From a virus, in IMG/VR virus record IMGVR_UViG_3300006919_000001, positions 1 to 64,000 of that record: a DNA stretch of 64,000 nucleotides. One strand, written 5' to 3'. The notes beneath the pieces are model-generated. The model was not told the DNA's origin. It did not search any database and worked only from the letters and a program-made list of their open reading frames with translations. Of this stretch, positions 1-64,000 are shown piece after piece. The number at the start of each line of letters is the position of its first letter. The first letter of the stretch is position 1. A program made the position numbers and the translations under genes.

Positions 1-190
1 TAAGTCCTTTTTTATGGAGAAGGATAAGTGCCAAGTTAGCCTCTCTCATATTGGTCACTGCCTTGAACTTTGCCAAGGTCATTTTTGGGTCTATTTCTTT
101 TACGGCCATTATTGTTAATAACAAACCTCTTTGATACATAGACACCCCGCTTTGGAGTGCCTCACTAATGGTCTTAATCTTTAGTTTCAT
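1..190 (-). CDS. hypothetical phage protein, 3' end cut by window edge
   Basis: An open frame of 63 codons starts with ATG at 190 and runs off the left edge, so the C-terminus is missing. The visible part (begins MKLKIKTISEALQSG) is helical and basic with no motif I recognise. It follows the gene at 201-419 by 10 nt in the same orientation, so the two are probably co-transcribed. Function unknown. Confidence 0.6.
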   Translation of the reverse strand, partial: MKLKIKTISEALQSGVSMYQRGLLLTIMAVKEIDPKMTLAKFKAVTNMREANLALILLHKKGL

Positions 191-200
191 ATGCTATTTT

Positions 201-419
201 TTAATAACTGGTCAGGTGAACTGTTTGTGCGTTTATCCATTGAGAATATGAATACCTAAAACGCTTCAGATTAGTTTGACGCCCTGAGTACTCCTCATAG
301 GCACATTCTTGTTCATCAACCCAAGCCTTCCAGCTAATTCCTCTTTTTACACTATCTCCACATGCTGCGAATAATGCTTTTAAATCATTGTTGTCAATTG
401 TAAAATCCAATACCACCAT
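201..419 (-). CDS. hypothetical protein, 72 aa
   Basis: Small soluble protein beginning MVVLDFTIDNNDLKAL, rich in aromatic residues toward the C-terminus, with no recognisable domain. The start is supported by an A-rich leader (AAACAAACGTT directly before ATG) of the type that precedes nearly all genes in this window. It lies between two other small unknown genes in what looks like one operon. Confidence 0.6.
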   Translation of the reverse strand: MVVLDFTIDNNDLKALFAACGDSVKRGISWKAWVDEQECAYEEYSGRQTNLKRFRYSYSQWINAQTVHLTSY

Positions 420-446
420 AACGTTTGTTTTTAATTGTTTTTATTT

Positions 447-689
447 TTAAAGTCCGAACCAATCTTTTGTTTCTTGGCTTAAATTTTTTCCACTACTTTC
501 AGTTCCTCTTTGTAACTCTCCATTTTTTTCACTCCACATTCTCCAAGTTTTTCTACCCGAACCCTTCCATTTAAGAACTCTTAAGAAATGAGATTCTCCT
601 TGAAATTCTCTAGTGTGGGATGAAACTAATTCCAAACCAACTTTACTTTCAAATTCAACTTGGTTTTCTGTATGTGATAAAGTTTTCAT
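447..689 (-). CDS. hypothetical protein, 80 aa
   Basis: Begins MKTLSHTENQVEFESK. I chose the ATG at 689 rather than the in-frame ATG at 740, because 689 is preceded by the typical leader AAATCAAATATT and a good promoter lies at 714-745, inside the longer version. The charged, Trp-containing C-terminal half has no family I recognise. Confidence 0.65.
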   Translation of the reverse strand: MKTLSHTENQVEFESKVGLELVSSHTREFQGESHFLRVLKWKGSGRKTWRMWSEKNGELQRGTESSGKNLSQETKDWFGL

Positions 690-713
690 AATATTTGATT
701 TATTAATTATACG

Positions 714-745
714 TAAAGATAATCCTTTTTCTAATACCAACCTAC
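714..745 (-). promoter_or_regulatory. promoter, GTAGGTTNGTA class
   Basis: On the minus strand GTAGGTTGGTA is followed after 13 nt by TATCTTTA, a Bacteroidetes -7 box. This is one of at least nine minus-strand copies in the window with the same 11-bp box and spacer. It reads into the gene at 447-689. Confidence 0.75.
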
Positions 746-752
746 AAATGAC

Positions 753-1505
753 TTATTTATTTTTCCAAGTTTTATTTCTTACTATATTATATATGCAAGT
801 ACTGCTTACTCCATAATGCTTTGCTTGTACTGAATTTTTTACTCCATCGGCAAATTGCTGGCGTATCTTTAATACCTCATTCCAATCAATTTTAACTTTA
901 CCGTCAGATACTTGGGGCTTAGTTGCTTGGGGCTCTATACGTGCCTCTACCGGCTTCTTTGTAGTTTTCACTGGAGTATTATTCAAATGAAAAGTTAATG
1001 CGTATCTGCTATCGTAATAGCCATTATTGTGAGTCTTGCAACAGTTATAACATGCTGAGGTTTTTCTTGAACTCTTGTGGCGATAAACTATCTCATCACA
1101 ATTATTACAAGTTAATTTATATCTATATGCGCTTGGGTCAATTTCAGCAGAACCACATCTTTCACCAACGCATCCAATTTGTAATGCAATTGACCTCCAT
1201 ACGTGGTCGTGAGATGAACTACCTCTTCTTTCAAAATCAATAGCATGAGCAATCTCATGTAATACCGTATCTTCCCACTTTGAAATTGGAGCATCACTAT
1301 TTTTTATCATCCATTCAGATAAAATAACCTCCTTTATACTCCTACTTCTATTAATTCTGCAGGTTCCAAAACTATTCTTTTTCTTACCGTATTTTTTAAC
1401 CCATCCTAATTTGGACATGTTGAATATTTCTCCATCTACTAGGAAATCAGCACTCATGTGCTTTTTAAAAGTTTCATTAATCGTATAAAGTTTTGACTCT
1501 GACAT
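753..1505 (-). CDS. SprT-like zinc metallopeptidase with C-terminal HTH-like tail
   Basis: 250 aa. The centre carries the zincin motif HEIAHAIDF (about residues 84-92) with a downstream His (SHDHVW), as in SprT/Spartan-type proteases. Two CxxC pairs follow (CNNC and CYNC, about 130-155), forming a SprT zinc ribbon. The last about 50 residues are a separate helical module ending YNIVRNKTWKNK that closely resembles the whole C-terminal half of the small protein at 25587-25838. SprT-family proteases cut proteins bound or crosslinked to DNA; a role at phage replication forks or on host DNA-bound proteins is inferred. It has its own promoter at 1529-1560. Confidence 0.85.
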   Translation of the reverse strand: MSESKLYTINETFKKHMSADFLVDGEIFNMSKLGWVKKYGKKKNSFGTCRINRSRSIKEVILSEWMIKNSDAPISKWEDTVLHEIAHAIDFERRGSSSHDHVWRSIALQIGCVGERCGSAEIDPSAYRYKLTCNNCDEIVYRHKSSRKTSACYNCCKTHNNGYYDSRYALTFHLNNTPVKTTKKPVEARIEPQATKPQVSDGKVKIDWNEVLKIRQQFADGVKNSVQAKHYGVSSTCIYNIVRNKTWKNK

Positions 1506-1528
1506 TGTATATCGTTTTAAATTATACG

Positions 1529-1560
1529 TAAATATACAACCACTTTATCTTATATACAAC
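1529..1560 (-). promoter_or_regulatory. promoter for the SprT-like gene
   Basis: The minus strand has AAAGTGGTTG followed at once by TATATTTA as the -7 box. Upstream is TTGTTGTATATAA instead of the GTAGGTTCGTA box. The AAGTG-TTG-TATATTT arrangement recurs at 16516 and 60158, suggesting a second promoter subclass. Confidence 0.6.
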
Positions 1561-1564
1561 AAAA

Positions 1565-1596
1565 AAGGGAAAAAGTTTTTAAATTCTTTTTCCCTT
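1565..1596 (-). terminator. hairpin terminator
   Basis: Perfect 11-bp inverted repeat AAGGGAAAAAG / CTTTTTCCCTT with a 10-nt loop, followed on the minus strand by a T-rich tract. It sits just after the stop of the phosphoesterase gene at 1603-3174 and immediately upstream of the next promoter. Confidence 0.8.
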
Positions 1597-1602
1597 ATTA
1601 AT

Positions 1603-3174
1603 TTATCTACCCATCTTTCCGTTAATAAAATGTATCAACTGAGCCCTACCATCCGGGTAAATTCCACCCAAGGAATTCATCCAGTTTGAGGCGCCTCTAT
1701 TAAAACCTACTCTTAAATGAGATAACGTTCCCACCATTATATGTCCATCCTCTCTGTGTGGGTGGTGACCATGCCCTACAATATTTTTAGTATTCAGATT
1801 TTTAAACTGGTTGTGACCACCCCTAGAACCATTCGCTCCCAAGTGACCATGCATTGCCAATTCCCATCCATGAATCCTAAAACTATCATCCAGACTTAAT
1901 GTGGTTATCTTATCTCCAAACCTCTCATCTATTAAATATGGTAATATACCCTTAACCTGAGCATTTTTACTTTCTGCCAATATATTGGAGAGTTTTAAAT
2001 ACATTTTCTTGTTCTTGGCCTTCCGCCAATCTGTATGCATTAACCATCTGTCCAGCATATCATCGTGATTTGACCTTGCTATAATAATATGTCCATAGTC
2101 CTTGTGTTTGTCCAACCACTTCATGACACCTTCTATCTCCTCCTCGAGATTGTCTAAACCTTGCTCTTCTTTTTGAAGTAGTCTAAATGGATTCTTTTCG
2201 TCCCAATGGAGTATTGATTCCATTTCGGAAACATCGTGCACCACTATGTGCTTTGGCTTCATTTTTTCAATCAAACCAAATGCGGCTTTTGTAACCACCT
2301 CGTCATTATGTCTTACGTGGACATCTCCCAAGATTACAGCATCCATGCCGTCTTCATTATCTATAATTTTACCATTCAAGGCTCTCTTGTAAACATCATA
2401 GAAATTTCCATTGGCATCTGCATTGACTTGCCTAATGTGAAAATCCTCCCCATCTAATTCAACTACAATAAAACCTAGCATGTGGTGAAATTCACCTTTC
2501 TTGCCAGCTTTACTGTCCGTATAATTAGGTTGAGTACAAGCTCCGGTTGATAGTAAAAGCTTATGCGGATATCCTTCCAATACTGGCAGTGATTTTAAAT
2601 GTTGCCTTGGGTGCCCAACTATACAAGACTCCAATGCAGTAAATCCATTGAATCCAGTTAATGGTTGTGCGGCTGTTGGTTGAACCTTAACATCAGAAAG
2701 CACTTGGAGCAATGGATGTATATTGTGCCTGTTTGCATCCAAGTGAGGTTTGACTTCTTTTGTCCACCATTCATCACTCTCCTGATTTACCGTCCATGCT
2801 GAAGTTGGGTTTCTATACCTACCAGCTATAACGTGTAAATTCGCATTTAAATGTTCCGTGTATGCTTCTATGTTCCTCCATAAATTACGATGAACTCCAG
2901 TTGCGTTTTGAGCCCATGTGATAATGAAAGTTTCCTTTTTCTTATCAAATGTTTTCTTTTGCGCATCTAAAAATTCCCTACTAATTGGCTTTTGCTTCTT
3001 ACCCGAACCAGCTATCACCAAAGACTTGTTTATAGCCTTTCTAATTCTCTCATGATACTCTAAGCCATATTTTTCACAAGCCTGTCTTACAGCGCTTGAA
3101 ATCGATACTCCGGGCTCTTTAATTAAAAGTTTCTTTACAAACTTTAATTCTTTTACATACTTCGCTTTTCCCAT
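1603..3174 (-). CDS. calcineurin-like metallophosphoesterase, T5 A1-like
   Basis: 523 aa. The C-terminal half carries the metallophosphoesterase signatures in order: GDVHVRH (about residue 284), VVHD (about 314), a SNHDD box (about 368), HGHLG and GHGHHPH near 450-470. The length and the AMHGHLGANGSRGG segment recall the pre-early protein A1 of phage T5, which is needed for host DNA degradation. The N-terminal 120 residues are basic and helical and may bind DNA. Nuclease activity on host DNA is an inference from that resemblance; the phosphoesterase fold is clear. It follows the HU-like gene by 16 nt. Confidence 0.8.
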   Translation of the reverse strand: MGKAKYVKELKFVKKLLIKEPGVSISSAVRQACEKYGLEYHERIRKAINKSLVIAGSGKKQKPISREFLDAQKKTFDKKKETFIITWAQNATGVHRNLWRNIEAYTEHLNANLHVIAGRYRNPTSAWTVNQESDEWWTKEVKPHLDANRHNIHPLLQVLSDVKVQPTAAQPLTGFNGFTALESCIVGHPRQHLKSLPVLEGYPHKLLLSTGACTQPNYTDSKAGKKGEFHHMLGFIVVELDGEDFHIRQVNADANGNFYDVYKRALNGKIIDNEDGMDAVILGDVHVRHNDEVVTKAAFGLIEKMKPKHIVVHDVSEMESILHWDEKNPFRLLQKEEQGLDNLEEEIEGVMKWLDKHKDYGHIIIARSNHDDMLDRWLMHTDWRKAKNKKMYLKLSNILAESKNAQVKGILPYLIDERFGDKITTLSLDDSFRIHGWELAMHGHLGANGSRGGHNQFKNLNTKNIVGHGHHPHREDGHIMVGTLSHLRVGFNRGASNWMNSLGGIYPDGRAQLIHFINGKMGR

Positions 3175-3188
3175 TTATTTATTTTTAG

Positions 3189-3572
3189 TTAATCCTCATA
3201 TAAATTATCAACCTCTTCTTCGGTTGGAGGGTATTTCAATAACTCTTCCTTTATAAATTTGCCGGGCTGATATTTTACTATCCACCTCGACGCCATTGTC
3301 ATCTTAGTTGGGGTGCCGATACCTCCATTCATACTCATAACTACTCTCGCAGGTTTGATGAATGGATATATCATACCAATTTTAGGAAGGGCAATGGCCC
3401 TATTAGCTTTCATATACTCTATGATGATTTCGATTCCCGTTCTCCACACTTTAGTAATATCGGTAACCGTGAATCCGGTTCTTTTACTAATCTCTTTTGC
3501 GAAGTCTTTCATCTTAACCATATCTTTTGGCTTACGCTCTCTAATAGGTCTTAGCTTCCTTTTATTTTGCAT
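3189..3572 (-). CDS. HU/IHF-like DNA-binding protein
   Basis: 127 aa, basic. Residues about 20-80 follow the HU pattern: a two-helix dimerisation region (MKDFAKEISKRTGFT..., IEIIIEYMKANRAI), the strand IALPKIGMIYPF matching the HU L-x-G-x-F segment, and an arm with RVVMSMNGGIGTP. It would bend or coat DNA as a dimer. The acidic C-terminal tail (EEEVDNLYED) is unusual for HU. Its start overlaps the end of the upstream gene by 11 nt, indicating translational coupling. Confidence 0.65.
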   Translation of the reverse strand: MQNKRKLRPIRERKPKDMVKMKDFAKEISKRTGFTVTDITKVWRTGIEIIIEYMKANRAIALPKIGMIYPFIKPARVVMSMNGGIGTPTKMTMASRWIVKYQPGKFIKEELLKYPPTEEEVDNLYED

Positions 3573-4044
3573 ATTTCTTTTTCTTTTTTAACTTGGTCGG
3601 AGATTTGTAAAACGAATCAATCCTCGCCATCTGCTCTTGTTGCTTTTTTAGCTTTCTCCTAGCTTGCCTTTGGTCATAATTCTTAACTCTCTTTCTTAGG
3701 AAATAAGAAGTGGTGGCTCCAATGGCATGCCCAAACATCGTAGCTCCAATATCACCAACATTGAATCCGCTGGTTCCCAAAAACCCATCATTAAGTTCTT
3801 TTAGAATAGCTACACCTCCCACAAGGGCACCTGACTTTAGGTAGGCTTGCATTTCTGTATTATACCCATTTGTATCAAAATAGATATAAGACACTCCACC
3901 AAGAAACATGCCTACTGCTGCATGTTTCTGTTTATCATAATCCATAGTACTTCCCGGTAAGAAAATATACCCTAATTCATTATCCTGTGCCCCCACTCCT
4001 ATCGAGAAGAATGCCAATGCTAATACTAATAATAATTTTTTCAT
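3562..4044 (-). CDS. exported YfiM/DUF2279-like protein
   Basis: 160 aa. A clear signal peptide (MKKLLLVLALAFFSIGVGAQ, cut after GAQ) precedes a DKQKHAAVGMFLGG segment typical of the YfiM/DUF2279 group of small envelope proteins, then two hydrophobic stretches (GALVGGVAIL, ATMFGHAIGATTSYF) and a very basic tail rich in Lys. It probably sits in the periplasm or inner membrane with the basic tail free. Function unknown; a lysis or envelope-remodelling role is possible but not shown. Confidence 0.6.
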   Translation of the reverse strand: MKKLLLVLALAFFSIGVGAQDNELGYIFLPGSTMDYDKQKHAAVGMFLGGVSYIYFDTNGYNTEMQAYLKSGALVGGVAILKELNDGFLGTSGFNVGDIGATMFGHAIGATTSYFLRKRVKNYDQRQARRKLKKQQEQMARIDSFYKSPTKLKKKKKYAK

Positions 4045-4075
4045 CTTTATTTGTTTAATTGTTTATCATTTATTT

Positions 4076-6478
4076 TTAACTACCACAAGCTAGGCAATCC
4101 TCATCATTATCAACTGCGTTTCTACCTTGCTCTATCATGGCTTTAAAATCACCCTGATTTATTGGCTTTATTTCCACCTCGACCTTTAATGCCTCTTCCT
4201 TCTTTACCGTAAACTTTTTAGCATCAACCGCAGACTTGGTCCTAAGATAATACATTCCTGTTTTTAGCTTTTTAGAATGAGCATAAAAGTGCATTGAAGT
4301 TAATTTAGATTCAGTAGCTCCTTCCATAAATAAATTCATTGATTGTGCTTGACAAACAAACCTTTGCCTATCAGCGGCCATGTCAATAATTGATTTCATA
4401 GATATCTCGTAAGCTGTCTTATAAATCTCTTTTATCTCCGTTGGGATTCTCCCTATGTTTAAAACAGAACCATTGTCTCTCATCAACTCATTTTTCATTT
4501 GGTCATCCCATAATCCAAGAGCCTCTAAGTCCTCAACTAAATGAGTGTTGCATACTACATATTCTCCTGACAAAACCCTTCTAGTATATAAGTTAGAAGT
4601 GAACGGTTCAAAGCATTCATTGTTTCCTAAGATTTGAGAAGTACTTGCTGTTGGCATTAATGCTATCAACAAACTATTTCTTAATCCATTCCTTTGAATA
4701 TCTACCTTCAAGCTGGCCCAATCCAATTCCGGGTCTAAATCTGGAGTCTCTTCATACATATCAAATTGTAAAATCCCCTTTGATGCAGGACTCCCTTTAA
4801 AGGAAGCGTAGGCACCTCTATCCATCGCCATCTCCATTGAGGCCTCCAATGCATAAAAATACATATGTTCAAATATATCCTTATTTAATTGTTTAGCTTC
4901 AGGTGAATCAAATGCATATCTAAATTTTACAAAAACGTCAGCCAAGCCCTGGACTCCTAACCCTACTGGACGGTGTTTGGAGTTACTTGTTTTGGTTTCC
5001 TTTGTTGGATAATAGTTTGCATCGATTACATTATCTAAATTGATTATAACGCGTCTAACAGCTTTTCTAAATAGAGACTTATTGAAAAATACAACTCCAC
5101 GCTTATCCTTCTCCACAAACATTGGTAAGGCAATAGAGGCTAGGTTGCAAACCGCATCCTCCTTATCATCAGAATATTCAATAATCTCAGCACATAAATT
5201 TGAACTTTTAATTACCCCTAAATTCTTTTGGTTGGATGATATATTTGCCCTATCCTTGTGTAGTAAATATGGTACTCCTGTTTCAAGTTGAGACACCATT
5301 ATTTTCTCCCACAATTCCCTTGCTTTAATTGTCTTTCTCCCAAGTCCCATTGTCTCTAGATTCTCATACTGGATTTTAAAATCCTCTCCGACTAAATCCT
5401 GAAGCGGTACGTGTCCAGATGTTGCGATTTCATTTGGACAAAATAATGTCCAATCTCCACCAGATTTAACTCTCTCTAAAAATAAATCATTGCTCCATAT
5501 TGCATAGAATAAATCTCTTGCTCTCAACTCTTCAGCACCGTGATTCTTTTTCAATTCTAAGAATGAAAATATATCAGCATGCCATGGCTCAATATAAATA
5601 GCAAAACTACCCTTGCGCTTTCCACCTTGATTAATCCATCTTGCAACTTCATTATAGGTTTTTAGCATTGGAAGAATTCCATCAGACCTTCCATTAGTTC
5701 CTTTTATTCTACTTCCTTTAGACCTGACATTATGTACGTGCAGTCCTATGCCTCCAGCCAACCCGGAAATTTTAGCAACACTTTTCATGGTATCAAATAA
5801 CCCATCTATACTATCAGCTTTATTCGCCAATAAAAAACATGAACTTAATTGTGATAGTTTAGTTCCAGAATTAAATAGTGTTGGAGTTGCATGTGTAAAA
5901 TATTTATTACTCATCATCTCATAAGATTCAATAACATCCGGCATTGAAAATGCACCAACTTCAATTGCAGTTCTCAGCCACATATATTGAGGGCGTTCAA
6001 TAACACCACCCTGAGACTTATCAGACTTTTCCCTACCTCTTAATAAATAGGATTTCTCTAAGGTTCTCAACCCAAATATATCATGCCCAAAATCTCTATC
6101 TTGAACAACCAGCTGATTCAACTCTGTTTTGTTTTGAAATACAAAGGCCATAAACTCCTCCGACAAAACCTCAGTTTCATCTTGAACTTTCCTCATCGCC
6201 TGAGAAAAAGTATCCGGTGTTGATTTCCTCAATTGTGTTACAAATAATCTTGAAGCCAACGTGCTATAATCCGTATGAGATGGGACTAGCGATGCTGCGA
6301 TTTCAATACACAGGGTGTCCAACTCCTCGGTCGTAATGTTATCGGCCATTTGGCTAATGACTTTAATTGACATTTTATCTGCCTCAACCCTTAATCCTAC
6401 CGAAGCCTTTCGTATGCGGTCTGTAATCTTTGCGGGATTAAAATTAATTAATCTACCATTTCTTTTTTGTACCTTCAT
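4076..6478 (-). CDS. nrdA: ribonucleoside-diphosphate reductase alpha subunit
   Basis: 800 aa, full length for class I. It has an N-terminal ATP-cone (MKVQKRNGRLINFNPAKI), the SSCFLL cysteine near 215, the NLCAEI active-site block, the VCNLAS cysteine near 440, PTASTSQILGNNECFEP and the radical-transfer tyrosines in GMYYLRT. The C-terminal CLACGS is the redox-shuttle pair. It reduces ribonucleotides to deoxyribonucleotides and needs an NrdB partner. No beta subunit is visible in this window, so it must be encoded outside it or be supplied by the host. Next to nucleotide-salvage genes. Confidence 0.97.
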   Translation of the reverse strand: MKVQKRNGRLINFNPAKITDRIRKASVGLRVEADKMSIKVISQMADNITTEELDTLCIEIAASLVPSHTDYSTLASRLFVTQLRKSTPDTFSQAMRKVQDETEVLSEEFMAFVFQNKTELNQLVVQDRDFGHDIFGLRTLEKSYLLRGREKSDKSQGGVIERPQYMWLRTAIEVGAFSMPDVIESYEMMSNKYFTHATPTLFNSGTKLSQLSSCFLLANKADSIDGLFDTMKSVAKISGLAGGIGLHVHNVRSKGSRIKGTNGRSDGILPMLKTYNEVARWINQGGKRKGSFAIYIEPWHADIFSFLELKKNHGAEELRARDLFYAIWSNDLFLERVKSGGDWTLFCPNEIATSGHVPLQDLVGEDFKIQYENLETMGLGRKTIKARELWEKIMVSQLETGVPYLLHKDRANISSNQKNLGVIKSSNLCAEIIEYSDDKEDAVCNLASIALPMFVEKDKRGVVFFNKSLFRKAVRRVIINLDNVIDANYYPTKETKTSNSKHRPVGLGVQGLADVFVKFRYAFDSPEAKQLNKDIFEHMYFYALEASMEMAMDRGAYASFKGSPASKGILQFDMYEETPDLDPELDWASLKVDIQRNGLRNSLLIALMPTASTSQILGNNECFEPFTSNLYTRRVLSGEYVVCNTHLVEDLEALGLWDDQMKNELMRDNGSVLNIGRIPTEIKEIYKTAYEISMKSIIDMAADRQRFVCQAQSMNLFMEGATESKLTSMHFYAHSKKLKTGMYYLRTKSAVDAKKFTVKKEEALKVEVEIKPINQGDFKAMIEQGRNAVDNDEDCLACGS

Positions 6479-6502
6479 TTATTATGATTTTTTGTTTTTT
6501 TA

Positions 6503-6910
6503 TTACCCCCATGGAAATGTAACCCATCCATCCATACCCTCCGGTATTTCAATTGGACAAAACTCTACTAGGTCTCTCCGCCTAGACGTAAGGACTGCAA
6601 ATCTAGCGTTTGGATATAGATGTTGAATGTCCTTAATTGTGCGCCCTGAGTCACATATGTCATCAACAAATAATACGTTTGACAGGTCACCAAATTCTAA
6701 AATCTGGCTTCTCATATCCTCTGTATTCGCAAGTCCATCTCTCGTTTGATAGTTTAACACACCCATAGGTATGCCCATCTCATTTGACAGCTTAACTGAT
6801 AATGGCAGGCCTCCTCTTTGAAGTCCCACAATTTTTGTAATACCTAGACCTTGATAATGCCACGCTATTGAGCCCGATGCATTATCGAATTCATCCCAAG
6901 TTATTTTCAT
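6503..6910 (-). CDS. purine-type phosphoribosyltransferase
   Basis: 135 aa. LFVDDICDSGRT (about residues 79-90) is the PRPP-binding signature of type I phosphoribosyltransferases, and LQRGGLPLSVKLS near 30-42 is the pyrophosphate loop. The size and short hood domain (MDGWVTFPWG) are like xanthine/hypoxanthine phosphoribosyltransferases. It would salvage a free base into a nucleotide. It lies in a nucleotide-metabolism run between RNase H and nrdA, spaced 5 nt from the RNase H gene. Confidence 0.85.
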   Translation of the reverse strand: MKITWDEFDNASGSIAWHYQGLGITKIVGLQRGGLPLSVKLSNEMGIPMGVLNYQTRDGLANTEDMRSQILEFGDLSNVLFVDDICDSGRTIKDIQHLYPNARFAVLTSRRRDLVEFCPIEIPEGMDGWVTFPWG

Positions 6911-6915
6911 AATGT

Positions 6916-7461
6916 TTAATTTAAGTTCGGTTTTAGTTTATCTGATTTGTGTAATTTTTTATGCCTCTTATAGTCTGCCAAACCATCAGCCATCATGTTT
7001 CCAATTATATTGGGGTCTTTCATTAGATATGCTTTGGCTACTGGATTCTTTTCTTTTTCAACTTGATGTGATTTGATGTGAATCATTTCTAATTTTAACT
7101 TCGGCCTGTTTTTTAAAGCCAACACTATCCTCTCCCACAAGTCTACATTTTTTATTGGAGCTCCATAGCTAATCCAATCATTTTCAATCCATCGTTCTAA
7201 TCTATTTTCAGTAAAAGTTTTTACGACATACATTGAATCTGAATAGACCCTAAGCTTAACTTTGGCATCAATATGAAATGCGGTGATTGCATAATATAGA
7301 GCCATTACTTCCATCCTTCCAGTTTTGGTATTTTCAAACCCCGATGAGAATGCTTTTTTATTTCCATAAAAATCTGGAAAGTAAGTTGCAAAACCACCCC
7401 AACCTTTTTTTGGGCCAACCACAACTGCGGAGCCATCTGTATATGCTACTATTGTTTTCAT
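6916..7461 (-). CDS. rnhA: ribonuclease HI
   Basis: 181 aa. All four acidic residues of RNase HI are visible in order: YTDGSA (about 9), GRMEVMAL (about 51), VYSDSMYV (about 75) and NMMADGLADY (about 160). A basic handle (WERIVLALKNRPK) and the IHIKSHQ loop fit bacterial and phage RNase H. It degrades RNA of RNA-DNA hybrids, for instance primers. The C-terminal tail is Lys-rich. Confidence 0.9.
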   Translation of the reverse strand: MKTIVAYTDGSAVVVGPKKGWGGFATYFPDFYGNKKAFSSGFENTKTGRMEVMALYYAITAFHIDAKVKLRVYSDSMYVVKTFTENRLERWIENDWISYGAPIKNVDLWERIVLALKNRPKLKLEMIHIKSHQVEKEKNPVAKAYLMKDPNIIGNMMADGLADYKRHKKLHKSDKLKPNLN

Positions 7462-7468
7462 GGTTTTT

Positions 7469-7834
7469 TTAATTGATTTTAAGGAGCTCTACGCACTCCC
7501 ATTTTCCTATTGGCATATTACTATTGATTAGTATATCGATGCGCTTAGAGTATCTCTTATTCATCTTATCCTCGACCGTATACACTCCATCGTATCTCGT
7601 TCCAGTTATTCTTACTTTCGTTCCCATTGGATACTCGATGAGTAAATCTCTTGAGACCGCAATTATCTTATGCTTATATGGATTAGATAAATCCAATTTA
7701 AACATCGACGCAGTGTGTCCAGGGTCAGAATTAGTCTGTTCTGGAACTGCATTGTAAACTGTTGTTGTAACCTCCGTTTGACTGGTACATAACATCGCTG
7801 ATATACACATCGTCAATAATAGTATTTTTTTCAT
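7469..7834 (-). CDS. exported 3D-domain (double-psi beta-barrel) protein
   Basis: 121 aa. A signal peptide (MKKILLLTMCISAMLCTSQ) is followed by a short linker and a barrel with IAVSRDLLIEYPMGTKVRI, GVYTVEDKMN and KRIDILIN. These match the 3D/RlpA-type fold of cell-wall-active proteins, with the acidic residues of the motif present (VED, RIDI). A role on host peptidoglycan is likely but the substrate is not evident. The start overlaps the HAD gene stop by 4 nt (ATGA coupling). Confidence 0.7.
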   Translation of the reverse strand: MKKILLLTMCISAMLCTSQTEVTTTVYNAVPEQTNSDPGHTASMFKLDLSNPYKHKIIAVSRDLLIEYPMGTKVRITGTRYDGVYTVEDKMNKRYSKRIDILINSNMPIGKWECVELLKIN

Positions 7835-8196
7835 AATCCTCCGTTTGCTAATTTACTAACTTCAAAATATATTTCACCCCAAGTTGGGAGTCCTCCTACA
7901 TTTCTATTATCAATATAAACATCCGCAGAAATTTTTCTACAGTCCTGCCCATAGGCTTGTATTTTTTCTGGTAGATTGGAATTGATATAGTGATATGGGA
8001 TGGAGTGTTCGTTTAGGAAATCTTCTGCCATCCCCTCATACCTTCCAGTCCTGCAGGTGTTAATAATAACCTTGTGACCATCCCCATAAAGCTGGTCAAT
8101 AAAATACGCAGCTCCACTGATTATCTCTCCAACTTCTGGAAAGCTATCCTCTGCAATGGTTCCATCAAAATCAATCGCTAGTGTTAAAATTCTCAT
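7831..8196 (-). CDS. HAD-superfamily hydrolase, BT0820-like
   Basis: 121 aa. DFDGTI (about 9-14) carries the nucleophile and acid Asp, NTCRTG (about 46-51) is motif II, and the C-terminal ADVYIDNRNVGG holds motif IV. It is a short cap-less HAD phosphatase, similar in shape to small Bacteroidetes and phage phosphatases. The substrate is probably a nucleotide or small phosphate ester (inferred from neighbours). It overlaps the endonuclease V gene by 4 nt. Confidence 0.82.
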   Translation of the reverse strand: MRILTLAIDFDGTIAEDSFPEVGEIISGAAYFIDQLYGDGHKVIINTCRTGRYEGMAEDFLNEHSIPYHYINSNLPEKIQAYGQDCRKISADVYIDNRNVGGLPTWGEIYFEVSKLANGGL

Positions 8197-8663
8197 ATTA
8201 CTAAATATTTATTATACATTTTTTTCCATTCTCCAAGGCTTAAAACCTCTCCCTTAAATGTATAGAAAGTATCTCTACCTTGTTCTATAATTTTCATTTC
8301 AATTCTCTGGACAATTCTATCCACATTAATTTTTTGACCCTCAGGTGTTGGAATGTAATCTCCATAATTCCACTCCTCATCAACTCCGGCCAATTCTATA
8401 GTAGGATAATTAACTGCATACCCCCTAGCCCTCATCTCTACGCATAATTCTTTTAACCTATTAACAATATAGGCAAACTTGTCATACCACATATATGCAT
8501 GTCCGGTACTTAATGTGTATTCCTTCCCAATTCTGGTTTTATCTATTCCAACTTTGGTTTTCTTAGACCTTCTATAATAATCCGCCGAGAACTTTATCTC
8601 GTTATACTCCGCTCTCAAATGTTGGTCTGCAAGCTCTTGTACTGGTATAATATTTATTCTCAT
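8193..8663 (-). CDS. denV: pyrimidine-dimer DNA glycosylase, T4 endonuclease V family
   Basis: 156 aa. The N-terminus MRINIIPVQELADQHLRAEYNEI aligns well with T4 DenV, and GHAYMWYDKFAYIVNRLKELCVEMRARGY matches its second helix block. The catalytic Glu is E22 here (E23 in T4). The T4 catalytic Thr that follows the initiator Met is absent: this protein reads Met-Arg-Ile-Asn, so the attacking amine must be on another residue or activity is altered. It repairs UV dimers by base excision. It leads the operon from the promoter at 8687. Confidence 0.85.
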   Translation of the reverse strand: MRINIIPVQELADQHLRAEYNEIKFSADYYRRSKKTKVGIDKTRIGKEYTLSTGHAYMWYDKFAYIVNRLKELCVEMRARGYAVNYPTIELAGVDEEWNYGDYIPTPEGQKINVDRIVQRIEMKIIEQGRDTFYTFKGEVLSLGEWKKMYNKYLVI

Positions 8664-8686
8664 AATATTTGATTTTAATTATAGCA

Positions 8687-8718
8687 TAAAGATAATACTA
8701 TTTTACACATAAACAACA
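8687..8718 (-). promoter_or_regulatory. promoter for the denV-nrdA operon
   Basis: The minus strand has TATCTTTA as -7 box with TTGTTGTTTATG about 13 nt upstream, then the leader ATTAAAATCAAATATT before the denV start. It probably drives the block from 8663 down to the terminator at 1565. Confidence 0.6.
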
Positions 8719-8720
8719 AA

Positions 8721-8752
8721 AATCCCAAAAAAGTTTTAATTCTTTTGGGATT
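8721..8752 (-). terminator. hairpin terminator
   Basis: Inverted repeat AATCCCAAAA / TTTTGGGATT with a T-rich flank on the minus strand, placed just after the stop of the gene at 8764-9168 and abutting the next promoter. Confidence 0.8.
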
Positions 8753-8763
8753 GTATATATGCT

Positions 8764-9168
8764 TTACCTTTGACCAATGTCCAACAAATAGTCTTTGGTT
8801 TCTTCTTTATTCATTTTTCTAGAACTTATTCCACTAGGTAGTTCTATTATTGTTTTGCCATTCTCGATGGCGTATTCTAACTCCATCACACACCCACTTG
8901 GGATCTTACCATCGGGCAATGCCTTAAAAGCAAAAACCTCACACTCCCTAACTTGACTTAAAAATACATCGTAAAACATATCTACATATGGAGTTGTGGA
9001 CATTAGGCGCTTATACTTTGCCAATGCCTTGTCGACCAACCCTTGAGTTCCGGGCTGATTTGGATTTACTACATCCAACCCTAAATCTACAAGTGTCTTA
9101 ATATCCCTCTCTTCTTGGGGTGTATTATATATTCCCATGAAGTGGGCGTAGTATACTTTTTTGTTCAT
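8764..9168 (-). CDS. nucleoside 2-deoxyribosyltransferase-like protein
   Basis: 134 aa. KVYYAHFMGIYNTPQEERDIKTL at the N-terminus and SGCVMELEYAIENGKTIIELP near 95-115 match the phage proteins of the nucleoside 2-deoxyribosyltransferase superfamily (DUF4406-like); the Glu in CVMELEYA is in the place of the nucleophile. It may exchange bases on deoxynucleosides or act as a nucleosidase. The start overlaps the SNF2 helicase stop by 4 nt. It contains the only GATC outside the 26-32 kb region that I found (8902). Confidence 0.6.
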   Translation of the reverse strand: MNKKVYYAHFMGIYNTPQEERDIKTLVDLGLDVVNPNQPGTQGLVDKALAKYKRLMSTTPYVDMFYDVFLSQVRECEVFAFKALPDGKIPSGCVMELEYAIENGKTIIELPSGISSRKMNKEETKDYLLDIGQR

Positions 9169-10853
9169 TTTCTTTTCTCATTTAAAATTTTACGTAACAC
9201 ATCTTTCATTCCTGAAGATTGTTTCTTGATATCAATTCCTTTATTTACGGCTTCTGCAACCTCTTCTTTATCCTCCAGCATCTCCCACATTTGTTTATCA
9301 ATTGTAAAATCGCTTAACATAAAGGTTACCGTAGTTGCATTCTTTTGTCCTGACCTATCCAACCTTCCAATTGCTTGTACTAAATCTGATGGCCTCCACG
9401 GTAATTCCAATATCAACATATTTGAACAAACGTCTTGCAATCCATCAACTCCAGTTCCAGCCGATTGCATATTACCAAACAAGAATACATCATCACTCTT
9501 CTGCCAATCCAATACAATTTGACGCTTTTTTCCAGCCGAAGTTCCACCTGCTATTAGTGGACACTTAAACTTTTCCGAAAGGTAATCTAACTGCTCTCTA
9601 TGCAATCCAAAGACTAATAGCTTTACTCCAGATTCTTTCCAATCTTTTAAATATTGCTCTATTGCCTTTACCTTGCCCTCAATGGCTAGTTTTCTTAACT
9701 CTCCTAATTGAACCAAGTGCTCAGCCTCCATTGCCGACTCCATTGCCTCTTCTCCTTTTTCTTCTAAGACATATTCTAAGAACTCATTTGTGGCCCTGTG
9801 TATTTTTGCTAGGTTGTTAATTGGTATTTGTATCACCTGCCTTGTGCAATCTGGCAACTCATCCAATACATCTCTTTTTTCCCTTCTAATGTAACAGGTC
9901 TCTCTTAGCTTTCTATTTAGTTCAATTATATTGGTTGCACCTTTAGCTTCCCATCCAAAACTACCTCTAAAACCATCACAGTACCTCGTAATAAATTGGT
10001 ACCAATCATCGGCTATATGATGGTCTGTTTTTAAGATTTTTAATAAGTTCCAAATCTCAACAGGTTTTGACATAATTGCCGTTCCCGTTAGCATTTGAAT
10101 AATCAAGTCATCTGACCCAGTAATCATCTTTGCAACCTTTGCCCTATTTGAAGTTTTGTTTTTTAAAAAATGGGCCTCATCGAATATAACCGACTTCCAT
10201 TTTGTATTCTTTAATTCTTCAAATTTATACGTAGCTCCTTTGCCTTGCTTTTTTCCTATGATATCATAATTGATTACTACAACATCCGCATTCCAATTGT
10301 TAGGACTTCTCTTTAGTGGCTTAGACACGATTGTTGAAACTTCTCTTTTATTTCCCGTAATCTCTTCCCACTTTTCTTTCCACTGGTCTTTAACCGATGC
10401 CGGTGTAATTACCAAGCATGGAAATAGATTTGAAGTCTCTGCATAAAGTATAGATTCAAATGTTTTTCCCAATCCAACATCATCTCCATTTAATACATTT
10501 CCCTTTAGCCTTGCGTATCCCAAAGCTTCCAATTGATATTGTCTAGGTATATATGCGAAACCTTTTGAATCACACATCCCCTGCAGGTATGCATAATCCA
10601 AGTCCATCACCTCATAGCTTATATTGACATCCTCCTCTTGGGGTTTTTTTATCTGCTTGAAGTCGAAGATTCTCACTATATACTTTATGTTATCTTTCGA
10701 CCATTCATTAACCGGAAGAACCCAGAGTTTTAATTCCGGGTTCCATCTGCTATTTCTATCAGCATTTTTAATTCTACTTGAGATTTCTTTATTAAAATCG
10801 AAGGAGAAGTTTACTGTCTTGTTTAATGCATCTATATAAAATTCTCTTTTCAT
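9165..10853 (-). CDS. SNF2-family DNA helicase/translocase
   Basis: 562 aa. Walker A GDDVGLGKT (about 123-131), the Walker B box DEAH, motif III LTGTAI and motif VI QAIGRLDRSGQ identify a SNF2 ATPase. The first 70 residues (RWNPELKLWVLPVNEW) look like the small N-terminal domain of phage SMARCAL1-like helicases. It would move on or anneal double-stranded DNA during replication or recombination. It is followed by a coupled deoxyribosyltransferase-like gene. Confidence 0.93.
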   Translation of the reverse strand: MKREFYIDALNKTVNFSFDFNKEISSRIKNADRNSRWNPELKLWVLPVNEWSKDNIKYIVRIFDFKQIKKPQEEDVNISYEVMDLDYAYLQGMCDSKGFAYIPRQYQLEALGYARLKGNVLNGDDVGLGKTFESILYAETSNLFPCLVITPASVKDQWKEKWEEITGNKREVSTIVSKPLKRSPNNWNADVVVINYDIIGKKQGKGATYKFEELKNTKWKSVIFDEAHFLKNKTSNRAKVAKMITGSDDLIIQMLTGTAIMSKPVEIWNLLKILKTDHHIADDWYQFITRYCDGFRGSFGWEAKGATNIIELNRKLRETCYIRREKRDVLDELPDCTRQVIQIPINNLAKIHRATNEFLEYVLEEKGEEAMESAMEAEHLVQLGELRKLAIEGKVKAIEQYLKDWKESGVKLLVFGLHREQLDYLSEKFKCPLIAGGTSAGKKRQIVLDWQKSDDVFLFGNMQSAGTGVDGLQDVCSNMLILELPWRPSDLVQAIGRLDRSGQKNATTVTFMLSDFTIDKQMWEMLEDKEEVAEAVNKGIDIKKQSSGMKDVLRKILNEKRK

Positions 10854-10875
10854 ATTTTATTTTTAAAGTTCCGTG

Positions 10876-11118
10876 TTAGATATATGAATTTATAATATCC
10901 ATAAAACCACCATCTGAAAATCTTCCAATTACCAAAGAGTAGATTAAATATAGGCCTCCAAACATATAGTGAAATATTGCCCATAATATTGATTTGTTAA
11001 AATAATAACTAACCATAACGGCCAATATGTTTATTGCTAATTTAAACCAACTATTAAATGGATTGACCACCCTTGCAAGTTGCTTTCCTAATTTTGCTTC
11101 GTAGCTATTTCTATCCAT
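10876..11118 (-). CDS. small membrane protein, 80 aa
   Basis: Begins MDRNSYEAKLGKQLARV. Two hydrophobic segments (about residues 26-40 and 43-63) suggest a two-pass inner-membrane protein with a short acidic tail. No family recognised. It lies between the lipoprotein gene and the helicase gene; a host-envelope role is possible. Confidence 0.55.
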   Translation of the reverse strand: MDRNSYEAKLGKQLARVVNPFNSWFKLAINILAVMVSYYFNKSILWAIFHYMFGGLYLIYSLVIGRFSDGGFMDIINSYI

Positions 11119-11130
11119 AATTTTATTTTT

Positions 11131-11535
11131 TTAAAAAGTTACATTGTGTGTTGTCTTGAACGCCTCCCAAGTTCCATCCTCATATTCTATTACATAAGTT
11201 GCCTCTATAATATGAGCACCTGCATTTATATATCTACCTGTAAATACATTAAGCTCTGGAGTTTCGATTGAACCAGGGCCTCTTACAATCGACATACTAA
11301 GTCCATCGATATCCATTGATAAATTACTGTAATTGCTAGCCACACATGCGGATGGAGTTGCCGTATATGTTATTGTAATATTTCCGAATTGAAGTGGCCC
11401 ATGACTTAATTGTCCATTCACCGTTGTGTCATTACATTTTACAGATACCTTGTCGCCACCTTCATCCTTACTACATGATGTGGTGAATAGTAATGTCATA
11501 AATACTAATACTAATACTTGTTTTAAATTTTTCAT
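11131..11535 (-). CDS. lipoprotein with Bacteroidetes surface-export signal
   Basis: 134 aa. A 20-residue hydrophobic leader ends in the lipobox LFTTSC. Directly after the Cys comes SKDEGGD, an acidic stretch of the type that sends lipoproteins to the cell surface in Bacteroidetes. The mature part is a single beta-rich domain with two more Cys. A phage-encoded surface lipoprotein made in the infected cell could block superinfection or change the cell surface; that role is inferred. Confidence 0.7.
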   Translation of the reverse strand: MKNLKQVLVLVFMTLLFTTSCSKDEGGDKVSVKCNDTTVNGQLSHGPLQFGNITITYTATPSACVASNYSNLSMDIDGLSMSIVRGPGSIETPELNVFTGRYINAGAHIIEATYVIEYEDGTWEAFKTTHNVTF

Positions 11536-11539
11536 AATT

Positions 11540-12115
11540 TTACTTTTTATATGTTCTTATTAAATAATTGCAAATCAAGAATGAATCAATCTTCCCATCG
11601 TGATTCTTCTTTGACTTTTCTGTTTTTCTAAAATCTATATCTGGAAATTCGCTTGTAGCTATTTGTTCAGCCATTGCCTTCGAATCTACCACCATAGTTT
11701 TACCACTTGATGAAGGATTTTTAATTAGCTCATATCCTTTCCTTATAAATGATTGCCATTTTTGTGGACGTACAAAAATAATTTCAGCCCTAATTAACTC
11801 CAAAAGCATTCTTTGCGCTCCTGCCTTGTACCCAAAATTGAAGTTGTTAGTTGCACTCCAACCTCCTCTTCCTCCAACTTGCTCCATTGCTGCAACAAAT
11901 TTATATCCATTGAAATCTTGCCTTATATTAACCGCCAATCTTATTAATCCTGAATAGCTGAAAACCGGTTTTGTTTGTGGCTTCCCATTTTTCAAAATCT
12001 TTCCTGTTTCTTCAGGCTCTGTTGGCATTGCATAAAAATGATATTTATCATCTTCAACTTTTGCTGTAATGAATCCATCTGCTCCAGGGTCAAATCCTAT
12101 AAATACAGTTCTCAT
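11540..12115 (-). CDS. RuvC-like Holliday junction resolvase
   Basis: 191 aa. The RNase H-fold acidic residues are in the expected order: IGFDPGADG (about 6-14), AAMEQVGG (about 75-82) and HDGKIDSFLI near the C-terminus. The layout and length match phage RuvC-type resolvases. It would cut branched DNA before packaging or during recombination. It lies between the unknown gene at 12118 and the lipoprotein. Confidence 0.85.
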   Translation of the reverse strand: MRTVFIGFDPGADGFITAKVEDDKYHFYAMPTEPEETGKILKNGKPQTKPVFSYSGLIRLAVNIRQDFNGYKFVAAMEQVGGRGGWSATNNFNFGYKAGAQRMLLELIRAEIIFVRPQKWQSFIRKGYELIKNPSSSGKTMVVDSKAMAEQIATSEFPDIDFRKTEKSKKNHDGKIDSFLICNYLIRTYKK

Positions 12116-12117
12116 AA

Positions 12118-12897
12118 TTATATTTTTTTAAATATTCCACTAGAAATTAATCTACTTTCTAAGGGAGTTTTTTTACTGCCAATATGTAATTTTAAACCCA
12201 TACCTTCTAGGATATCCTTAACATCATCCAAGTCATAAATATAATTTACATCCAATTTATAGACTTCAATACCATCCATAATATTTGGAATAGTATCTTC
12301 AGCATAATTGTCTTCATAATGTTCACCGTCATTTCCATTCTGGCCAATGATATCCATTCTGTCATTATCTTCGCTTCTCTCTAAAGCTTCATCTACTAAT
12401 CTTCCTTGACTACTCATAATTTTTTTAGTTTTAATAATATTAACAGTATTGTCTTTGTTTAGTTTAAGTTCAATTGGCATATCATTGGTATAGGGTACAT
12501 CACACCAATCATAATCAACCGCATACTCTCCATCAGGATTAGCAACAAACTCTTTTAAGAATGATTGTTGCACTTGTGGTATATAGCTTAAAGCAGTTTC
12601 ACCATTAGATAATAAATAATCAGTAGTTGCTATGATTTTTCTACTTTCTGAAAATACACTACCTCTATTAAATCGTTTTAATTCTCCATCGTTCCCTGAT
12701 ATAAACCAATCACCTTCTTTAATAGGCTCTGTCTCTTGTGATACAGTTGCGTATAGGTGTTGAGGGAAAAATGTTTTAATTTTAGGTGTTAATTCATTTC
12801 TGTAATAAATATTTAAATCTCCTCTAACATCTGTATATAATCCAATATGACTCTTATCTTCTGTTGGTAATGTTATTACATTTATTAGTTGCTCCAT
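12118..12897 (-). CDS. hypothetical protein common in Bacteroidetes phages
   Basis: 259 aa, acidic. The block KIIATTDYLL, followed by YIPQVQQSFLKEFVANPDGEYAVDYDW, is a pattern I associate with conserved Bacteroidetes phage proteins of unknown function. A low-complexity acidic stretch (about 180-205) links to a C-terminal region with YDLDDVKDILEGMG. No catalytic motif is seen. Function unknown. Confidence 0.6.
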   Translation of the reverse strand: MEQLINVITLPTEDKSHIGLYTDVRGDLNIYYRNELTPKIKTFFPQHLYATVSQETEPIKEGDWFISGNDGELKRFNRGSVFSESRKIIATTDYLLSNGETALSYIPQVQQSFLKEFVANPDGEYAVDYDWCDVPYTNDMPIELKLNKDNTVNIIKTKKIMSSQGRLVDEALERSEDNDRMDIIGQNGNDGEHYEDNYAEDTIPNIMDGIEVYKLDVNYIYDLDDVKDILEGMGLKLHIGSKKTPLESRLISSGIFKKI

Positions 12898-13132
12898 AGT
12901 TTTAATTTTCTTAATCCTTCTTTGGTTAATTCAAATTTAATATATTAAAAAAAACTCTTTGCCCAATTCAGTTATAGGACATACATTTGGCAAGGTTTCC
13001 CCTTCACGATTCCATAAGTACATATACATCTACAATAAACACAACTGCTGTACAGTTTACATAATATTGTAAGAGCATTTATAGTCTTACATTATGTCGT
13101 TTATCTTCAATCAAAGAGTTTAATTGATATCT
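12898..13132 (-). other. 235-bp spacer with two hairpins and a tiny possible ORF
   Basis: It holds a bulged hairpin at 13060-13096 (CATAAT-ATT-GTAAGA pairing with TCTTACATTATG) directly after the SbcC gene, a small hairpin at 13043-13057 (AACTG/CAGTT), and an ATG-started frame of 30 codons at 12937-13029 that ends at a run of eight T. The short frame has no convincing leader or relatives. The larger hairpin may end SbcC transcription. Confidence 0.4.
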
Positions 13133-15247
13133 TTAATTATTTTGTTTAATTGTTGATACTCCGTTTTCTTTTATAATAGTTAACACATCACTAGAGGCAT
13201 CTTCATCCGAAACATGCGTAATTATCATTGCGGTTATATTAAGTGTCTTAGCGGACTTAATAAGGTGTTTTAAGCCTATTGAATCTACTCCTTCAAATAC
13301 TTCATCTACCGATAAAAAGTCTAATCCACCATAAGGGTGCGTTGCATTAATCATATGGCGGTTTGCTAATATGGATGCGAATAGTAACCTACCCCTCTCT
13401 CCCCCACTAAATGATGAGAATGTTCTTTCTACGTCCCTGATTATTTTAGCAGTGATTTCATCTTTAAATGTCCCATTGGCCATCATCTTAAAACCTTCCA
13501 TCTTAACCTTTAAATCAGAGCCCATATCATTAAGATATCTATTGCAATGAAATTCAATTGCATCTAAAGACTGGTTGGCTAGGAACATCCTAAATTGCTT
13601 AAAATTAGTAATCCATTGATTCCTCTCATATATGGAGTCTCCAAGTTTAGTTAACTCTAAAGAATCGACCCGCTTTAGCTCTTCTAAGGACTTTAAATCA
13701 CTTTTGAGTGTAGTTATAAGGCTTTTGTTATTGTCCGCCTTCAAATCGCTTGATTTAACTTTGTGCTCATTAATGGTTACCTCGTGTCCCTTTATTTGCC
13801 TTTCAACAGATTTTATTAAGTCTACCTCTTTATTAATCTTAAATTCAATGTTTGAGATTTCTCTTTCCAAACCTCTATATTCCCGCTCTAAATTATCAAC
13901 TGCAGTTTCCGCGTTTCTAACATTAACAGAAATTCCCTGAGATATGGTTATTAAATTAGATTTCCCAACCAAACTATCTTGCTCCAATTGTCTCAATGCG
14001 GTAATTGATTTATCAAAGTCCACCAGCTTTAGGTTAGCTTCATTTATATTGGTTTTGCAACCATCAATTTTCTCTTTGATTTGACTAATTAATTTTTCAG
14101 CATGTATTTTATTTTTGCCTAGTTCTTCAATATCACCATCCAATACAAATTCATGAGAACATGCTGGACAGGTTAAGCTTCCACCTAACTTTACATTTAT
14201 CTGTCCAAGCAGGGTTTCTAACTTTTCAGTTTTAACCTTCCAAGTTCCCAAGCTATCGTCTTCTAAATCTAAGTTTTCAGATAGGGAATCCCTGTCATAA
14301 GATATGGATTCAATTTCCTTTGATTTGTCGATACCCTTGAACTCATCGACTTTGGCCTGAGCCTCCGCCATTAGCCTTACCACATCCTTCAATACAGCAT
14401 CTTTGGATTCCGTATCTTTTTCAACTTGAACTAATTTTTCTTTTTCTGTTTTTATATCACTTTTCCAAGAAACTAATTTTACTTTGGATTCTGAGATAAT
14501 TACCTTGCAGTCTTTTATTTCATCCTCTTCAAATTCAATCTCATCCCTGAGTTCCTCTAATTTTACTTTCAATTCTTCTTTAAAATCTCTTGCATTTTCC
14601 TTTGCAATATTTTCATGAACCAGTTCAATCTTTCCATCCAGTTTTGAAATATCATTTGAAAGGTTATTGAATTCTGAATCCAATACTGAATTATCAATAT
14701 TTTCTAAGCCCTCAATTATACTCGCATCCGAAAACCTATTTATTAAATCTACCTTTTCTTTGTTGGATGATTTAAAAAATGATTTGAATCTTGAATTATT
14801 TATTAAATAGTAATTAAACAAGTCTTCCTTAGATATTGCAAACCATGCTAGGATAGCTTTCTTACCATCATTAATATTACTGAATGAAAGTTCTTCTTTT
14901 TTTCCTACTAAGTCAAATGTACTTACTTGTAACTTATTTGAGCCCTTAACCTTTATAGTCCATTCAATGTGTATGGATTCTTTTCGATGGTCACATGAAG
15001 CAATCAATCCAACGTTGGCCTCTGTATTTCCATAAGACACTAACTCTGCATCCCTAACGTCCCTACTGTTTGAGGCAGTAATGCAAAATTCTATTATCGC
15101 CATCATTCCTGACTTTCCACTTCCATTTGATTTCTGCTTTTCATCAGTGAGATTTAACCCTTGAATTAACAAAGGCCTTCTCTCAAATTCGTATTCCAGA
15201 TTTTCAAATGTCAGAAAGTTCTTAGCTGTTATTTTCTCTAATCTCAT
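13133..15247 (-). CDS. SbcC/Rad50-type recombination nuclease ATPase subunit (T4 gp46-like)
   Basis: 704 aa. The N-terminal ATPase half begins MRLEKITAKNFLTFENL with Walker A NGSGKSG near 41-47. A long coiled coil (about 170-600) is broken by a zinc hook CPACSHEF near its centre. The C-terminal half carries the signature SFSGGERGRLL, Walker B LDFLSVDEVFEG and the H-loop ITHV. With the SbcD-like partner at 17598 it forms a Mre11-Rad50-type complex that resects DNA ends. It overlaps the preceding small gene by 26 nt. Confidence 0.93.
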   Translation of the reverse strand: MRLEKITAKNFLTFENLEYEFERRPLLIQGLNLTDEKQKSNGSGKSGMMAIIEFCITASNSRDVRDAELVSYGNTEANVGLIASCDHRKESIHIEWTIKVKGSNKLQVSTFDLVGKKEELSFSNINDGKKAILAWFAISKEDLFNYYLINNSRFKSFFKSSNKEKVDLINRFSDASIIEGLENIDNSVLDSEFNNLSNDISKLDGKIELVHENIAKENARDFKEELKVKLEELRDEIEFEEDEIKDCKVIISESKVKLVSWKSDIKTEKEKLVQVEKDTESKDAVLKDVVRLMAEAQAKVDEFKGIDKSKEIESISYDRDSLSENLDLEDDSLGTWKVKTEKLETLLGQINVKLGGSLTCPACSHEFVLDGDIEELGKNKIHAEKLISQIKEKIDGCKTNINEANLKLVDFDKSITALRQLEQDSLVGKSNLITISQGISVNVRNAETAVDNLEREYRGLEREISNIEFKINKEVDLIKSVERQIKGHEVTINEHKVKSSDLKADNNKSLITTLKSDLKSLEELKRVDSLELTKLGDSIYERNQWITNFKQFRMFLANQSLDAIEFHCNRYLNDMGSDLKVKMEGFKMMANGTFKDEITAKIIRDVERTFSSFSGGERGRLLFASILANRHMINATHPYGGLDFLSVDEVFEGVDSIGLKHLIKSAKTLNITAMIITHVSDEDASSDVLTIIKENGVSTIKQNN

Positions 15248-15527
15248 GGTTTAGCTTTTTGATTACATTCTTTTTATTCAATGCTGATACATATATAAAG
15301 CCCGGCTTGCAAATTACTTTTTTACGAACCTGTCTATTGTCCCTTGCATCCTCAAATTTAATGTCCATAATTTCAAACTCAGCCTCTTCAATGGAGCCGG
15401 TCTCACGACTTACCTCAAAAAGAGTATGTCCCCTTTGTGGTTTTATTGTTGCTAATTTTTGAAGTTTCTTTTCAACTTCTTTTTTTGTAACCTGCTCAGT
15501 GTCTACTGATTTTTTTTCTTCTATCAT
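15222..15527 (-). CDS. hypothetical protein, 101 aa
   Basis: Begins MIEEKKSVDTEQVTKKEVEKK. I prefer the ATG at 15527 to the upstream in-frame ATG at 15566, because it avoids overlap with the neighbouring gene's stop and has an AT-rich leader. The first 40 residues are a charged helix; the rest (RGHTLFEVSRETG, RKKVICKPGFIYVSALNKKNV) is a small basic beta domain. The 26-nt overlap with the SbcC gene suggests coupling and a role in the same process. Confidence 0.6.
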   Translation of the reverse strand: MIEEKKSVDTEQVTKKEVEKKLQKLATIKPQRGHTLFEVSRETGSIEEAEFEIMDIKFEDARDNRQVRKKVICKPGFIYVSALNKKNVIKKLNHEIRENNS

Positions 15528-15528
15528 T

Positions 15529-15999
15529 TTATATTTTTTTGAATTTAAAGGATGCCTCCTGTACAATACTTGTATCTATAAGGTGGGTCACTTCTCCCTC
15601 TTTATCGGCAATAAGTAAAGGACGCTTTGTATATTTTAATTCTAAAAGAAATTCAATTAAATCGATGGTGTTTCTCCTAGAGTAACCTACAGCTAAAATA
15701 TCATTGTGTACTACCTCATATCTAGTTTTTAGTATAAATTCTCCATCTTCAACGTGATGAGATGGACAACTTGGTTTTCCCAATATTTCTTTAAAGAATT
15801 CATCTTTAAGGTGTGTAAATCTATCTTTACTTATTGAATATAATTCACTAAGAGTTGTACCTGAATCATGCTTTAATATGCTCATTTCTATTAAGTCATA
15901 TTCTAAAACGTCACCATTGCCATGGTTAATTTCGTAAATAAAATTTGTGTTACCAAATTTTCCATTTGTTCTTTTTTCATAATAAGTTTTGTCCGCCAT
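15529..15999 (-). CDS. hypothetical protein, 156 aa
   Basis: Begins MADKTYYEKRTNGKFG; a soluble alpha/beta protein with a CPSHHVEDGEF segment. No motif recognised. The start has an AAAAACAAATACA leader. It is 1 nt from the next gene in the SbcC operon. Confidence 0.55.
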   Translation of the reverse strand: MADKTYYEKRTNGKFGNTNFIYEINHGNGDVLEYDLIEMSILKHDSGTTLSELYSISKDRFTHLKDEFFKEILGKPSCPSHHVEDGEFILKTRYEVVHNDILAVGYSRRNTIDLIEFLLELKYTKRPLLIADKEGEVTHLIDTSIVQEASFKFKKI

Positions 16000-16021
16000 T
16001 GTATTTGTTTTTAATTGTTTT

Positions 16022-16135
16022 TTAAAAATTGCTAAATCCGTACAGTTGAACCATGGCTAGCATGATTGTTGTAATTAATAATGTTGCGATAATAAACGCC
16101 TTTAATTGTAAGTCTAATCTTTTAAATGTTTTCAT
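16022..16135 (-). CDS. small single-pass membrane peptide, 37 aa
   Basis: Begins MKTFKRLDLQLKAF and continues as a hydrophobic segment (FIIATLLITTIMLAMVQLY). The standard leader AAAAACAAATATT precedes the ATG at 16135. The basic N-terminus and one membrane span suggest N-in topology. No relative recognised; such peptides may act on host membrane proteins, but this is not shown. Confidence 0.55.
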   Translation of the reverse strand: MKTFKRLDLQLKAFIIATLLITTIMLAMVQLYGFSNF

Positions 16136-16166
16136 AATATTTGTTTTTAATTGTTTTGTTTTAAAA

Positions 16167-16186
16167 GGGGATTAATTAAAATCCCC
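16167..16186 (-). terminator. hairpin terminator
   Basis: GGGGAT / ATCCCC stem with an 8-nt loop, followed by TTTT on the minus strand, just after the stop of the gene at 16197-16487. Confidence 0.7.
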
Positions 16187-16196
16187 GTTATTAAAT

Positions 16197-16487
16197 TTAT
16201 TGTTTATTCTGGTTTAATTGTAATTTGTGAACTTGGTATGTTAGTGAATTTGCACTGAAAAACTCTATGGTCATATAATCATGTTTTTCCCCACAAACTT
16301 CACTTTCTATTTCCGGGCCAACTCCAGAAGACTTTGCTGATGCTCCCATGGCACTAGTTACTATTATATTTACAACATCAATATCTCCTAGGTGTTCTAT
16401 CTCTACTTTTTTGTGCCCACTTATAAAGGAAAAGTTCTTGATTTCTTTAATGTTTTCTAAATTTTCTTTAATTTCTTGGAATCTCAT
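16197..16487 (-). CDS. hypothetical protein, 96 aa
   Basis: Begins MRFQEIKENLENIKEIKNFS. Small alpha/beta protein with a Gly/Ala/Ser-rich central turn (SAMGASAKSSGVG). Preceded by a promoter (16516) and the standard leader, and followed by a terminator, so it is probably expressed alone. Function unknown. Confidence 0.6.
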   Translation of the reverse strand: MRFQEIKENLENIKEIKNFSFISGHKKVEIEHLGDIDVVNIIVTSAMGASAKSSGVGPEIESEVCGEKHDYMTIEFFSANSLTYQVHKLQLNQNKQ

Positions 16488-16515
16488 AATATTTGTTTTT
16501 AATATTTCTATACGC

Positions 16516-16550
16516 TAAATATACAAACACTTATTGGTTACCACACGCTT
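16516..16550 (-). promoter_or_regulatory. promoter, GCGTGTGG subclass
   Basis: The minus strand reads GCGTGTGGTAACC, then AATAAGTGTTTG and TATATTTA. It is nearly the same as the promoter at 60158, with GTGGTAACCA forming a small dyad. It drives the gene at 16197-16487. Confidence 0.6.
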
Positions 16551-16575
16551 TTTCTTAAAAACTTTTAAAAATAAA

Positions 16576-16606
16576 AAGGGACATAAAAATTAATTTATGT
16601 CCCCTT
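16576..16606 (-). terminator. hairpin terminator after recA
   Basis: AAGGGACATAAA pairs with TTTATGTCCCCTT with one bulged C. It lies between the recA stop and the promoter at 16516. A close sequence copy of this terminator (AGGGACATAA...TTATGTCCC) lies after the DnaE genes at 21982-22003. Confidence 0.8.
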
Positions 16607-16625
16607 CCTTGTATCTAGTGGCTTT

Positions 16626-17597
16626 TTACTTCCTTTTCTTTTTCAAAATATTTTCGAACTCTTCAACCATATCTGGATTTTCATCAAATACAACCCTAAG
16701 TTTCTTAACACCTTGGGCCAATCTAGTTTCTCCATAGTAATAGAATGCACCCTTCTTTGTTAGGATTTCTTCAAAGACTAGTTGTTCAACCATACCGGTA
16801 AATCTATCAACTCCAACTCCATATACAATATCATTCTCAATTGTTTTAAATGGAGGAGAAACTTTATTCTTAACAATATTAATAAATTGCTTGAATCCAA
16901 TTACTGAATCTCCTTCTTTTAATTGACCTTTGCTTTTTATCTCCAATCTTTGAGTGGCATAGAATTTTAAAGCCTTGCCTCCCGTTGGAGCCTTTGCTGG
17001 CCCATACATTGAAATGGTAGACCTCAATTGATTTAAAAACATAATCGTGCATTTTGCATCACTTGCAGGTCCTGCTATTAACTTCATGGCTTGTGACATT
17101 AGTCTTGCCTGCAGTCCAATCTTAGCCTCTCCCGATTCCCCCTCGAGTTCTGCCCTTGGAATTAAAGCTGCAACCGAATCAACTATTATTAAATCAATCT
17201 CACCCGTTTCAACCAATGCCCTAATTGTTTCAATAGCTTGCTCTCCATATGATGGCTGGCTAATATATAAATCATCCACACTAACACCTATTTGTTCACA
17301 ATACTCCGTATTCAAAGCATGCTCCGCATCTATAATTGCAACAATACCTCCACCCTTTTGAGTCTCTGCTGCTAGCTCTAACGCCAGACCAGTCTTTCCA
17401 CAACCTGATTCTGCAAAGACTTCAATAATCTTTCCTTTTGCATAACCACCGCCTAATGCGACATCCAAATCTCCCCTTCCAGAAGATATGGTCTCGATAT
17501 CAATCGCAGCATCCGAAAATTTCATTACCACCTTTTCTCCAAATCGTTTATCCAACTTAGCGATTGCGCTAGCTATTGCTTTATTTCCTTTTGACAT
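16626..17597 (-). CDS. recA: RecA-family recombinase
   Basis: 323 aa. Walker A AESGCGKT (62-69), the segment IDAEHALN, Walker B LIIVDSVAAL and the L2/NQLR block (FLNQLRSTISMYG) with PTGGKALKFYATQRLEI are all in RecA order. It lacks the long C-terminal domain of cellular RecA, as is usual for phage versions. It forms filaments on single-stranded DNA and drives strand exchange, with the SbcCD-type nuclease and a probable ssDNA-binding protein next to it. Its start abuts the SbcD gene stop. Confidence 0.95.
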   Translation of the reverse strand: MSKGNKAIASAIAKLDKRFGEKVVMKFSDAAIDIETISSGRGDLDVALGGGYAKGKIIEVFAESGCGKTGLALELAAETQKGGGIVAIIDAEHALNTEYCEQIGVSVDDLYISQPSYGEQAIETIRALVETGEIDLIIVDSVAALIPRAELEGESGEAKIGLQARLMSQAMKLIAGPASDAKCTIMFLNQLRSTISMYGPAKAPTGGKALKFYATQRLEIKSKGQLKEGDSVIGFKQFINIVKNKVSPPFKTIENDIVYGVGVDRFTGMVEQLVFEEILTKKGAFYYYGETRLAQGVKKLRVVFDENPDMVEEFENILKKKRK

Positions 17598-18626
17598 TTA
17601 TATTTGATTTAAAAATTCATCTAAGAGTATTATTCCCTTATCATATTCCAATCCTTTATCCTCACAAAATTGCTTGAACGTTCCTCTGACCTGAACCTTA
17701 TCATATTTTTCAATTACAGATGGTGGAGTTAAATCCCCATCGTCATAATCATATTTAACCTCATACTTAATCTTTACATCTATGCCGGTATCTTTGAATA
17801 TTGATTTATCTAAAGCCCTAAGCCTAGACTCCGTTCCAGTAAATTCAAACCTAATAACATCCGAGCTATTACTATGCGCTTTAATCAATTGTTTTAGCTC
17901 CGACATACTAATATCGTCTATATTGACCAACACCTTGTTAAAAGCTTTAAAACGGCCCTTAATTATCTCATAAGACAGGTCGTCATATAGTATTGAGAAT
18001 CCTTTATTAGAATCCTCTCCGAAGCCATCCTGTATCATGGACGGTAAATGAACTATATCTTTAGATATCTCATGCCAATTATGATAGTGTCCCAAATAGG
18101 TCTTCTTCCACTTCTTTAATAGCGTCTTATTAATAGAGGTCTTTTCACTGGTATGTCCTAAATTAGTAGAACCTGCCATTTCAAAATGACTTATTAATAC
18201 ATCGGTTCCCTCAGCCTCCTCCAGCATCGGTATCAACATATCATCCGAAAAGAATGGTAACATTGTTACCTCTAATCCTCCAACATCAATAACACTCAAT
18301 GTGGTGTGTAGGTTGAAGTTGGGATAATGCCTAAAGGTATCCAAGAAAGATTCATGACTGGCATAAATTGTCTTATCGTGGTTACCCGGAATGAAATCCA
18401 CGTACATTCCATTCATGTTAAACAAAACCAATATCTTATCCAATGTCAATAATATACTTTGCCTTTGGAATGCCCTTGAATGAAACAAGTCTCCTGCAAA
18501 TAAAAGTCTTTTTATATTCTTTTCATTTGCTATCTGTATCATGTGCTTAATGCTGGTAAGTACTGCCTCTTCGTTTCCAGTTTGTAAATGCACATCGTTG
18601 AAAATAATTGCTACCGGTTCTTTCAT
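17598..18626 (-). CDS. SbcD/Mre11-type nuclease subunit (T4 gp47-like)
   Basis: 342 aa. Metallophosphoesterase motifs appear in order: FNDVHL (about 8-13), FAGDLFHSR (about 43-51), PGNHD (about 78-82), ISHFEM (about 144) and LGHYHNW (about 178-184). The C-terminal part would cap onto the SbcC coiled-coil base. It resects double-strand ends together with the 704-aa ATPase at 13133. It shares a TAATG junction with the upstream gene. Confidence 0.93.
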   Translation of the reverse strand: MKEPVAIIFNDVHLQTGNEEAVLTSIKHMIQIANEKNIKRLLFAGDLFHSRAFQRQSILLTLDKILVLFNMNGMYVDFIPGNHDKTIYASHESFLDTFRHYPNFNLHTTLSVIDVGGLEVTMLPFFSDDMLIPMLEEAEGTDVLISHFEMAGSTNLGHTSEKTSINKTLLKKWKKTYLGHYHNWHEISKDIVHLPSMIQDGFGEDSNKGFSILYDDLSYEIIKGRFKAFNKVLVNIDDISMSELKQLIKAHSNSSDVIRFEFTGTESRLRALDKSIFKDTGIDVKIKYEVKYDYDDGDLTPPSVIEKYDKVQVRGTFKQFCEDKGLEYDKGIILLDEFLNQI

Positions 18627-18898
18627 TAAAATGAAATTAATCGACCATCTTCAAGAAAGTCTATTTTACCAGTTTTTGTAACATCTATCGTCTCATATGA
18701 AAGTGTAAGCCCACTTGTGTATTTAAAGGTAGCACCGTGCTGTACTCTAAATGGATACTCTTCTTCATCTTCTTCAAAATTATGAGTACGGCCATCTACA
18801 ACCACTTTAGCCCAACGGTTACTCGACCACTTGTCTTCCTTTCCATACATTGACAGTTTAAACTCACCCGCCTTCATTATATATACTCTTGATTCCAT
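18626..18898 (-). CDS. hypothetical protein, 90 aa
   Basis: Begins MESRVYIMKAGEFKLSMYG. Acidic beta-rich protein (NFEEDEEEYPFRV, GKIDFLEDGRLISF). It overlaps the SbcD gene start by one base (TAATG), so the two are translationally coupled. Function unknown, but it belongs to the recombination operon. Confidence 0.6.
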   Translation of the reverse strand: MESRVYIMKAGEFKLSMYGKEDKWSSNRWAKVVVDGRTHNFEEDEEEYPFRVQHGATFKYTSGLTLSYETIDVTKTGKIDFLEDGRLISF

Positions 18899-18913
18899 AT
18901 CTTTTGTTATTAA

Positions 18914-18944
18914 AAAAGCCCACCTAGTTTGTAGATAGGCTTTT
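18914..18944 (-). terminator. hairpin terminator
   Basis: AAAAGCCCACCTA pairs with TAGATAGGCTTTT (two wobble-type mismatches) around a 5-nt loop. It stands after the probable ssDNA-binding protein gene. Confidence 0.7.
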
Positions 18945-18960
18945 GTTATTTATTGTTTTA

Positions 18961-19863
18961 TTATTTACTCAACAATGAGGCTAATTCTGAATCTAAATCA
19001 TCACCAGCAACTTCAGTTGAATCCTGAAAAGGTAATTCCTCTTCTTGCAAGGCTAGGTTATACCAAGTTACCAAATCTTCTTTTGATAATTTTGGTAAAG
19101 TCTCTTCTCCATAATTCTCAGCAATATATAGCTTCAACGCTTTTTTCATCGCAATTGGAGAAACCTTTTTCTCTATTGGTTCTTTTGTTTTTGCTGGTGC
19201 CTTTTCTTTGGCCGGAGTTTCTCCTACCACATCTGTAGACTCTTCTTTTTCATCCGCACTAGCACTTCCTAAACCTGCTTTTTCAGCTTTTGGTTCTGGA
19301 GTTCCAAGTTGTGGAATTACTTTTTCCTCAACCTCTGCAACGAACCAATCGCTTAAATCTTCAAAGAATCTTTTCATTTCTTTTTTAGAAGCGGTTCCAA
19401 ACCATTCGCTCTCCTTATTTGGAGCATCATTATTTCTGATATTTAACTTCTCACCATCTTGTCTAAATGAGATTCCTTGCACTCTTTTATTAGCCTTGTC
19501 CGTAAAATCGTAAGGCTTAATAAATACATTTTTCTCTAAGTCCATAACTAACAACGCCTTCATCATATCTTGAGAATAACGATTGTTTGTTGAAATAGAA
19601 ATAATATAAATTTCACCATCCGCATCAAAAACGACATTAATACTTTCCCCGTACTTATCATGGGTTCTAAACTCCACTTCTTTAACCATTCCAGTTAAGT
19701 CAGCATATCTTGCGCCCTGTCTAGTTTTTACACCTTCAGAGGTAGTATACTCTTGAGTTGCAAAGTTTGGGTCATTCGACTCCGCCTTTCTGTTCCATAC
19801 GTATCCACCTGCTAAAGATAAATACAATCCTTTTGATTCTTTTACTGCTCCTAATCCTGCCAT
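18961..19863 (-). CDS. probable single-stranded DNA-binding protein
   Basis: 300 aa. The N-terminal about 160 residues look like a phage SSB/OB-type core (GLYLSLAGGYVWNRK, NVVFDADGEIYIISISTNNRYSQ), followed by a long Lys/Glu/Ala/Pro linker (about 190-230) and a helical end. It finishes with an acidic tail (DDLDSELASLLSK) of the kind SSBs use to recruit partners. No diagnostic motif is present. The call rests on architecture and on its place beside recA and the SbcCD genes. Confidence 0.5.
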   Translation of the reverse strand: MAGLGAVKESKGLYLSLAGGYVWNRKAESNDPNFATQEYTTSEGVKTRQGARYADLTGMVKEVEFRTHDKYGESINVVFDADGEIYIISISTNNRYSQDMMKALLVMDLEKNVFIKPYDFTDKANKRVQGISFRQDGEKLNIRNNDAPNKESEWFGTASKKEMKRFFEDLSDWFVAEVEEKVIPQLGTPEPKAEKAGLGSASADEKEESTDVVGETPAKEKAPAKTKEPIEKKVSPIAMKKALKLYIAENYGEETLPKLSKEDLVTWYNLALQEEELPFQDSTEVAGDDLDSELASLLSK

Positions 19864-19917
19864 AATTTTTAAAATTTTATAATATTGATAATTTGTTATA
19901 AGGACTTTTCTAAGTTA

Positions 19918-19943
19918 AACACGGATTGCCTTGGGTCTGTGTT
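19918..19943 (-). terminator. weak hairpin
   Basis: AACACGGA / TCTGTGTT stem (one wobble) with a 10-nt loop, just below the stop of the gene at 19949. There is no clear T-run after it on the minus strand, so its terminator role is doubtful. Confidence 0.35.
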
Positions 19944-19948
19944 GTTTT

Positions 19949-20224
19949 TTAATTGACCAGCTTTTCGGCTTTCTCAATTATTCTTTCTGATATTTCACTA
20001 TACCTATCTAAATATTCTCCAAGTGTCATTGTGGCCTGCATATTAAAGGTTACCTCATGAGCTATGATTTCTAATGCTCGCTTGAATGTAACTCCATATG
20101 CTTCCGAATGCTCACTCTCCTTTCCAATATTTTTCCCGGTCTTGGCTGTCATCATTTGATATACATCAAACTTGTTTATGCCCTCACTTTTTTTAATCCT
20201 AAAATTTTCAATTTCAATTATCAT
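19949..20224 (-). CDS. hypothetical protein, 91 aa
   Basis: Begins MIIEIENFRIKKSEGINKFD; helical C-terminal half (GEYLDRYSEISERIIEKAEKLV). No motif recognised. It lies between the sigma-factor operon and the ssDNA-binding protein gene. Confidence 0.55.
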   Translation of the reverse strand: MIIEIENFRIKKSEGINKFDVYQMMTAKTGKNIGKESEHSEAYGVTFKRALEIIAHEVTFNMQATMTLGEYLDRYSEISERIIEKAEKLVN

Positions 20225-20233
20225 AATTTAGTT

Positions 20234-20368
20234 TTAAATGTTTGTATTCCTTCTATTTTCTCTCACCTTTTGTCCAAAAGTATTTCCTAGTCCTCTGAGT
20301 TTTTTAACTCTACTATTTACGCCAGCGCGGCTCTCGTTTAATTGTGAACTTCCATTTGATGGTTTCAT
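20234..20368 (-). CDS. small basic protein, 44 aa
   Basis: Begins MKPSNGSSQLNESRAG and is strongly basic (SRVKKLRGLGNTFGQKVRENRR). The ATG at 20368 follows the stop of the gene at 20370-20903 by one base. It could be a nucleic-acid-binding peptide; no relative recognised. Confidence 0.45.
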   Translation of the reverse strand: MKPSNGSSQLNESRAGVNSRVKKLRGLGNTFGQKVRENRRNTNI

Positions 20369-20369
20369 A

Positions 20370-20903
20370 TTATTTCTTTATTAGTATTCCGTTAATCTTA
20401 CCTTCAACCATCCCTGCAATATATTCATCAGGGGTAGTTCCATTCACAAGTCCATTTAATTTTCTAGACTTATCTTGACATGCCCAATATAAAACATCCA
20501 GTGCATTAAAATTCTTTTCTGCAAGTATAAATGCCCGCTTTAATTTTATCCAAGCCTCATCTGTTTCAAAGCAAGTCTCCAATGCCTTCTCTGTTAATTT
20601 AACTTCTACATCTTCATTCCCTACCCTAAGGTTATACTTGCCAACATTTTTTGAAGCTTGTCTTCTTAGTTCGGACTTAAAAGTACCCTCATAAAGTTTA
20701 TACTCTAATTTAGCTTCAGCCATCCTAGCCTCCACCTCAGATTTTAATAATCCAATTCTTGCAACGGCAGTTGATATCGTGGTATGTTCTCCAAAAATAT
20801 TCGAAGAATCAATTCTAGTTAAGTCATCAATGTTGATATTGCTATCTAAATTATCATGCTCTAAAACTATTGCAGTGTCTCCAATGTGTATTGTGTATTT
20901 CAT
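20370..20903 (-). CDS. hypothetical protein coupled to the sigma factor
   Basis: 177 aa, beginning MKYTIHIGDTAIVLEHDN. The middle is a long charged helix (about 47-85, SEVEARMAEAKLEYKLYEG), then a small beta part and helical end. Its ATG overlaps the sigma-factor stop by 4 nt. No domain recognised. Confidence 0.6.
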   Translation of the reverse strand: MKYTIHIGDTAIVLEHDNLDSNINIDDLTRIDSSNIFGEHTTISTAVARIGLLKSEVEARMAEAKLEYKLYEGTFKSELRRQASKNVGKYNLRVGNEDVEVKLTEKALETCFETDEAWIKLKRAFILAEKNFNALDVLYWACQDKSRKLNGLVNGTTPDEYIAGMVEGKINGILIKK

Positions 20904-21436
20904 TTTAAATATATTTTTCTAAGTTCTCTTATTGCTATTCTTTTTCTACTCTTTATTGTTCCCAATGGAACTCCTAATACCACACTTGCCTCAAGTTCGC
21001 TTAGCCCCCGAAAGTATAGTGCATTCAAAACACTTTGATATGGTAATCTTAATGACCTTATGTGGTGGTGTATAAAAGTTTTATCCAACTCTTTTTCCAC
21101 TGGTGCTTCTAGGTGAAAATTATAATCCTGATTGTCTATAGAATCTTCTCTGAAATTCCTCAGATTAAAAGACCTTTGAATATCAATGGTTTTATTCTTT
21201 ACTATTTTTAACATCCAAGTATATAACCTTCCAGCCTTTGGATTATATTTATCTCTATTCTCCCAAATCTTAATAAATGATTCCTGCATAGCATCGGAGG
21301 ATAGTGTGTGGTCTTTTAGAATACCATAGGCTGTCTTATAAAGCTGATTATAATAATTCTTGTATAATATACTCATTGCCTTTTCAGGCTCGTTAGAGAG
21401 CTTTAAAGCGAGGGACTCTTCCATGTCTACTTTCAT
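20900..21436 (-). CDS. ECF-type RNA polymerase sigma factor
   Basis: 178 aa with only regions sigma-2 and sigma-4, as in ECF sigma factors. Region 2 is LYKTAYGILKDHTLSSDAMQESFIKIWENRDKY (about 32-64) with GRLYTWMLKIVKNKTID (region 2.4). Region 4 is LPYQSVLNALYFRGLSELEASVVLGVPLGTIKSRKRIAIREL (about 130-172). It should redirect host RNA polymerase to phage promoters, perhaps those of the virion genes. The upstream 37-aa membrane peptide and the downstream unknown gene both overlap it by 4 nt. Confidence 0.92.
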   Translation of the reverse strand: MKVDMEESLALKLSNEPEKAMSILYKNYYNQLYKTAYGILKDHTLSSDAMQESFIKIWENRDKYNPKAGRLYTWMLKIVKNKTIDIQRSFNLRNFREDSIDNQDYNFHLEAPVEKELDKTFIHHHIRSLRLPYQSVLNALYFRGLSELEASVVLGVPLGTIKSRKRIAIRELRKIYLK

Positions 21437-21546
21437 AATTTTTTATCTTTTTTTTTCTTCTTATAATACCAAATAGATATTGCAATCCCTTCAGATATTA
21501 ATCCAATTAGTATTCCGAAGAATACCATTCCAAAACAGTTTTCCAT
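21433..21546 (-). CDS. small membrane peptide coupled to the sigma factor, 37 aa
   Basis: Begins MENCFGMVFFGILIGLISEG; one hydrophobic segment (about 5-27) is followed by a Lys-rich cytoplasmic tail. The TGA stop overlaps the sigma-factor ATG (ATGA), giving tight coupling. A membrane peptide next to an ECF sigma factor recalls anti-sigma pairs, but nothing else supports that. Confidence 0.5.
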   Translation of the reverse strand: MENCFGMVFFGILIGLISEGIAISIWYYKKKKKDKKL

Positions 21547-21560
21547 TTTATTATTTTTAG

Positions 21561-21649
21561 TTTCAAGGAGAGGGTTCGAACCTCCAAGAATATTTATAAT
21601 ATATCCGAACCCTTTAGAGCTCTACCTTTACCAGTTTGGCTACCTTGAT
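21561..21649 (-). tRNA. class II tRNA-like gene, abnormal anticodon loop
   Basis: The cloverleaf is recognisable: acceptor TCAAGG pairs with CCTTGA, a 3-bp D stem (GCC/GGT) holds a CTGG-bearing loop, a long variable arm (GGATAT/ATATTC) and a T arm (GGAGG-TTCGAAC-CCTCT). The long variable arm makes it Leu/Ser-like. The anticodon arm reads GAGCT-CTAAAG-GGTTC: the loop has six bases, one short of normal; a one-base-longer CTTAAAG would be a Leu-TAA loop. It may be a decayed or unusual tRNA-Leu. Confidence 0.6.
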
Positions 21650-21684
21650 TCCTTTTTCGATTTGGGGCAAAAAAGGGTTTGTTA

Positions 21685-21882
21685 TTAAATCCAATTCTGT
21701 TTTACAAAATACTTGTATGCAGTTTTAAGAGAACGAAAATAATTAACGCCATCCCATTTATTCATAGTAAAAAACATACCATCGTTTGGGTCTCCCTTTT
21801 CTTTTACTTCACTAATACATAATCCTTTTGATTCAAATATTTTTACTATCTCTTCGTTTGTGATATCTACTAATGTTGTCAT
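21685..21882 (-). CDS. hypothetical protein, 65 aa
   Basis: Begins MTTLVDITNEEIVKIFESKG; small alpha/beta protein with aromatic C-terminus (YKYFVKQNWI). It has its own strong promoter (21919) and the leader ATTAAAATCAAATATC. Function unknown. Confidence 0.6.
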   Translation of the reverse strand: MTTLVDITNEEIVKIFESKGLCISEVKEKGDPNDGMFFTMNKWDGVNYFRSLKTAYKYFVKQNWI

Positions 21883-21918
21883 GATATTTGATTTTAATTG
21901 TTGTTATAATTTCTTACG

Positions 21919-21950
21919 TAAAGATAATATTAATTTCCTTACAAACCTAC
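21919..21950 (-). promoter_or_regulatory. promoter, GTAGGTTNGTA class
   Basis: The minus strand has GTAGGTTTGTA, 13 nt, then TATCTTTA. It drives the gene at 21685-21882. Confidence 0.8.
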
Positions 21951-21981
21951 ACCTTTCTTAAAAAACTTTTAAAAATAAAAA

Positions 21982-22003
21982 GGGACATAAATTAATATGT
22001 CCC
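21982..22003 (-). terminator. hairpin terminator after the DnaE genes
   Basis: GGGACATA / TATGTCCC stem with a short loop, just after the stop at 22012. On the minus strand it is followed by TTTTTATTTTT. Near-copy of the recA terminator at 16576. Confidence 0.8.
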
Positions 22004-22011
22004 ACTTTCTA

Positions 22012-24033
22012 TTATAAAACAATTAAACTACTCGAGTCTTTTAATGTAAATTGGTTGGCCTTTGACCACTTCCCATCATACTTTAATTCTCCATCGAATA
22101 ATACTAACCTTTTTTCACTGCCCTTTAATTGGTCTGAGAATTTTTCGAATTCATTTGACCAAACTAGAATTTTACAAAGCTTATAATTATGCTCTATGGT
22201 TAACCTAGCATATTGTCCATTCTTACTTCTAGCAACCCTGCACTCAACTACGTATCCACCGAATGCTCTGAATATTCCCTTCTCTTGTCTTTTTGTAAAA
22301 TCGGACATAGAACAAAATTGAGATTCAATACCTTTCTCTATTGCAATTTTCTCATAACCAATATGAGCCAAACCTGTTAACTTCTTTTGTTGAAGGTTCC
22401 ACCACCAACGCTCCCCTAGTTCCCCTATCGTATAGATGTCTCTAGCTGGATTCGATGGCTTTTTCTTAGCATGTATTCTATACCTCTTTATTAGAGAATG
22501 TCTTTTTTGCTCTTGTCCTGAGAATCCATATAGTATATCAAATGCTCCAGATGTTATCAATGCTTCAAATGTTGTTTTCTTCACCTTTGAACCTTTGAAG
22601 TTATGCCTTGAATAAAAATCAGCAAAAGATAAATAGAAACCATTGGCTTCTCTTTCATTGATAACTTGAAAAGCTGTATCCTCTCCAATTCCCTTAACAG
22701 AACCTAAGCCCCAGTAAATTGTTGAAGTCTCTTGGTTGGATATCATATTGATTCCCGACTTATTTATATCCGGCGACTTTATCTCTATCTGTTTTGATTG
22801 TAATATCTCAGACAGGTATGATAAGGTATCCGCCTCATTGGCATAATCCAAAGCCACTGTCCAATACTCTATGGGATAGTGTACTTTTAGGTATTGGCTT
22901 ACATATCCGGTTAATGCATATGCCGCGGAGTGACTCTTGTTAAAAGAATACTTTGCAAACTCTGCAATTGCCGCCCATATCTCTTGGAACTCTTTATCGG
23001 TAGCTCCTCTTTCTATGAAACCCTTTTTAACTATACCCTCCCATTGCTGGAGTACATCTAGTTTTTTCTTTCCAAGTGCCCTTCTTACATCATCAGCCTC
23101 TTTCATTGATAGACCACCTAGGTCCTGAAAGATTTGCATAATTTGCTCTTGATAAATTAACAGCCCATATGTGTCCTTGGTTATATGCTCCGTTCCCCAA
23201 AGGTATTTCGGAGACCTATTTCCATTCTTACACTTAACGTATATTTCATGGAAATGATTCTCCATAGGCCCCGGTCTATATAGCGCAACCGCAGCAATTA
23301 AATCATCTATTACCTGTGGCTTTAACGATTTAGTGTATGACGTTAATCCAGCTGAACCCATTTGGAATACATCTCCATTCCAACCGTTACTAAAATACCT
23401 ATATACTTCCCTATCCTGTGGAAGGTTATATATATTCGGAACCACCTTTCCACTCTTTTCTATTAGCTTTAATATATCGGCGAATTTATCCAACTGCCTA
23501 ATCCCCAATATATCCTCTTTTAAGAATCCGGCATCATCCAAGTCTTCTCCACCCCACTCGCTTACCAACAAGCCTTGCTGTCTCCTCATCGGAACCCATT
23601 CTTTGGCCGTTAATACATCCGGGAATACAACCATAGCGCAAGGGTGTATTGACTCCGTTTTTGGCTGGTCTAATAAGGAAGGCAGCATATGAAATATCTC
23701 AGAATTCTGTTTAATGAAGTTCTTGAGCTTAGGCTCCAGTGTTGCCCTCTTAATTAAATCAAGCATTGACGAATCCCCCTGACTTATAATTGCAGTCATT
23801 AGATTGGCCTCACTAAAATCAACCGATGATATTCTAGCCAAATCTTTTACCAATCCTTTTACCCTAAAAGTTGTAAAAGTACCAATTGAGCAAACCTGAG
23901 TTTCTCCAAACCGCTCTTCAATATAAGACTTAATTGCCGCTCTGTCTCTACCACATAAATCTTGGTCAATATCTGGTAAGGTACCTCCGACTAATTTAGG
24001 CTTTAATGATTCTGTTATATTATCTACTTTCAT
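22012..24033 (-). CDS. dnaE: DNA polymerase III alpha, C-terminal half (split gene)
   Basis: 673 aa. It begins just before the catalytic loop LPDIDQD (residues 19-25, two catalytic Asp) and includes the third Asp in LKEDILGIRQL (D174). Also visible are the DVFQMGSAGLTSYTKSLKPQ and ALYRPGPMENHF blocks, LIYQEQIMQI, FNKSHSAAYALTGYVSQYLK, a helix-hairpin-helix (YWGLGSVKGIGEDTA) and a C-terminal OB-like domain. It lacks the PHP, thumb and first palm segment, which lie in the upstream gene. Together the two add up to 1,188 aa, a normal full-length alpha subunit. Confidence 0.93.
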   Translation of the reverse strand: MKVDNITESLKPKLVGGTLPDIDQDLCGRDRAAIKSYIEERFGETQVCSIGTFTTFRVKGLVKDLARISSVDFSEANLMTAIISQGDSSMLDLIKRATLEPKLKNFIKQNSEIFHMLPSLLDQPKTESIHPCAMVVFPDVLTAKEWVPMRRQQGLLVSEWGGEDLDDAGFLKEDILGIRQLDKFADILKLIEKSGKVVPNIYNLPQDREVYRYFSNGWNGDVFQMGSAGLTSYTKSLKPQVIDDLIAAVALYRPGPMENHFHEIYVKCKNGNRSPKYLWGTEHITKDTYGLLIYQEQIMQIFQDLGGLSMKEADDVRRALGKKKLDVLQQWEGIVKKGFIERGATDKEFQEIWAAIAEFAKYSFNKSHSAAYALTGYVSQYLKVHYPIEYWTVALDYANEADTLSYLSEILQSKQIEIKSPDINKSGINMISNQETSTIYWGLGSVKGIGEDTAFQVINEREANGFYLSFADFYSRHNFKGSKVKKTTFEALITSGAFDILYGFSGQEQKRHSLIKRYRIHAKKKPSNPARDIYTIGELGERWWWNLQQKKLTGLAHIGYEKIAIEKGIESQFCSMSDFTKRQEKGIFRAFGGYVVECRVARSKNGQYARLTIEHNYKLCKILVWSNEFEKFSDQLKGSEKRLVLFDGELKYDGKWSKANQFTLKDSSSLIVL

Positions 24034-24035
24034 CT

Positions 24036-25583
24036 CTAGTGTTTTATTATTTCATCTCCGACTACTATTTCATCGCAGTATACATTTATGATATTTCCAT
24101 TTCTTTTAACCTTGGCTAATTGACCTTCGGCTAATCCAATTACATTTCCTTCTTTATCCTCATATTCAAAATAAGGCCTATCTTCAAATGCCCCCATTCT
24201 CCCACTGTTCAAAAACCTTTCAAATAGTAAATCAAATTCCAAAGGGTCTACGTGGATTATGTTCAATAAATAAGCCACCAAAGAGCCTCCAGCAGAACCC
24301 CTTCCAATACCGGTTAACATGCCTTCACTTCTTGCGTGCTTAACTATGTCATGTAATATTAAAAAGTAATCAATAACATCACCCATTTTAAGAACCTCGA
24401 TTTCTTTCTTAACTCTATCAACATATTTCTGCTCTGTAATACCTTTTGATTTAAAACCCTCCGTAATTAAATTGATAAATAAAGCTTCGTTTGTAGCAAA
24501 TGATTTAGCCTCTACTTTTGTCATTTCATACTTTGGTAAATGACGAGTATCAGTATCATATTTAAAATTACAATTTGCAACTAGTTCATCTTCGTTACTA
24601 GTGGCTTGCTTGAATAATTTAACCCAAGTTTTATTACCTCCCTCAAACATTACAATAAGTTCCTTTGCATATTGGTCTCTACTTTTAAAATATTGATTAT
24701 TAGTTTTATCATCAAACGCTTTTGCCACAGTCCACAAAGATTCTCTGGTTACATAATCATCCTGCTCTAGATAATATGCATCTGAAATACTTATAGGAGA
24801 TAAGTCTGATTTTAGATAGCTCTCCAAGTTATCAATATATGCCGAATCTATGTCCTCGTTTAAAAACACAACAGTGTCCAGTTGGTAGAAATCAATAGCA
24901 TGCGAAAATTTAACTGTTTCCGCGTATCTAAGGGACTTTGGGTCTACCACCAAGTATAATCCATCTAAATTATTTAAAAGCTCCTCTAAAGCTATCTTTC
25001 CGACTTTGTCAATATTCAACATTGAATTGAATTTAAGTAGACTTTGCCATCCTTGAAAATCTTTGGCATAGACCTTAACTTCGAAATCACTTTCTCCAGC
25101 AATTGGAAGTGTTTCTCCTATGATGGATTTGATACCATTTCTTTCACATAAGTTTTGAAATACTAGTACTCCACTTAATGTAGATTTCTCACAAATTCCC
25201 AAAGCCTTAGTTCCTAAAAACTTTGCCTTCTTAATCCAATCTGAATAAAGACCCATTCCATTCATTAATTCATAACCAGAATGTATTCCTAAAAAGCTTG
25301 GAGTTGGTAATTGCATTTCCGGCTCTCCATAATACACCAATTCTTTTAGTTGGAGTTCTTCCTCCTCTGAAGATTGCAGATACCATCTACCTCCAAACTC
25401 ATAAACCCAACCATCAACATCATTCACCAATACTGGCAAGAATTCCATGTCATTATTGAATAGCAATATATCACTTTCAACAATTTCAAACTCTGCCTCT
25501 TCTCCTAGTGTTAGGATTCCATCTTCTATCTCAAATTTTAATAATCTGGACTTGCAATATTTCTCTAATTTTTTATCCTGCAT
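24036..25583 (-). CDS. dnaE: DNA polymerase III alpha, N-terminal half (split gene)
   Basis: 515 aa. About residues 95-170 are a PHP domain (FLGIHSGYELMNGMGLYSDWIKKAKFLGTKALGI) in which the usual metal ligands of HLHVHSEYS and DHG are lost, so it should be inactive. Residues about 415-455 hold the palm/nucleotide-binding block GIGRGSAGGSLVAYLL and DLLFERFLNSGR. After FLNSGR it continues about 45 residues (ending DEIVVGDEIIKH) and stops with TAG; the C-terminal half starts 2 nt later in another frame. The two chains must assemble to form one polymerase. Confidence 0.9.
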   Translation of the reverse strand: MQDKKLEKYCKSRLLKFEIEDGILTLGEEAEFEIVESDILLFNNDMEFLPVLVNDVDGWVYEFGGRWYLQSSEEEELQLKELVYYGEPEMQLPTPSFLGIHSGYELMNGMGLYSDWIKKAKFLGTKALGICEKSTLSGVLVFQNLCERNGIKSIIGETLPIAGESDFEVKVYAKDFQGWQSLLKFNSMLNIDKVGKIALEELLNNLDGLYLVVDPKSLRYAETVKFSHAIDFYQLDTVVFLNEDIDSAYIDNLESYLKSDLSPISISDAYYLEQDDYVTRESLWTVAKAFDDKTNNQYFKSRDQYAKELIVMFEGGNKTWVKLFKQATSNEDELVANCNFKYDTDTRHLPKYEMTKVEAKSFATNEALFINLITEGFKSKGITEQKYVDRVKKEIEVLKMGDVIDYFLILHDIVKHARSEGMLTGIGRGSAGGSLVAYLLNIIHVDPLEFDLLFERFLNSGRMGAFEDRPYFEYEDKEGNVIGLAEGQLAKVKRNGNIINVYCDEIVVGDEIIKH

Positions 25584-25586
25584 GTT

Positions 25587-25838
25587 TTATTTTTTTACCC
25601 AAGTCTTATTGTTGACTATATTAGATATTGCGGTTGAACTTTTCTTATATCTATCCGCTATTTTTTTATTCGACATTCCAACCTCATTCGACAATCTTCG
25701 AATCTCTGCTATATCATCCCAATTTAGTTTAGTCTTTTCTATTGGTGGGCTTTTATACTTTGGCTCCGGTTTTTCAACACTAGAGTTCCTAGCCCATCCC
25801 GCACTTCCTACTTTACCATCTTTTCTTATCCAAGTCAT
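25587..25838 (-). CDS. small HTH-like DNA-binding protein
   Basis: 83 aa. A Gly/Pro-rich basic N-terminus is followed by a helical module, LNWDDIAEIRRLSNEVGMSNKKIA and AISNIVNNKTWVKK. The same module ends the SprT-like protein at 753-1505 and resembles the HTH tails of phage HNH homing endonucleases. It sits directly in front of the split polymerase gene, 3 nt away. It may be a freestanding remnant of a homing endonuclease. Confidence 0.6.
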   Translation of the reverse strand: MTWIRKDGKVGSAGWARNSSVEKPEPKYKSPPIEKTKLNWDDIAEIRRLSNEVGMSNKKIADRYKKSSTAISNIVNNKTWVKK

Positions 25839-25857
25839 AATATATATTTTGTTTGTC

Positions 25858-25889
25858 TAAAGATAATTTTAATATTTGGTTAAAACTAA
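25858..25889 (-). promoter_or_regulatory. promoter for the DnaE operon
   Basis: The minus strand has TATCTTTA as -7 box and a T-rich -33 region (TTAGTTTTAACC); the GTAGGTTCGTA box is not present. It reads into 25587-25838 and the two dnaE genes. Confidence 0.5.
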
Positions 25890-25890
25890 T

Positions 25891-25922
25891 AAAACCCCAA
25901 CTATTTTACCAGCTGGGGTTTT
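25891..25922 (-). terminator. strong hairpin terminator
   Basis: AAAACCCCA pairs with TGGGGTTTT around a 14-nt loop; the arm gives a T-run on the minus strand. It ends the transcript of the gene at 25938-26186. Confidence 0.85.
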
Positions 25923-25937
25923 ATTAATCTTATGAAT

Positions 25938-26186
25938 CTAATCTTCCATCATTTCATCATCTTCCTTTTCCTCCTCCATTTGCTCAATAATCTTATCAAT
26001 GTTTAGGTCACTAGATAAGAAACCGTGGCCTTCACTTGTCATAATTTTCAAGTGGTCTAAAAAGTAAGCTTTTACATTTGACCTCATTCTAGTTCCGGCA
26101 ATTGCCTCCTCTATTAATGCATGTGCCAATTCTAAAGCATCTCTCGCCTCTTCAAGTTGTTGGATTTTGTCTGTGTAATTTTTCAT
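25938..26186 (-). CDS. hypothetical coiled-coil protein, 82 aa
   Basis: Begins MKNYTDKIQQLEEARDALEL. Nearly all helical with heptad-like spacing, ending in a very acidic tail (EEEKEDDEMMED). It is flanked by its own promoter (26215) and terminator. It could be a DNA-mimic or partner-binding small protein; unknown. Confidence 0.6.
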   Translation of the reverse strand: MKNYTDKIQQLEEARDALELAHALIEEAIAGTRMRSNVKAYFLDHLKIMTSEGHGFLSSDLNIDKIIEQMEEEKEDDEMMED

Positions 26187-26214
26187 AATGTTTGTTTTTA
26201 ATTATTCGTTACTC

Positions 26215-26246
26215 CAAAGATATGGAAACTTATAATACGAACCTAC
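26215..26246 (-). promoter_or_regulatory. promoter, GTAGGTTCGTA class
   Basis: The minus strand has GTAGGTTCGTA, 13 nt, then TATCTTTG (a perfect TAnnTTTG). It drives the gene at 25938-26186. Confidence 0.85.
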
Positions 26247-26262
26247 AAAAATCTAAAAAACT

Positions 26263-27060
26263 TTAATTTGAATCCAAAACTAATTGAACCGCAAGCTTTA
26301 CTTTGTCCCACGAAACAGTTCCATTCTCATCTGCATACAATGCTGGATCTTGCCTTCCAATTTCTAAAAACGCCTCTACTCTTTCAACCGAAGATGCTGA
26401 TTTATAATCAGAATACCAATGACCTTCGATTAAAATAGGCTTGTAGGATGTAAGCGTTTTAGAATACGCTGTGTCAAAATCAATACCTAACTTTTCACAT
26501 GATACTAAACCTTCTCTTAATATATCAGCTTTCATCATTTCCAAATATGGAGTATAAAAGGAAACCTTATCCGCTCCCCAATTACCCTCCACAAATGCTT
26601 TGAAATCAGCATCTCTAAATTCCTGTCTACAGTCTGGATACACAGCATGGTCTCCGGCATGGATTCCCATTGCAATCTTTACATCGCAACCTCCATTTTC
26701 AGCAGAAACACTTAAAGCCACAGCTTGAATGATGGATGAAAATATTTTATTCCTATTTGGAACCACTGTGGCCTTCATGTTTTCATTCTCATAATGACCC
26801 TCCGGCACATCCTCTCCACCTTCAACTAATGCTGAATTTAATAATGAAGTTAGGGTACTTAGGTCTATTACTTTATGTGTGACCTTGCAGCCTTCATCCG
26901 TTAAATAATTAACTAAAGATTGGGCCTTTAATAATTCTACCCTATGCTTTTGTCCGTAGTCAAAAGAAAGTGCTGTTACTGAATAATCGTTAGCCAATAA
27001 GTTTAATAAAAGGGATGATGAATCCATCCCGCCTGATAATGATAATACCGCTCTTTTCAT
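26263..27060 (-). CDS. queC: 7-cyano-7-deazaguanine synthase
   Basis: 265 aa. The PP-loop SLSGGMDSSSLL (about 7-18), LSFDYGQKH, VVPNRNKIF and GIHAGDHAVYPDCRQEF are QueC hallmarks. It turns 7-carboxy-7-deazaguanine into preQ0 with ATP and ammonia. The usual C-terminal zinc site, with four Cys around S-C-Y and CGxCxxC, is replaced by LTSYKPILIEGHWYSDYKSASSVER without any Cys. It lies two bases from the kinase gene at the end of the modification operon. It carries a GATC at 26346. Confidence 0.93.
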   Translation of the reverse strand: MKRAVLSLSGGMDSSSLLLNLLANDYSVTALSFDYGQKHRVELLKAQSLVNYLTDEGCKVTHKVIDLSTLTSLLNSALVEGGEDVPEGHYENENMKATVVPNRNKIFSSIIQAVALSVSAENGGCDVKIAMGIHAGDHAVYPDCRQEFRDADFKAFVEGNWGADKVSFYTPYLEMMKADILREGLVSCEKLGIDFDTAYSKTLTSYKPILIEGHWYSDYKSASSVERVEAFLEIGRQDPALYADENGTVSWDKVKLAVQLVLDSN

Positions 27061-27061
27061 T

Positions 27062-27574
27062 TTAAATGTTTTTTAATAATGTTTCTAACCTTTCCTCCAC
27101 TGTTCCAGTTAATGTAATTGGAGATAAACCGTGGTAATCTATTCTCTCTAATAATATTTCATCAATTTCTCTTTGAAAACTTTCTCCTTCAAATCGAATT
27201 CCATCGCTAATCAAACCAAATTCAATTGGTATATAAAAGAATTTAACATCGGGGCGTGGAGTACTTGTAAATAAGTTATTCCTTCTTTCAGCCAAATCAT
27301 CCCAACCCAGAGCCTTGCAATATGCATAGTGGTCTAGTGGAGTCCTTGTTGTAAATAGGTTACTTATTCGAGTTTCTAAATCCCATTTATTGTCTGAAAT
27401 TCTATTAATCAATATCTGCTGGTCTCTTGCGGTTAACTTACCTCCAATTTCTTTATCGAAGGCTTTAACTATTCTTGAATCACCATCTTTAACTATGTAA
27501 TTAGAGCCTCTAAGGGCCAAACTATTTAGCAAGGTAGTTTTACCTACACCGTGTGTTCCTATTAATGCTATCAT
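27062..27574 (-). CDS. P-loop nucleotide kinase (AAA_28-like)
   Basis: 170 aa. Walker A GTHGVGKTTL (about 6-15) at the N-terminus, a TRTPLDHYAYCKAL lid-like segment near 77-90 and VKFFYIPIEFGL in the last third fit the small AAA_28 kinase group found in phages and NadR-like proteins. It may phosphorylate a deazapurine nucleoside or another nucleoside; the link to base modification comes from context only. It overlaps its neighbour by 4 nt. Confidence 0.7.
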   Translation of the reverse strand: MIALIGTHGVGKTTLLNSLALRGSNYIVKDGDSRIVKAFDKEIGGKLTARDQQILINRISDNKWDLETRISNLFTTRTPLDHYAYCKALGWDDLAERRNNLFTSTPRPDVKFFYIPIEFGLISDGIRFEGESFQREIDEILLERIDYHGLSPITLTGTVEERLETLLKNI

Positions 27575-28353
27575 ATTAAATTCTTTTTAAATGAGCTTAC
27601 GTTAAAGTCTATTGCTGCCCGTTGAGACTTTGTAGGAATGTGGGACAAAAGGTCAACTAATTTAATTGATTCTTTATAGTCCAGCGCTCCACCCTCATAT
27701 GTGATATTTTTAATACCATGTACAATCGGGTTAGAAGTATCCAAAGAATAAACCCACTTATAATCTTTATAGTGTTTAAATTCTTGAGGTAATGAGCATC
27801 CTAATAAATGGTGTTCTTTTTCCTCATTAATAATACCTTCTTTTAACCAACGGTCAATCAGATTTTGACGACCTTCCATTCTACCTTTATCCGTTTGTTC
27901 GTAGTATGGATAATGGAAACAAATTGCGATTTGGTCACAAGCCCTATCCATGGCCCTGTAGCATGCAGTTAGTTCTTCATAGGTTGAACCCTGAACTACC
28001 CCAATTGCTTTGCCCGGCACGTGGGCATAATACCTAAACCAATCATCTAGTTGTTGGCAAGTTTCCATTCCTTTCCCAAGTACATCTGGTACTACATAAT
28101 GACTTGGTTTTAGTTTCATAATCCAGTATGCAAATTTGCTTGCTTCAAAAGCTTCGCCCAATTCAAATATGGAGTTATCTAAAATTACATCTCTACCCGA
28201 TTCTACCACGTCTTTATAAAATTGATAATACACAGAATTCTCTTCAAATAAATGAACGAGTGCATAATCATAATCATTAAATTCTAAGCTTTCTCCCAAC
28301 ATACAAGTTGGGACCTCGTGTGATACTTTGATTCTATTTATCGCTTGACCCAA
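27571..28353 (-). CDS. TGT-like base-exchange enzyme, DpdA-type (copy 1)
   Basis: 260 aa. Features of the tRNA-guanine transglycosylase fold used on DNA by DpdA: ILDNSIFELGEAF (base-recognition Asp, about 57-69), HYVVPDVLGKGMET, KAIGVVQGSTYEE, GCSLPQEF and YSLDTSNPIVHGI, whose Asp is a good candidate nucleophile (about 213). It would swap guanine in DNA for preQ0. Set within the queC-folE operon and overlapping dut by 20 nt. It differs strongly from the second TGT-like protein at 29544. Confidence 0.75.
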   Translation of the reverse strand: MGQAINRIKVSHEVPTCMLGESLEFNDYDYALVHLFEENSVYYQFYKDVVESGRDVILDNSIFELGEAFEASKFAYWIMKLKPSHYVVPDVLGKGMETCQQLDDWFRYYAHVPGKAIGVVQGSTYEELTACYRAMDRACDQIAICFHYPYYEQTDKGRMEGRQNLIDRWLKEGIINEEKEHHLLGCSLPQEFKHYKDYKWVYSLDTSNPIVHGIKNITYEGGALDYKESIKLVDLLSHIPTKSQRAAIDFNVSSFKKNLI

Positions 28354-28771
28354 AACCTTTTTCCCCCCTATCTGCTTTAGTTACTTCATCAATAAATGAA
28401 ACCTCAGATGGTATCATAAAGTATGGAATTATTTGAGCAACTCCTTGCCCTTTTTTTATTACCTGAGTGTCACTTGAAAAGTTATATAATTTAACTCCCA
28501 AGTCTCCGCGGTATCCATTATCAATAATTCCCAAGTGTGGTTGTAATCCTTTCTTGAATCCCAACCCAGACCTTGGTTCTATTCTGAACCAATATCCCGG
28601 AGTTATATATCCCAATTTTAAACCCACCGATACTACTGCCGAACATCCAGCTTCGATTAATACATCCTCTACTGAGAATAGGTCATAACCAGCATCTCCA
28701 GTTGATTTGCAATCATGGTTCTTTTCTGGAAGCATAGCCTCCTCATGTGTTTTTACAAATTTTATTTCCAT
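28334..28771 (-). CDS. dut: dUTP diphosphatase
   Basis: 145 aa with all five trimeric dUTPase motifs: DAGYDL (about 27), EPRSGLG (about 66), LGIIDNGYRGDLGV (about 80-93), GQGVAQII and the C-terminal RGEKGFGSS. It hydrolyses dUTP to dUMP, keeping uracil out of DNA. It overlaps folE by one base and the TGT-like gene by 20 nt. Confidence 0.96.
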   Translation of the reverse strand: MEIKFVKTHEEAMLPEKNHDCKSTGDAGYDLFSVEDVLIEAGCSAVVSVGLKLGYITPGYWFRIEPRSGLGFKKGLQPHLGIIDNGYRGDLGVKLYNFSSDTQVIKKGQGVAQIIPYFMIPSEVSFIDEVTKADRGEKGFGSSDK

Positions 28772-29478
28772 TATCTTAAGTTATTTGCTAATTCAATATT
28801 CTTATAAAATTCACTTCTTGCCATTGGCTCAGTAAAGAAAGCTCCAGTTAATTTTGCTGTTTGCATTGAAGCACCTTGATGTCCAACACCCCTACAACTT
28901 ACGCAATTATGTGTTGCCGAAATGTGTACGGCTACTCCTAAATTACCTTCGCAAATTTCCTCTACTGCGTTATGAATAGCGACTGTCAATTGCTCTTGTA
29001 TAGCACCTCTTCTTCCGAAGTGTTCAACTATTCTATTTAGCTTTGATAAGCCTACTACCATTCCTTCGCTTGATGCAATGTAGGCTACGCTTACTTTTCC
29101 CATAATAGTTTGGTGGTGGTGGCTACATTGAGATACCAATGGAATATTACTTTCCTGCACAATAGCTCCATACCCATCACTTGGGAATGCAGTTATTTTA
29201 CTCATGTTTTCATAACGTCCCTTCCATAGGTCATTCACATAAGCTTTGGCCACTCTGCGTGGAGTGTCATTTGAATTTGGATCATTCTTCCAATCACAAC
29301 CTAATGCGTCTAAGAAATATCCATATGCGACCGCTGCATTGTTTATGATTACCTCTTTTTCTTCGGTTGATAATACTGCCTTTTTCCCCTCCGCTTTTTG
29401 CTTTTCTGCCAACTGCGTTGAAATTCCATTGGAGTGGCCAATTTTGGCTATCTCTAGGTTTAATACTTTTTCACTCAT
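28771..29478 (-). CDS. folE: GTP cyclohydrolase I
   Basis: 235 aa. CSHHHQTIMGKVSVAYI (zinc Cys and His), GLSKLNRIVEHFGRR, QEQLT and ISATHNCVSCRGVGHQGA match GTP cyclohydrolase I. It makes dihydroneopterin triphosphate, the first step toward preQ0, and feeds QueD. The N-terminal 40 residues are a charged extension. A GATC lies at 29280. Confidence 0.96.
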   Translation of the reverse strand: MSEKVLNLEIAKIGHSNGISTQLAEKQKAEGKKAVLSTEEKEVIINNAAVAYGYFLDALGCDWKNDPNSNDTPRRVAKAYVNDLWKGRYENMSKITAFPSDGYGAIVQESNIPLVSQCSHHHQTIMGKVSVAYIASSEGMVVGLSKLNRIVEHFGRRGAIQEQLTVAIHNAVEEICEGNLGVAVHISATHNCVSCRGVGHQGASMQTAKLTGAFFTEPMARSEFYKNIELANNLR

Positions 29479-29507
29479 ATTTGTTTTCTAGTTTTATTAT
29501 TATTCGT

Positions 29508-29536
29508 TAAAGGTATGGAGAACTTTTCAATTCTCC
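29508..29536 (-). promoter_or_regulatory. terminator hairpin overlapping a possible promoter
   Basis: GGAGAA/TTCTCC (29517-29536) can end the transcript of the gene at 29544. TACCTTTA at 29508-29515 is a plausible -7 box for folE on the minus strand. No GTAGGTTCGTA box is present. Confidence 0.45.
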
Positions 29537-29543
29537 ACGCCTT

Positions 29544-30347
29544 TTAAAATGTATCGTATAAAAAGCTTCTGCTCTTAGCTCTTGCAAATGCATATAGGGC
29601 CGCGTGTATTTTTAACTCTGCATAGGTATCCAATTCTGGATGCTCTTTTCTAGCATGAGCCAAATTGATAGCATATTGAAAAATTGAATAATCCACAGTA
29701 TCCGGTCGAACGAATTTAAAGGTCTCCACATTTTGGCAACCTAGTAAATGAACCTTCTTTCCACACTGTCTAGCATAGTTCATCATTTTCAATAACTCTT
29801 CCCTATTGGTATGCCATGCTCTCTCCTGAGCTAAACCTCCAATTGCTAAAGTTGGATACATTTCGCTTTCACATAAATCTTTCCAATATTGAAATCCTTG
29901 GTGTAGTTTAAATACTGGAGTAGGATACATGCCTGTAACATCAAACACCTCTTGCCTGCAATAATTGGATGGACACAATAGGTCTTCCGATTTTCTAAAG
30001 TATTCATTATCCAATTCAAATATCATATGATACTCTGCAATGGAACACATTTTTAAAAATTTCCTTTTCATCTTTTCACAAAGCTTTTCGAAATCTTCCT
30101 TGTCCAGTGTTTGTTGCTTTTTAAATAAAGTAAAACCACCAGAATCCAAAAATAATCTATCCTTGCCAACCATGTCATAAATCTCTTTCGTTACCACAAA
30201 TGGCATATCTACTGTTGAGATTAATACACTATTTGTAAAGGAGTCAAGTAGAGCTGGAAGTACTTTTCTCCACGTACCCTTTTCTCCGCACGAATAGATA
30301 AGTCCGGCACCTAGTCCGTATACTAATTTGTCCTGCTCTTTACTCAT
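29544..30347 (-). CDS. TGT-like base-exchange enzyme, DpdA-type (copy 2)
   Basis: 267 aa. FLDSGGFTLFKK (about 66-77) is the DSGGF base-binding block of tRNA-guanine transglycosylases. FELDNEYF, VFKLHQGFQYW, LAIGGLAQERAW and VHLLGCQNVETF with DTVDYSIF (candidate nucleophile Asp, about 216) follow in TGT order. It lacks the Cys-rich zinc site of tRNA-modifying TGT, as do DNA-acting DpdA proteins. Its presence beside preQ0 synthesis genes argues for insertion of the modified base into phage DNA. It overlaps the ParB-like gene by 8 nt. Confidence 0.8.
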   Translation of the reverse strand: MSKEQDKLVYGLGAGLIYSCGEKGTWRKVLPALLDSFTNSVLISTVDMPFVVTKEIYDMVGKDRLFLDSGGFTLFKKQQTLDKEDFEKLCEKMKRKFLKMCSIAEYHMIFELDNEYFRKSEDLLCPSNYCRQEVFDVTGMYPTPVFKLHQGFQYWKDLCESEMYPTLAIGGLAQERAWHTNREELLKMMNYARQCGKKVHLLGCQNVETFKFVRPDTVDYSIFQYAINLAHARKEHPELDTYAELKIHAALYAFARAKSRSFLYDTF

Positions 30348-30768
30348 CTTTTTTTCCTTTTAAAAGTTCCTCTAAATCTTTCTTATTGTTACTGAATGAG
30401 GTGAGTCCTAATTCTCCCATGAGCTCATCTGGATTCTCAGACATTAGCCTGTCAATTTCAGCATAGTTCCATTGGGAATATTCTCCCACTCTATTGTCAG
30501 CAATTACAAAACCCTTTATCTGGTCTTCCGTTAATCCACTTATTGCAAGCACATCAATTTCGCCTTCATATTTTAGAAGCTTCAAAGCTTTCAACCTTGT
30601 GTGTCCAGCTAGTATCATTAGCTTGTCGGTAACCACTATTGGATTGATATATCCGTAGGCCTCAATTGACTTGGCAACCACTTTTGCAGATTTATTATTT
30701 CTACGTGGATTCCTTCCATAAGGGACAAGGTCGTTTATATCTACCTTTATTAATTTTTTCTCCATCAT
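30340..30768 (-). CDS. ParB/sulfiredoxin-fold protein
   Basis: 142 aa. INDLVPYGRNPRRNNKSA, IVVTDKLMILAGHTRLKALKLL (about 45-66, the GHTR box) and FVIADNRVGEYSQWN are the ParB N-terminal domain without its HTH. Such stand-alone domains are common next to phage DNA-modification genes and may act as a nuclease or NTP-binding partner. It leads the operon from the non-coding region at 30769-31073. Confidence 0.8.
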   Translation of the reverse strand: MMEKKLIKVDINDLVPYGRNPRRNNKSAKVVAKSIEAYGYINPIVVTDKLMILAGHTRLKALKLLKYEGEIDVLAISGLTEDQIKGFVIADNRVGEYSQWNYAEIDRLMSENPDELMGELGLTSFSNNKKDLEELLKGKKDE

Positions 30769-30800
30769 TATTTGTTTTTATTATTAATATTAATTCTTAG

Positions 30801-30871
30801 CCGTCGGTGTGGGAATCGAACCCACGGTCTTTTACTGTACTGTAAATGCTCTACCTTTGAGCTATCCTCCG
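30801..30871 (-). tRNA. tRNA-like gene with degenerate acceptor and anticodon arms
   Basis: D arm GCTC-AAAGGTA-GAGC and T arm GTGGG-TTCGATT-CCCAC are intact. The acceptor CGGAGGA against ACCGACG leaves two adjacent G-A mismatches and one A-A. The anticodon arm TTTAC-AGTACA-GTAAA closes to a six-base loop without the invariant U33; GTA (Tyr) would be the central triplet. It may be a decaying tRNA or a tRNA-like structure. Confidence 0.5.
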
Positions 30872-30888
30872 TTTTGTAGCTGCGATTT

Positions 30889-31030
30889 AAAAAAGATCGA
30901 ACTTTAGAAAATTTAGCTACATTTTGTGGTCAAAAAAGATCGTTTTACATTTTTTACAAAATATATTTTTATCAAATCCAGCTTTTTCAAGCGCGATTTC
31001 GATCTTTTCGATCTTAAAATCGATCTTTTT
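30889..31030. repeat. cluster of five GATC-centred repeats in AT-rich DNA
   Basis: Two copies of AAAAAAGATCG (30889-30899, 30932-30942) face three of CGATCTTtt type (31000-31008, 31009-31016, 31021-31030). GATC positions are 30895, 30938, 31001, 31010 and 31022. Between them is a very AT-rich stretch (30943-30980). The arrangement suits protein-binding iterons of an origin or an operator; opposed copies could also fold into hairpins. The region 30872-31073 has no convincing gene. Confidence 0.75.
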
Positions 31031-31073
31031 AAATCCGTATGTCGAAATGCGTGAACCGTTAATTACTAACTAG

Positions 31074-31862
31074 TTACACTTCTCTCTGGTCTTCAAAGGC
31101 AATAATGTGTGGCCTCCATGTCATACGATATCCGTTATCCCTTACCCAATCAAATACCAATGGGTATGATTTGAATAATGATTCCCTAGAGTCGCCTGCA
31201 GGCATGAACCAAACCTTACCACTTGGTGCCTCTATGCAATCGAGAAAATATAATATCTCATCAAGTGCATCCTCATCTTTACCATCCCACACTGGTTTGA
31301 TATGAAAGTCTTTATGGTAATTGATTGACTTTGAAATCGCATCCACATTAAGCCTAAACTTATTGTGTTGTCTAATCATTTTCTCATCCGTAATTTTTCC
31401 CTTGGGAGTTTCCACTCCAAGCACCGGAACACTATTACTAAACTTTGGACTAATAGATAATAAATCAATAGGATAATCAGTTTCAAGAAAATGACTACCC
31501 TCAGTTTCGATTGTAATAAAAATTCCATTATCATTTGCAAAATGTGTTAATTCATTTACCAGCTTAGGCCACATTGTCGGGCTTCCGCCTGTAAGCATCA
31601 TCTCCTTGATATGTGGATTCTTTTTATAAGCTTCCACTATATCATCAAAAGAGTAGAGCCCCTTGTCCGGATGAATGCTCGTGTACCATGAATCACACCA
31701 ACCGCCTTCTCCAAAAAAGCATCTATGTGTACATCCGGTGGTCCTGATTACCACAGTTGGATAACCTGCCCTACTACCCTCTGATTGTACCGCGGTATAA
31801 ATCTCAACAATTCCTTGCCTTTTTGATTTGTCCTCCTCGGACATTCTTTTTATTTTTCCCAT
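31074..31862 (-). CDS. queE: 7-carboxy-7-deazaguanine synthase, radical SAM
   Basis: 262 aa. The radical-SAM cysteines are in TTGCTHRCFFGEGGWCDSWYT (about 42-62), where a short insertion separates the second and third Cys from the usual CxxxCxxC spacing. AVQSEGSRAGYPTVVIR, MLTGGSPT and SISPKFSNS match QueE. It makes CDG from 6-carboxytetrahydropterin. I kept the ATG at 31862; an ATG six codons in is possible. Confidence 0.92.
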   Translation of the reverse strand: MGKIKRMSEEDKSKRQGIVEIYTAVQSEGSRAGYPTVVIRTTGCTHRCFFGEGGWCDSWYTSIHPDKGLYSFDDIVEAYKKNPHIKEMMLTGGSPTMWPKLVNELTHFANDNGIFITIETEGSHFLETDYPIDLLSISPKFSNSVPVLGVETPKGKITDEKMIRQHNKFRLNVDAISKSINYHKDFHIKPVWDGKDEDALDEILYFLDCIEAPSGKVWFMPAGDSRESLFKSYPLVFDWVRDNGYRMTWRPHIIAFEDQREV

Positions 31863-32056
31863 CTTAATATTACATTTTGGTCTAATACTTTATCTGGACA
31901 ATCCAGAAATCTTTTAATTATTTCATCCCTCTCTTTTAGTAAACATTCTTCCTTGGAACATTTTTCTAAAATATTAAACTCAAATAATTCTCCATCATCA
32001 TATGTAAACCTAATTTTCTTTATAAATTGAACTATTGTTGTCGTTCTCCCAACACT
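31850..32056 (-). pseudogene. start-less open frame between queD and queE
   Basis: A frame of 68 codons is open from 32056 to a TAA at 31850 and reads like protein (KIRFTYDDGELFEFNILEKC, then LLKERDEIIKRFLD). It ends 10 nt inside queE and begins inside queD in another frame. It has no ATG, GTG or TTG. It may be a gene that lost its start, or the product of a frameshift out of queD. Confidence 0.4.
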
Positions 32057-32504
32057 CTACTTTTGTAACTCTACACCTAGCACCATCCGTTAAGGCCAAC
32101 CTTTCATTAAAATGGTCATAGACTAGCTTAGCGCAACTCTCTGCGCCCATCTTTTCTAGTACGACTAACTTAGCCAAGCCTAGCTCTTGAAGCACCTCAA
32201 AAGTCTCTAATTGCGGGTCATCCTTTTCAATTAACAAAGTATGATCCCACATGCTATTCATCCATTTCTTTAGGCCATTGCCCGGAGTTGGTTCCGCATC
32301 CGTATCTTTGAATCCACCATAGTCAACTACCCAATTCATTTCGTCCAATCCTTGGTTTCCATCCATTGGAGTATTCGATTCAAAATACACTTTAAATTTT
32401 AAAGCATACCCATGTAATAATTGACAATGAGAATGCGCAGCTCTCCACTGTCTTAATGCAACGCTGTAATTGCTAAACGTTTTTGTAGATTGATATAGTC
32501 CCAT
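32010..32504 (-). CDS. queD: 6-carboxytetrahydropterin synthase, QueD family
   Basis: 164 aa. LRQWRAAHSHCQLLHGYALKFKVYFE (about 17-42) holds the catalytic Cys and zinc His residues, in the HSHC-HGY variant rather than the HGH form of E. coli QueD. MNWVVDYGGFKD, WDHTLLI and RCRVTKVECWE (about 145-155) fit the 6-pyruvoyl-tetrahydropterin synthase fold. It converts dihydroneopterin triphosphate into the QueE substrate. A GATC lies at 32243. Confidence 0.9.
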   Translation of the reverse strand: MGLYQSTKTFSNYSVALRQWRAAHSHCQLLHGYALKFKVYFESNTPMDGNQGLDEMNWVVDYGGFKDTDAEPTPGNGLKKWMNSMWDHTLLIEKDDPQLETFEVLQELGLAKLVVLEKMGAESCAKLVYDHFNERLALTDGARCRVTKVECWENDNNSSIYKEN

Positions 32505-32506
32505 AA

Positions 32507-32767
32507 TTATTTATTTTTTTTAGTTGGTAATAATTCCATGTCCCATATTTTACTTTCACTTAATTTCATCCAGCCCAATGCTAGTAAGAAAAATATTGAG
32601 ACTATTGTTAGTACTGGTCCAAATACTGCAAATAAAAGTGATATAAGAATATCCTTTACTCGTAGTGACCCGCTAAGTAAGCATACTCCAATTGCGGATA
32701 AAAGTCCGCTAAGGTACCATAATAAAAATAATTCAATTTCTGTTAATCCTGATAAAAATGTATCCAT
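32507..32767 (-). CDS. membrane protein, 86 aa
   Basis: Begins MDTFLSGLTEIELFLLWYLS; two or three hydrophobic spans (about 10-30 and 38-64) and a basic tail. It lies 2 nt before queD and may be part of its operon. No family recognised. Confidence 0.6.
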   Translation of the reverse strand: MDTFLSGLTEIELFLLWYLSGLLSAIGVCLLSGSLRVKDILISLLFAVFGPVLTIVSIFFLLALGWMKLSESKIWDMELLPTKKNK

Positions 32768-32778
32768 AGTTTTTGTTT

Positions 32779-33663
32779 TTAAAAGTTAAAATTATATTTT
32801 TTTCTTTTATACTTGGAAGATTGAGCCCCCTCTCCTCGTAAGCCTTTTAATAGCTTTACTAAAAATTGTGCATTTGAAATTGTATCGGCCAATGCCCGGT
32901 GCGCACCCTTTAAGGTTAAACCAACTTCATTGGCACAAACTCCTAATGCAAAACTTGATAATTCAAACCATCTTAATCTGGCCCATTCTAATGTATCAAT
33001 CATTTGAGTGTCCGAAATTACTTTATGTAGGTTTGCTCCGTTTTTTTCAAATAGCTTTTCTAGAAATGGATTATCAAATTTCTTTATATTATGACCAGCC
33101 AATATCGGCTTGCTATTTCCCACGGTGTGTTTTTTAATCATAGTTTGAATCAACTCAAATGCTTCTTTTATATCTACACCTTCTTCAACCATAAGCTCTC
33201 TTGAAATACCTGTTACTTCTAAAGCTTGTGGATTATAAGATTTGTCAAAATACAATTTTGCAATTGAGCCTAGGTCTTCTCTTTCCTCTAATTGGAGGTA
33301 AGTTTCATAATCAATAATACTTCCATTTGCCTCCATCCATATGTAGAATGTTTTAATATCCTCCACCAATGGCTCTAAATTCTTTAAAGTAATCATGTGT
33401 CCATTATACTCCAATATATTTAATCCAGTCTCAGTGTCTTTTTCCTTCAACATTTTAAATAATTCCCTTGCTTCTCTAATTGGCTCTTCTTCCACCATTG
33501 TTAAATTAAGCCAAGGTTTAATCAATGTGCTAAATTCATCTGCTATTTCTAATGTTTCTAAATCAATAGCAACGATTGCTATTTCTGTAATTTGGTTGTG
33601 CGAGGAACTAAACCCTCCAGTCTCTAAATCATAGACTAAAATCTTCTTATAAGGTGATATCAT
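32779..33663 (-). CDS. DnaQ-like 3'-5' exonuclease
   Basis: 294 aa. DEDDh exonuclease motifs: VYDLETGGF (about 10-18), AGHNIKKFDNPFLE (about 190-203) and GAHRALADTISN (about 256-267). A long insertion at about 55-150 separates motif I from II. The C-terminal tail is basic. It could be the proofreading subunit of the split DnaE polymerase, which has no exonuclease domain of its own. Confidence 0.88.
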   Translation of the reverse strand: MISPYKKILVYDLETGGFSSSHNQITEIAIVAIDLETLEIADEFSTLIKPWLNLTMVEEEPIREARELFKMLKEKDTETGLNILEYNGHMITLKNLEPLVEDIKTFYIWMEANGSIIDYETYLQLEEREDLGSIAKLYFDKSYNPQALEVTGISRELMVEEGVDIKEAFELIQTMIKKHTVGNSKPILAGHNIKKFDNPFLEKLFEKNGANLHKVISDTQMIDTLEWARLRWFELSSFALGVCANEVGLTLKGAHRALADTISNAQFLVKLLKGLRGEGAQSSKYKRKKYNFNF

Positions 33664-33723
33664 ATTTGTTGTTTTTTAATTGTTTTGAGGTACTACTTCT
33701 CTATAAGGATTGAGGTAACGCGT

Positions 33724-33746
33724 AACTCTTTGATATTTAAAGAGTT
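33724..33746 (-). terminator. hairpin after the HNH gene
   Basis: AACTCTTT / AAAGAGTT stem with a 7-nt loop in the spacer between 33663 and 33776. No clear T-run on the minus strand, so terminator function is uncertain. Confidence 0.4.
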
Positions 33747-33775
33747 CTCTGTATTTTCGAAATTTTTTACAACGA

Positions 33776-34303
33776 CTAAAAATAATCGGGTAGTAAAATT
33801 GAATTGGCCCTATATATGTCCATTGACTTCTTATCCCCAAAGTCCCATTTTGTATGGCATCTTAAACATAAATGATTTATGTTTTTTAAACTATGCCTCA
33901 ATTCTGGTGCAATTGATTTTGCTACTATATGAGAGTATCTAAACCTAGCTATTAGCTTTCCAGCTCCATCTCTAAATTCAATTGGCAATGAAGTTCCACA
34001 TTCCTCACATTCATGGTTTGAATTGTTAAAACATTTCTCATAAAATACCTCATCCAATATTAAATTACTTAGACCCTTGGGCTTGCCACCTCCACCATAA
34101 ACCAATTTGTGCCTAGAGCTTCCCTTGTCTATATCTCGTTTAAGGCGCGTTTCCGTCGTTTTGACAGCCTTTATATCTTTCCTGACATACTTATATGCCC
34201 TAGGCTCTTTGCCTTCATCTAATCGCTCCCTATTGCATATTGCACAAAGCTTCCAATGTTTGTTGGCAATCTCCTTTTCTTTATTGCATCCTTTGCATTC
34301 CAT
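33776..34303 (-). CDS. HNH/NinG-like zinc-knuckle endonuclease
   Basis: 175 aa. N-terminal zinc finger ECKGCNKEK with CAICNRER, then a basic linker and a second site CEECGTSLP. The nuclease-like block RYSHIVAKSIAPELRH, KNINHLCLRCHTKWDFG follows (His in YSHI and the LCxxCH knuckle). It looks like an HNH-type phage recombination endonuclease of the NinG kind. It abuts the gene at 34304. Confidence 0.7.
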   Translation of the reverse strand: MECKGCNKEKEIANKHWKLCAICNRERLDEGKEPRAYKYVRKDIKAVKTTETRLKRDIDKGSSRHKLVYGGGGKPKGLSNLILDEVFYEKCFNNSNHECEECGTSLPIEFRDGAGKLIARFRYSHIVAKSIAPELRHSLKNINHLCLRCHTKWDFGDKKSMDIYRANSILLPDYF

Positions 34304-34543
34304 TTACCAAATTGTTATAAAGTTTGAATACCCATTTCTATAAACAAACTTCCATTGTTGGCATTCAAATATTTTTCTTTCATATTCAAAAACCTCACCT
34401 ATTGTATTTGTGATTGTTTTCGGAAATGTATGGTCATACTTCCCAGCGCAGTTTTCAAAATGTCTTTTCCTTACCACCGTGTGGCCACCTTCTATTTTAT
34501 AATCTCCTTTAAATTCTACTTTTAAATTTCTTGTCTGTAACAT
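34304..34543 (-). CDS. hypothetical protein, 79 aa
   Basis: Begins MLQTRNLKVEFKGDYKIEGG. Small basic beta-rich protein containing Cys and His (KRHFENCAGKYDH). It abuts the HNH gene and probably shares its transcript. Function unknown. Confidence 0.55.
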   Translation of the reverse strand: MLQTRNLKVEFKGDYKIEGGHTVVRKRHFENCAGKYDHTFPKTITNTIGEVFEYERKIFECQQWKFVYRNGYSNFITIW

Positions 34544-34612
34544 ATTGTTTTTTGTTTTTTATTAGTTAAAACAGTTCCACCAAAAGTTAATGGTCATGTT
34601 ATTTATTTTTGA

Positions 34613-34644
34613 TAAAGATAAAGCTTATATCTCTACGAACCTAC
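34613..34644 (-). promoter_or_regulatory. promoter, GTAGGTTCGTA class
   Basis: The minus strand has GTAGGTTCGTA, 13 nt, TATCTTTA. It lies 70 nt before the gene at 34304-34543. The rest of the spacer 34544-34842 holds only AT-rich sequence and the terminator at 34788. Confidence 0.8.
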
Positions 34645-34787
34645 ATAATTCGAAATTTTTTTGTTTTTCTTTATTTTAGCCTACTGTGTTATACAAGGTA
34701 CTGACTCTTTTTTTTTAACCTCGATACTATAGATAGCTTTCAAAAAAAACAGGGATATAATAAGATTTATTAAATCTATATATAAAT

Positions 34788-34817
34788 AAGGGGTTATATA
34801 TTTACATATTACCCCTT
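34788..34817 (-). terminator. terminator at the end of the virion/lysis operon
   Basis: AAGGGG and ACCCCTT arms extend through ATAT with one mismatch, after the endolysin stop at 34843. This marks the end of the late region. Confidence 0.75.
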
Positions 34818-34842
34818 TATTATAAATAATGATAGATAAAAA

Positions 34843-35265
34843 CTATCGCACTTGAAAATGTGGTAGGTCTTTAAACCTTCTCCAATCACCACCCCATTCG
34901 AAGCTTTCGTGGTCTTTAAAGAGACCCTCCTCCTTCATTAAAATGAACTCCTTCTTCATTAAGTCAGCTATTGTTTTATATTTTCCTATACAATCCCAAC
35001 AAGCTCCATGCTCGTCATATACAAATATGTCAACTGCATTTCCACTTTGATGGTAACTTATTTTTTTAAATCCATCCAACCAACTTACTTTTGGTCTTTG
35101 ATGGAATAAGTTATTTTGTTCTTGTGCGGTTCTTATTCCTCCACTTGAAGGTATTCCAAAATCAATATCAGATTTAGCTAGTACTCGTACCACTAATTTC
35201 TCAAGGTCTTTATTTATTCCTTTGATATTTTTTTTAGAATTCTTACTTAGCTTAAAATCTGCCAT
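34843..35265 (-). CDS. M15-family peptidase, endolysin
   Basis: 140 aa. GIRTAQEQNNLFHQRPKVS (about 43-61), SYHQSGNAVDIFVY (His and Asp zinc ligands, about 70-83) and WGGDWRRFKDLPHFQ (third ligand His, near the end) match L-alanyl-D-glutamate peptidases of the T5 endolysin type. It cuts the peptide bridge of host peptidoglycan. It follows the holin gene by 6 nt. Confidence 0.92.
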   Translation of the reverse strand: MADFKLSKNSKKNIKGINKDLEKLVVRVLAKSDIDFGIPSSGGIRTAQEQNNLFHQRPKVSWLDGFKKISYHQSGNAVDIFVYDEHGACWDCIGKYKTIADLMKKEFILMKEEGLFKDHESFEWGGDWRRFKDLPHFQVR

Positions 35266-35271
35266 TGTTTT

Positions 35272-35718
35272 TTATTTTTTAAAGTTATCATTGCTTTCCA
35301 CTTTCCCAATCAAACTTGATAAAGTTCTCGATAGTCCAGCTCTAATTGCAATCAATAAACCGGAAACAACATCCATCTTCTTTAGTATCACTTTATTTTT
35401 AGCCATATAGATATTACCCATAATTGAGTAACCTTCTGATACGGTTAAAATTGCCATGACTATATTTATTGCTACGACGAAATCGTAACCTAAACTTTTT
35501 GCCATTAATGCGAGTGTAACTGGAATCATTAGAAATATTAATTTCATTGTAATCCCCCAAAGCATAGTCTTAAATTGAAAATCACGACCCAGCCTTACTG
35601 CTTTAACAGCTCCTAGCAATGAGTCAATGCACATCAATATCATTAAGATTGAAAATGTTTCTTGGTTTAAATTCAGATAAGTAAATATTGCGTAACATAA
35701 ATATTTAACTTTCTCCAT
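35272..35718 (-). CDS. phage holin (family 4-like)
   Basis: 148 aa. Three to four hydrophobic segments (about 8-30, 52-72 and 78-100) and the D-SLLGAVKA, FKTMLWGITMK pattern of the phi29/TcdE-type holin group. It forms the membrane lesion that lets the neighbouring endolysin reach the wall. Confidence 0.82.
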   Translation of the reverse strand: MEKVKYLCYAIFTYLNLNQETFSILMILMCIDSLLGAVKAVRLGRDFQFKTMLWGITMKLIFLMIPVTLALMAKSLGYDFVVAINIVMAILTVSEGYSIMGNIYMAKNKVILKKMDVVSGLLIAIRAGLSRTLSSLIGKVESNDNFKK

Positions 35719-35772
35719 TTTTTTATTGTATTCTATTATTAAAATTAACTAATTTAAGTCTCTCTTAAATCA

Positions 35773-37530
35773 TTACATTATGTACTTTGCTATCTTTGAA
35801 ATAGCACGTCTCCCTCTGCGCCTTTGTGATTGGGATAAGTTGAAAACTACATTACTCCCAACTGGTATTACATTTACTATTCTAGAAACTTGTATTGCTG
35901 AATTAGAACCTGAATCAATAACGTTGTAATAAATTAAATAAGCCCCAACTGTATTTACATCTACAGTTCCACTAATTATAATACTACCCGTTACATCTCC
36001 ATCTTCAAAGTCAGATGCCGTAGCTCCTAATTCTATATATGCATCTCCTTCTTCAATATTTACAATAGATGAACCTACTAATGTTATTACAGGTGGATTC
36101 ACTACTACCAAATCATCTATGACGAAACTATACATTTCAATATTGGTGTACGTAGCGCTTAAATCATATCCAACAGGGTCAAACGTATTAGGGTCTAAAC
36201 CGTTATTTGTAATCCAAGTATTTGCAACTGTTGCTGTGTGTGTATTTACATCATGAGTATTTGCTATTACTCCAGAATTTAAATCATAATCAGTATCTTT
36301 ATATTGAACTAGTTCCGGTATTATTTTATAATCCAAAGCAGTTGTCCATCCAAAAGTAGTATTATTATCTATCCTATCAAAAGAGCTTGCGTCGATTGGT
36401 TGTATTTGTTGAATCTTATTTCCATTAGAATCTACCCTTGCACAATTGCCTACATTTCTTTCTGTTATGATTTTATTTTGCCACCAAGCTGCGCTTTCTA
36501 AATCTGCTTCTAAGAAATTTATTAGTGGAAACATTGTGTCCGTCCTATAATTTTCATGAGGTGCGGAATTTAAAGGAAATATATCATGTTCAAATTCTCC
36601 AGATGTATAGTTGGTGACTCTATTTTGCCATAAGCCTTGAGTTACTATTACTGGCTCCGGTCTATATTGACCCTGAACTACAGTGCCCGTTCCCCACTGG
36701 TCATCAGTCGCTGTTACTCCTATTCCATTATGTACATTCCCTGCACAATATATAGTTGGTGCTGTTGTTACTGTTGGAGTCCCAACCGTGTTTGCTCTTG
36801 CTTGGTTTTTAGAACCGTTTCCAGATGGCGTTAAGTATGAGTTATTAATCTCATTTAATTGTACATTCCCCTCTGTCACCATTATTCTATTTGCCCAATC
36901 GAATACTACATTACCAATCGCATCACATCTTCCATCTATATTAACATTTGGAAAACGGTGACTCATCACGCTCCATAAATTACCAATACTTGATAAGTCT
37001 ACATTTCTAGATGTATCATCACTATCCCCAAGTAGCATTCCAGTTTTACTAAAATTGAAATGGTTATTACTGTTAGTTATTCTCTCCACTACCGCATCAA
37101 CATAAGAAGCTCTAAAGCTCATAGTTTCATCTCCACCAAATGAGACGGAGCAATGGTCTACTATTACATCCTTGCATCCTATAAAATCCAAAGCATCTCT
37201 TCCAAACCATGTGTTTCTCAAAGATACATATCTCATTATAAAATTATTTACATAATCTGCTCTAATCCCTGGACCTCCATATTCGAAGCCACCCATCGGT
37301 GCAGTTTGACCCAATACTATTACATTTTGCAAATTAGTATAGGTTGTATTTATACTCTTACAAAGTCCTGATACATTAAAGCTAACAATCGTATTTGGAT
37401 TATTCATGGCCCAAGATATTGAACCAACTCCACTGTCATCTAAATTAGTTACTATCCTATGTGTGTAGGTTACATTTGCCCTAGCATTTGCACCCCCACC
37501 AGTTGCTGTTGGAAAAGCTTTTTGTGACAT
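35773..37530 (-). CDS. tailspike with pectate-lyase beta-helix and Ig-like domain
   Basis: 585 aa. Residues 1-400 resemble family 1 polysaccharide (pectate) lyases: AFPTATGGGANARAN, TNLDDSGVGSISWAM, IMRYVSLRN and DHCSVSFGGDET, the right-handed helix rungs. About 475-555 form a DUF5011/Ig-like domain (PVITLVGSSIVNIEEGDAY, DFEDGDVTGSI). The last 20 residues are Arg-rich (QRRRGRRAISKIAKYIM). It probably degrades capsule or algal-type polysaccharide at the host surface. The start is like Bacteroidetes secreted pectate lyases without their signal peptide. Confidence 0.85.
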   Translation of the reverse strand: MSQKAFPTATGGGANARANVTYTHRIVTNLDDSGVGSISWAMNNPNTIVSFNVSGLCKSINTTYTNLQNVIVLGQTAPMGGFEYGGPGIRADYVNNFIMRYVSLRNTWFGRDALDFIGCKDVIVDHCSVSFGGDETMSFRASYVDAVVERITNSNNHFNFSKTGMLLGDSDDTSRNVDLSSIGNLWSVMSHRFPNVNIDGRCDAIGNVVFDWANRIMVTEGNVQLNEINNSYLTPSGNGSKNQARANTVGTPTVTTAPTIYCAGNVHNGIGVTATDDQWGTGTVVQGQYRPEPVIVTQGLWQNRVTNYTSGEFEHDIFPLNSAPHENYRTDTMFPLINFLEADLESAAWWQNKIITERNVGNCARVDSNGNKIQQIQPIDASSFDRIDNNTTFGWTTALDYKIIPELVQYKDTDYDLNSGVIANTHDVNTHTATVANTWITNNGLDPNTFDPVGYDLSATYTNIEMYSFVIDDLVVVNPPVITLVGSSIVNIEEGDAYIELGATASDFEDGDVTGSIIISGTVDVNTVGAYLIYYNVIDSGSNSAIQVSRIVNVIPVGSNVVFNLSQSQRRRGRRAISKIAKYIM

Positions 37531-37574
37531 ATTTTTATTTATTTTTAAATTGTTATCTACTTCGTATTACATGA

Positions 37575-38186
37575 CTATACTAAAGCCCATCCTGCTGGAT
37601 AAGCATCGGGTGTCCAAACATTAGCATTTATTAGGCTAATATATATCGGGTCATTAATTGTTGGATAGTGAACCGTATCTCCAATTTGATAAGCATCATG
37701 ACCACCAGTCGGTTGCACGAATACTAAAGTTTCCACTGTCGCTATAACCTCTAATTGCCAAAGTGCAGGCACAACATCCGGAGTCCATGAAGCTAATGTA
37801 AAATGACTTTGGATACATTTATATGTATTACCAAGATAAGTTCTAGTATCTCCTAAAATTACATCTTCATTTTCAATCCATTCTGCTCCTTCCGTATTTG
37901 CCCTATATATAGAAAATAAAGCTGGCGTTTCACTTGGACTAAATAAAGTCCTTTGATGTGATTGCCTTACCTCTACCATAGCTCCCTCATACGAATATAC
38001 CTCACCTTCATTAAGTTGTCCACTTGATGGAAGTATTGGATAAATATTCGCTGGGTCTGAATCCTGAATCATAGTTGGAAATCCTGTTTCCGTTACTTGG
38101 TTTGAATCAGTAAATCCTTTATGAGTTGTCACCCCATCCGTTACTTCCCAAAATGTTCTTTTATTTGGCTTTTGTATTTTCCCCAT
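37575..38186 (-). CDS. fibre protein with chitin-binding-like modules
   Basis: 203 aa. Two carbohydrate-binding (ChiC/CBM5-12-like) repeats are seen: GNTYKCIQSHFTLASWTPD with PALW (about 115-142) and a C-terminal NANVWTPDAYPAGWALV. The N-terminal region FWEVTDGVTTHKGFTDSN is a short fold common at fibre starts. It probably binds glycan on the host surface. A 20-bp-stem hairpin lies upstream. Confidence 0.65.
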   Translation of the reverse strand: MGKIQKPNKRTFWEVTDGVTTHKGFTDSNQVTETGFPTMIQDSDPANIYPILPSSGQLNEGEVYSYEGAMVEVRQSHQRTLFSPSETPALFSIYRANTEGAEWIENEDVILGDTRTYLGNTYKCIQSHFTLASWTPDVVPALWQLEVIATVETLVFVQPTGGHDAYQIGDTVHYPTINDPIYISLINANVWTPDAYPAGWALV

Positions 38187-38232
38187 TTTTATTTACTTAA
38201 TTATTAAGTTTAACGTGTGTTTTAAACATCCT

Positions 38233-38308
38233 AAGAGACTTTAAATTAAAAGCTTGTATAATATACTACTTTTAATTTAAAGTCTCTTAAAACGCTTGTT
38301 ATTGATTT
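38233..38308. repeat. 20-bp perfect hairpin joined to a 28-bp repeat
   Basis: AAGAGACTTTAAATTAAAAG (38233-38252) and its exact complement (38269-38288) enclose a 16-nt loop. The right arm runs into AGTCTCTTAAAACGCTTGTT (from 38281 to 38308), which is repeated with two changes at 44753-44780. The element follows the BspA-like gene and precedes the chitin-binding-like fibre gene. There is no T-run, so it is not a standard terminator. Confidence 0.85.
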
Positions 38309-38309
38309 A

Positions 38310-40220
38310 TTAGATTGTAATTTCCTTTATTGAAATTCCTATATCGCAATTAAAAACTACTGTTCCATCAAATGACATGAAAGGGCTTACAGCACCCATT
38401 GTGAAAGCAAACTTCCAAATACCATCCGTTAAAGTATAATTAGAATATTGATAAGTTGAACCGTTATATATGTCAATCCTAGTGTCACCAGTTAAATTAG
38501 AAATATCCAAAGTCATTTCATAAGGTACACCAGTCACACAATTCGAAAACGACAATGACGGTCTAATTGTACTACCACTAGTTCCATCGCTAGTGCAATT
38601 ATAATTCAATGGAGACGTTAGAGTTGCTATTGCCCCTGCATCATTTGATATTGCTATATTACTAGCTATTTCAGTTGTCTCCAATTGTGGACTTCCAACC
38701 ATCACAATATTATCAATGCTAAATGCACCTCCAGTACTGCTATTTATTGCAGCTACAAGGAAGCTGGCAGCAGAACCTGTGTTATAATTTACACCAGCAT
38801 AAATATGAGAACCATTTTGAAATTTACGATAACTCACAAGATTAGGATTACCACTACCACTACCCCACATTGCAAAATAAGCATCCTCTGCAACCGCGAC
38901 ATTAGATATATCAAACGAAATGACATAGGTATCGTATTGTTCGATATAATCAGTAATAGATAAAATTTGACTTAATTTTTTAGAAGTTATCACCCCGTCA
39001 TAAGTAGCCACTCCTGAACCTATAGACCAACTGTCTTGCACTGTCCAATCACTAGCAGTGTCAAATGTTCCATTTATGATTTGGTTATTTGAACCTCCAT
39101 CAGTAATTGTCCAACCGTAAGTATTAATTAATGTATTTCTAGCTGCTTCCGCCGCTCCTCCATAACTATATCTTGAATTTCCGAAACTAATTACTTGATT
39201 TAATTGCGGTACTTGACCCGCCCAAGATATTAATGTCGCATCGTAGTTTGCTGTTGAAAGTGTTGCATCAATAATAAAAGATGTACCAAAATCTGCTATT
39301 GTAGATATATCCCAATTCGCTAAACTTCTATCAAAGTTATAACATTGGTAAAACATAGACCTTACGGTTGTAACCCCATTCATATCGAAATTTGAAACAT
39401 CAACATTATTTAAAACCCTTGCTTGATAAAACAAAAGGGACATATCCGTAGCACTTGTAGTGACCCAATTGCTTACATCTAAATTTACTATAGAATTAGT
39501 ATTACTTCTAAACATTTGAGTAAATAACGTAACGTTACTCACGTCCCAATTACTAACATCTATAGTTGTTAAATTAGTATTATAAAACATTGCAGACATA
39601 TTTGTAGCGTTACTCACGTCCCAATTACTAACATCTAAAGTGGTCAAACTAGTTGAATCTCGAAACATTATGTCTAATCTGTCAGCACTAGACATGTCCC
39701 AATTAACTACATTTAAAGATATTAAATTTGTACAACTTCTAAAAGTATCAGTCCAACGTGTAACGTCAATTAAATTAGGTATATCCGTAGCCGTTACTGT
39801 TGTTAATTGGTTACAACCTCTAAAAGACCTATACATAGTTTTCCATGCAATTTCCCCCCATTGTTTAATATCTATTAATTTAGATTTATCACCACCATCA
39901 TTAAAAAATATACTTGGAAAATTACCACTAATTGAAACATCGTAAGTTCCAGCACTTGGAAAAGTAATTGTTAAGTTACCTATATTTCCTAAGATTGTTT
40001 GTCCATCGGAAGTACTTACATCGTATAAGTACGTTTCAGTCCCAGTGGGTATAGTGAATTGAGTGTCTAAACTAGTTCCAACATTATCCGTTTTAACTTG
40101 AATTATAAATGGAGCCAATGGTGGAATGTTATCATAAACTAAAGTACTTCCTAAGTATAGCTTAGATATTTCTGAGCTACCTATATACATTTTAGATATA
40201 TCTATATTTCCTATTTTCAT
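38310..40220 (-). CDS. BspA-like (DUF285) repeat tail fibre
   Basis: 636 aa. The N-terminus MKIGNIDISKMYIGSSEISK is a motif of Bacteroidetes phage fibres (IGS/LGS repeats). About residues 130-330 hold at least six DUF285 repeats of the type LDVSNWDVSNATNMSAMF. The C-terminal 250 residues are two jelly-roll-like carbohydrate-binding domains (NGTFDTASDWTVQDSW, SIDNIVMVG). It is likely a receptor-binding protein. Near-identical DNA repeats in the DUF285 part could recombine. Confidence 0.82.
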   Translation of the reverse strand: MKIGNIDISKMYIGSSEISKLYLGSTLVYDNIPPLAPFIIQVKTDNVGTSLDTQFTIPTGTETYLYDVSTSDGQTILGNIGNLTITFPSAGTYDVSISGNFPSIFFNDGGDKSKLIDIKQWGEIAWKTMYRSFRGCNQLTTVTATDIPNLIDVTRWTDTFRSCTNLISLNVVNWDMSSADRLDIMFRDSTSLTTLDVSNWDVSNATNMSAMFYNTNLTTIDVSNWDVSNVTLFTQMFRSNTNSIVNLDVSNWVTTSATDMSLLFYQARVLNNVDVSNFDMNGVTTVRSMFYQCYNFDRSLANWDISTIADFGTSFIIDATLSTANYDATLISWAGQVPQLNQVISFGNSRYSYGGAAEAARNTLINTYGWTITDGGSNNQIINGTFDTASDWTVQDSWSIGSGVATYDGVITSKKLSQILSITDYIEQYDTYVISFDISNVAVAEDAYFAMWGSGSGNPNLVSYRKFQNGSHIYAGVNYNTGSAASFLVAAINSSTGGAFSIDNIVMVGSPQLETTEIASNIAISNDAGAIATLTSPLNYNCTSDGTSGSTIRPSLSFSNCVTGVPYEMTLDISNLTGDTRIDIYNGSTYQYSNYTLTDGIWKFAFTMGAVSPFMSFDGTVVFNCDIGISIKEITI

Positions 40221-40237
40221 TCTATGATTTTTTTACA

Positions 40238-40537
40238 TTATACTGGAATTACATACCAAGTTGTAGCCACTGGAGTTCCAAGGTCATAATTGGCCTGAGA
40301 AATCGTTACTACATTTGGTATCGTTGAACTACCAGCTGGCTCTCCTATTACTGTACTATTAAATACAGTTTCCCAGCTTATTCCATTCCATTTTTCTTGT
40401 CTCTCTTCTGTGAGATTATATACCGACACTCTATCATTAGCTCCAAAAGAAAAGGCATCTATTTCAGCCTGAGTTTTTGGTGTTAATGAGAGTAAGGGGG
40501 CTTTTAAACCCCCATTTTTTAACTCTTCTTGTATCAT
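40238..40537 (-). CDS. small fibre-associated protein, 99 aa
   Basis: Begins MIQEELKNGGLKAPLLSLTP. Includes the pattern RVSVYNLTEERQEKWNGISWET seen in short phage fibre or fibre-attachment proteins. It sits between two large fibre genes with 1-18-nt spacing, so it is presumably virion-associated. Confidence 0.55.
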   Translation of the reverse strand: MIQEELKNGGLKAPLLSLTPKTQAEIDAFSFGANDRVSVYNLTEERQEKWNGISWETVFNSTVIGEPAGSSTIPNVVTISQANYDLGTPVATTWYVIPV

Positions 40538-40538
40538 C

Positions 40539-43049
40539 TTAATTTGTTTTTGTTAACGTTACATTGTCCATATAGAATGCCGTAGCTCCCGCTGAATTAT
40601 TAGCTCTAAGTACTATTGAACTTATCGCTACTCCAGAGAAAGTGAAATTAACCGTTTGACCTAATGCCGTTGGGTAATTTGTTGCAGCAACCACTTCTAC
40701 TCCATTAACTAAAACAGCGAACCTATTTGTTCCACCATTTAAGATATCAAAGTCTAAATCATAGTTTCCTGTATCAACTATATCTTCACTAGTAGCAAAT
40801 GTTACTAAAGCATTATCAAATCCATCGTTAAAGAATAACTCACCTGTAACTACTGACCACCCATTACCTAAAGTAAGATTTGATGCATCATCAAAAGTAC
40901 TATTTAATATAATGTTAGTTGCAGCTACTGCTGTTACTGTTATTGCACTTGAATCCGTAAATGCGCCATCATTTGTTGTAAAAGTAATGTTAGCTACTCC
41001 CGGAGAAACCGTAGTAACTAAGCCATCTATATCTACAGTTGCACTTGCACTATCACTACTCCAAGTCCCTGTTTGGTCCGTGGCATTTGCTGGTGCTATT
41101 GTTGCTGTTAATTGTTGAGGGTCTCCAGCTGGAACGCTAGCTGTTGCCGGTGTTACTGTCACTCCAGTTACTGGTATGTTAATTATCTCTGAATTAGTAT
41201 TATTCCATTTCATCCAAATATCATCATCTGTACTCACAATACTAAAAACTTCATCAACAATACGAGGTGTAAATATTATTTGACTTACGCCAACATCTGG
41301 AGTTATTGAAATTGGTATTCCATTAACACTTCTCATTTTCACTTCTACTATATCCGTATTTACTTTCGTTATTGCTGGCATTGTTACTATTATTTCACTA
41401 GCTACATTATTCGTAAATAAGAAAATCTTATTTGCCAAAATATCTGCTTCCAATAAAGTATAAGTAGCTGTTGCAACTATCACTGGAGTTCTATTTTCTC
41501 CTGTGGCTCCACTTAGATTCAAAGGAGGATTTAAAAATTCCCATGTATCAATCGAAACTTGACGAACTGTTATCAAATCATCTAGTTGATAAGTTTGATA
41601 AGAAGGCATTGTTACACCTGCTCCACCTGCTATTATTACATTGCCAACTCCACTTCTTTTATAAGTTAATAAAGTTCCAATTGGAAGATTTACCGTAGCA
41701 TTGTTTACAATTGTAATTGTAACATCTGAACCTGCAATAGAATTATTTAATCCATCTGCGTCTGTCAATAGAGAATCTCTACTTGATGAGATAGTTGATG
41801 AAGTTAAAAGTAAGTCACTACCAATGTAGTATTTATCTCCATACTCTTTTGTAATTAAAAACTTATCATCAACTGCAGCTTCTAAAACTGTAAGTGCTGA
41901 TGTTACATTTACAAGTCCACCAAAATCAGATTGCTCCGTTCCAGTATATCTTATAAATCTTTTATTTCCACCTACTGTAATTCCAGATAGTGCATCTCCA
42001 TTTGCTTCAATGTAAGATAAATTTCCAGTAATTGTAGCATTGACTGATACGTCAAAATCTAAAAATATCACCTGAGCTTGAGCAAGTGTCCCATTTTGAA
42101 TATCAACTGTAGGGTGAATTCCTTGCATCGTAGCGACTGTTGCATTTGGATTATTCATTGATACATTTGGAGAGATTCCACGCATTATAGTTGATACACT
42201 TGATGCTGATGTTCCATCAATAAGCACTCTAACTACCTGTCCATTTAAGAATCCTATATCTCCACTTCCACTATGCCTAGATGTTATATCTGAAGCATAT
42301 TGAAAAACTGCATCTCCTGTCCCTTGATTTCTTATATCAATTACGTGACCAGTTGAACCATTTTCGGCCGTCGCTGATGTATTATTTAATTTTAAGTATT
42401 CTCCATACCATGTACTCCCAGTTGCCCCAACTGCTGTCTTAAATAGGTTTTTGAAATCTCCTATAAAATATCCTGTTGAATCTACTGGTTCTGTTCTTTC
42501 TGTATATATTGCAGATGGTACTGATGGAAGATTTCCAGTAAAGTATTTTATACTTTGACCTAGTATTTCTATTCCATTAGTTTCATCTAAATTTATAGTT
42601 GAAGTTCCAACTGAAAGGGCTACATTCGCATCATTAAGTCCACCACCTTTCCAAAGATAAAGAGAGGCTGCACCTGCTTGCACATTTACTTCTCCCTCAG
42701 CTTCATCAATGTAAAGAGAATTAATTCCACCCGCAGCACCTATTTCTATGAATAAGTCTGAACCAGGAGTTCCTGTTTCTCTATATCCCAAAAGGGCTCC
42801 TGCTGAACCTATTTTCAAATCTACATCAGCTATTCCTCCATCGAAATTATAAACTTCAACTGTTCCACCTGTATAATTTCCAGCGCCATCTTTAGTGCCA
42901 CCAGTAATTATATAAATAGGCATACCTAGAGACCTTGAATTTGTATCCAAAGCAGATAATGCCAATACTGTGGAATCATAAGGTCCACTTCTTTTATCGA
43001 GCAATTCTCTTGATGAAGAATTAAAGCCCGTAATTATATCTATTGCCAT
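40539..43049 (-). CDS. large tail fibre with Big_2 domain
   Basis: 836 aa. The first 640 residues are a beta-rich fibre stalk with repeated Gly/Thr/Ser sequences. About 655-735 form a bacterial Ig-like (Big_2) domain: GVTVTPATASVPAGDPQQLT, TWSSDSASATVDIDGLVTT. The last 115 residues are a carbohydrate-binding-like jelly roll (NSTFDDASNLTLGNGWSV, FYMDNVTLTKTN), similar to the end of the BspA-like fibre. It is probably part of the adhesion apparatus. Confidence 0.75.
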   Translation of the reverse strand: MAIDIITGFNSSSRELLDKRSGPYDSTVLALSALDTNSRSLGMPIYIITGGTKDGAGNYTGGTVEVYNFDGGIADVDLKIGSAGALLGYRETGTPGSDLFIEIGAAGGINSLYIDEAEGEVNVQAGAASLYLWKGGGLNDANVALSVGTSTINLDETNGIEILGQSIKYFTGNLPSVPSAIYTERTEPVDSTGYFIGDFKNLFKTAVGATGSTWYGEYLKLNNTSATAENGSTGHVIDIRNQGTGDAVFQYASDITSRHSGSGDIGFLNGQVVRVLIDGTSASSVSTIMRGISPNVSMNNPNATVATMQGIHPTVDIQNGTLAQAQVIFLDFDVSVNATITGNLSYIEANGDALSGITVGGNKRFIRYTGTEQSDFGGLVNVTSALTVLEAAVDDKFLITKEYGDKYYIGSDLLLTSSTISSSRDSLLTDADGLNNSIAGSDVTITIVNNATVNLPIGTLLTYKRSGVGNVIIAGGAGVTMPSYQTYQLDDLITVRQVSIDTWEFLNPPLNLSGATGENRTPVIVATATYTLLEADILANKIFLFTNNVASEIIVTMPAITKVNTDIVEVKMRSVNGIPISITPDVGVSQIIFTPRIVDEVFSIVSTDDDIWMKWNNTNSEIINIPVTGVTVTPATASVPAGDPQQLTATIAPANATDQTGTWSSDSASATVDIDGLVTTVSPGVANITFTTNDGAFTDSSAITVTAVAATNIILNSTFDDASNLTLGNGWSVVTGELFFNDGFDNALVTFATSEDIVDTGNYDLDFDILNGGTNRFAVLVNGVEVVAATNYPTALGQTVNFTFSGVAISSIVLRANNSAGATAFYMDNVTLTKTN

Positions 43050-43054
43050 ATCTT

Positions 43055-44680
43055 TTATTGATTAAATTCGTATGTTTGTCCAACTACAGAAGTTACTGAA
43101 GTTGTTTGATATACATAATAAGGTTCTGTCCATTCAGTTGTTTGTCCTGAACTTATTACATTTACGCTATAAAGTGTAAATGAACCAGTAACATCAAATC
43201 CATTCCCATCTTTTATTTGACTTAATAAACCATAAGATTGTGGGTATGCAAATTGTATATATTCGTTTGTTCCATTTAGAGCTACTGACTTATTTCCACT
43301 AGTTACTAAATATTTAGTTTGTCCAGTATAAAGTGCAGTCCCTCCAGTCGATAAATCAACAGCACTCATTCCATAAAAATATGGAAATAAACCTTGCTTA
43401 TTTAAAGTTACATTATTTGGTATAGTATCAGCCTTTGCTGATTCAATTGAAGCTACAACATCTGTACCACCTTTATTGTCAGTATAGGTTGTTACACCTG
43501 CTTGATTCGTTCCACTTAATACCCAAGAATTGGTTCCTTCTAGTAAAGAATAAATTGCAGTTATGTGAGAATCGGAATTTGCCACTACTGAATTATTTGC
43601 ATAGAAAGCTCCATCTGGATTCTCTAGACGGAAAGTTAATGCATCACCCGAAACAGGCCCAGCAGAAGTTCCATCTCCATTATTAATATTTCCAGTATCG
43701 AAGGACATTGCTGCCGTGAAAGAATACCCAGTCCCAACCTCTAGTGTAGCTGTAGAATATCCACTCATTATTAAATTTGAAATATCACTAATAAATGCCA
43801 ATACAGTTGGGAAGTTTTGTTCCTCAATGTATCTAGTAAATGTATATCCTTGTAAATCTCCTATTGTTGTCCCTGCAGGTATTGAACCTACAGCATCTTC
43901 CATTGCTAGAGTATTACTTAATGAAGAGTCAAATGTTGATTCTCCACCACTACCAGCTACTATTCCATAGTCAATATTAATTAATAATCCTTCCTCTATT
44001 TTAGTTCCAACAAATTGTTCATATTGTCCATCTACAAATACCGGAGATTCATCTACCTGTCCCGCTACACCTGTACTTAGAAAATAACTTGCACCTTCAG
44101 TCCAAGTTCCTTTCGTATAAACTCCACCGAATTGATATGTGAATGAATCAACTCCAACTATCTCGTTTACTAATCCTAAGACTCCAGCATTTGCTTCCAA
44201 ATCAGCCTGAGCTAGTATATATTCTGTTCCATTAAACTTTATGGCATCTCCTATTGTGAAGCCATGAGCTGTTTGGTTAATTTCTATTGTATAAGGTGTT
44301 TCAAGAACCTCCACTAATGGAAGGGCTTGAACTCCACCTGAGTTTGTAACATCATTATAAAATATAATGCTACCTGTATAAATTTTTCGAGCTACTGCTC
44401 CTTCTGTATCCGGTGTCCACTCGACATCGAAATACCATTTTCCTTCAACGGCTTCAACTAGTGTTTCTCCATCATAGAAGTCACTTGTCTCAATCCCTGT
44501 CATTGTTAAGTATTGTCCATCTACAATTGTAAATGGTCTGTAAGTAGTATCGTTTGGGGATTTTTTCATCCAAGCTTCAAGTGTACCCACAAACGGCAAA
44601 CCTAAATCAATAGATAATGGGTTCCCCCTCAATGCCTTTACTACTTTTATATTCCTAATATTATTTGCTTTAGATATCAT
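43055..44680 (-). CDS. tail fibre/baseplate protein
   Basis: 541 aa. The first 110 residues (FVGTLEAWMKKSPNDTTYRP, DGKWYFDVEWTP-like, GSIIFYNDVTNS) resemble the attachment domain of phage receptor-binding proteins. The rest is low-charge beta structure with no named domain. It opens the fibre module and has the 28-bp repeat element upstream. Confidence 0.65.
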   Translation of the reverse strand: MISKANNIRNIKVVKALRGNPLSIDLGLPFVGTLEAWMKKSPNDTTYRPFTIVDGQYLTMTGIETSDFYDGETLVEAVEGKWYFDVEWTPDTEGAVARKIYTGSIIFYNDVTNSGGVQALPLVEVLETPYTIEINQTAHGFTIGDAIKFNGTEYILAQADLEANAGVLGLVNEIVGVDSFTYQFGGVYTKGTWTEGASYFLSTGVAGQVDESPVFVDGQYEQFVGTKIEEGLLINIDYGIVAGSGGESTFDSSLSNTLAMEDAVGSIPAGTTIGDLQGYTFTRYIEEQNFPTVLAFISDISNLIMSGYSTATLEVGTGYSFTAAMSFDTGNINNGDGTSAGPVSGDALTFRLENPDGAFYANNSVVANSDSHITAIYSLLEGTNSWVLSGTNQAGVTTYTDNKGGTDVVASIESAKADTIPNNVTLNKQGLFPYFYGMSAVDLSTGGTALYTGQTKYLVTSGNKSVALNGTNEYIQFAYPQSYGLLSQIKDGNGFDVTGSFTLYSVNVISSGQTTEWTEPYYVYQTTSVTSVVGQTYEFNQ

Positions 44681-44752
44681 TTAAGTATGTTTTTGTTAAT
44701 TTTAAGAGCCTTTTATCTCTTTCTAGTATATTTATATAGAGGAGTCAATTAT

Positions 44753-44780
44753 AGTCTCTTAAAACGCTTGTAATTGATTA
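44753..44780. repeat. second copy of the 28-bp repeat
   Basis: AGTCTCTTAAAACGCTTGTA and the following ATTGATTA match 38281-38308 except for two bases. It lies upstream of the first fibre gene (43055-44680) and just after a terminator. Here it has no hairpin partner. As a minus-strand sequence it precedes a transcription unit, so it may be a late promoter or operator. Confidence 0.8.
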
Positions 44781-44789
44781 GGTAAAAAA

Positions 44790-44811
44790 AAGCATAGAAT
44801 GAACTATGCTT
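44790..44811 (-). terminator. strong terminator
   Basis: AAGCATAG / CTATGCTT stem with a 6-nt loop, followed by a run of T on the minus strand. It separates the capsid-side genes from the fibre genes. Confidence 0.9.
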
Positions 44812-44828
44812 CGTTTTTACTTAATTTA

Positions 44829-45398
44829 TTAAACTGCAGTGTTTATAGCCGTAGCTAATTCACCAAGGTTTCCTTCTCTAATTACAGCGATGTCCGGTGT
44901 GGCAATCGTTACTGTATAAAAATTAGAATTTTGTGCACCAACATAAGCTCTTTCAACTCCAGATAATTTCAACCCTTGGTCCATTCCGAATAATTCGTAA
45001 AGTCCTGTTGACCTATCTATTGCAATTGCAATAACTCTTGAACCAGCTAATTGTTCTAAGGTCTTACGAGCCTCAGCTGTCTTGCTGTATACTGTGAAAG
45101 CGATAGAGTGGATATACCATGAATCTCCATCTTCTTTTACTTCTGATGTTACATTTGGTACTACTGAATAATCAGTACCTTCAAACGGGTATTGAACCGC
45201 GCCTGTTTTTAATTCGATGTTTGTTAATCCTCCAATATTATCACCTGCAATTTCTCTGTTTGCCACAAGGTTAGTTGCTGCAAAATCAAAGTCATTATAA
45301 TTTACTAATATTAAATCCTTATCTACTCCAACTGCTGCATTTATAGCATCACAGTCTCTAAGAATACCTGAGGTTAACAACTCATTACAATCTGCCAT
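44829..45398 (-). CDS. virion protein, possibly tail tube
   Basis: 189 aa, beginning MADCNELLTSGILRDCDA. A compact beta-rich protein with its own terminators on both sides, as expected for a highly expressed structural protein. The tail tube is my best guess because no other candidate is seen and it follows the major capsid gene; there is no diagnostic motif. Confidence 0.45.
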   Translation of the reverse strand: MADCNELLTSGILRDCDAINAAVGVDKDLILVNYNDFDFAATNLVANREIAGDNIGGLTNIELKTGAVQYPFEGTDYSVVPNVTSEVKEDGDSWYIHSIAFTVYSKTAEARKTLEQLAGSRVIAIAIDRSTGLYELFGMDQGLKLSGVERAYVGAQNSNFYTVTIATPDIAVIREGNLGELATAINTAV

Positions 45399-45425
45399 AG
45401 CATTATATAATTTTAATTGTTAATA

Positions 45426-45453
45426 AAAGCCCCTTAACCGAATGAGGGGCTTT
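45426..45453 (-). terminator. strong terminator after the capsid gene
   Basis: AAAGCCCCT / AGGGGCTTT perfect 9-bp stem with a 10-nt loop, T-rich on the minus strand. It would set the level of capsid transcript relative to downstream genes. Confidence 0.9.
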
Positions 45454-45479
45454 GTTGATATTTATTCAAAAACTTTAGA

Positions 45480-46469
45480 TTATACTAAAGCTTCCGGAGT
45501 ATAGAAACATACTTCTTCTGGACGAACCACGAAGATATCCAAAGCAAGTGTTAAACACATACCCCATTGTCTTCCGAAGTTACCTAAACGTTCAACTTCA
45601 ACATTGTTGAAATCTCCTGACATAGATGTACCCAATTGGATAGCATCAGTCTGCCACGCACCTGTCATAGAGCAAAGTAACATTGTGTTATCAGGGAAAG
45701 ATGTGTTTACGATAATATCATAACCAGCATATCTTAATACACCCTCATCAGTTATATCAACACCTTTGAAATTTAATTCAGTACGTTGAGCGTTTGTAAG
45801 GATATCCGCAGTTGTATGGTTAACCATAAATTTACGGCCCGGTCTTTTTCTTTGGTCAGCAGTTTGAGATGCTATCATTAACTCTAATTTAGAGAAGATA
45901 TTAGCAGTTGTTAAAGCAGCGTAAGCATAATCACCAGCACCACCAGTAAAAGCTCTAAAGGCAATTGCAGTGTTGTTTGTGATTTGAGTTGGCGTTGCCT
46001 TAACTCCCGGTGTCATTTGTGTGTAACCAGTTGAAACTAGTTGGTCAACAAGACCTGAAGCAAAAGCTGAAGAACCATTAGTTAAAGAACCTTCAACAGC
46101 TTCAGCTGCAGAACCTAAAAATAACTCTTCAAGAACTGATTGCACTTGAGATGGTAAACCTTCCCATTGGAATTCACCAGCTGGCTGGTAATCTTTCCAG
46201 TGAGAGTAATAATCTGCTGGGTCAAAAGTCTCAAAAGACTCAAGAACAGTTAAACTTCTTTTGAAGTCATTTTTTTGAGACGTGTTTGCAACGTTAGAAG
46301 CTGGGTCTACCGAACGAGCTCTAAGTACATTTTGTACGTCATGTTTGTATACGTTGTAGCCATCTTTGTCTCCTTCATTCATGAAAGCTAAAGATTGTTC
46401 AACGAAAATATTTCCGGTTAAAGCTCTTGCTAAAATTCCGATTGGTGCACTTCCTACATTAAAAGCCAT
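45480..46469 (-). CDS. major capsid protein (HK97-fold type)
   Basis: 329 aa. Length, an N-terminal helical region, KRPGRKFMVNHTTADIL, DEGVLRYAGYDIIVNTSFPD and a C-terminal VVRPEEVCFYTPEAL fit the major capsid proteins of Bacteroidetes siphoviruses. The codon pattern is distinct (richer in G/C at third positions than its neighbours), as expected for the most expressed gene. It lies after the protease-scaffold fusion and before a strong terminator. Confidence 0.78.
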   Translation of the reverse strand: MAFNVGSAPIGILARALTGNIFVEQSLAFMNEGDKDGYNVYKHDVQNVLRARSVDPASNVANTSQKNDFKRSLTVLESFETFDPADYYSHWKDYQPAGEFQWEGLPSQVQSVLEELFLGSAAEAVEGSLTNGSSAFASGLVDQLVSTGYTQMTPGVKATPTQITNNTAIAFRAFTGGAGDYAYAALTTANIFSKLELMIASQTADQRKRPGRKFMVNHTTADILTNAQRTELNFKGVDITDEGVLRYAGYDIIVNTSFPDNTMLLCSMTGAWQTDAIQLGTSMSGDFNNVEVERLGNFGRQWGMCLTLALDIFVVRPEEVCFYTPEALV

Positions 46470-46542
46470 AATAATAATAATTTATTTAATTAATTGTTGA
46501 GATGTTTTTTTATATCTCTGATTTGTGTTTGTTTGCGAATTA

Positions 46543-48372
46543 TTATAATCCGGCTTTTTCTTTCATTTGAGAGAATAAACTCCCCTTGCTTTCTTTTATT
46601 TCAGCAACCGCTTTGGCTGCAGGATTAAAAGAAGATGCAGTATTTTTGTAAATTCCATCAATAGCCTGTGTAGCTAAATCCTCGAACTTACTTGCATTGA
46701 CAAGCTTTGCTTCGACCTCTTTTGCTTTAGCTTCTGCTTCGGTTGCCCTAGCTTCTGCCTCAACATTCTTAGCCTCTAACTTAGCCATCCTGTCAACAAG
46801 CGCTTGATACTTATCCTCAACCTCAATAGCCTCTGGTTCAACCTCTGGACTCATAGCCTCTGGTTCAACATCGGGAGCTACCTCAGCTACAGTTTCAGTT
46901 GTTGTCTTAGTTTCTGCTACCTCTACAACTTTTGCAGGCATAGCATCTTTTGCCTTTACCGGCTCTTCAGTTGGAGCCACTATTGGCTCACCTGCTGGTG
47001 CTGGGCCTTCATTGAATTCTGCCATCGGAGCTTCCTTCTCTGGAGCCTCAATTATAGATTCTACGATTCCCGGCTCTTCGATTGCTGGCTCAATTACTGT
47101 TTCTCCCTCTGGAGTTTCAGTTACTTCTTCGCTTTCTGGGGCCACTTCAACATCTCTATTGATGTCTTCGATGATACCGCCTTTAACGATAAGTTTAGCT
47201 CCATCAGATAATGTAATTTCACCTTCATCAATATTCACTCTGTCACCTACTTTGTAAGTAGAAGGGTCAGCTTGATATATTTCAATCTGTGAACCATCGT
47301 TAGTATGATAAAGCTGATTTACTACATCTGACTTGTTTACAGCTGCAATTACTCTATTGAGCATGTTAAATGTCTTTGACATATTAATCTCAGTTTTAAT
47401 ATTAACGGCCATTTGAAATGACCTCTTTTTTATATCTATCACAGTATCTGCAAATCCATTTTTGACGGATTCATCTGGTGATAAATATGTTTCATTGTCC
47501 ATTAGGGACTTTATTTGTTCTTTGTCTAATCCAGTAAATACTTGATATAAATCATACATCATACCTTCTAAACTTCTCAGTTCATTAACGTATTTTTGTA
47601 AATCATTTGCATTCGCATATTCTATTTCTGGTACCATTGGATTGTGTACCATTACTTCTCCATGCTTACTGATAAATCTCATATCAGCTGATAGCATAAT
47701 TAGTGAAGCTATTGAATAAGCATTTGCAACTACTACTGTAACTATTTCCTTACCCTGTTGTGATAGCATGTCTAACCATACCATAATTTCTAATCCTTCG
47801 GAGACACTCCCTCCCGGACTTGCAATTTCAACAACTAAAGTATCAAAAGAACTTAAATCTCCAGCTTGGTCTTTTAGAGATTGTAAGGTTTTACCCTCAA
47901 CAACTTCTCCAAACATTTGGATAGTTTTAATTCTAGCTTCTTCCGCCATATCTATATTTTTATTTATTGGATGAATTGTTTTCTCACCATCATTAAGCCA
48001 ATTTCTAAAATTACCTAATGAGTATGTTTTTATATTTCCTAATCCTTTCCAACCATCTTCATAGTTATCATAATAAGCCTTAGTTGCACTCTCTACATTC
48101 TCAAAGCCAAACATTACTTTATGCTCATCAAATATATTAGTTCCATCTTGTACTTGATTAATTACGAATACATTAAAATTTGATTCTGTATTTGGACCTA
48201 TAAATACATCCACTTCATCTCCATCTGAGCCCTTAGAGCCCTCAAAAAATCCGTATTGATGTTTCATCTCAGTACTCCATTCAGTACCATCAGAGCTAGT
48301 CCCTTTGCGTATAGAGCCAACTATGTTCTCAATGACTATAGAGAAACCTTTTATTTTCTTTATATTTTTCAT
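46543..48372 (-). CDS. pyrophosphatase-like/ClpP prohead protease/scaffold fusion
   Basis: 609 aa with three parts. Residues 1-135 are an InPase-like domain (GFFEGSKGSDGDEVDVFIGP, NYEDGWKGLGN). About 145-330 are a ClpP-type serine protease (EIASPGGSVSEGLE, ANAYSIASLIMLSADMRF for the Ser, HNPM for the His). About 400-609 are a Pro/Glu-rich linker and coiled coil (MAKLEAKNVEAEARATEAEA) typical of a scaffold. It would build and then cleave the procapsid. An internal Met near residue 325 with an AT-rich leader could make the scaffold part alone. Confidence 0.85.
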   Translation of the reverse strand: MKNIKKIKGFSIVIENIVGSIRKGTSSDGTEWSTEMKHQYGFFEGSKGSDGDEVDVFIGPNTESNFNVFVINQVQDGTNIFDEHKVMFGFENVESATKAYYDNYEDGWKGLGNIKTYSLGNFRNWLNDGEKTIHPINKNIDMAEEARIKTIQMFGEVVEGKTLQSLKDQAGDLSSFDTLVVEIASPGGSVSEGLEIMVWLDMLSQQGKEIVTVVVANAYSIASLIMLSADMRFISKHGEVMVHNPMVPEIEYANANDLQKYVNELRSLEGMMYDLYQVFTGLDKEQIKSLMDNETYLSPDESVKNGFADTVIDIKKRSFQMAVNIKTEINMSKTFNMLNRVIAAVNKSDVVNQLYHTNDGSQIEIYQADPSTYKVGDRVNIDEGEITLSDGAKLIVKGGIIEDINRDVEVAPESEEVTETPEGETVIEPAIEEPGIVESIIEAPEKEAPMAEFNEGPAPAGEPIVAPTEEPVKAKDAMPAKVVEVAETKTTTETVAEVAPDVEPEAMSPEVEPEAIEVEDKYQALVDRMAKLEAKNVEAEARATEAEAKAKEVEAKLVNASKFEDLATQAIDGIYKNTASSFNPAAKAVAEIKESKGSLFSQMKEKAGL

Positions 48373-50519
48373 TAATCCATTGTTGTTTGCCCTTCCACGA
48401 AATTAACTTGGTCTTGGAAATCATTATACGCCCCTTCTGAGAATACTACATTCCCTCCAGAACTTCCTGATACATTATTAGAAGCTGCAGCCGTTGCTGA
48501 ATTTTCTAAGGCAGTTTCTGCACCCAAATTGGCTGCGTTGTTTGCCGATAAATCTCCAACTGCTGTAGCTGATACTCCTTGAGGGGCTGCGATTGTTCCA
48601 CCTCCACCACCAGAGCCTCTTCCTCCAGCTCTACCTTTCATTTTTGTTTTCTTTATAGTAGACAAACTCTTAGCTATTGGAGCTAGTACCATTGCTGTCC
48701 CAACTGCTCCATGTAAAGCAATTTGCGGAATTGTTTTTTTATCTGCAGCTCGAGCCCAAACTGCGCCTATTGCTTCCGGTGCTTTAATTAAGGCCAATGC
48801 AATTGCAGCTTCCTTACTTACTCCGAAGGCTTCAGCTGCCATAGCTATACCAGATTCTAACATTGCATTGTCACTTGCTTTAGACCTTTTAACTGCCTCT
48901 GCCTGTAACTTGTCCGTTACATTCTGGTAGTTCTTTTCTATCGCTTCTTTTTCTAATGCAGTTAATCCTAGTTGTTCTAATTCTTGGTCTCTTTTTCGTA
49001 TTAAGAAATCGAGTTCTTCTTGGAGAGTTAATTCTCCAGATTCTCTTTTTCTTTCTATTTCTAAAAGGTCAATTTCATTCCTAGCCTCTCTATCTTTTTC
49101 AGCATTCTCTGCAAGTAATTGCCTTTCAACTTCTGCCTCGTCTGCTTCTCTTTGTTTCTTCTGTTTTTCTATTTCAGCAAATGCTGCTTGTTGTTCTTGA
49201 AAACCTTTGATTTCTTTGGCCCTTGCGTCCATAGCAGCTTTTTCTAACTTTGCTGCTTCTGCTTCTTTCTTTTTATTTTCGGTTCTAATTTGACCATTGA
49301 CTCTCTTATTTTCAGATTCAATCTGTCTAGCTAGGTTTAATCTTGCAGTTTGTTGATTATTTACCGCTGCGATTGCCTCAGCCTCTGCATCTAAATTTTC
49401 TTTATTGGAGCGACTAAATGTATTCTCTAAGCTTTGGGCATCTCTTCTTAATTCTAAAGATTTCAATTCTTTTGCTAATAATTGGTCTCCAATATCTAAA
49501 GCTTCCTGTAAGAAAACTTTTCTTTCTGCTGCTGAGAATTTTTCCTCTTGTTTTGCCTTTAATCTTAAGTCCGCTATTTTCGCATCTAGAACTGAACGTT
49601 CGACCTTTAATTTACGGTCTATACGGTCAGCCTTAGCTCTCATGTCAGCCACTTCGCCTGCAGCCTCAGCTTCCTTTTCTTGTTCTTTTATAAATTCACC
49701 TAATGCATTTTTGGCTCCATCTATTGAATCCGTAACACTGTCAACGCCTAGGGCAACTTTACCCATTGCATCTAAAGCTACTTTACCAGCTTCTGCAAAT
49801 TTACCTTTAAATACTAATGATATTGCACTACCTAATTTTGGAATGATTTCTATTAGTCCATCTATCCTATTTGAGATATTTGTTTTTATAAAGTTTCCAA
49901 AACTTTCTAGAGCTTCTCTTGGATTTGTAAACATCCAAACTAAAGCTTCAGCTACTTCAGCAACTAAATCCATAAGGTTTCCTAATAGAGCACTCGCAAC
50001 TCCCATTGCTTTATTCCATTTGTCTTGACCTTCTTCACTAGATGTGAATGCTTCTTTTAATAGTTTGAATAGTCCAACTAAAAGTGTAATCATTAAAACA
50101 ATTGGATTTGCAGCCAGAGCTTTGAATGAAGTTATCATTCCACCAGTTGCATTGTCCAATTTATTAACGGCTCCTTGTTGGGCGTTATATGATTTCCTTA
50201 AAGAATTAGACTGCTTTATTAATGCGGTCTCCTGCTTTGTTGCTTTTAATTTTGTGTTAGTTAATTTTTTGGATGCTTGGTCCAATTCCTTTTCCTTACC
50301 TACAACACCAGTTAATGCTTTTACCTCATTTTCTAATCCGGCTATTGTTTGCTTATTAAGCTTTTCCTGAATTTCAGTTTGCTTATTTTTTGCGGAAATT
50401 CTTTCTTCTAAAGTCTTGGTACTATCTGACGCAACAGCATTTAATTTAACAATCTCTTGTTGTGCCTGCGAAGCGTCTAAGATGACCTTAGTTTCAATTG
50501 TATTATTTTCTGTTGCCAT
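48372..50519 (-). CDS. tape measure protein
   Basis: 715 aa. Mostly helical with long coiled coils (about 15-110 and 290-545), a hydrophobic segment ANPIVLMITLLVGLFKLL near 130-150 and another helical stretch near 560-620 (IALALIKAPEAIGAVWARAA). A Gly-rich link (GRGSGGGGG) and a low-complexity end follow. This is the pattern of a tail length-determining protein and implies a long-tailed (siphovirus-like or myovirus-like) virion. It overlaps the next gene by one base. Confidence 0.8.
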   Translation of the reverse strand: MATENNTIETKVILDASQAQQEIVKLNAVASDSTKTLEERISAKNKQTEIQEKLNKQTIAGLENEVKALTGVVGKEKELDQASKKLTNTKLKATKQETALIKQSNSLRKSYNAQQGAVNKLDNATGGMITSFKALAANPIVLMITLLVGLFKLLKEAFTSSEEGQDKWNKAMGVASALLGNLMDLVAEVAEALVWMFTNPREALESFGNFIKTNISNRIDGLIEIIPKLGSAISLVFKGKFAEAGKVALDAMGKVALGVDSVTDSIDGAKNALGEFIKEQEKEAEAAGEVADMRAKADRIDRKLKVERSVLDAKIADLRLKAKQEEKFSAAERKVFLQEALDIGDQLLAKELKSLELRRDAQSLENTFSRSNKENLDAEAEAIAAVNNQQTARLNLARQIESENKRVNGQIRTENKKKEAEAAKLEKAAMDARAKEIKGFQEQQAAFAEIEKQKKQREADEAEVERQLLAENAEKDREARNEIDLLEIERKRESGELTLQEELDFLIRKRDQELEQLGLTALEKEAIEKNYQNVTDKLQAEAVKRSKASDNAMLESGIAMAAEAFGVSKEAAIALALIKAPEAIGAVWARAADKKTIPQIALHGAVGTAMVLAPIAKSLSTIKKTKMKGRAGGRGSGGGGGTIAAPQGVSATAVGDLSANNAANLGAETALENSATAAASNNVSGSSGGNVVFSEGAYNDFQDQVNFVEGQTTMD

Positions 50520-50539
50520 TTATTTATTGTTTATTAAAA

Positions 50540-50564
50540 CTAGCCTAAATAAAGTCTAGGCTAG
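50540..50564 (-). terminator. terminator after the tail-tip gene
   Basis: CTAGCCTA / TAGGCTAG perfect 8-bp stem with a 9-nt loop, followed by TTTTAATAA on the minus strand. Confidence 0.75.
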
Positions 50565-50579
50565 CTCTATGTGTTATGT

Positions 50580-53372
50580 TTATGATACTATCCAACCTCC
50601 ACCTGGTGGAACTGCTGAATCAGCTTCATTAGTTTTCAATACTACTTTGTGAAATCCTGTGTTTTGGAAATCTACTAATACAGTTCCCGTACTTGGAGAA
50701 ACTGGAAAAGCCACTGAATATAGTGGTCCTAATGCTACATCATTTGTATTGTCCCATTTCTGGAATTCAAATGTTGCAAAAGTTGGAGTATTATTGAAAT
50801 CTGTATATGTATAAGTTACATTAACAAACTCTGTATCAGTCCCCATTTGATTTGGAGATATCGTTACCGTTGCCGGAGTTGTATCTGGCCCATAGTATAG
50901 AGTTATCTCATTAGATTCTAATCCTCCATCATCAGTTACTTTTAATACGTACCATCCAGCATCACTGCCTATTGGGTCTGCATTTAACCAAGATTGTTGA
51001 TTGTCAATATATGGTGGAAATGAAAGCGTTGAATTATATTGAAATCCAGTTGGAGTTCCTCCGGTTGCTGGATTATCTGAATACTTGATTCTTGTTAGAG
51101 TCGCTGCATTCGGTGTATAATATTTAAAAGTTGCTTCACTTACCATATTCCAGAAATCAAATCCAACATAAGGCTCTTCAACCCTACCAGATAATCTAAT
51201 TTCAGCTGCTGGGGGAATTATATCCTCATTGTTTAAATTAGCTATTAATTTAATAAGACTAACTGAAGTTGGCGTTGAAGAATTTTCATATTCTGAAATT
51301 TCCTCTATTATATAAAAGCCTCCAAGTTCACCTATATAAATTGGTTCGCTTAAATCTATGTTTTTAATTATTGGTGCCGGCAATAAGAAGTCTTGTTTCA
51401 CTCTAACCGCATTGTCAACTAACCTATACCATTCAGTAACTCCTTGAGGAATCGTTGCATAATTTACATTTGCCATTAATGGAAGTCCGGTGAAGTCTCC
51501 TTGTATTGAACCATCAGCTCTTTGTTGAGATAATACCCCAGCAAGTGCGCCCCTATATTGAATTAACCCAAGTCCTTTATTTGTAAATTCAGTATACGGA
51601 GAAATGGTGTTTCTCACATTGACAACTTGCTCTACATCTTTAAAGTTTTTATTATAATCTTCGGCTGTTGCCTTGTATCTATTTTCTTGACCTTGATTTA
51701 CTAAATTGTATTTGAATGTATTTCCCAAATATGGGTCATTTAATCCAATTGAATTTATCTTACCATATTCATTTCCAAAATTAGTCTTCCACGTTGGGGG
51801 ATTATATTTTAGTAAATATTCATCCCATACTCCATAATTACCATTGTCTTGCTGCGTTTCATATTGACCGTATGTGAAGAACTTAATAACTTTTGTGTCG
51901 TTATTTATATCCATCAAAATACCTTCTTTATGCATTAAGCTTGTAAGTAATGTTTTTAAAGATTCTGTTGGTGCTCCAAATGTTAAATCCGCTGTGTTGG
52001 GTAAAAATTGTCCAAACTCATCAAATGCTATTACATCTACAGGTAATATTACCTCTATTGCTCTCATTGAACTCAATAGGGTATTATATGAATAAAGTTG
52101 GTTTTGTCTATATCCAATTTGCATACCGATAAAGGCTCCGACACCTGCTGGTGCTAGATTTATTATACTTTTATTTACATTCAATTCTATATCAAACTCT
52201 CTCGCTGGGTCAACGTTTAATTCAATTACTCCAGCTGGAAATTCATTTGGGTCTCCTATTGGTAAACCACTTGAATAATAAGTAGATACTATAGGGTCTC
52301 CTTGAACTAGCGGATGCCAATACAATATAACTCTAACTCTAACATTAGAATGAGCATCTGGACTTACATTAAATTGAAAATCAATTTCTCCAGCATTACC
52401 AGATTCTAAATTTGGAACAAACACATAGTTACCATTAAGTGATGGATTGTCCTCTAATATTGGGTTGTTTACCCAATTAGAATAATCGGCCGGATTTACC
52501 GAAACTGATTGTGGAAAAATCATCAATGAAGATGTGGCCCTAAGAACTACTGATACGGCCTCTGCCCAAAATTCTCCGACTTGTTCAATTACTTCATGTG
52601 GTACGGTTTCAAAAACCGAATCACTATCTTCATTGTCCTTATTGCTTGAACCAACCATGTATGTCGATTCAATAGTCGCCCAATCTACTGACGGGTCATA
52701 TATTGCCGTGTATCCAAATCTTTCAGTTGCTAAATCAAATAATGACATAGCATTAAAGACTGGTCTAGATTGATATGGATTAAACACATTATCTACTCTA
52801 ATTCCAGCATTGTTTTGTTGAAATTGGTCACCTATAACATTCAAGTTATTTGGAAATAAACATAAATTATACCCTCTAGTTCCAACTTCAGTAAGCGGAG
52901 TTAATACTGCATTTGTTGGCAATGAATATCCACGTAGTTCAGCTATTGAAGCTGCGTAATCCGCTGGAATGTCATATGCTATATTTAATAATAATTCTTT
53001 ATAAGTTATTGAGCTCCACCTTGAAATTACATCAAAGGCTTCATCTACAAAATTTACATTTATATCACCACGTAAAGTATTATTGATTAATAAAAATCCA
53101 ACCTTTATAAGTTGGTCATTTATAAAATATTTAGCATTATATTTACTATTCAAAGACCTTGCCAGTTGAGATTGATTAAATACATTAATCCCTAATGCAT
53201 TTATATTCTTCCAAGTATTTGGAAGTGAAAATGTATTACTTCCTCCAATTTGCCTATTCTTTGTTTCTCCTATTTTATTAACTCTTGCATTATACTTAAC
53301 GGACTTAGAATCTCTGAATTCGAGTTCCACCCAGTTCCCGTTTTTTAATATTTCGATTCTGTCTGCATTCAT
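50580..53372 (-). CDS. large tail-tip/hub protein
   Basis: 930 aa, beginning MNADRIEILKNGNWVELEFR. The first 120 residues (GSNTFSLPNTWKNINALG, INNTLRGDINVNFVD) resemble tail proteins of Bacteroidetes phages with a distal-tail-like fold. The middle is beta-rich, and the last 200 residues are two fibronectin/Ig-like domains (ATLTRIKYSDNPATGG, PATVTISPNQMG). It is probably the central tail hub or tip. It lies directly upstream of the tape measure gene. Confidence 0.65.
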   Translation of the reverse strand: MNADRIEILKNGNWVELEFRDSKSVKYNARVNKIGETKNRQIGGSNTFSLPNTWKNINALGINVFNQSQLARSLNSKYNAKYFINDQLIKVGFLLINNTLRGDINVNFVDEAFDVISRWSSITYKELLLNIAYDIPADYAASIAELRGYSLPTNAVLTPLTEVGTRGYNLCLFPNNLNVIGDQFQQNNAGIRVDNVFNPYQSRPVFNAMSLFDLATERFGYTAIYDPSVDWATIESTYMVGSSNKDNEDSDSVFETVPHEVIEQVGEFWAEAVSVVLRATSSLMIFPQSVSVNPADYSNWVNNPILEDNPSLNGNYVFVPNLESGNAGEIDFQFNVSPDAHSNVRVRVILYWHPLVQGDPIVSTYYSSGLPIGDPNEFPAGVIELNVDPAREFDIELNVNKSIINLAPAGVGAFIGMQIGYRQNQLYSYNTLLSSMRAIEVILPVDVIAFDEFGQFLPNTADLTFGAPTESLKTLLTSLMHKEGILMDINNDTKVIKFFTYGQYETQQDNGNYGVWDEYLLKYNPPTWKTNFGNEYGKINSIGLNDPYLGNTFKYNLVNQGQENRYKATAEDYNKNFKDVEQVVNVRNTISPYTEFTNKGLGLIQYRGALAGVLSQQRADGSIQGDFTGLPLMANVNYATIPQGVTEWYRLVDNAVRVKQDFLLPAPIIKNIDLSEPIYIGELGGFYIIEEISEYENSSTPTSVSLIKLIANLNNEDIIPPAAEIRLSGRVEEPYVGFDFWNMVSEATFKYYTPNAATLTRIKYSDNPATGGTPTGFQYNSTLSFPPYIDNQQSWLNADPIGSDAGWYVLKVTDDGGLESNEITLYYGPDTTPATVTISPNQMGTDTEFVNVTYTYTDFNNTPTFATFEFQKWDNTNDVALGPLYSVAFPVSPSTGTVLVDFQNTGFHKVVLKTNEADSAVPPGGGWIVS

Positions 53373-53373
53373 A

Positions 53374-54381
53374 TTATCTTGTTTTTTGTTTTGTTTCTGA
53401 AATACTCTTCATTGATACTGAAAAATCCCCACCGCTTGACAAAGAAGTTATTGGAGTCGATGAACTAGTTTTTCTAACTAATTCTAATGGACTAGTAACA
53501 GTTCTTTTATAGTATAGTGCAGGTGTCGAGTGAATACCACTAACAGCCATTAAGTCTTCCTTAGAAAGAGATAATGCTTTTGTTGAGATTGTATACGAAG
53601 ACATAACCTCAGTGTAGTTAACTCCAATGTATGGAGAACCATTTATTTCTTCAGTTGATTTAAACATACCTGATGATATGTTTCCACTATATGAACCTGA
53701 TTCCGATTCTGTTGCTATATCCATACCCCAAATCATCCACGACCCAAATCTACTTTTAAATACTAGGAATCCACCATCTGCAGCGCAGCCTTCGTCTTCG
53801 ATATTTGTCGTTATTATTGGCGATGAATCGACGGCAGTTGCTAATGCTAATTGGGAATCAAAAGTTGGATATCCAATCCATCTCCCTTTTAACTGTACCC
53901 CGTAAAGTTCAGCTTCTGTCAATACTTGACTTTCGTCAACTAATGGTACAAAATTCTTAAGAGTCCTGCCCCCTATTATTGGTAATTTTGTAACTATAGT
54001 TTCGGCCACAGTGTAGTCCGTATAAATTCTAAACTCATACTTATATTTTGAAACTACGGATTGCCAACCACTTACACTATCAGTCATCTCAGTAGTAGAT
54101 TGATACTTGTAAACATCTGCATCATGATACTGCCTAGCTAGCTCCATTAAGTCTACACTTAAAGCTACTCCAGAATTAATGTCATAGATTGCATACTTTG
54201 ATTCAAAAGCTACTTGAACAGAACTATCCGTTGTGTCTATTATACTAATGTCTATAAAGAATAAAGTTGATAGTGGATTGTCATCCAATAAAACTACCCT
54301 TAGGGGCTCGAACAAATAACAGTAAGAGCATGCTGGTGTAATTACTTGCCCGGATATTTCCGGATTAATTGTTATTGCCAT
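53374..54381 (-). CDS. tail structural protein
   Basis: 335 aa, beginning MAITINPEISGQVITPACSY. A beta-rich protein without named motif; one base separates it from the 930-aa tail-tip gene. It is probably a distal tail or baseplate component, judged by position only. Confidence 0.5.
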   Translation of the reverse strand: MAITINPEISGQVITPACSYCYLFEPLRVVLLDDNPLSTLFFIDISIIDTTDSSVQVAFESKYAIYDINSGVALSVDLMELARQYHDADVYKYQSTTEMTDSVSGWQSVVSKYKYEFRIYTDYTVAETIVTKLPIIGGRTLKNFVPLVDESQVLTEAELYGVQLKGRWIGYPTFDSQLALATAVDSSPIITTNIEDEGCAADGGFLVFKSRFGSWMIWGMDIATESESGSYSGNISSGMFKSTEEINGSPYIGVNYTEVMSSYTISTKALSLSKEDLMAVSGIHSTPALYYKRTVTSPLELVRKTSSSTPITSLSSGGDFSVSMKSISETKQKTR

Positions 54382-54386
54382 TTTAT

Positions 54387-54542
54387 TTATTTTTTAGGTG
54401 ACCAAATATTTCCTGAGAAATTATTTAACCATTGTTTTTTATTATTACACGATACGCAATCTTTTTTACGTTCTGCTGTTTTTGGTAATACGGTTTTGAT
54501 TATGGTCTCAACCATATCGCCAAGTCCTTTTGTATTTTCCAT
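54387..54542 (-). CDS. small Cys-containing protein, 51 aa
   Basis: Begins MENTKGLGDMVETIIKTVLP and has the pair DCVSCNNKKQW; ends WSPKK. The 5-nt spacing to the next gene supports reality. Similar small CxxC proteins occur in tail modules of related phages; function unknown. Confidence 0.5.
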   Translation of the reverse strand: MENTKGLGDMVETIIKTVLPKTAERKKDCVSCNNKKQWLNNFSGNIWSPKK

Positions 54543-54557
54543 ATTATTTTATTTTAG

Positions 54558-54621
54558 TAACTCATAGGGGATTCGAACCCTTCTCTATAATTGTACCACC
54601 TGGCCAGTTGGTGGATGAGTT
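54558..54621 (-). tRNA. tRNA-like element lacking a normal anticodon arm
   Basis: The acceptor AACTCAT/ATGAGTT pairs perfectly over 7 bp. A 5-bp arm CCACC/GGTGG carries a D-like loop with CTGGCCA, and the T arm holds TTCGAAT. Only about 13 nt (TACAATTATAGAG) separate the D-like and T arms, so there is no room for an anticodon stem-loop plus variable region. The whole element is 64 nt. Confidence 0.5.
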
Positions 54622-54707
54622 AAAAGATAATAAGTTTGTATTTCACTTACTACCAACAATTGCCCTCGACTATACTGCATGTAGCAATATATTATCTCGA
54701 AGTACCG

Positions 54708-54938
54708 TTATCTTAAATTAATTATAATTCTACTTACTGTTCTGCTTAAGTGCTGTAGGTACACATTAAATGCGTCCATAACCCTTGATTGACCATCGCC
54801 TTCGAATCTAGTATTTGTTGCGAAATTAATCGTATCTCCAAATCTAATATCTTGACAATCCTGTAAATGTGCTAATAATTCTCCATTGTAATATGAAGTC
54901 ATATCGCTGCTATTAATTATTAATATATCTTTCGTCAT
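54708..54938 (-). CDS. hypothetical virion-region protein, 76 aa
   Basis: Begins MTKDILIINSSDMTSYYNGE and shares one base with the upstream gene. Small protein in the connector region with no motif recognised; perhaps a tail or neck component. Confidence 0.55.
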   Translation of the reverse strand: MTKDILIINSSDMTSYYNGELLAHLQDCQDIRFGDTINFATNTRFEGDGQSRVMDAFNVYLQHLSRTVSRIIINLR

Positions 54939-55387
54939 TATGCTTTAAATTTTATTTCAGTGGGTAACGCCTTGTCATAAGCTTTATTTACATCTTGAGA
55001 TTGCTTCTCCATGACCTCAACACTTAAAGTTTTAGTGTATTCTCCTACGCTATTATTAATTGCCTCCTGAATTGCATTCGGTGCATTAGGTACCCAATTT
55101 TTGGTTCCCTTTTTTCCAATGCTATTCTGTATTGCAAACGCGGTTCCCATCTCATTTGTACCCTCAAAAATAATTCCCTTGTCTCCAATCCATTCTAAAA
55201 TTGGGTCTAGTGGTGGTTTCTTTCCAGGGCCTCTTCCGTACTTCGCAAATTGTACGTGTGCTGGGGTTAACATTGTGACATTGTCTGAACCTATATTAAT
55301 AACACTTTTGTCAGTTGTGTATTGGTCAAGGTCTTCAGCAATTGCTTTTAGAAATGCCTCTGATAACCTTATGAATATGTCGTTCAT
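54938..55387 (-). CDS. HK97 gp10-like head-tail connector/tail completion protein
   Basis: 149 aa. FAKYGRGPGKKPPLDPILEWI (about 49-69) and FAIQNSIGKKGTKNWVPN (about 84-102) are the pattern of gp10-like connector proteins in Bacteroidetes phages. It would join the neck to the tail. It lies between two other small connector-type genes. Confidence 0.65.
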   Translation of the reverse strand: MNDIFIRLSEAFLKAIAEDLDQYTTDKSVINIGSDNVTMLTPAHVQFAKYGRGPGKKPPLDPILEWIGDKGIIFEGTNEMGTAFAIQNSIGKKGTKNWVPNAPNAIQEAINNSVGEYTKTLSVEVMEKQSQDVNKAYDKALPTEIKFKA

Positions 55388-55393
55388 TTTTGG

Positions 55394-55840
55394 TTAGCAG
55401 TTTTTAACCGGGGCTGCCATTGTAAATCTGCCCAATATCCCGGCATGTTTTCCGGCGCCATGCTTTGGTACTAATTTACTTCCAACTGCGGACAAAGGTT
55501 CTCCTGCATAATTAGTAAGAGTTGGAGACAATAGACCCCTCAAGTTTTGGACGAATTGCATATACAAATAATGCATTTCAGTTGCCATGCTTTCAGCTTC
55601 ATCTTTTGTTGTGTCTTCTGGTTTACCCATTAGTAAACAAACCACATCCACGGTTGGGTTGTCTAAGAATCCATGTTCGTTAAAAGTCATTTTAATATCC
55701 ATGTCCCAAGATACCAACATAATTGGCAAATCAGCTTGTGATGTTATTCTATTTAATTGTACTTCTATTTTTTCAGTGGAATTTGTGATTACAGCCGTAA
55801 TTCCAACTGACTCAGCTGCTTCTTTTATTTTTGTAATCAT
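55394..55840 (-). CDS. probable tail terminator/neck protein
   Basis: 148 aa, beginning MITKIKEAAESVGITAVITN. An alpha/beta protein with LPIMLVSWDMDIKMTFN and NPTVDVVCLLMGKPEDTTKD, like minor tail or terminator proteins of about 150 aa. The call comes mainly from its place beside the gp10-like gene. Confidence 0.5.
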   Translation of the reverse strand: MITKIKEAAESVGITAVITNSTEKIEVQLNRITSQADLPIMLVSWDMDIKMTFNEHGFLDNPTVDVVCLLMGKPEDTTKDEAESMATEMHYLYMQFVQNLRGLLSPTLTNYAGEPLSAVGSKLVPKHGAGKHAGILGRFTMAAPVKNC

Positions 55841-55853
55841 TTTTTTGTTTTTA

Positions 55854-55976
55854 TTAAATTAATCCACTCCAATATAATATAAACCCTATGAGATGGGTTG
55901 TCATAGGGTATTTGAATAAATTTGAATCGACATATGCACCATTAAAATACATCAATAATACTATAAGTCTTTCCAT
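55854..55976 (-). CDS. small membrane peptide, 40 aa (tentative)
   Basis: Begins MERLIVLLMYFNGAYVD and ends FILYWSGLI; two short hydrophobic parts. The ATG lies 7 nt after the upstream gene's stop. A hairpin (55883-55909) falls inside it, so the region may instead be a terminator. Confidence 0.35.
   Translation of the reverse strand: MERLIVLLMYFNGAYVDSNLFKYPMTTHLIGFILYWSGLI
55883..55909 (-). terminator. perfect 9-bp hairpin
   Basis: ACCCTATGA / TCATAGGGT with a 9-nt loop, followed on the minus strand by TTTATATTATATT. It may end the transcript of the holin-like gene at 55983. Confidence 0.5.
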
Positions 55977-55982
55977 TATTTT

Positions 55983-56456
55983 TTATTTTCTAGTTGAGAT
56001 ATTTCTATATTTCTCCATCCCCCTTGAACCAAAATATGCTATGTAAACACCAAGCAATAATGATTTCAAAAGTTCAATCCATTCTGACGGTACTTCAATT
56101 TCCGTGCTGAAAGAATCTAAATAAATTAATACAATTGTTGTAACTGTTAGGAATACTAAACTTAGAGGTCTAACATTTTTTGATAACCAAGAATCTGACA
56201 TCATATCAGAATCCCATCTATCGGTAACGCCTTCCATTTCTGCAATATCAAGTTTCATAACTGTTATTGCAAATTCTCTATCAGCATCCGACATTGAATC
56301 ATCTCCTGCAATTATATCCATTGCACCTTTTATGTTTCCAGTAGAAAGGTTTCCTACAACCCCAGCCACATCTCTAAAATTTATGGAACGTAGGAATTTA
56401 CCTACTGCAGTTCCATCTCCTCCGTTCTTTCTTTTATTCGGGTTAGGTTGTTTCAT
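55983..56456 (-). CDS. holin-like protein of the 3TM type
   Basis: 157 aa. A soluble N-terminus is followed by DRWDSDMMSDSWLSKNVRPL and two strong spans (about 96-113 and 127-142, SLVFLTVTTIVLIYLD, LLKSLLLGVYIAYFG). The W-S-KNVRP box before the first span is typical of the 3TM holin family. The genome has a second holin next to the endolysin, so this one may serve another membrane role. Confidence 0.65.
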   Translation of the reverse strand: MKQPNPNKRKNGGDGTAVGKFLRSINFRDVAGVVGNLSTGNIKGAMDIIAGDDSMSDADREFAITVMKLDIAEMEGVTDRWDSDMMSDSWLSKNVRPLSLVFLTVTTIVLIYLDSFSTEIEVPSEWIELLKSLLLGVYIAYFGSRGMEKYRNISTRK

Positions 56457-56462
56457 ATTTTT

Positions 56463-57203
56463 TTATTTTGCGTATCTTCTTTGTTCTCTCATCTTCCTTT
56501 CTTTGATGACCCTTAAATTCTCATGAATATGAGCGTAGGTTGCATCTGAATAAGAATTCATTTGAGTTAAAGCATAGCTTACTTGCCAAGCTTCATCATA
56601 AGAACTATTAAAGTCCTTACATATTTTTTTTATTGTTGACAGCATGTTGAATTGTTGCATCCTATGAATTCCAGCAGTTTGCATATCTTCATTGGGTACC
56701 TCAACCGAGGCGAATCTTTTTTTCCACTCTAGCTGTGATTCTTTTAGATTTTTGTAAATCCAATTATACAATCCAACCATATCTACCAATGATTCATTCT
56801 CTATTTTTTCAATAAAGTCTTTAAACTTTTTACAATCCGAATCATAGTGGTCATCTATATTTTTCTCATAGCATGATATTGCTATCATCCTACTCATCAT
56901 ATTTACAACATCTGAATCTTCATCCACTGAGCCAAGGAAAGAATTTATTTCCATCATTGCCTTGAACGATATTGAATCTATATTGCTAGGTCTTTTTATA
57001 TTTCCTTTTTCATTATACTCCAATTCCTCAAGGTCAAGATTTTGACCATGCTTGATTATAAGTAATGCTTTTTTTAGTGCTCCGCTAAATCCAATATTAT
57101 TGAAGAACCAAAGCTTCTTATATCCAACGACTTCTTCAACAACTCCAGTAACATCGATGGAGCTTCCAGTTATCTTTGTTAAGTCTTTTAATCTCAATTT
57201 CAT
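56463..57203 (-). CDS. hypothetical protein of the virion region, 246 aa
   Basis: Begins MKLRLKDLTKITGSSIDVTG. Helical, with a C-terminal segment AWQVSYALTQMNSYSDATYAH that I associate with uncharacterised Bacteroidetes phage proteins near tail genes. It could be a tail assembly chaperone; evidence is positional. Confidence 0.5.
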   Translation of the reverse strand: MKLRLKDLTKITGSSIDVTGVVEEVVGYKKLWFFNNIGFSGALKKALLIIKHGQNLDLEELEYNEKGNIKRPSNIDSISFKAMMEINSFLGSVDEDSDVVNMMSRMIAISCYEKNIDDHYDSDCKKFKDFIEKIENESLVDMVGLYNWIYKNLKESQLEWKKRFASVEVPNEDMQTAGIHRMQQFNMLSTIKKICKDFNSSYDEAWQVSYALTQMNSYSDATYAHIHENLRVIKERKMREQRRYAK

Positions 57204-57228
57204 TTTACCTAGTTTTTTAAAATAGAAA

Positions 57229-57250
57229 AGGAGCCGTTTTAAGGGCCCCT
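57229..57250 (-). terminator. terminator hairpin
   Basis: AGGAGCC pairs with GGGCCCCT with one mismatch, T-rich on both flanks, between genes at 56463-57203 and 57281-57853. Since it lies upstream of the first gene and after the second, it should end the latter's transcript. Confidence 0.6.
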
Positions 57251-57280
57251 AATTTTTATTCTATATATTTGTATTAAACC

Positions 57281-57853
57281 TTATTGATTATCCCTTATGG
57301 TTGCGCTATGATATTCCTCGTAGGTTAGATTAACAAAGATTGCTAACGGGATTGCCGCCACAACCTCTCCCCAAGCTACTGAGTATATTTTTAATACGAA
57401 TCCTCCGACAAACCCGAGTATTCCAACTATGGCTCCAATCAAGGCGATTAACTGTGCTCTTTTTGACCTATGGTAAGTTACCATTGCAACATACCCAAAT
57501 AGGATTGCGCTTCCGGTTCCAGCCAAATGCAAAGCCTCTATTATCTTTGATGGGTTATTTACACTAAATGTAATTACCGTTCCAAACAAATAAGCCACTG
57601 CTATAAAACATTGTCCCAATGTAATTCTACCAAGTAACCAAATTTTAGTTATCTCAACTTCTTTATTCGGATTTGTAAAACCCGATATCATAAATAAGGA
57701 TGATATACATACTAGCGTTGAATATAAAAGTGGGTCATGCATAGTTCCAGCATATTGACTCCAACTTGGATATAAATTTAGTACGGCCATAAGTAATCCA
57801 AGGACTAATGAAATTGCCGTTAAAATTCTTACATTTAAGATTGCTCTTTTCAT
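57281..57853 (-). CDS. polytopic membrane protein, 190 aa
   Basis: Five or six membrane spans (about 10-28, 44-58, 72-95, 107-124, 133-155, 158-175). Begins MKRAILNVRILTAISLVLGL. No family recognised. An unusual gene at the head of a virion region; a role in the host membrane is likely. Confidence 0.6.
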   Translation of the reverse strand: MKRAILNVRILTAISLVLGLLMAVLNLYPSWSQYAGTMHDPLLYSTLVCISSLFMISGFTNPNKEVEITKIWLLGRITLGQCFIAVAYLFGTVITFSVNNPSKIIEALHLAGTGSAILFGYVAMVTYHRSKRAQLIALIGAIVGILGFVGGFVLKIYSVAWGEVVAAIPLAIFVNLTYEEYHSATIRDNQ

Positions 57854-57918
57854 AGTTTTGTTTTTTAATGGATATCTACCCTAATGGTTTTGCATTAGAA
57901 TCGATTTTAAACAATAAA

Positions 57919-57939
57919 AGAGGCCCTCTACGAGCCTCT
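57919..57939 (-). terminator. terminator hairpin
   Basis: AGAGGC / GCCTCT stem with a 9-nt loop, then TTTTATTG on the minus strand, after the gene at 57994-58365. Confidence 0.75.
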
Positions 57940-57993
57940 AATGTGTTTTGTATATATTTATGTCACTATATAAAAGATAAGCCGTTAGACCTC

Positions 57994-58365
57994 TTATTTT
58001 AAATAGTCTCCATTGGTTAACATTTTCTCAAACGTTTCCAATCTAACCAGTAATCCTTTTTTATGAGAAGCGATTGCAACTCCAGAAGCTCTTTTTAATT
58101 TTGCAATCAAAGTTTCTAACTCAGCTTTTGGTAGTAATTCTTCTTTTTCTTTTTCCTCCTGAACCAAAGCAATCTCAGCCTCCTCAGCCTTCTTACCAGA
58201 AATCTCTGCTAATTTATCTAATGCAGATTTGATTAGTTCATTTGCTTTTTTGCCGGGCTTCCAAACTCCCTCAATTCCCAAATCGGTAAACTTTGATTTT
58301 AAATCTCCGTATTTTACTTTTGATAATGATTCGAATGTCTCTCCTTTTCCTTGTGTATTTTCCAT
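57994..58365 (-). CDS. small SAP/HeH-like protein
   Basis: 123 aa. Residues about 18-52 (YGDLKSKFTDLGIEGVWKPG, then KKANELIKSAL) resemble the helix-extended-helix (SAP-like) fold of phage DNA-binding or rho-N-like proteins. The rest is a charged helix. It may bind DNA at the head or control transcription. Position is ahead of the virion genes. Confidence 0.5.
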   Translation of the reverse strand: MENTQGKGETFESLSKVKYGDLKSKFTDLGIEGVWKPGKKANELIKSALDKLAEISGKKAEEAEIALVQEEKEKEELLPKAELETLIAKLKRASGVAIASHKKGLLVRLETFEKMLTNGDYLK

Positions 58366-58377
58366 AATTTGTTTTTG

Positions 58378-58677
58378 TTAAATTAAACCTTTTAATTGTT
58401 TTTCTAGTTTTTTTGATGCTATTACATCCCGGATAATTGCAAGGTGCCCATACAATTCATATGGTTCAAATGCTTTTAGCATCTCCTCATTGTCTTCTGC
58501 AAATCCGGTTTCACACCAAGTCTTAAATTCATCTAGCGTTTTAAATTGCTGGATGAGGTTTGTTGGCTTGAGCAATTCTTCAAACATGGCATCCATCTCT
58601 GTATGCCCATAATTTTTTCCCTCGAAGTGTTCGCCTCCGTTTTGGTTATCTTCGTTATACATATCCTCTGGTGTCAT
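58378..58677 (-). CDS. hypothetical acidic protein, 99 aa
   Basis: Begins MTPEDMYNEDNQNGGEHFEG. Acidic N-terminus, helical C-terminal half. No motif recognised. Same orientation and short spacing to its neighbours. Confidence 0.55.
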   Translation of the reverse strand: MTPEDMYNEDNQNGGEHFEGKNYGHTEMDAMFEELLKPTNLIQQFKTLDEFKTWCETGFAEDNEEMLKAFEPYELYGHLAIIRDVIASKKLEKQLKGLI

Positions 58678-58688
58678 TTTGATTATTA

Positions 58689-58796
58689 TTAATCGTTATC
58701 GTCGAAGTCGCTTGGGTCTCCGTATTTTGAATATAAAATATCTGAAACTATCAAAGATACTATCAAAATGATTATTAGTCTTACACAGTCCTCCAT
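58689..58796 (-). CDS. small single-pass membrane peptide, 35 aa
   Basis: Begins MEDCVRLIIILIVSLIVSDI; one span (residues 6-22) followed by an acidic tail (DPSDFDDND). It lies between the gene at 58378 and the terminator at 58813. Unknown role. Confidence 0.45.
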   Translation of the reverse strand: MEDCVRLIIILIVSLIVSDILYSKYGDPSDFDDND

Positions 58797-58812
58797 AATG
58801 TTCTATTTTAAA

Positions 58813-58833
58813 GGCCGGCTTTTTACACCGGCT
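58813..58833 (-). terminator. terminator hairpin
   Basis: GCCGG / CCGGC with a 9-nt loop, T-rich on the minus strand, after the gene at 58843-59055. Confidence 0.6.
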
Positions 58834-58842
58834 CTGTTAAAC

Positions 58843-59055
58843 TTAACTTCTAAGCGCTTGGATTATTTCCTCCGCCATTATATTGGCTTGCTCTTCTTTT
58901 CTTTTCCTCGTGTCTCGGGTTAGTGTTTCTAGGTGGATTTCTGTTCCATCTATTTTAACAATTTTCTGTCCCGCCAATAAGGCTCCTACAACTTGCTCAT
59001 GGTCTGTGTTTGGTAAAAATTTCATAACGGTATTTTTTATAGTTTTATAATTCAT
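58843..59055 (-). CDS. hypothetical protein, 70 aa
   Basis: Begins MNYKTIKNTVMKFLPNTDHE. I chose the ATG at 59055 over the in-frame ATG at 59073, because the latter lies within the upstream gene and 59055 has the leader AATAAAATT. Helical C-terminus (EEQANIMAEEIIQALRS). Confidence 0.55.
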   Translation of the reverse strand: MNYKTIKNTVMKFLPNTDHEQVVGALLAGQKIVKIDGTEIHLETLTRDTRKRKEEQANIMAEEIIQALRS

Positions 59056-59062
59056 AATTTTA

Positions 59063-59626
59063 TTAGTCAACAATTTTCATTCCTAATTTTTTCTCAGCCT
59101 CTTCTTTTGTAATGGTTGTCACAATATCAACCCACCCCGTTTCTGGAGAAAATACTATTACATTCTCACCATGGCCCATTGCCCAAACTCGATTATAATT
59201 ATCTACGTGCCAAAATTCAGAAATAGAAATAACTTTATCACCGTCTCCTCTTACTTGAGCTCCACCCGAATAACCCTTTTTATTAAATTGTATTTTTAAT
59301 GCCTCATGTATTTCTTTCCCAGTCATTTCAATCAATTGCTGCGACCATCTAGTATTCGACCATGAACTTACGGCCCATTCTCCATCACTAATTTCAAAAT
59401 GCTCATGTTGAACTGAACCTTCGAAAAAACCATCCTTGGTAATAGATTTAATTAGTATTTCATAATTAATACTAGTTTCTTCGTATCCATCTGGAAGTCT
59501 ATACCATTTTCCAACTTCTAATTTAATTGGAAATAATCTTGGGAAAATGGCCTTAACTTCTGAAAGTTTTGGTACATAATTTTGCTCGTTTAAATTTTTA
59601 ATAAATTCTTTTTGTTCTGCGTTCAT
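59063..59626 (-). CDS. hypothetical protein, 187 aa
   Basis: Begins MNAEQKEFIKNLNEQNYVPK. The centre has KWYRLPDGYEETS and several aromatic beta strands; the C-terminal KEEAEKKLGMKIVD is a short helix. No domain recognised. Probably an early gene. Confidence 0.55.
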   Translation of the reverse strand: MNAEQKEFIKNLNEQNYVPKLSEVKAIFPRLFPIKLEVGKWYRLPDGYEETSINYEILIKSITKDGFFEGSVQHEHFEISDGEWAVSSWSNTRWSQQLIEMTGKEIHEALKIQFNKKGYSGGAQVRGDGDKVISISEFWHVDNYNRVWAMGHGENVIVFSPETGWVDIVTTITKEEAEKKLGMKIVD

Positions 59627-59671
59627 GATTTTAAAATTTGTGGGTCTATATTTATTTTTAAATAACCCGGT

Positions 59672-60121
59672 TTATAATTTTACTTCTTTTAATAATCCTA
59701 CTTGAGTCTGTGTTGCCTTGGTAAGTAAGTCAACTGCATTAGTATACTTCTCTACCAACTTCTCAACCTCTTTAAAGTTCTTAACTAATTCTCCCATCAT
59801 TATGGCTTTAGATACTGAGGCCACACAGGATAAATCAAAACTTCCCATTGAACCAGTATTGAGTTCTAATTTTGTACTTTCCTCTTTATTGAAAAAGTCT
59901 TCCCTGTAATACATATTGATATCAGACCCAAAAACTCTTTTACCATCCTTTTTTTCCACCAACAATTCTACTTGGTCTGAATAAACTACCGCTTTAAAAT
60001 CTTCACTAAAATTTAATCCTATTACCCTAAGGCTTGATACAAATTCATCTGACATGAATTGGCGTGCATTTTTTAAAGTTGAATAAAGTGCTTTAATTTG
60101 TTGAGCGTTTGAATTTTTCAT
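59672..60121 (-). CDS. hypothetical protein, 149 aa
   Basis: Begins MKNSNAQQIKALYSTLKNAR. Helical ends and a beta middle (VELLVEKKDGKRVFGSDINM). It has its own promoter at 60158 and the leader CTAAAATCAAATATT. Unknown. Confidence 0.6.
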   Translation of the reverse strand: MKNSNAQQIKALYSTLKNARQFMSDEFVSSLRVIGLNFSEDFKAVVYSDQVELLVEKKDGKRVFGSDINMYYREDFFNKEESTKLELNTGSMGSFDLSCVASVSKAIMMGELVKNFKEVEKLVEKYTNAVDLLTKATQTQVGLLKEVKL

Positions 60122-60157
60122 AATATTTGATTTTAGTATTTGTTATTATTCGTTATC

Positions 60158-60190
60158 CAAATATACACCCACTTTATGGAATCCACACGC
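60158..60190 (-). promoter_or_regulatory. promoter, GCGTGTGG subclass
   Basis: The minus strand reads GCGTGTGGATTCC, ATAAAGTGGGTG, TATATTTG. It is nearly identical to the promoter at 16516, with a GTGGATTCCA dyad. It drives the gene at 59672. Confidence 0.7.
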
Positions 60191-60234
60191 TTTTTTTAAA
60201 AGAATTTTTTTTTTTTTTATTAATGCTCAGTTAG

Positions 60235-60266
60235 CTAGGTTCGTATCAAAAAATTTTGTAACTTTG
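60235..60266 (+). promoter_or_regulatory. plus-strand promoter of the GTAGGTTCGTA class
   Basis: CTAGGTTCGTA is followed by exactly 13 nt and TAACTTTG, a perfect TAnnTTTG box, on the plus strand. It matches the minus-strand promoters but points the other way. Transcription would start near 60272 and meet the hairpin at 60380-60398, giving an RNA of about 130 nt antisense to the small frame at 60278-60364. Confidence 0.6.
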
Positions 60267-60277
60267 GTTCGATGTCT

Positions 60278-60364
60278 TTATTTTTCCCTTGTTTCCAGTT
60301 TAAACTTTTTAGACATTACTTCCCAAATTCCTTTTGGTGAAAGAAAATTGTCCGGAGTTCTCAT
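60278..60364 (-). CDS. tiny ORF, 28 aa (tentative)
   Basis: Begins MRTPDNFLSPKGIWEV and has a typical leader (AATTCAAACATT before ATG). It is short and unrecognised, and lies opposite the possible plus-strand RNA. The remaining spacer 60121-60405 otherwise holds only promoters and a T-rich tract. Confidence 0.35.
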   Translation of the reverse strand: MRTPDNFLSPKGIWEVMSKKFKLETREK

Positions 60365-60379
60365 AATGTTTGAATTTAA

Positions 60380-60398
60380 AGGGGGCCTTTCGACCCCT
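60380..60398. terminator. bidirectional hairpin terminator
   Basis: AGGGG / CCCCT with a 9-nt loop. It can end the minus-strand gene at 60406-61197 and also a plus-strand transcript from 60272. Confidence 0.65.
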
Positions 60399-60405
60399 CT
60401 ATTAA

Positions 60406-61197
60406 TTATATCTTTGATAATCTCTCTTGTTCTTTTTTAAGGTCTTTCTCCAAGTAAGCTATTCTATTTACTATATGAGTAGACTCTTCCATTGCTCGGT
60501 CAATTGTTTTCTCATTGGTATCCACTATCCATTGTTTATAAACCTCGTATGAACCTTGAAATATTTCATCCCTATGGTCTTGTGGAAATTCACTCCAGTT
60601 ATCATTTGTGATAAATCTGTTGGCATCATTCGCATTGATATACTCAATCCAATCTTCTCTAGTGAGTTTTGATAACATATCAGATTTCACATAGGCATTT
60701 TTAATATGCTTTTCCAACCTTGAAATATCATCCATCTTTCTCTGTTTCTTATTTTTCAAAGCAATCACTTTCTTAATCTCCTTAGCCAATACCATATTCC
60801 CTGTTTTAGGAAGGTTCGTTTTGGTTAGATATCTATAGTGGTCTCTCTGAATATACCCTCCAGCTATAATTGCTTCGGTTGAAAAACTATATCTCTTTCC
60901 ACCTCTTTCAATTTCTCCAGTCATTTCAAAATTACCTTTTACTGAGGTACCAGCATTGAACCATAATAACATATCATCTTCATTGGTGTAGCTAATAATG
61001 CTTTTGCATATATCATGTATCAATTGTAATTCAATACACTCTTTACCAAACTCGGTAACTGGCATTGCATTTTTTTCTGACTCCATCCATTTAATAGTGC
61101 TTTCAATTTTTTTCTCAATCTGAGGCTTCATTGAATTTAACACGTTCTTTAACACTTGGTTTTTCGAAGACTCGATGTACTGGTTTGTAAATTTCAT
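60406..61197 (-). CDS. hypothetical protein, 263 aa
   Basis: Begins MKFTNQYIESSKNQVLKNVL. Helical at both ends; the middle has a beta part (GNFEMTGEIERGGKRYSFST). The C-terminal 60 residues form a coiled coil (MEESTHIVNRIAYLEKDLKK). No family recognised. Confidence 0.6.
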   Translation of the reverse strand: MKFTNQYIESSKNQVLKNVLNSMKPQIEKKIESTIKWMESEKNAMPVTEFGKECIELQLIHDICKSIISYTNEDDMLLWFNAGTSVKGNFEMTGEIERGGKRYSFSTEAIIAGGYIQRDHYRYLTKTNLPKTGNMVLAKEIKKVIALKNKKQRKMDDISRLEKHIKNAYVKSDMLSKLTREDWIEYINANDANRFITNDNWSEFPQDHRDEIFQGSYEVYKQWIVDTNEKTIDRAMEESTHIVNRIAYLEKDLKKEQERLSKI

Positions 61198-61220
61198 AAT
61201 ATTTGGTTTTAAATTATATG

Positions 61221-61252
61221 TAAAGATACACCTTTTTTGAATACCTCACAAC
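61221..61252 (-). promoter_or_regulatory. promoter
   Basis: The minus strand has TATCTTTA as -7 box with GTTGTGAGGTA 13 nt upstream, a weak variant of the GTAGGTTCGTA box. Reads into 60406-61197. Confidence 0.6.
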
Positions 61253-61263
61253 GTTTATTTCAA

Positions 61264-61449
61264 TTATCTTTTAGTGATTTGATTCCATCTCTTTGAAGCT
61301 TCCTTTAGTGAGGTGAATCTTTGCATGCTAACAACCTTAATTTCATTAGTCACCTCGACATAGTATTGACTTGAATCATATGATACGATTCCAAAAGAAC
61401 AACTGTTTGTTCCGTATGTGTTTTGGTAAGTGTGTTTTTGAGTTTTCAT
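61264..61449 (-). CDS. hypothetical protein, 61 aa
   Basis: Begins MKTQKHTYQNTYGTNSCSFG; Tyr/Ser-rich beta strands and a basic helix at the end (SLKEASKRWNQITKR). Own promoter at 61471. Unknown. Confidence 0.6.
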   Translation of the reverse strand: MKTQKHTYQNTYGTNSCSFGIVSYDSSQYYVEVTNEIKVVSMQRFTSLKEASKRWNQITKR

Positions 61450-61470
61450 AATCTATATTTTTCTTATATG

Positions 61471-61502
61471 TAAAGATACATATAATTCTAATACGAACCT
61501 AC
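61471..61502 (-). promoter_or_regulatory. promoter, GTAGGTTCGTA class
   Basis: The minus strand has GTAGGTTCGTA, 13 nt, TATCTTTA. Drives 61264-61449. Confidence 0.85.
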
Positions 61503-61521
61503 AAATAAATTATTTTCTAAA

Positions 61522-61770
61522 TTAATTCTCCAGAGTTAATTCTCCATCATAGACTATAAAAACGTCCTTTGCCCAAGACCTTGAAAACTCCCCAATATGA
61601 AACGGGTCATCTTTCGACAGGTGAACCAGTGTGCCATCGAATAAATCATCCGCATGTTCTCCGCTGGTCAATATGATTTTACCATCTCCGGAACCAGACT
61701 CCATAATTACAAGCTGAGGTGTGTCCCAATTAATGGCTTGTACCTCATGTGGTGTTGCTTTACTTTTCAT
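61522..61770 (-). CDS. hypothetical protein, 82 aa
   Basis: Begins MKSKATPHEVQAINWDTPQL. Small acidic beta-rich protein, ending VFIVYDGELTLEN. It is 2 nt from the gene at 61773, so the two are co-transcribed. Unknown. Confidence 0.6.
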   Translation of the reverse strand: MKSKATPHEVQAINWDTPQLVIMESGSGDGKIILTSGEHADDLFDGTLVHLSKDDPFHIGEFSRSWAKDVFIVYDGELTLEN

Positions 61771-61772
61771 AA

Positions 61773-62147
61773 TTATATTTTTTCAGCGTTAATTTTTACT
61801 ACTAATCTTCTCACATACGTTGGATGGGAACCAATAGTTTTGGCAATCTCTTTTGGAATGGTATTACCTAAAGCTATTTGCTCTCTCACTTGGTCAATCC
61901 TACTTGGGACATCCTTTTTCATATGCACCGGCGTTGGAAGTTCTATTTCAACAACCTTAACTGGTACCGTTGAAAAATGCTTTTTAAACATAGCTGGCGT
62001 GGTTGTAATAACCGTTTCATCATCTACTGTAATAGTTGCCGCTCTTGTAGTAAGCTTCGTTAGAACGCCTAATACTGCTCCATTAAATTTCTTACCATCG
62101 ATTTGGTAAGGTGTGTTTACTGCAATAACTTGGTCTTGTAATTTCAT
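61773..62147 (-). CDS. small HTH-containing protein, 124 aa
   Basis: The N-terminal half is beta-rich (MKLQDQVIAVNTPYQIDGKK). The C-terminal 45 residues (RIDQVREQIALGNTIPKEIA, then KTIGSHPTYVRRLVVKI) look like an HTH of the homeodomain/MarR-tail type, with S-H-PTYVRR as recognition helix. It may be a phage transcription regulator. Confidence 0.55.
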   Translation of the reverse strand: MKLQDQVIAVNTPYQIDGKKFNGAVLGVLTKLTTRAATITVDDETVITTTPAMFKKHFSTVPVKVVEIELPTPVHMKKDVPSRIDQVREQIALGNTIPKEIAKTIGSHPTYVRRLVVKINAEKI

Positions 62148-62158
62148 AATATTTGATT

Positions 62159-62299
62159 TTAATTGTTTATTTTTACTTCTATTAATTTATAACCCTTGGC
62201 TTTCCCACCAAGCTTTTTCAATATCTCTAGGCCATCGCTCATAACCACTGTTGTGTTATCAACTCTTTTACCCCTCTTATATAGTTTAAATGTTCTCAT
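62159..62299 (-). CDS. small basic protein, 46 aa
   Basis: Begins MRTFKLYKRGKRVDNTTVVM and contains LEILKKLGGKAKGYKLIEVK. The promoter at 62314 and leader CAAACCAAATATT support the start. Unknown. Confidence 0.6.
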   Translation of the reverse strand: MRTFKLYKRGKRVDNTTVVMSDGLEILKKLGGKAKGYKLIEVKINN

Positions 62300-62313
62300 A
62301 ATATTTGGTTTGA

Positions 62314-62345
62314 TAAAGATAATGAATAGTTCCTTACGAACCTAC
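62314..62345 (-). promoter_or_regulatory. promoter, GTAGGTTCGTA class
   Basis: The minus strand has GTAGGTTCGTA, 13 nt, TATCTTTA. Its first base touches the stop codon of the gene at 62345-62590. Confidence 0.85.
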
Positions 62346-62590
62346 TATAATCCAATAAACTTTACATTAAATAATTCATCTGATAATCTATTGGCTTTTG
62401 CCATACTCAGTTTCGCAGTATCCTTGAGTTTCTGGCTGTAAGTATCATCATTAACCCTAATTGATATATTGTCCCTAAAGACCTCTCTACCCTTCGGAGA
62501 CTTAGCCACAACTAATAAATACTGGATATTGTCAGCTCCCTCATTTACTCTTACTCCGTCATACTCTATTGTTACTAAACCTAATTTCAT
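62345..62590 (-). CDS. hypothetical protein, 81 aa
   Basis: Begins MKLGLVTIEYDGVRVNEGAD. Alpha/beta protein with a helical C-terminus (TAKLSMAKANRLSDELF). Unknown; own promoter at 62625. Confidence 0.6.
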   Translation of the reverse strand: MKLGLVTIEYDGVRVNEGADNIQYLLVVAKSPKGREVFRDNISIRVNDDTYSQKLKDTAKLSMAKANRLSDELFNVKFIGL

Positions 62591-62624
62591 AATGTTTGAT
62601 TTTAATGTTATTATTTCGTCTATC

Positions 62625-62656
62625 CAAAGATAAGTATAAATTCCTTATGAACCTAC
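62625..62656 (-). promoter_or_regulatory. promoter, GTAGGTTNNTA class
   Basis: The minus strand has GTAGGTTCATA, 13 nt, TATCTTTG. Drives 62345-62590. Confidence 0.85.
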
Positions 62657-62681
62657 ACTTATCTGAAAAACTTTTCTAAAG

Positions 62682-62720
62682 TTGAGGTATACCCTCAAAT
62701 GATTTGGAGCTATGCTCCAA
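62682..62720 (-). terminator. tandem hairpins
   Basis: TTGAGG/CCTCAA (62682-62698) and TTGGAGC/GCTCCAA (62704-62720) are 5 nt apart. The second abuts the stop codon of the gene at 62721. The same two-hairpin design occurs at 63306-63343. Confidence 0.75.
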
Positions 62721-63077
62721 CTAGAAATCCGATTTAATTAAATCCTGACATATAATAACCATCTCTTCCAACATTTGGCTGGTCAATACTGTATGATTAT
62801 CCACACTATCATCTAAGTGGCGTTTAAGTTGATTTGCAACCTTCCTCTTCTCAAACTCTACTTGGTCATATTCTACATGTTCCTCCTTGAGATACATCGT
62901 TAGAACGCCTCCATTGCAGTCATAGTATCCCGGGAACGATACGTAGAGGTATCCATTTTCCTCTGCTTCTTTACATACTATCTTTTGACCATCTAGGTTT
63001 TCAATAACCTCTTGTTCCATTTGCACATAGTCCGCTAACTCTAATGCAAATCCATTTGTTCTAAATACTCCTTTCAT
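62721..63077 (-). CDS. hypothetical protein, 118 aa
   Basis: Begins MKGVFRTNGFALELADYVQM. Acidic, with YLYVSFPGYYDCNGGVLTMY in the centre and a helical end. Unknown; ends at a tandem hairpin. Confidence 0.6.
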   Translation of the reverse strand: MKGVFRTNGFALELADYVQMEQEVIENLDGQKIVCKEAEENGYLYVSFPGYYDCNGGVLTMYLKEEHVEYDQVEFEKRKVANQLKRHLDDSVDNHTVLTSQMLEEMVIICQDLIKSDF

Positions 63078-63101
63078 AATGTTTGATTTTTATAATTGTT
63101 A

Positions 63102-63224
63102 TTAATACTCTGGTGTGAATTCTTCTATCTTAGCCAACACCTCTGTCAACTCAGCTTCCATATTATTATTGTAAAAATGATTTCTTTGTGTTTGCAAGTA
63201 AGCTAATTCTGATAAATTTCTCAT
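63102..63224 (-). CDS. small protein, 40 aa
   Basis: Begins MRNLSELAYLQTQRNHFYNN, then an acidic helix (MEAELTEVLAKIEEF). The promoter at 63247 supports it. Unknown. Confidence 0.55.
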   Translation of the reverse strand: MRNLSELAYLQTQRNHFYNNNMEAELTEVLAKIEEFTPEY

Positions 63225-63246
63225 GGTGTATATATTTTTCGTTATC

Positions 63247-63278
63247 CAAAGATACAGAAAAGAATAACATGAACCTAC
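63247..63278 (-). promoter_or_regulatory. promoter, GTAGGTTNNTA class
   Basis: The minus strand has GTAGGTTCATG, 13 nt, TATCTTTG. Drives 63102-63224. Confidence 0.85.
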
Positions 63279-63305
63279 TCTTTTCTGAAATCTTTTTAGA
63301 ATTAA

Positions 63306-63343
63306 TTGAGGGGAACCCTCAAAACTTTGAGACTGTGTCTCAA
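63306..63343 (-). terminator. tandem hairpins
   Basis: TTGAGGG/CCCTCAA (63306-63322, 3-nt loop) and TTGAGAC/GTCTCAA (63327-63343, 3-nt loop). The second abuts the stop of the gene at 63344. Same layout as 62682-62720. Confidence 0.75.
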
Positions 63344-63469
63344 CTAATTATTCTCCTTCAGATTTTCATACAAATCTATTACATCCACCTCCACATAATC
63401 TCCATTGGATAGGTTTAACAAAGTCGTTCTGTCATCTCGGTTGTCCATACTCACTACATATACTTTCAT
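63344..63469 (-). CDS. small protein, 41 aa
   Basis: Begins MKVYVVSMDNRDDRTTLLNL and continues SNGDYVEVDVIDLYENLKEN. Acidic alpha/beta peptide with its own promoter at 63490. Unknown. Confidence 0.6.
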   Translation of the reverse strand: MKVYVVSMDNRDDRTTLLNLSNGDYVEVDVIDLYENLKENN

Positions 63470-63489
63470 AATCTATATTTATTTATATC

Positions 63490-63521
63490 TAAATATACAA
63501 ACAATTCTAATAAGAACCTAC
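63490..63521 (-). promoter_or_regulatory. promoter, GTAGGTTNNTA class
   Basis: The minus strand has GTAGGTTCTTA, 13 nt, TATATTTA. Drives 63344-63469. Confidence 0.8.
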
Positions 63522-63663
63522 ACTTTCTCTTGATATATTTTCAGGAAAGTTCTTTGTTTACTTGATTTTTTTTTTTTAAAAAAGTTCGGTGGAGTCCAGT
63601 CTTCCGGAGTTGGCGTTACTCCCGGCCCTTGTCACCTCTCGGTTTTTAGAAATCAGTTTTCTA
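63522..63663. other. non-coding spacer, GC-rich structured segment
   Basis: I see no gene. The segment 63583-63645 is richer in G+C than the surroundings and contains the imperfect hairpin CCGGAGT / ACTCCCGG near 63604-63625. A pure T/A tract (63573-63586) borders it. It could be the 3' untranslated part of the gene at 63664 or a small RNA. Confidence 0.35.
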
Positions 63664-63768
63664 TTAAATCAGGCGGGTGCCTACATAGATTACTGCGCTG
63701 GTAATTATAATGGCTATTACCAGTAAGAAGACTACGTCTACTTTGTCCATTTTTTCATCGTCTTTCAT
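63664..63768 (-). CDS. small single-pass membrane peptide, 34 aa
   Basis: Begins MKDDEKMDKVDVVFLLVIAI; one span (about 11-30). Leader AAAACAAACATT precedes the ATG. It lies behind a promoter that sits inside a 13-bp inverted repeat. Confidence 0.55.
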   Translation of the reverse strand: MKDDEKMDKVDVVFLLVIAIIITSAVIYVGTRLI

Positions 63769-63782
63769 AATGTTTGTTTTAT

Positions 63783-63826
63783 AAAGGTTATTATTAATAT
63801 ATCTAAATATACAAATAATAACCTTT
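63783..63826 (-). promoter_or_regulatory. promoter within a perfect 13-bp inverted repeat
   Basis: AAAGGTTATTATT (63783-63795) and AATAATAACCTTT (63814-63826) flank TATATTTA (63804-63811, minus strand), the -7 box of the gene at 63664. The arms are good operator half-sites, or form an RNA hairpin near the transcript start. Confidence 0.65.
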
Positions 63827-63842
63827 GCCTCCTACATAAATC

Positions 63843-64000
63843 TTAGTTATTTGCCCAAGTAATACATTTGAAGTTTGCATCACCAGCATCTAGAACAATC
63901 GTGTATTCTAAATCCACGTGCATTAAATGTGGGGAACGGTCTGTGTAATGGTATGTAAATACAGCACTACCGCCTACGTAGGTTTTTGTGATATAGTCAT
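63843..64000 (-). CDS. hypothetical protein, 5' end cut by window edge
   Basis: An open frame ending TAA at 63843 runs off the right edge; 52 codons are visible (VGGSAVFTYHYTDRSPHLMH, ending CITWANN). Beta-rich; no family recognised. Confidence 0.5.
   Translation of the reverse strand, partial: DYITKTYVGGSAVFTYHYTDRSPHLMHVDLEYTIVLDAGDANFKCITWANN

What the first reader, a model, noticed from the sequence alone, without database searches (positions are those of the whole stretch)
30889..31030. Non-coding GATC iteron cluster: possible origin or operator
Five GATC-centred copies of AAAAGATCG, two in one direction and three in the other, flank AT-rich DNA, in a genome that otherwise shuns GATC. 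Such iterons beside an AT-rich stretch are typical for origins or regulator binding. The cluster sits between the ParB-like gene and queE, so a ParB-like or phage-encoded protein may bind there.
Basis: partly seen in the sequence, partly recalled or inferred. Interest (0 to 1): 0.72.

Follow-up and report, generated by a model that had tools for sequence, protein, structure and literature searches.

The report
GATC repeat cluster in phage operon
A phage that has purged the sequence GATC from almost its whole genome keeps five copies in one short untranslated gap inside its DNA-modification operon; the cluster is real, but the evidence points to an acquired seam between gene blocks, perhaps doubling as a binding site or RNA element, rather than to a replication origin.

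Summary
The gap has five GATC sites in 131 bp: four exact AAAAGATCG (two per strand) plus one 7/9 copy. GATC is strongly avoided genome-wide (16 found, 207 expected in 83,395 bp), and this is the only sampled place in the genome with a 9-mer repeated four times in 202 bp.

The interpretation as a ParB-bound origin or operator is not supported. The phage is a Cbastvirus relative. The gap lies inside a 7-deazaguanine DNA-modification operon: a tRNA-like element, a ParB-like gene and a DpdA-like gene sit between queE and folE, which in phage phiST are 16 bp apart. The ParB-like gene is a fixed partner of the DpdA-like gene in 12 other contigs, none with the repeats upstream. No GC-skew switch or phage-type promoter motif lies in the gap.

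Unexpectedly, 30885-30916 matches (30/32) the coding sequence of a DpdA-like gene of phiST, which does not avoid GATC (0 of 5000 shuffles as good). Best reading: a mosaic seam from GATC-tolerant DNA, not yet purged and read through as operon RNA (0.45). A true GATC-site array (operator, origin or P1-pac-like) remains possible (0.30), as does an RNA/antisense element (0.12).

The parts
30884..31035 (.). GATC-repeat region; its two ends (30884-30908 and 31012-31035) form an imperfect inverted repeat of about 25 nt
30891..30899 (+). AAAAGATCG copy 1 (exact)
30934..30942 (+). AAAAGATCG copy 2 (exact)
31000..31008 (-). AAAAGATCG copy 3 (exact)
31009..31017 (-). degenerate copy, TTAAGATCG (7/9), GATC at 31010-31013
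31021..31029 (-). AAAAGATCG copy 4 (exact)
30885..30916 (+). 32-bp match (30/32) to the coding strand of a DpdA-like gene (gp042) of Cellulophaga phage phiST; RNA made from the operon's direction (- strand) would be antisense to it
30875..30921 (-). predicted RNA hairpin: 7-bp stem TGTAGCT/AGCTACA around a 33-nt loop that largely coincides with the 32-bp match
   Evidence: z = -3.6; region chosen after the match was seen
30801..30871 (-). tRNA-like element (Rfam tRNA, 37.5 bits) with several mispaired acceptor positions and a 6-nt anticodon loop; not called by ARAGORN
30340..30768 (-). ParB-like gene (ParB_N only, 142 aa), partner of the DpdA-like gene
29544..30347 (-). DpdA-like (queuine tRNA-ribosyltransferase-related) gene
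31074..31862 (-). queE, upstream neighbour of the gap
28771..29478 (-). folE, next to queE in phiST and here separated from it by the inserted block

Best explanation
The gap is an untranslated, operon-internal mosaic seam. In the lineage of this Cbastvirus-like phage, a block holding a tRNA-like element, a ParB-like gene and a second DpdA-like gene came to lie between queE and folE of the 7-deazaguanine DNA-modification operon. The gap on its queE side includes DNA from a source that does not avoid GATC, at least one piece of it shared with phiST-type phages. It has kept its GATC sites because the insertion is recent, because the phage's DNA is probably modified and so less exposed to restriction, or both. 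It is transcribed through as part of the operon and has no demonstrated role in replication. Shown: the sites, the avoidance, the difference from phiST gene order, the 32-bp match, and the lack of the repeats in relatives. Inferred: the direction of transfer, the recent age, read-through transcription, and the DNA modification that tolerates the sites.
For: phiST has queE and folE 16 bp apart (phi13:1 likewise), and none of the roughly 80 loci found with QueE has ParB/DpdA directly after queE. Segment 30885-30916 matches phiST gp042 at 30/32, with the lowest E-value among the listed phage matches of the gap (4e-4 in 2.3 Gb). No match as good came from 5000 shuffles or 4160 reversed windows of this genome. 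Its orientation is opposite to the collinear matches between the two genomes, so it is not ordinary synteny. phiST does not avoid GATC (429 against 464 expected), and clusters of five GATC in such a span do occur in genomes that do not avoid it. Eight of the nine GATC sites in the window lie in the que operon. Phage-type promoter motifs flank the operon at 34620 and 26222, with none in the gap.
Against: Foreign origin explains GATC sites in general but not a 9-mer repeated four times (1 of 3000 shuffles) nor the helical phasing (p = 0.016). Both differences from phiST in the 32-bp match fall on the two end bases of the 9-mer and give AAAAGATCG, which hints at selection for the motif. Apart from the 32-bp piece, no source for the rest of the gap was found.
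Confidence: 0.45

Rival explanations
1. The repeats are a real protein-binding array kept by selection: an operator, a replication origin, or a packaging site that works like the P1 pac site, with GATC-bearing repeats at both ends of an AT-rich middle.
For: Repeat number exceeds chance and is unique in the genome. The sites face the same side of the helix (R = 0.93, p = 0.016). They are retained against strong GATC avoidance. The layout of 2+3 repeats over 142 bp resembles P1 pac, 161 bp with seven TGATCA/G (PMC10028697).
Against: It lies mid-operon between biosynthetic genes. The terminase large-subunit gene lies about 41.5 kb away, and the primase/helicase-like gene is at 80.8-82.7 kb. No skew change (weak test), no Dam-type methyltransferase found, and no repeats upstream of ParB in 12 relatives.
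Confidence: 0.3
2. The gap acts as RNA. The operon transcript carries a hairpin whose loop is antisense to the DpdA-like mRNA of phiST-type phages, so a co-infecting rival could lose its DNA modification; or the hairpin and tRNA-like element serve processing of the operon's own mRNA.
For: 32-bp match in antisense orientation. Loop bracketed by a 7-bp stem (z = -3.6). A tRNA-like element follows directly. No phage-type promoter motif in the gap, consistent with read-through.
Against: Only one significant match, with two mismatches. The target lies inside the gene, not at its start. The hairpin region was picked after the match was seen. No homologues for covariation. Over the whole gap the RNA fold is only modestly better than shuffles (z = -2.25).
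Confidence: 0.12
3. The gap is ordinary AT-rich DNA, and the repeats, the phasing and the phiST match are coincidences picked from many possible patterns.
For: Each test was made after seeing the pattern. AT-rich DNA gives good chance matches (a plasmid hit at E = 4e-3). phiST and Larrie also have windows with four-fold 9-mers.
Against: Three separate statistics are each unlikely by chance.
Confidence: 0.13

Closest known systems
Bacteriophage P1 pac site
   Same: GATC-bearing repeats over a stretch of about 150 bp (P1: 161 bp, seven TGATCA/G; PMC10028697), grouped at its two ends (the grouping in P1 is from general knowledge)
   Different: Motif is AAAAGATCG and not TGATCR; five sites; far from the terminase genes; no Dam-type methyltransferase found
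Iteron or GATC-rich plasmid-type origins (for example P1 oriR; general knowledge)
   Same: Short repeats beside an AT-rich stretch
   Different: No initiator gene adjacent; repeats in both orientations with unequal spacing (43, 63, 9, 12 bp); mid-operon; no skew change
7-deazaguanine DNA-modification cassettes of phages (FolE, QueD, QueE, QueC, DpdA; PMC6884629)
   Same: All four preQ0-synthesis genes plus DpdA-like genes are present
   Different: Two DpdA-like genes; one is paired with a ParB-like gene and sits between queE and folE behind the GATC gap
parS/ParB centromeres
   Same: Adjacent gene carries a ParB_N domain
   Different: Only the ParB_N domain matched, and the gene pairs with a DpdA-like gene in the relatives examined

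Membership tests
Replication origin with iterons | Repeated short sites clustered beside an AT-rich stretch | tested here: met
Replication origin with iterons | Initiator or replication gene next to the repeats | tested here: not met
   Neighbours are queE, a tRNA-like element, ParB-like and DpdA-like genes
Replication origin with iterons | Change of strand composition at the site | tested here: not met
   GC skew stays negative across the window; weak test, since almost all genes lie on one strand
Replication origin with iterons | Initiation of replication at the site | not testable with these tools
   Needs replication-intermediate mapping
P1-type pac site | Several GATC-bearing repeats in a region of about 160 bp | tested here: met
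   Two at the left, three at the right within 131 bp
P1-type pac site | Lies in or near the packaging (terminase small subunit) gene | tested here: not met
   Terminase large subunit at record 72512-73777, about 41.5 kb away; the small subunit itself was not identified, only presumed beside it
P1-type pac site | Dam methylation of the sites | tested here: inconclusive
   No match to PF02086, PF01555 or PF05869 in the record; a host Dam is not excluded
ParB-parS system | ParB with a DNA-binding domain beyond ParB_N | tested here: not met
   Only ParB_N matched in Pfam, below its cut-off; matches include the N-terminal part of DNA methyltransferases in PHROGs and PADLOC
ParB-parS system | Sites conserved next to the parB gene in relatives | tested here: not met
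   No AAAAGATCG upstream of ParB in 12 relatives
[quoted passage not shown]
   Pfam hits for folE, queC and PTPS (queD) and radical SAM (queE, assigned by similarity to phiST QueE); DpdA-like by PHROG 887, E = 5e-12
Phage 7-deazaguanine modification cassette | Modified guanine present in the phage DNA | not testable with these tools
   Needs mass spectrometry of virion DNA

The most novel reading that the evidence does not exclude
The operon of one phage carries a structured RNA whose loop is antisense to the DNA-modification enzyme gene of a related rival phage, so that during co-infection the rival loses its protective base and is cut by host enzymes.
Probability: 0.05. Interest if true: 0.85.

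Novelty: new member of a known kind. Interest (0 to 1): 0.36.

Why it matters
If the seam reading is right, GATC sites mark which pieces of a restriction-purged phage genome arrived late, which helps to date modular exchange in DNA-modification operons. If the repeats are a selected binding array, they would be a site valuable enough to keep against strong counter-selection. The ParB-like/DpdA-like pairing, recurring in 13 contigs with this one, is in itself a testable lead for how DpdA enzymes find their DNA targets.

Tried and rejected
Hidden gene in the gap: a 50-codon open frame on the - strand (31069-30917) has no ATG, GTG or TTG start, no relatives in phages or plasmids and no Pfam or PHROG family; the + strand frame has no convincing relative either. 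CRISPR array: no repeat unit of suitable length, and only one match to another phage is significant. A second match, 30969-30989 to phiST (20/21), is within the range of shuffles, so it is not used. Promoter in the gap: no sigma-70-type site and no copy of the phage-type promoter motif. The 21-base core of the phiST match was not found in viral contigs. Kin of a virus record are not drawn by the genome search. A relaxed ARAGORN run gave too many spurious tRNAs to use. The whole genome was not available as a file, so the rest of the record was fetched as a stretch. Solved structures: no hit for the ParB-like protein or the DpdA-like alignment.

Full report
What was checked. The window is the first 64,000 bases of an 83,395-bp virus record. 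Five GATC sites lie at 30895, 30938, 31001, 31010 and 31022. Four sit in exact AAAAGATCG, two per strand, and the fifth in TTAAGATCG. The 9-mer occurs nowhere else in the record. GATC is the most avoided tetranucleotide of the window, 9 found against 154 expected, and 16 against 207 in the whole record. Sixteen randomly placed sites never gave five within 131 bp in 200,000 trials. The repetition is a separate oddity: 1 of 3000 dinucleotide shuffles of the gap reaches four copies of a 9-mer, and no other sampled part of this genome does. The GATC centres fall on one face of the helix (R = 0.93, p = 0.016).

What surrounds it. Nearly all genes run on the - strand. The gap follows queE and precedes a tRNA-like element, a ParB-like gene and a DpdA-like gene, then folE; queD, queC and a second gene distantly related to phiST gp042 are near by. 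That gp042 and this second gene are DpdA-like rests on motifs that I read as TGT-like and on their company with que genes, not on a family hit, since PHROG 19058 has no function assigned. The terminase is about 69% identical to those of Cellulophaga phages phiST, phi13:1 and phi19:2 and Tenacibaculum phage Larrie; phiST, phi13:1 and Larrie are recorded as Cbastvirus. In phiST queE and folE are 16 bp apart, so the gap and the genes up to folE form a block absent there. A recurrent - strand motif, TGTAGGTT, then about 20 bases, then TATCTTTR, occurs in many non-coding gaps. Clear copies at 34620 and 26222 bracket the operon and none lies between them. That it is a promoter is inference from its position and its likeness to the Bacteroidetes -7 element (TAnnTTTG, general knowledge).

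Avoidance is a trait of the individual phage. Larrie has 1 GATC against 153 expected, phiST 429 against 464. QueE-related contigs range from mild depletion to no depletion for the most part. The restriction explanation for avoidance is inference. Phage 9g, which carries a 7-deazaguanine base, resists many restriction enzymes including BamHI, whose site contains GATC (PMC5567051); whether this phage's DNA is modified was not testable.

Conservation. The DpdA-like gene has a ParB-like gene closely upstream in 12 other contigs, including Campylobacter phage CC_R7 and a Clostridia metagenome-assembled contig. None has AAAAGATCG in the 300 bp upstream of ParB. None of about 80 QueE-related loci has five GATC within 250 bp downstream of queE; the most is four, in L076. 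The one contig identical to this phage (10,783 bp, 100%) ends at 30913, inside the gap. So the exact gene order has no independent relative here, and conservation of the whole gap remains untested.

The unexpected match. Positions 30885-30916 match phiST 32795-32826, inside gp042, at 30 of 32 positions. The same match is in phi13:1 and phi19:2. Shuffles of the gap (0 of 5000) and reversed windows of this genome (0 of 4160) never reach its score. The orientation is the reverse of the collinear matches between the two genomes, so RNA made in the direction of the operon would be antisense to gp042. Both mismatches fall on the first and last base of the 9-mer. The segment is bracketed by a 7-bp inverted repeat, and the predicted hairpin is better than 199 of 200 shuffles, but that region was chosen after seeing the match.

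Weighing. Seam DNA from a GATC-tolerant source accounts for the sites, the gene-order difference, the phiST piece and the lack of conservation; it does not account for the four-fold 9-mer or its phasing. A selected array accounts for those but has no supporting context: biosynthetic neighbours, no skew change (a weak test here), no phage Dam found, and a ParB-like protein that appears to be a DpdA partner. P1 pac (161 bp with seven TGATCA/G, PMC10028697) is the closest working analogue, but the location next to the packaging genes was tested and not met. I place the seam at 0.45, the array at 0.30, an RNA role at 0.12 and coincidence at 0.13.

Noticed in passing
window 34620, 26222, 21926, 721 (- strand); record positions 61478-66500 and 80777: A recurrent - strand motif (TGTAGGTT, about 20 bases, TATCTTTR) in non-coding gaps looks like a phage-type promoter; the phage also encodes a sigma-factor-like protein (20900-21436) and a single-subunit RNA polymerase (record 77209-79527).
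   Followed up: partly
window 29544-30768: A ParB-like gene closely upstream of a DpdA-like gene recurs in 12 other contigs; the ParB-like domain resembles the N-terminal domain of DNA methyltransferases, suggesting a targeting partner for the modification enzyme.
   Followed up: partly
window 30801-30871: tRNA-like element with mispaired acceptor positions and a 6-nt anticodon loop next to que genes and a TGT-like enzyme; other tRNA-like T-arms occur at 21585 and at record position 74436, and in phiST and Larrie.
   Followed up: partly
Larrie record ON950054 position 66210 (L099 21210): Larrie's only GATC lies in a non-coding gap at the 3' end of a tRNA-like sequence; Larrie also has no CCGG and almost no GGCC.
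   Followed up: no
L098 16676-17000; L096 151-430: Larrie (TTAACAAAA) and phiST (AATGGTTTG) each have a four-fold 9-mer cluster in a largely non-coding stretch; these could be candidate origins.
   Followed up: no
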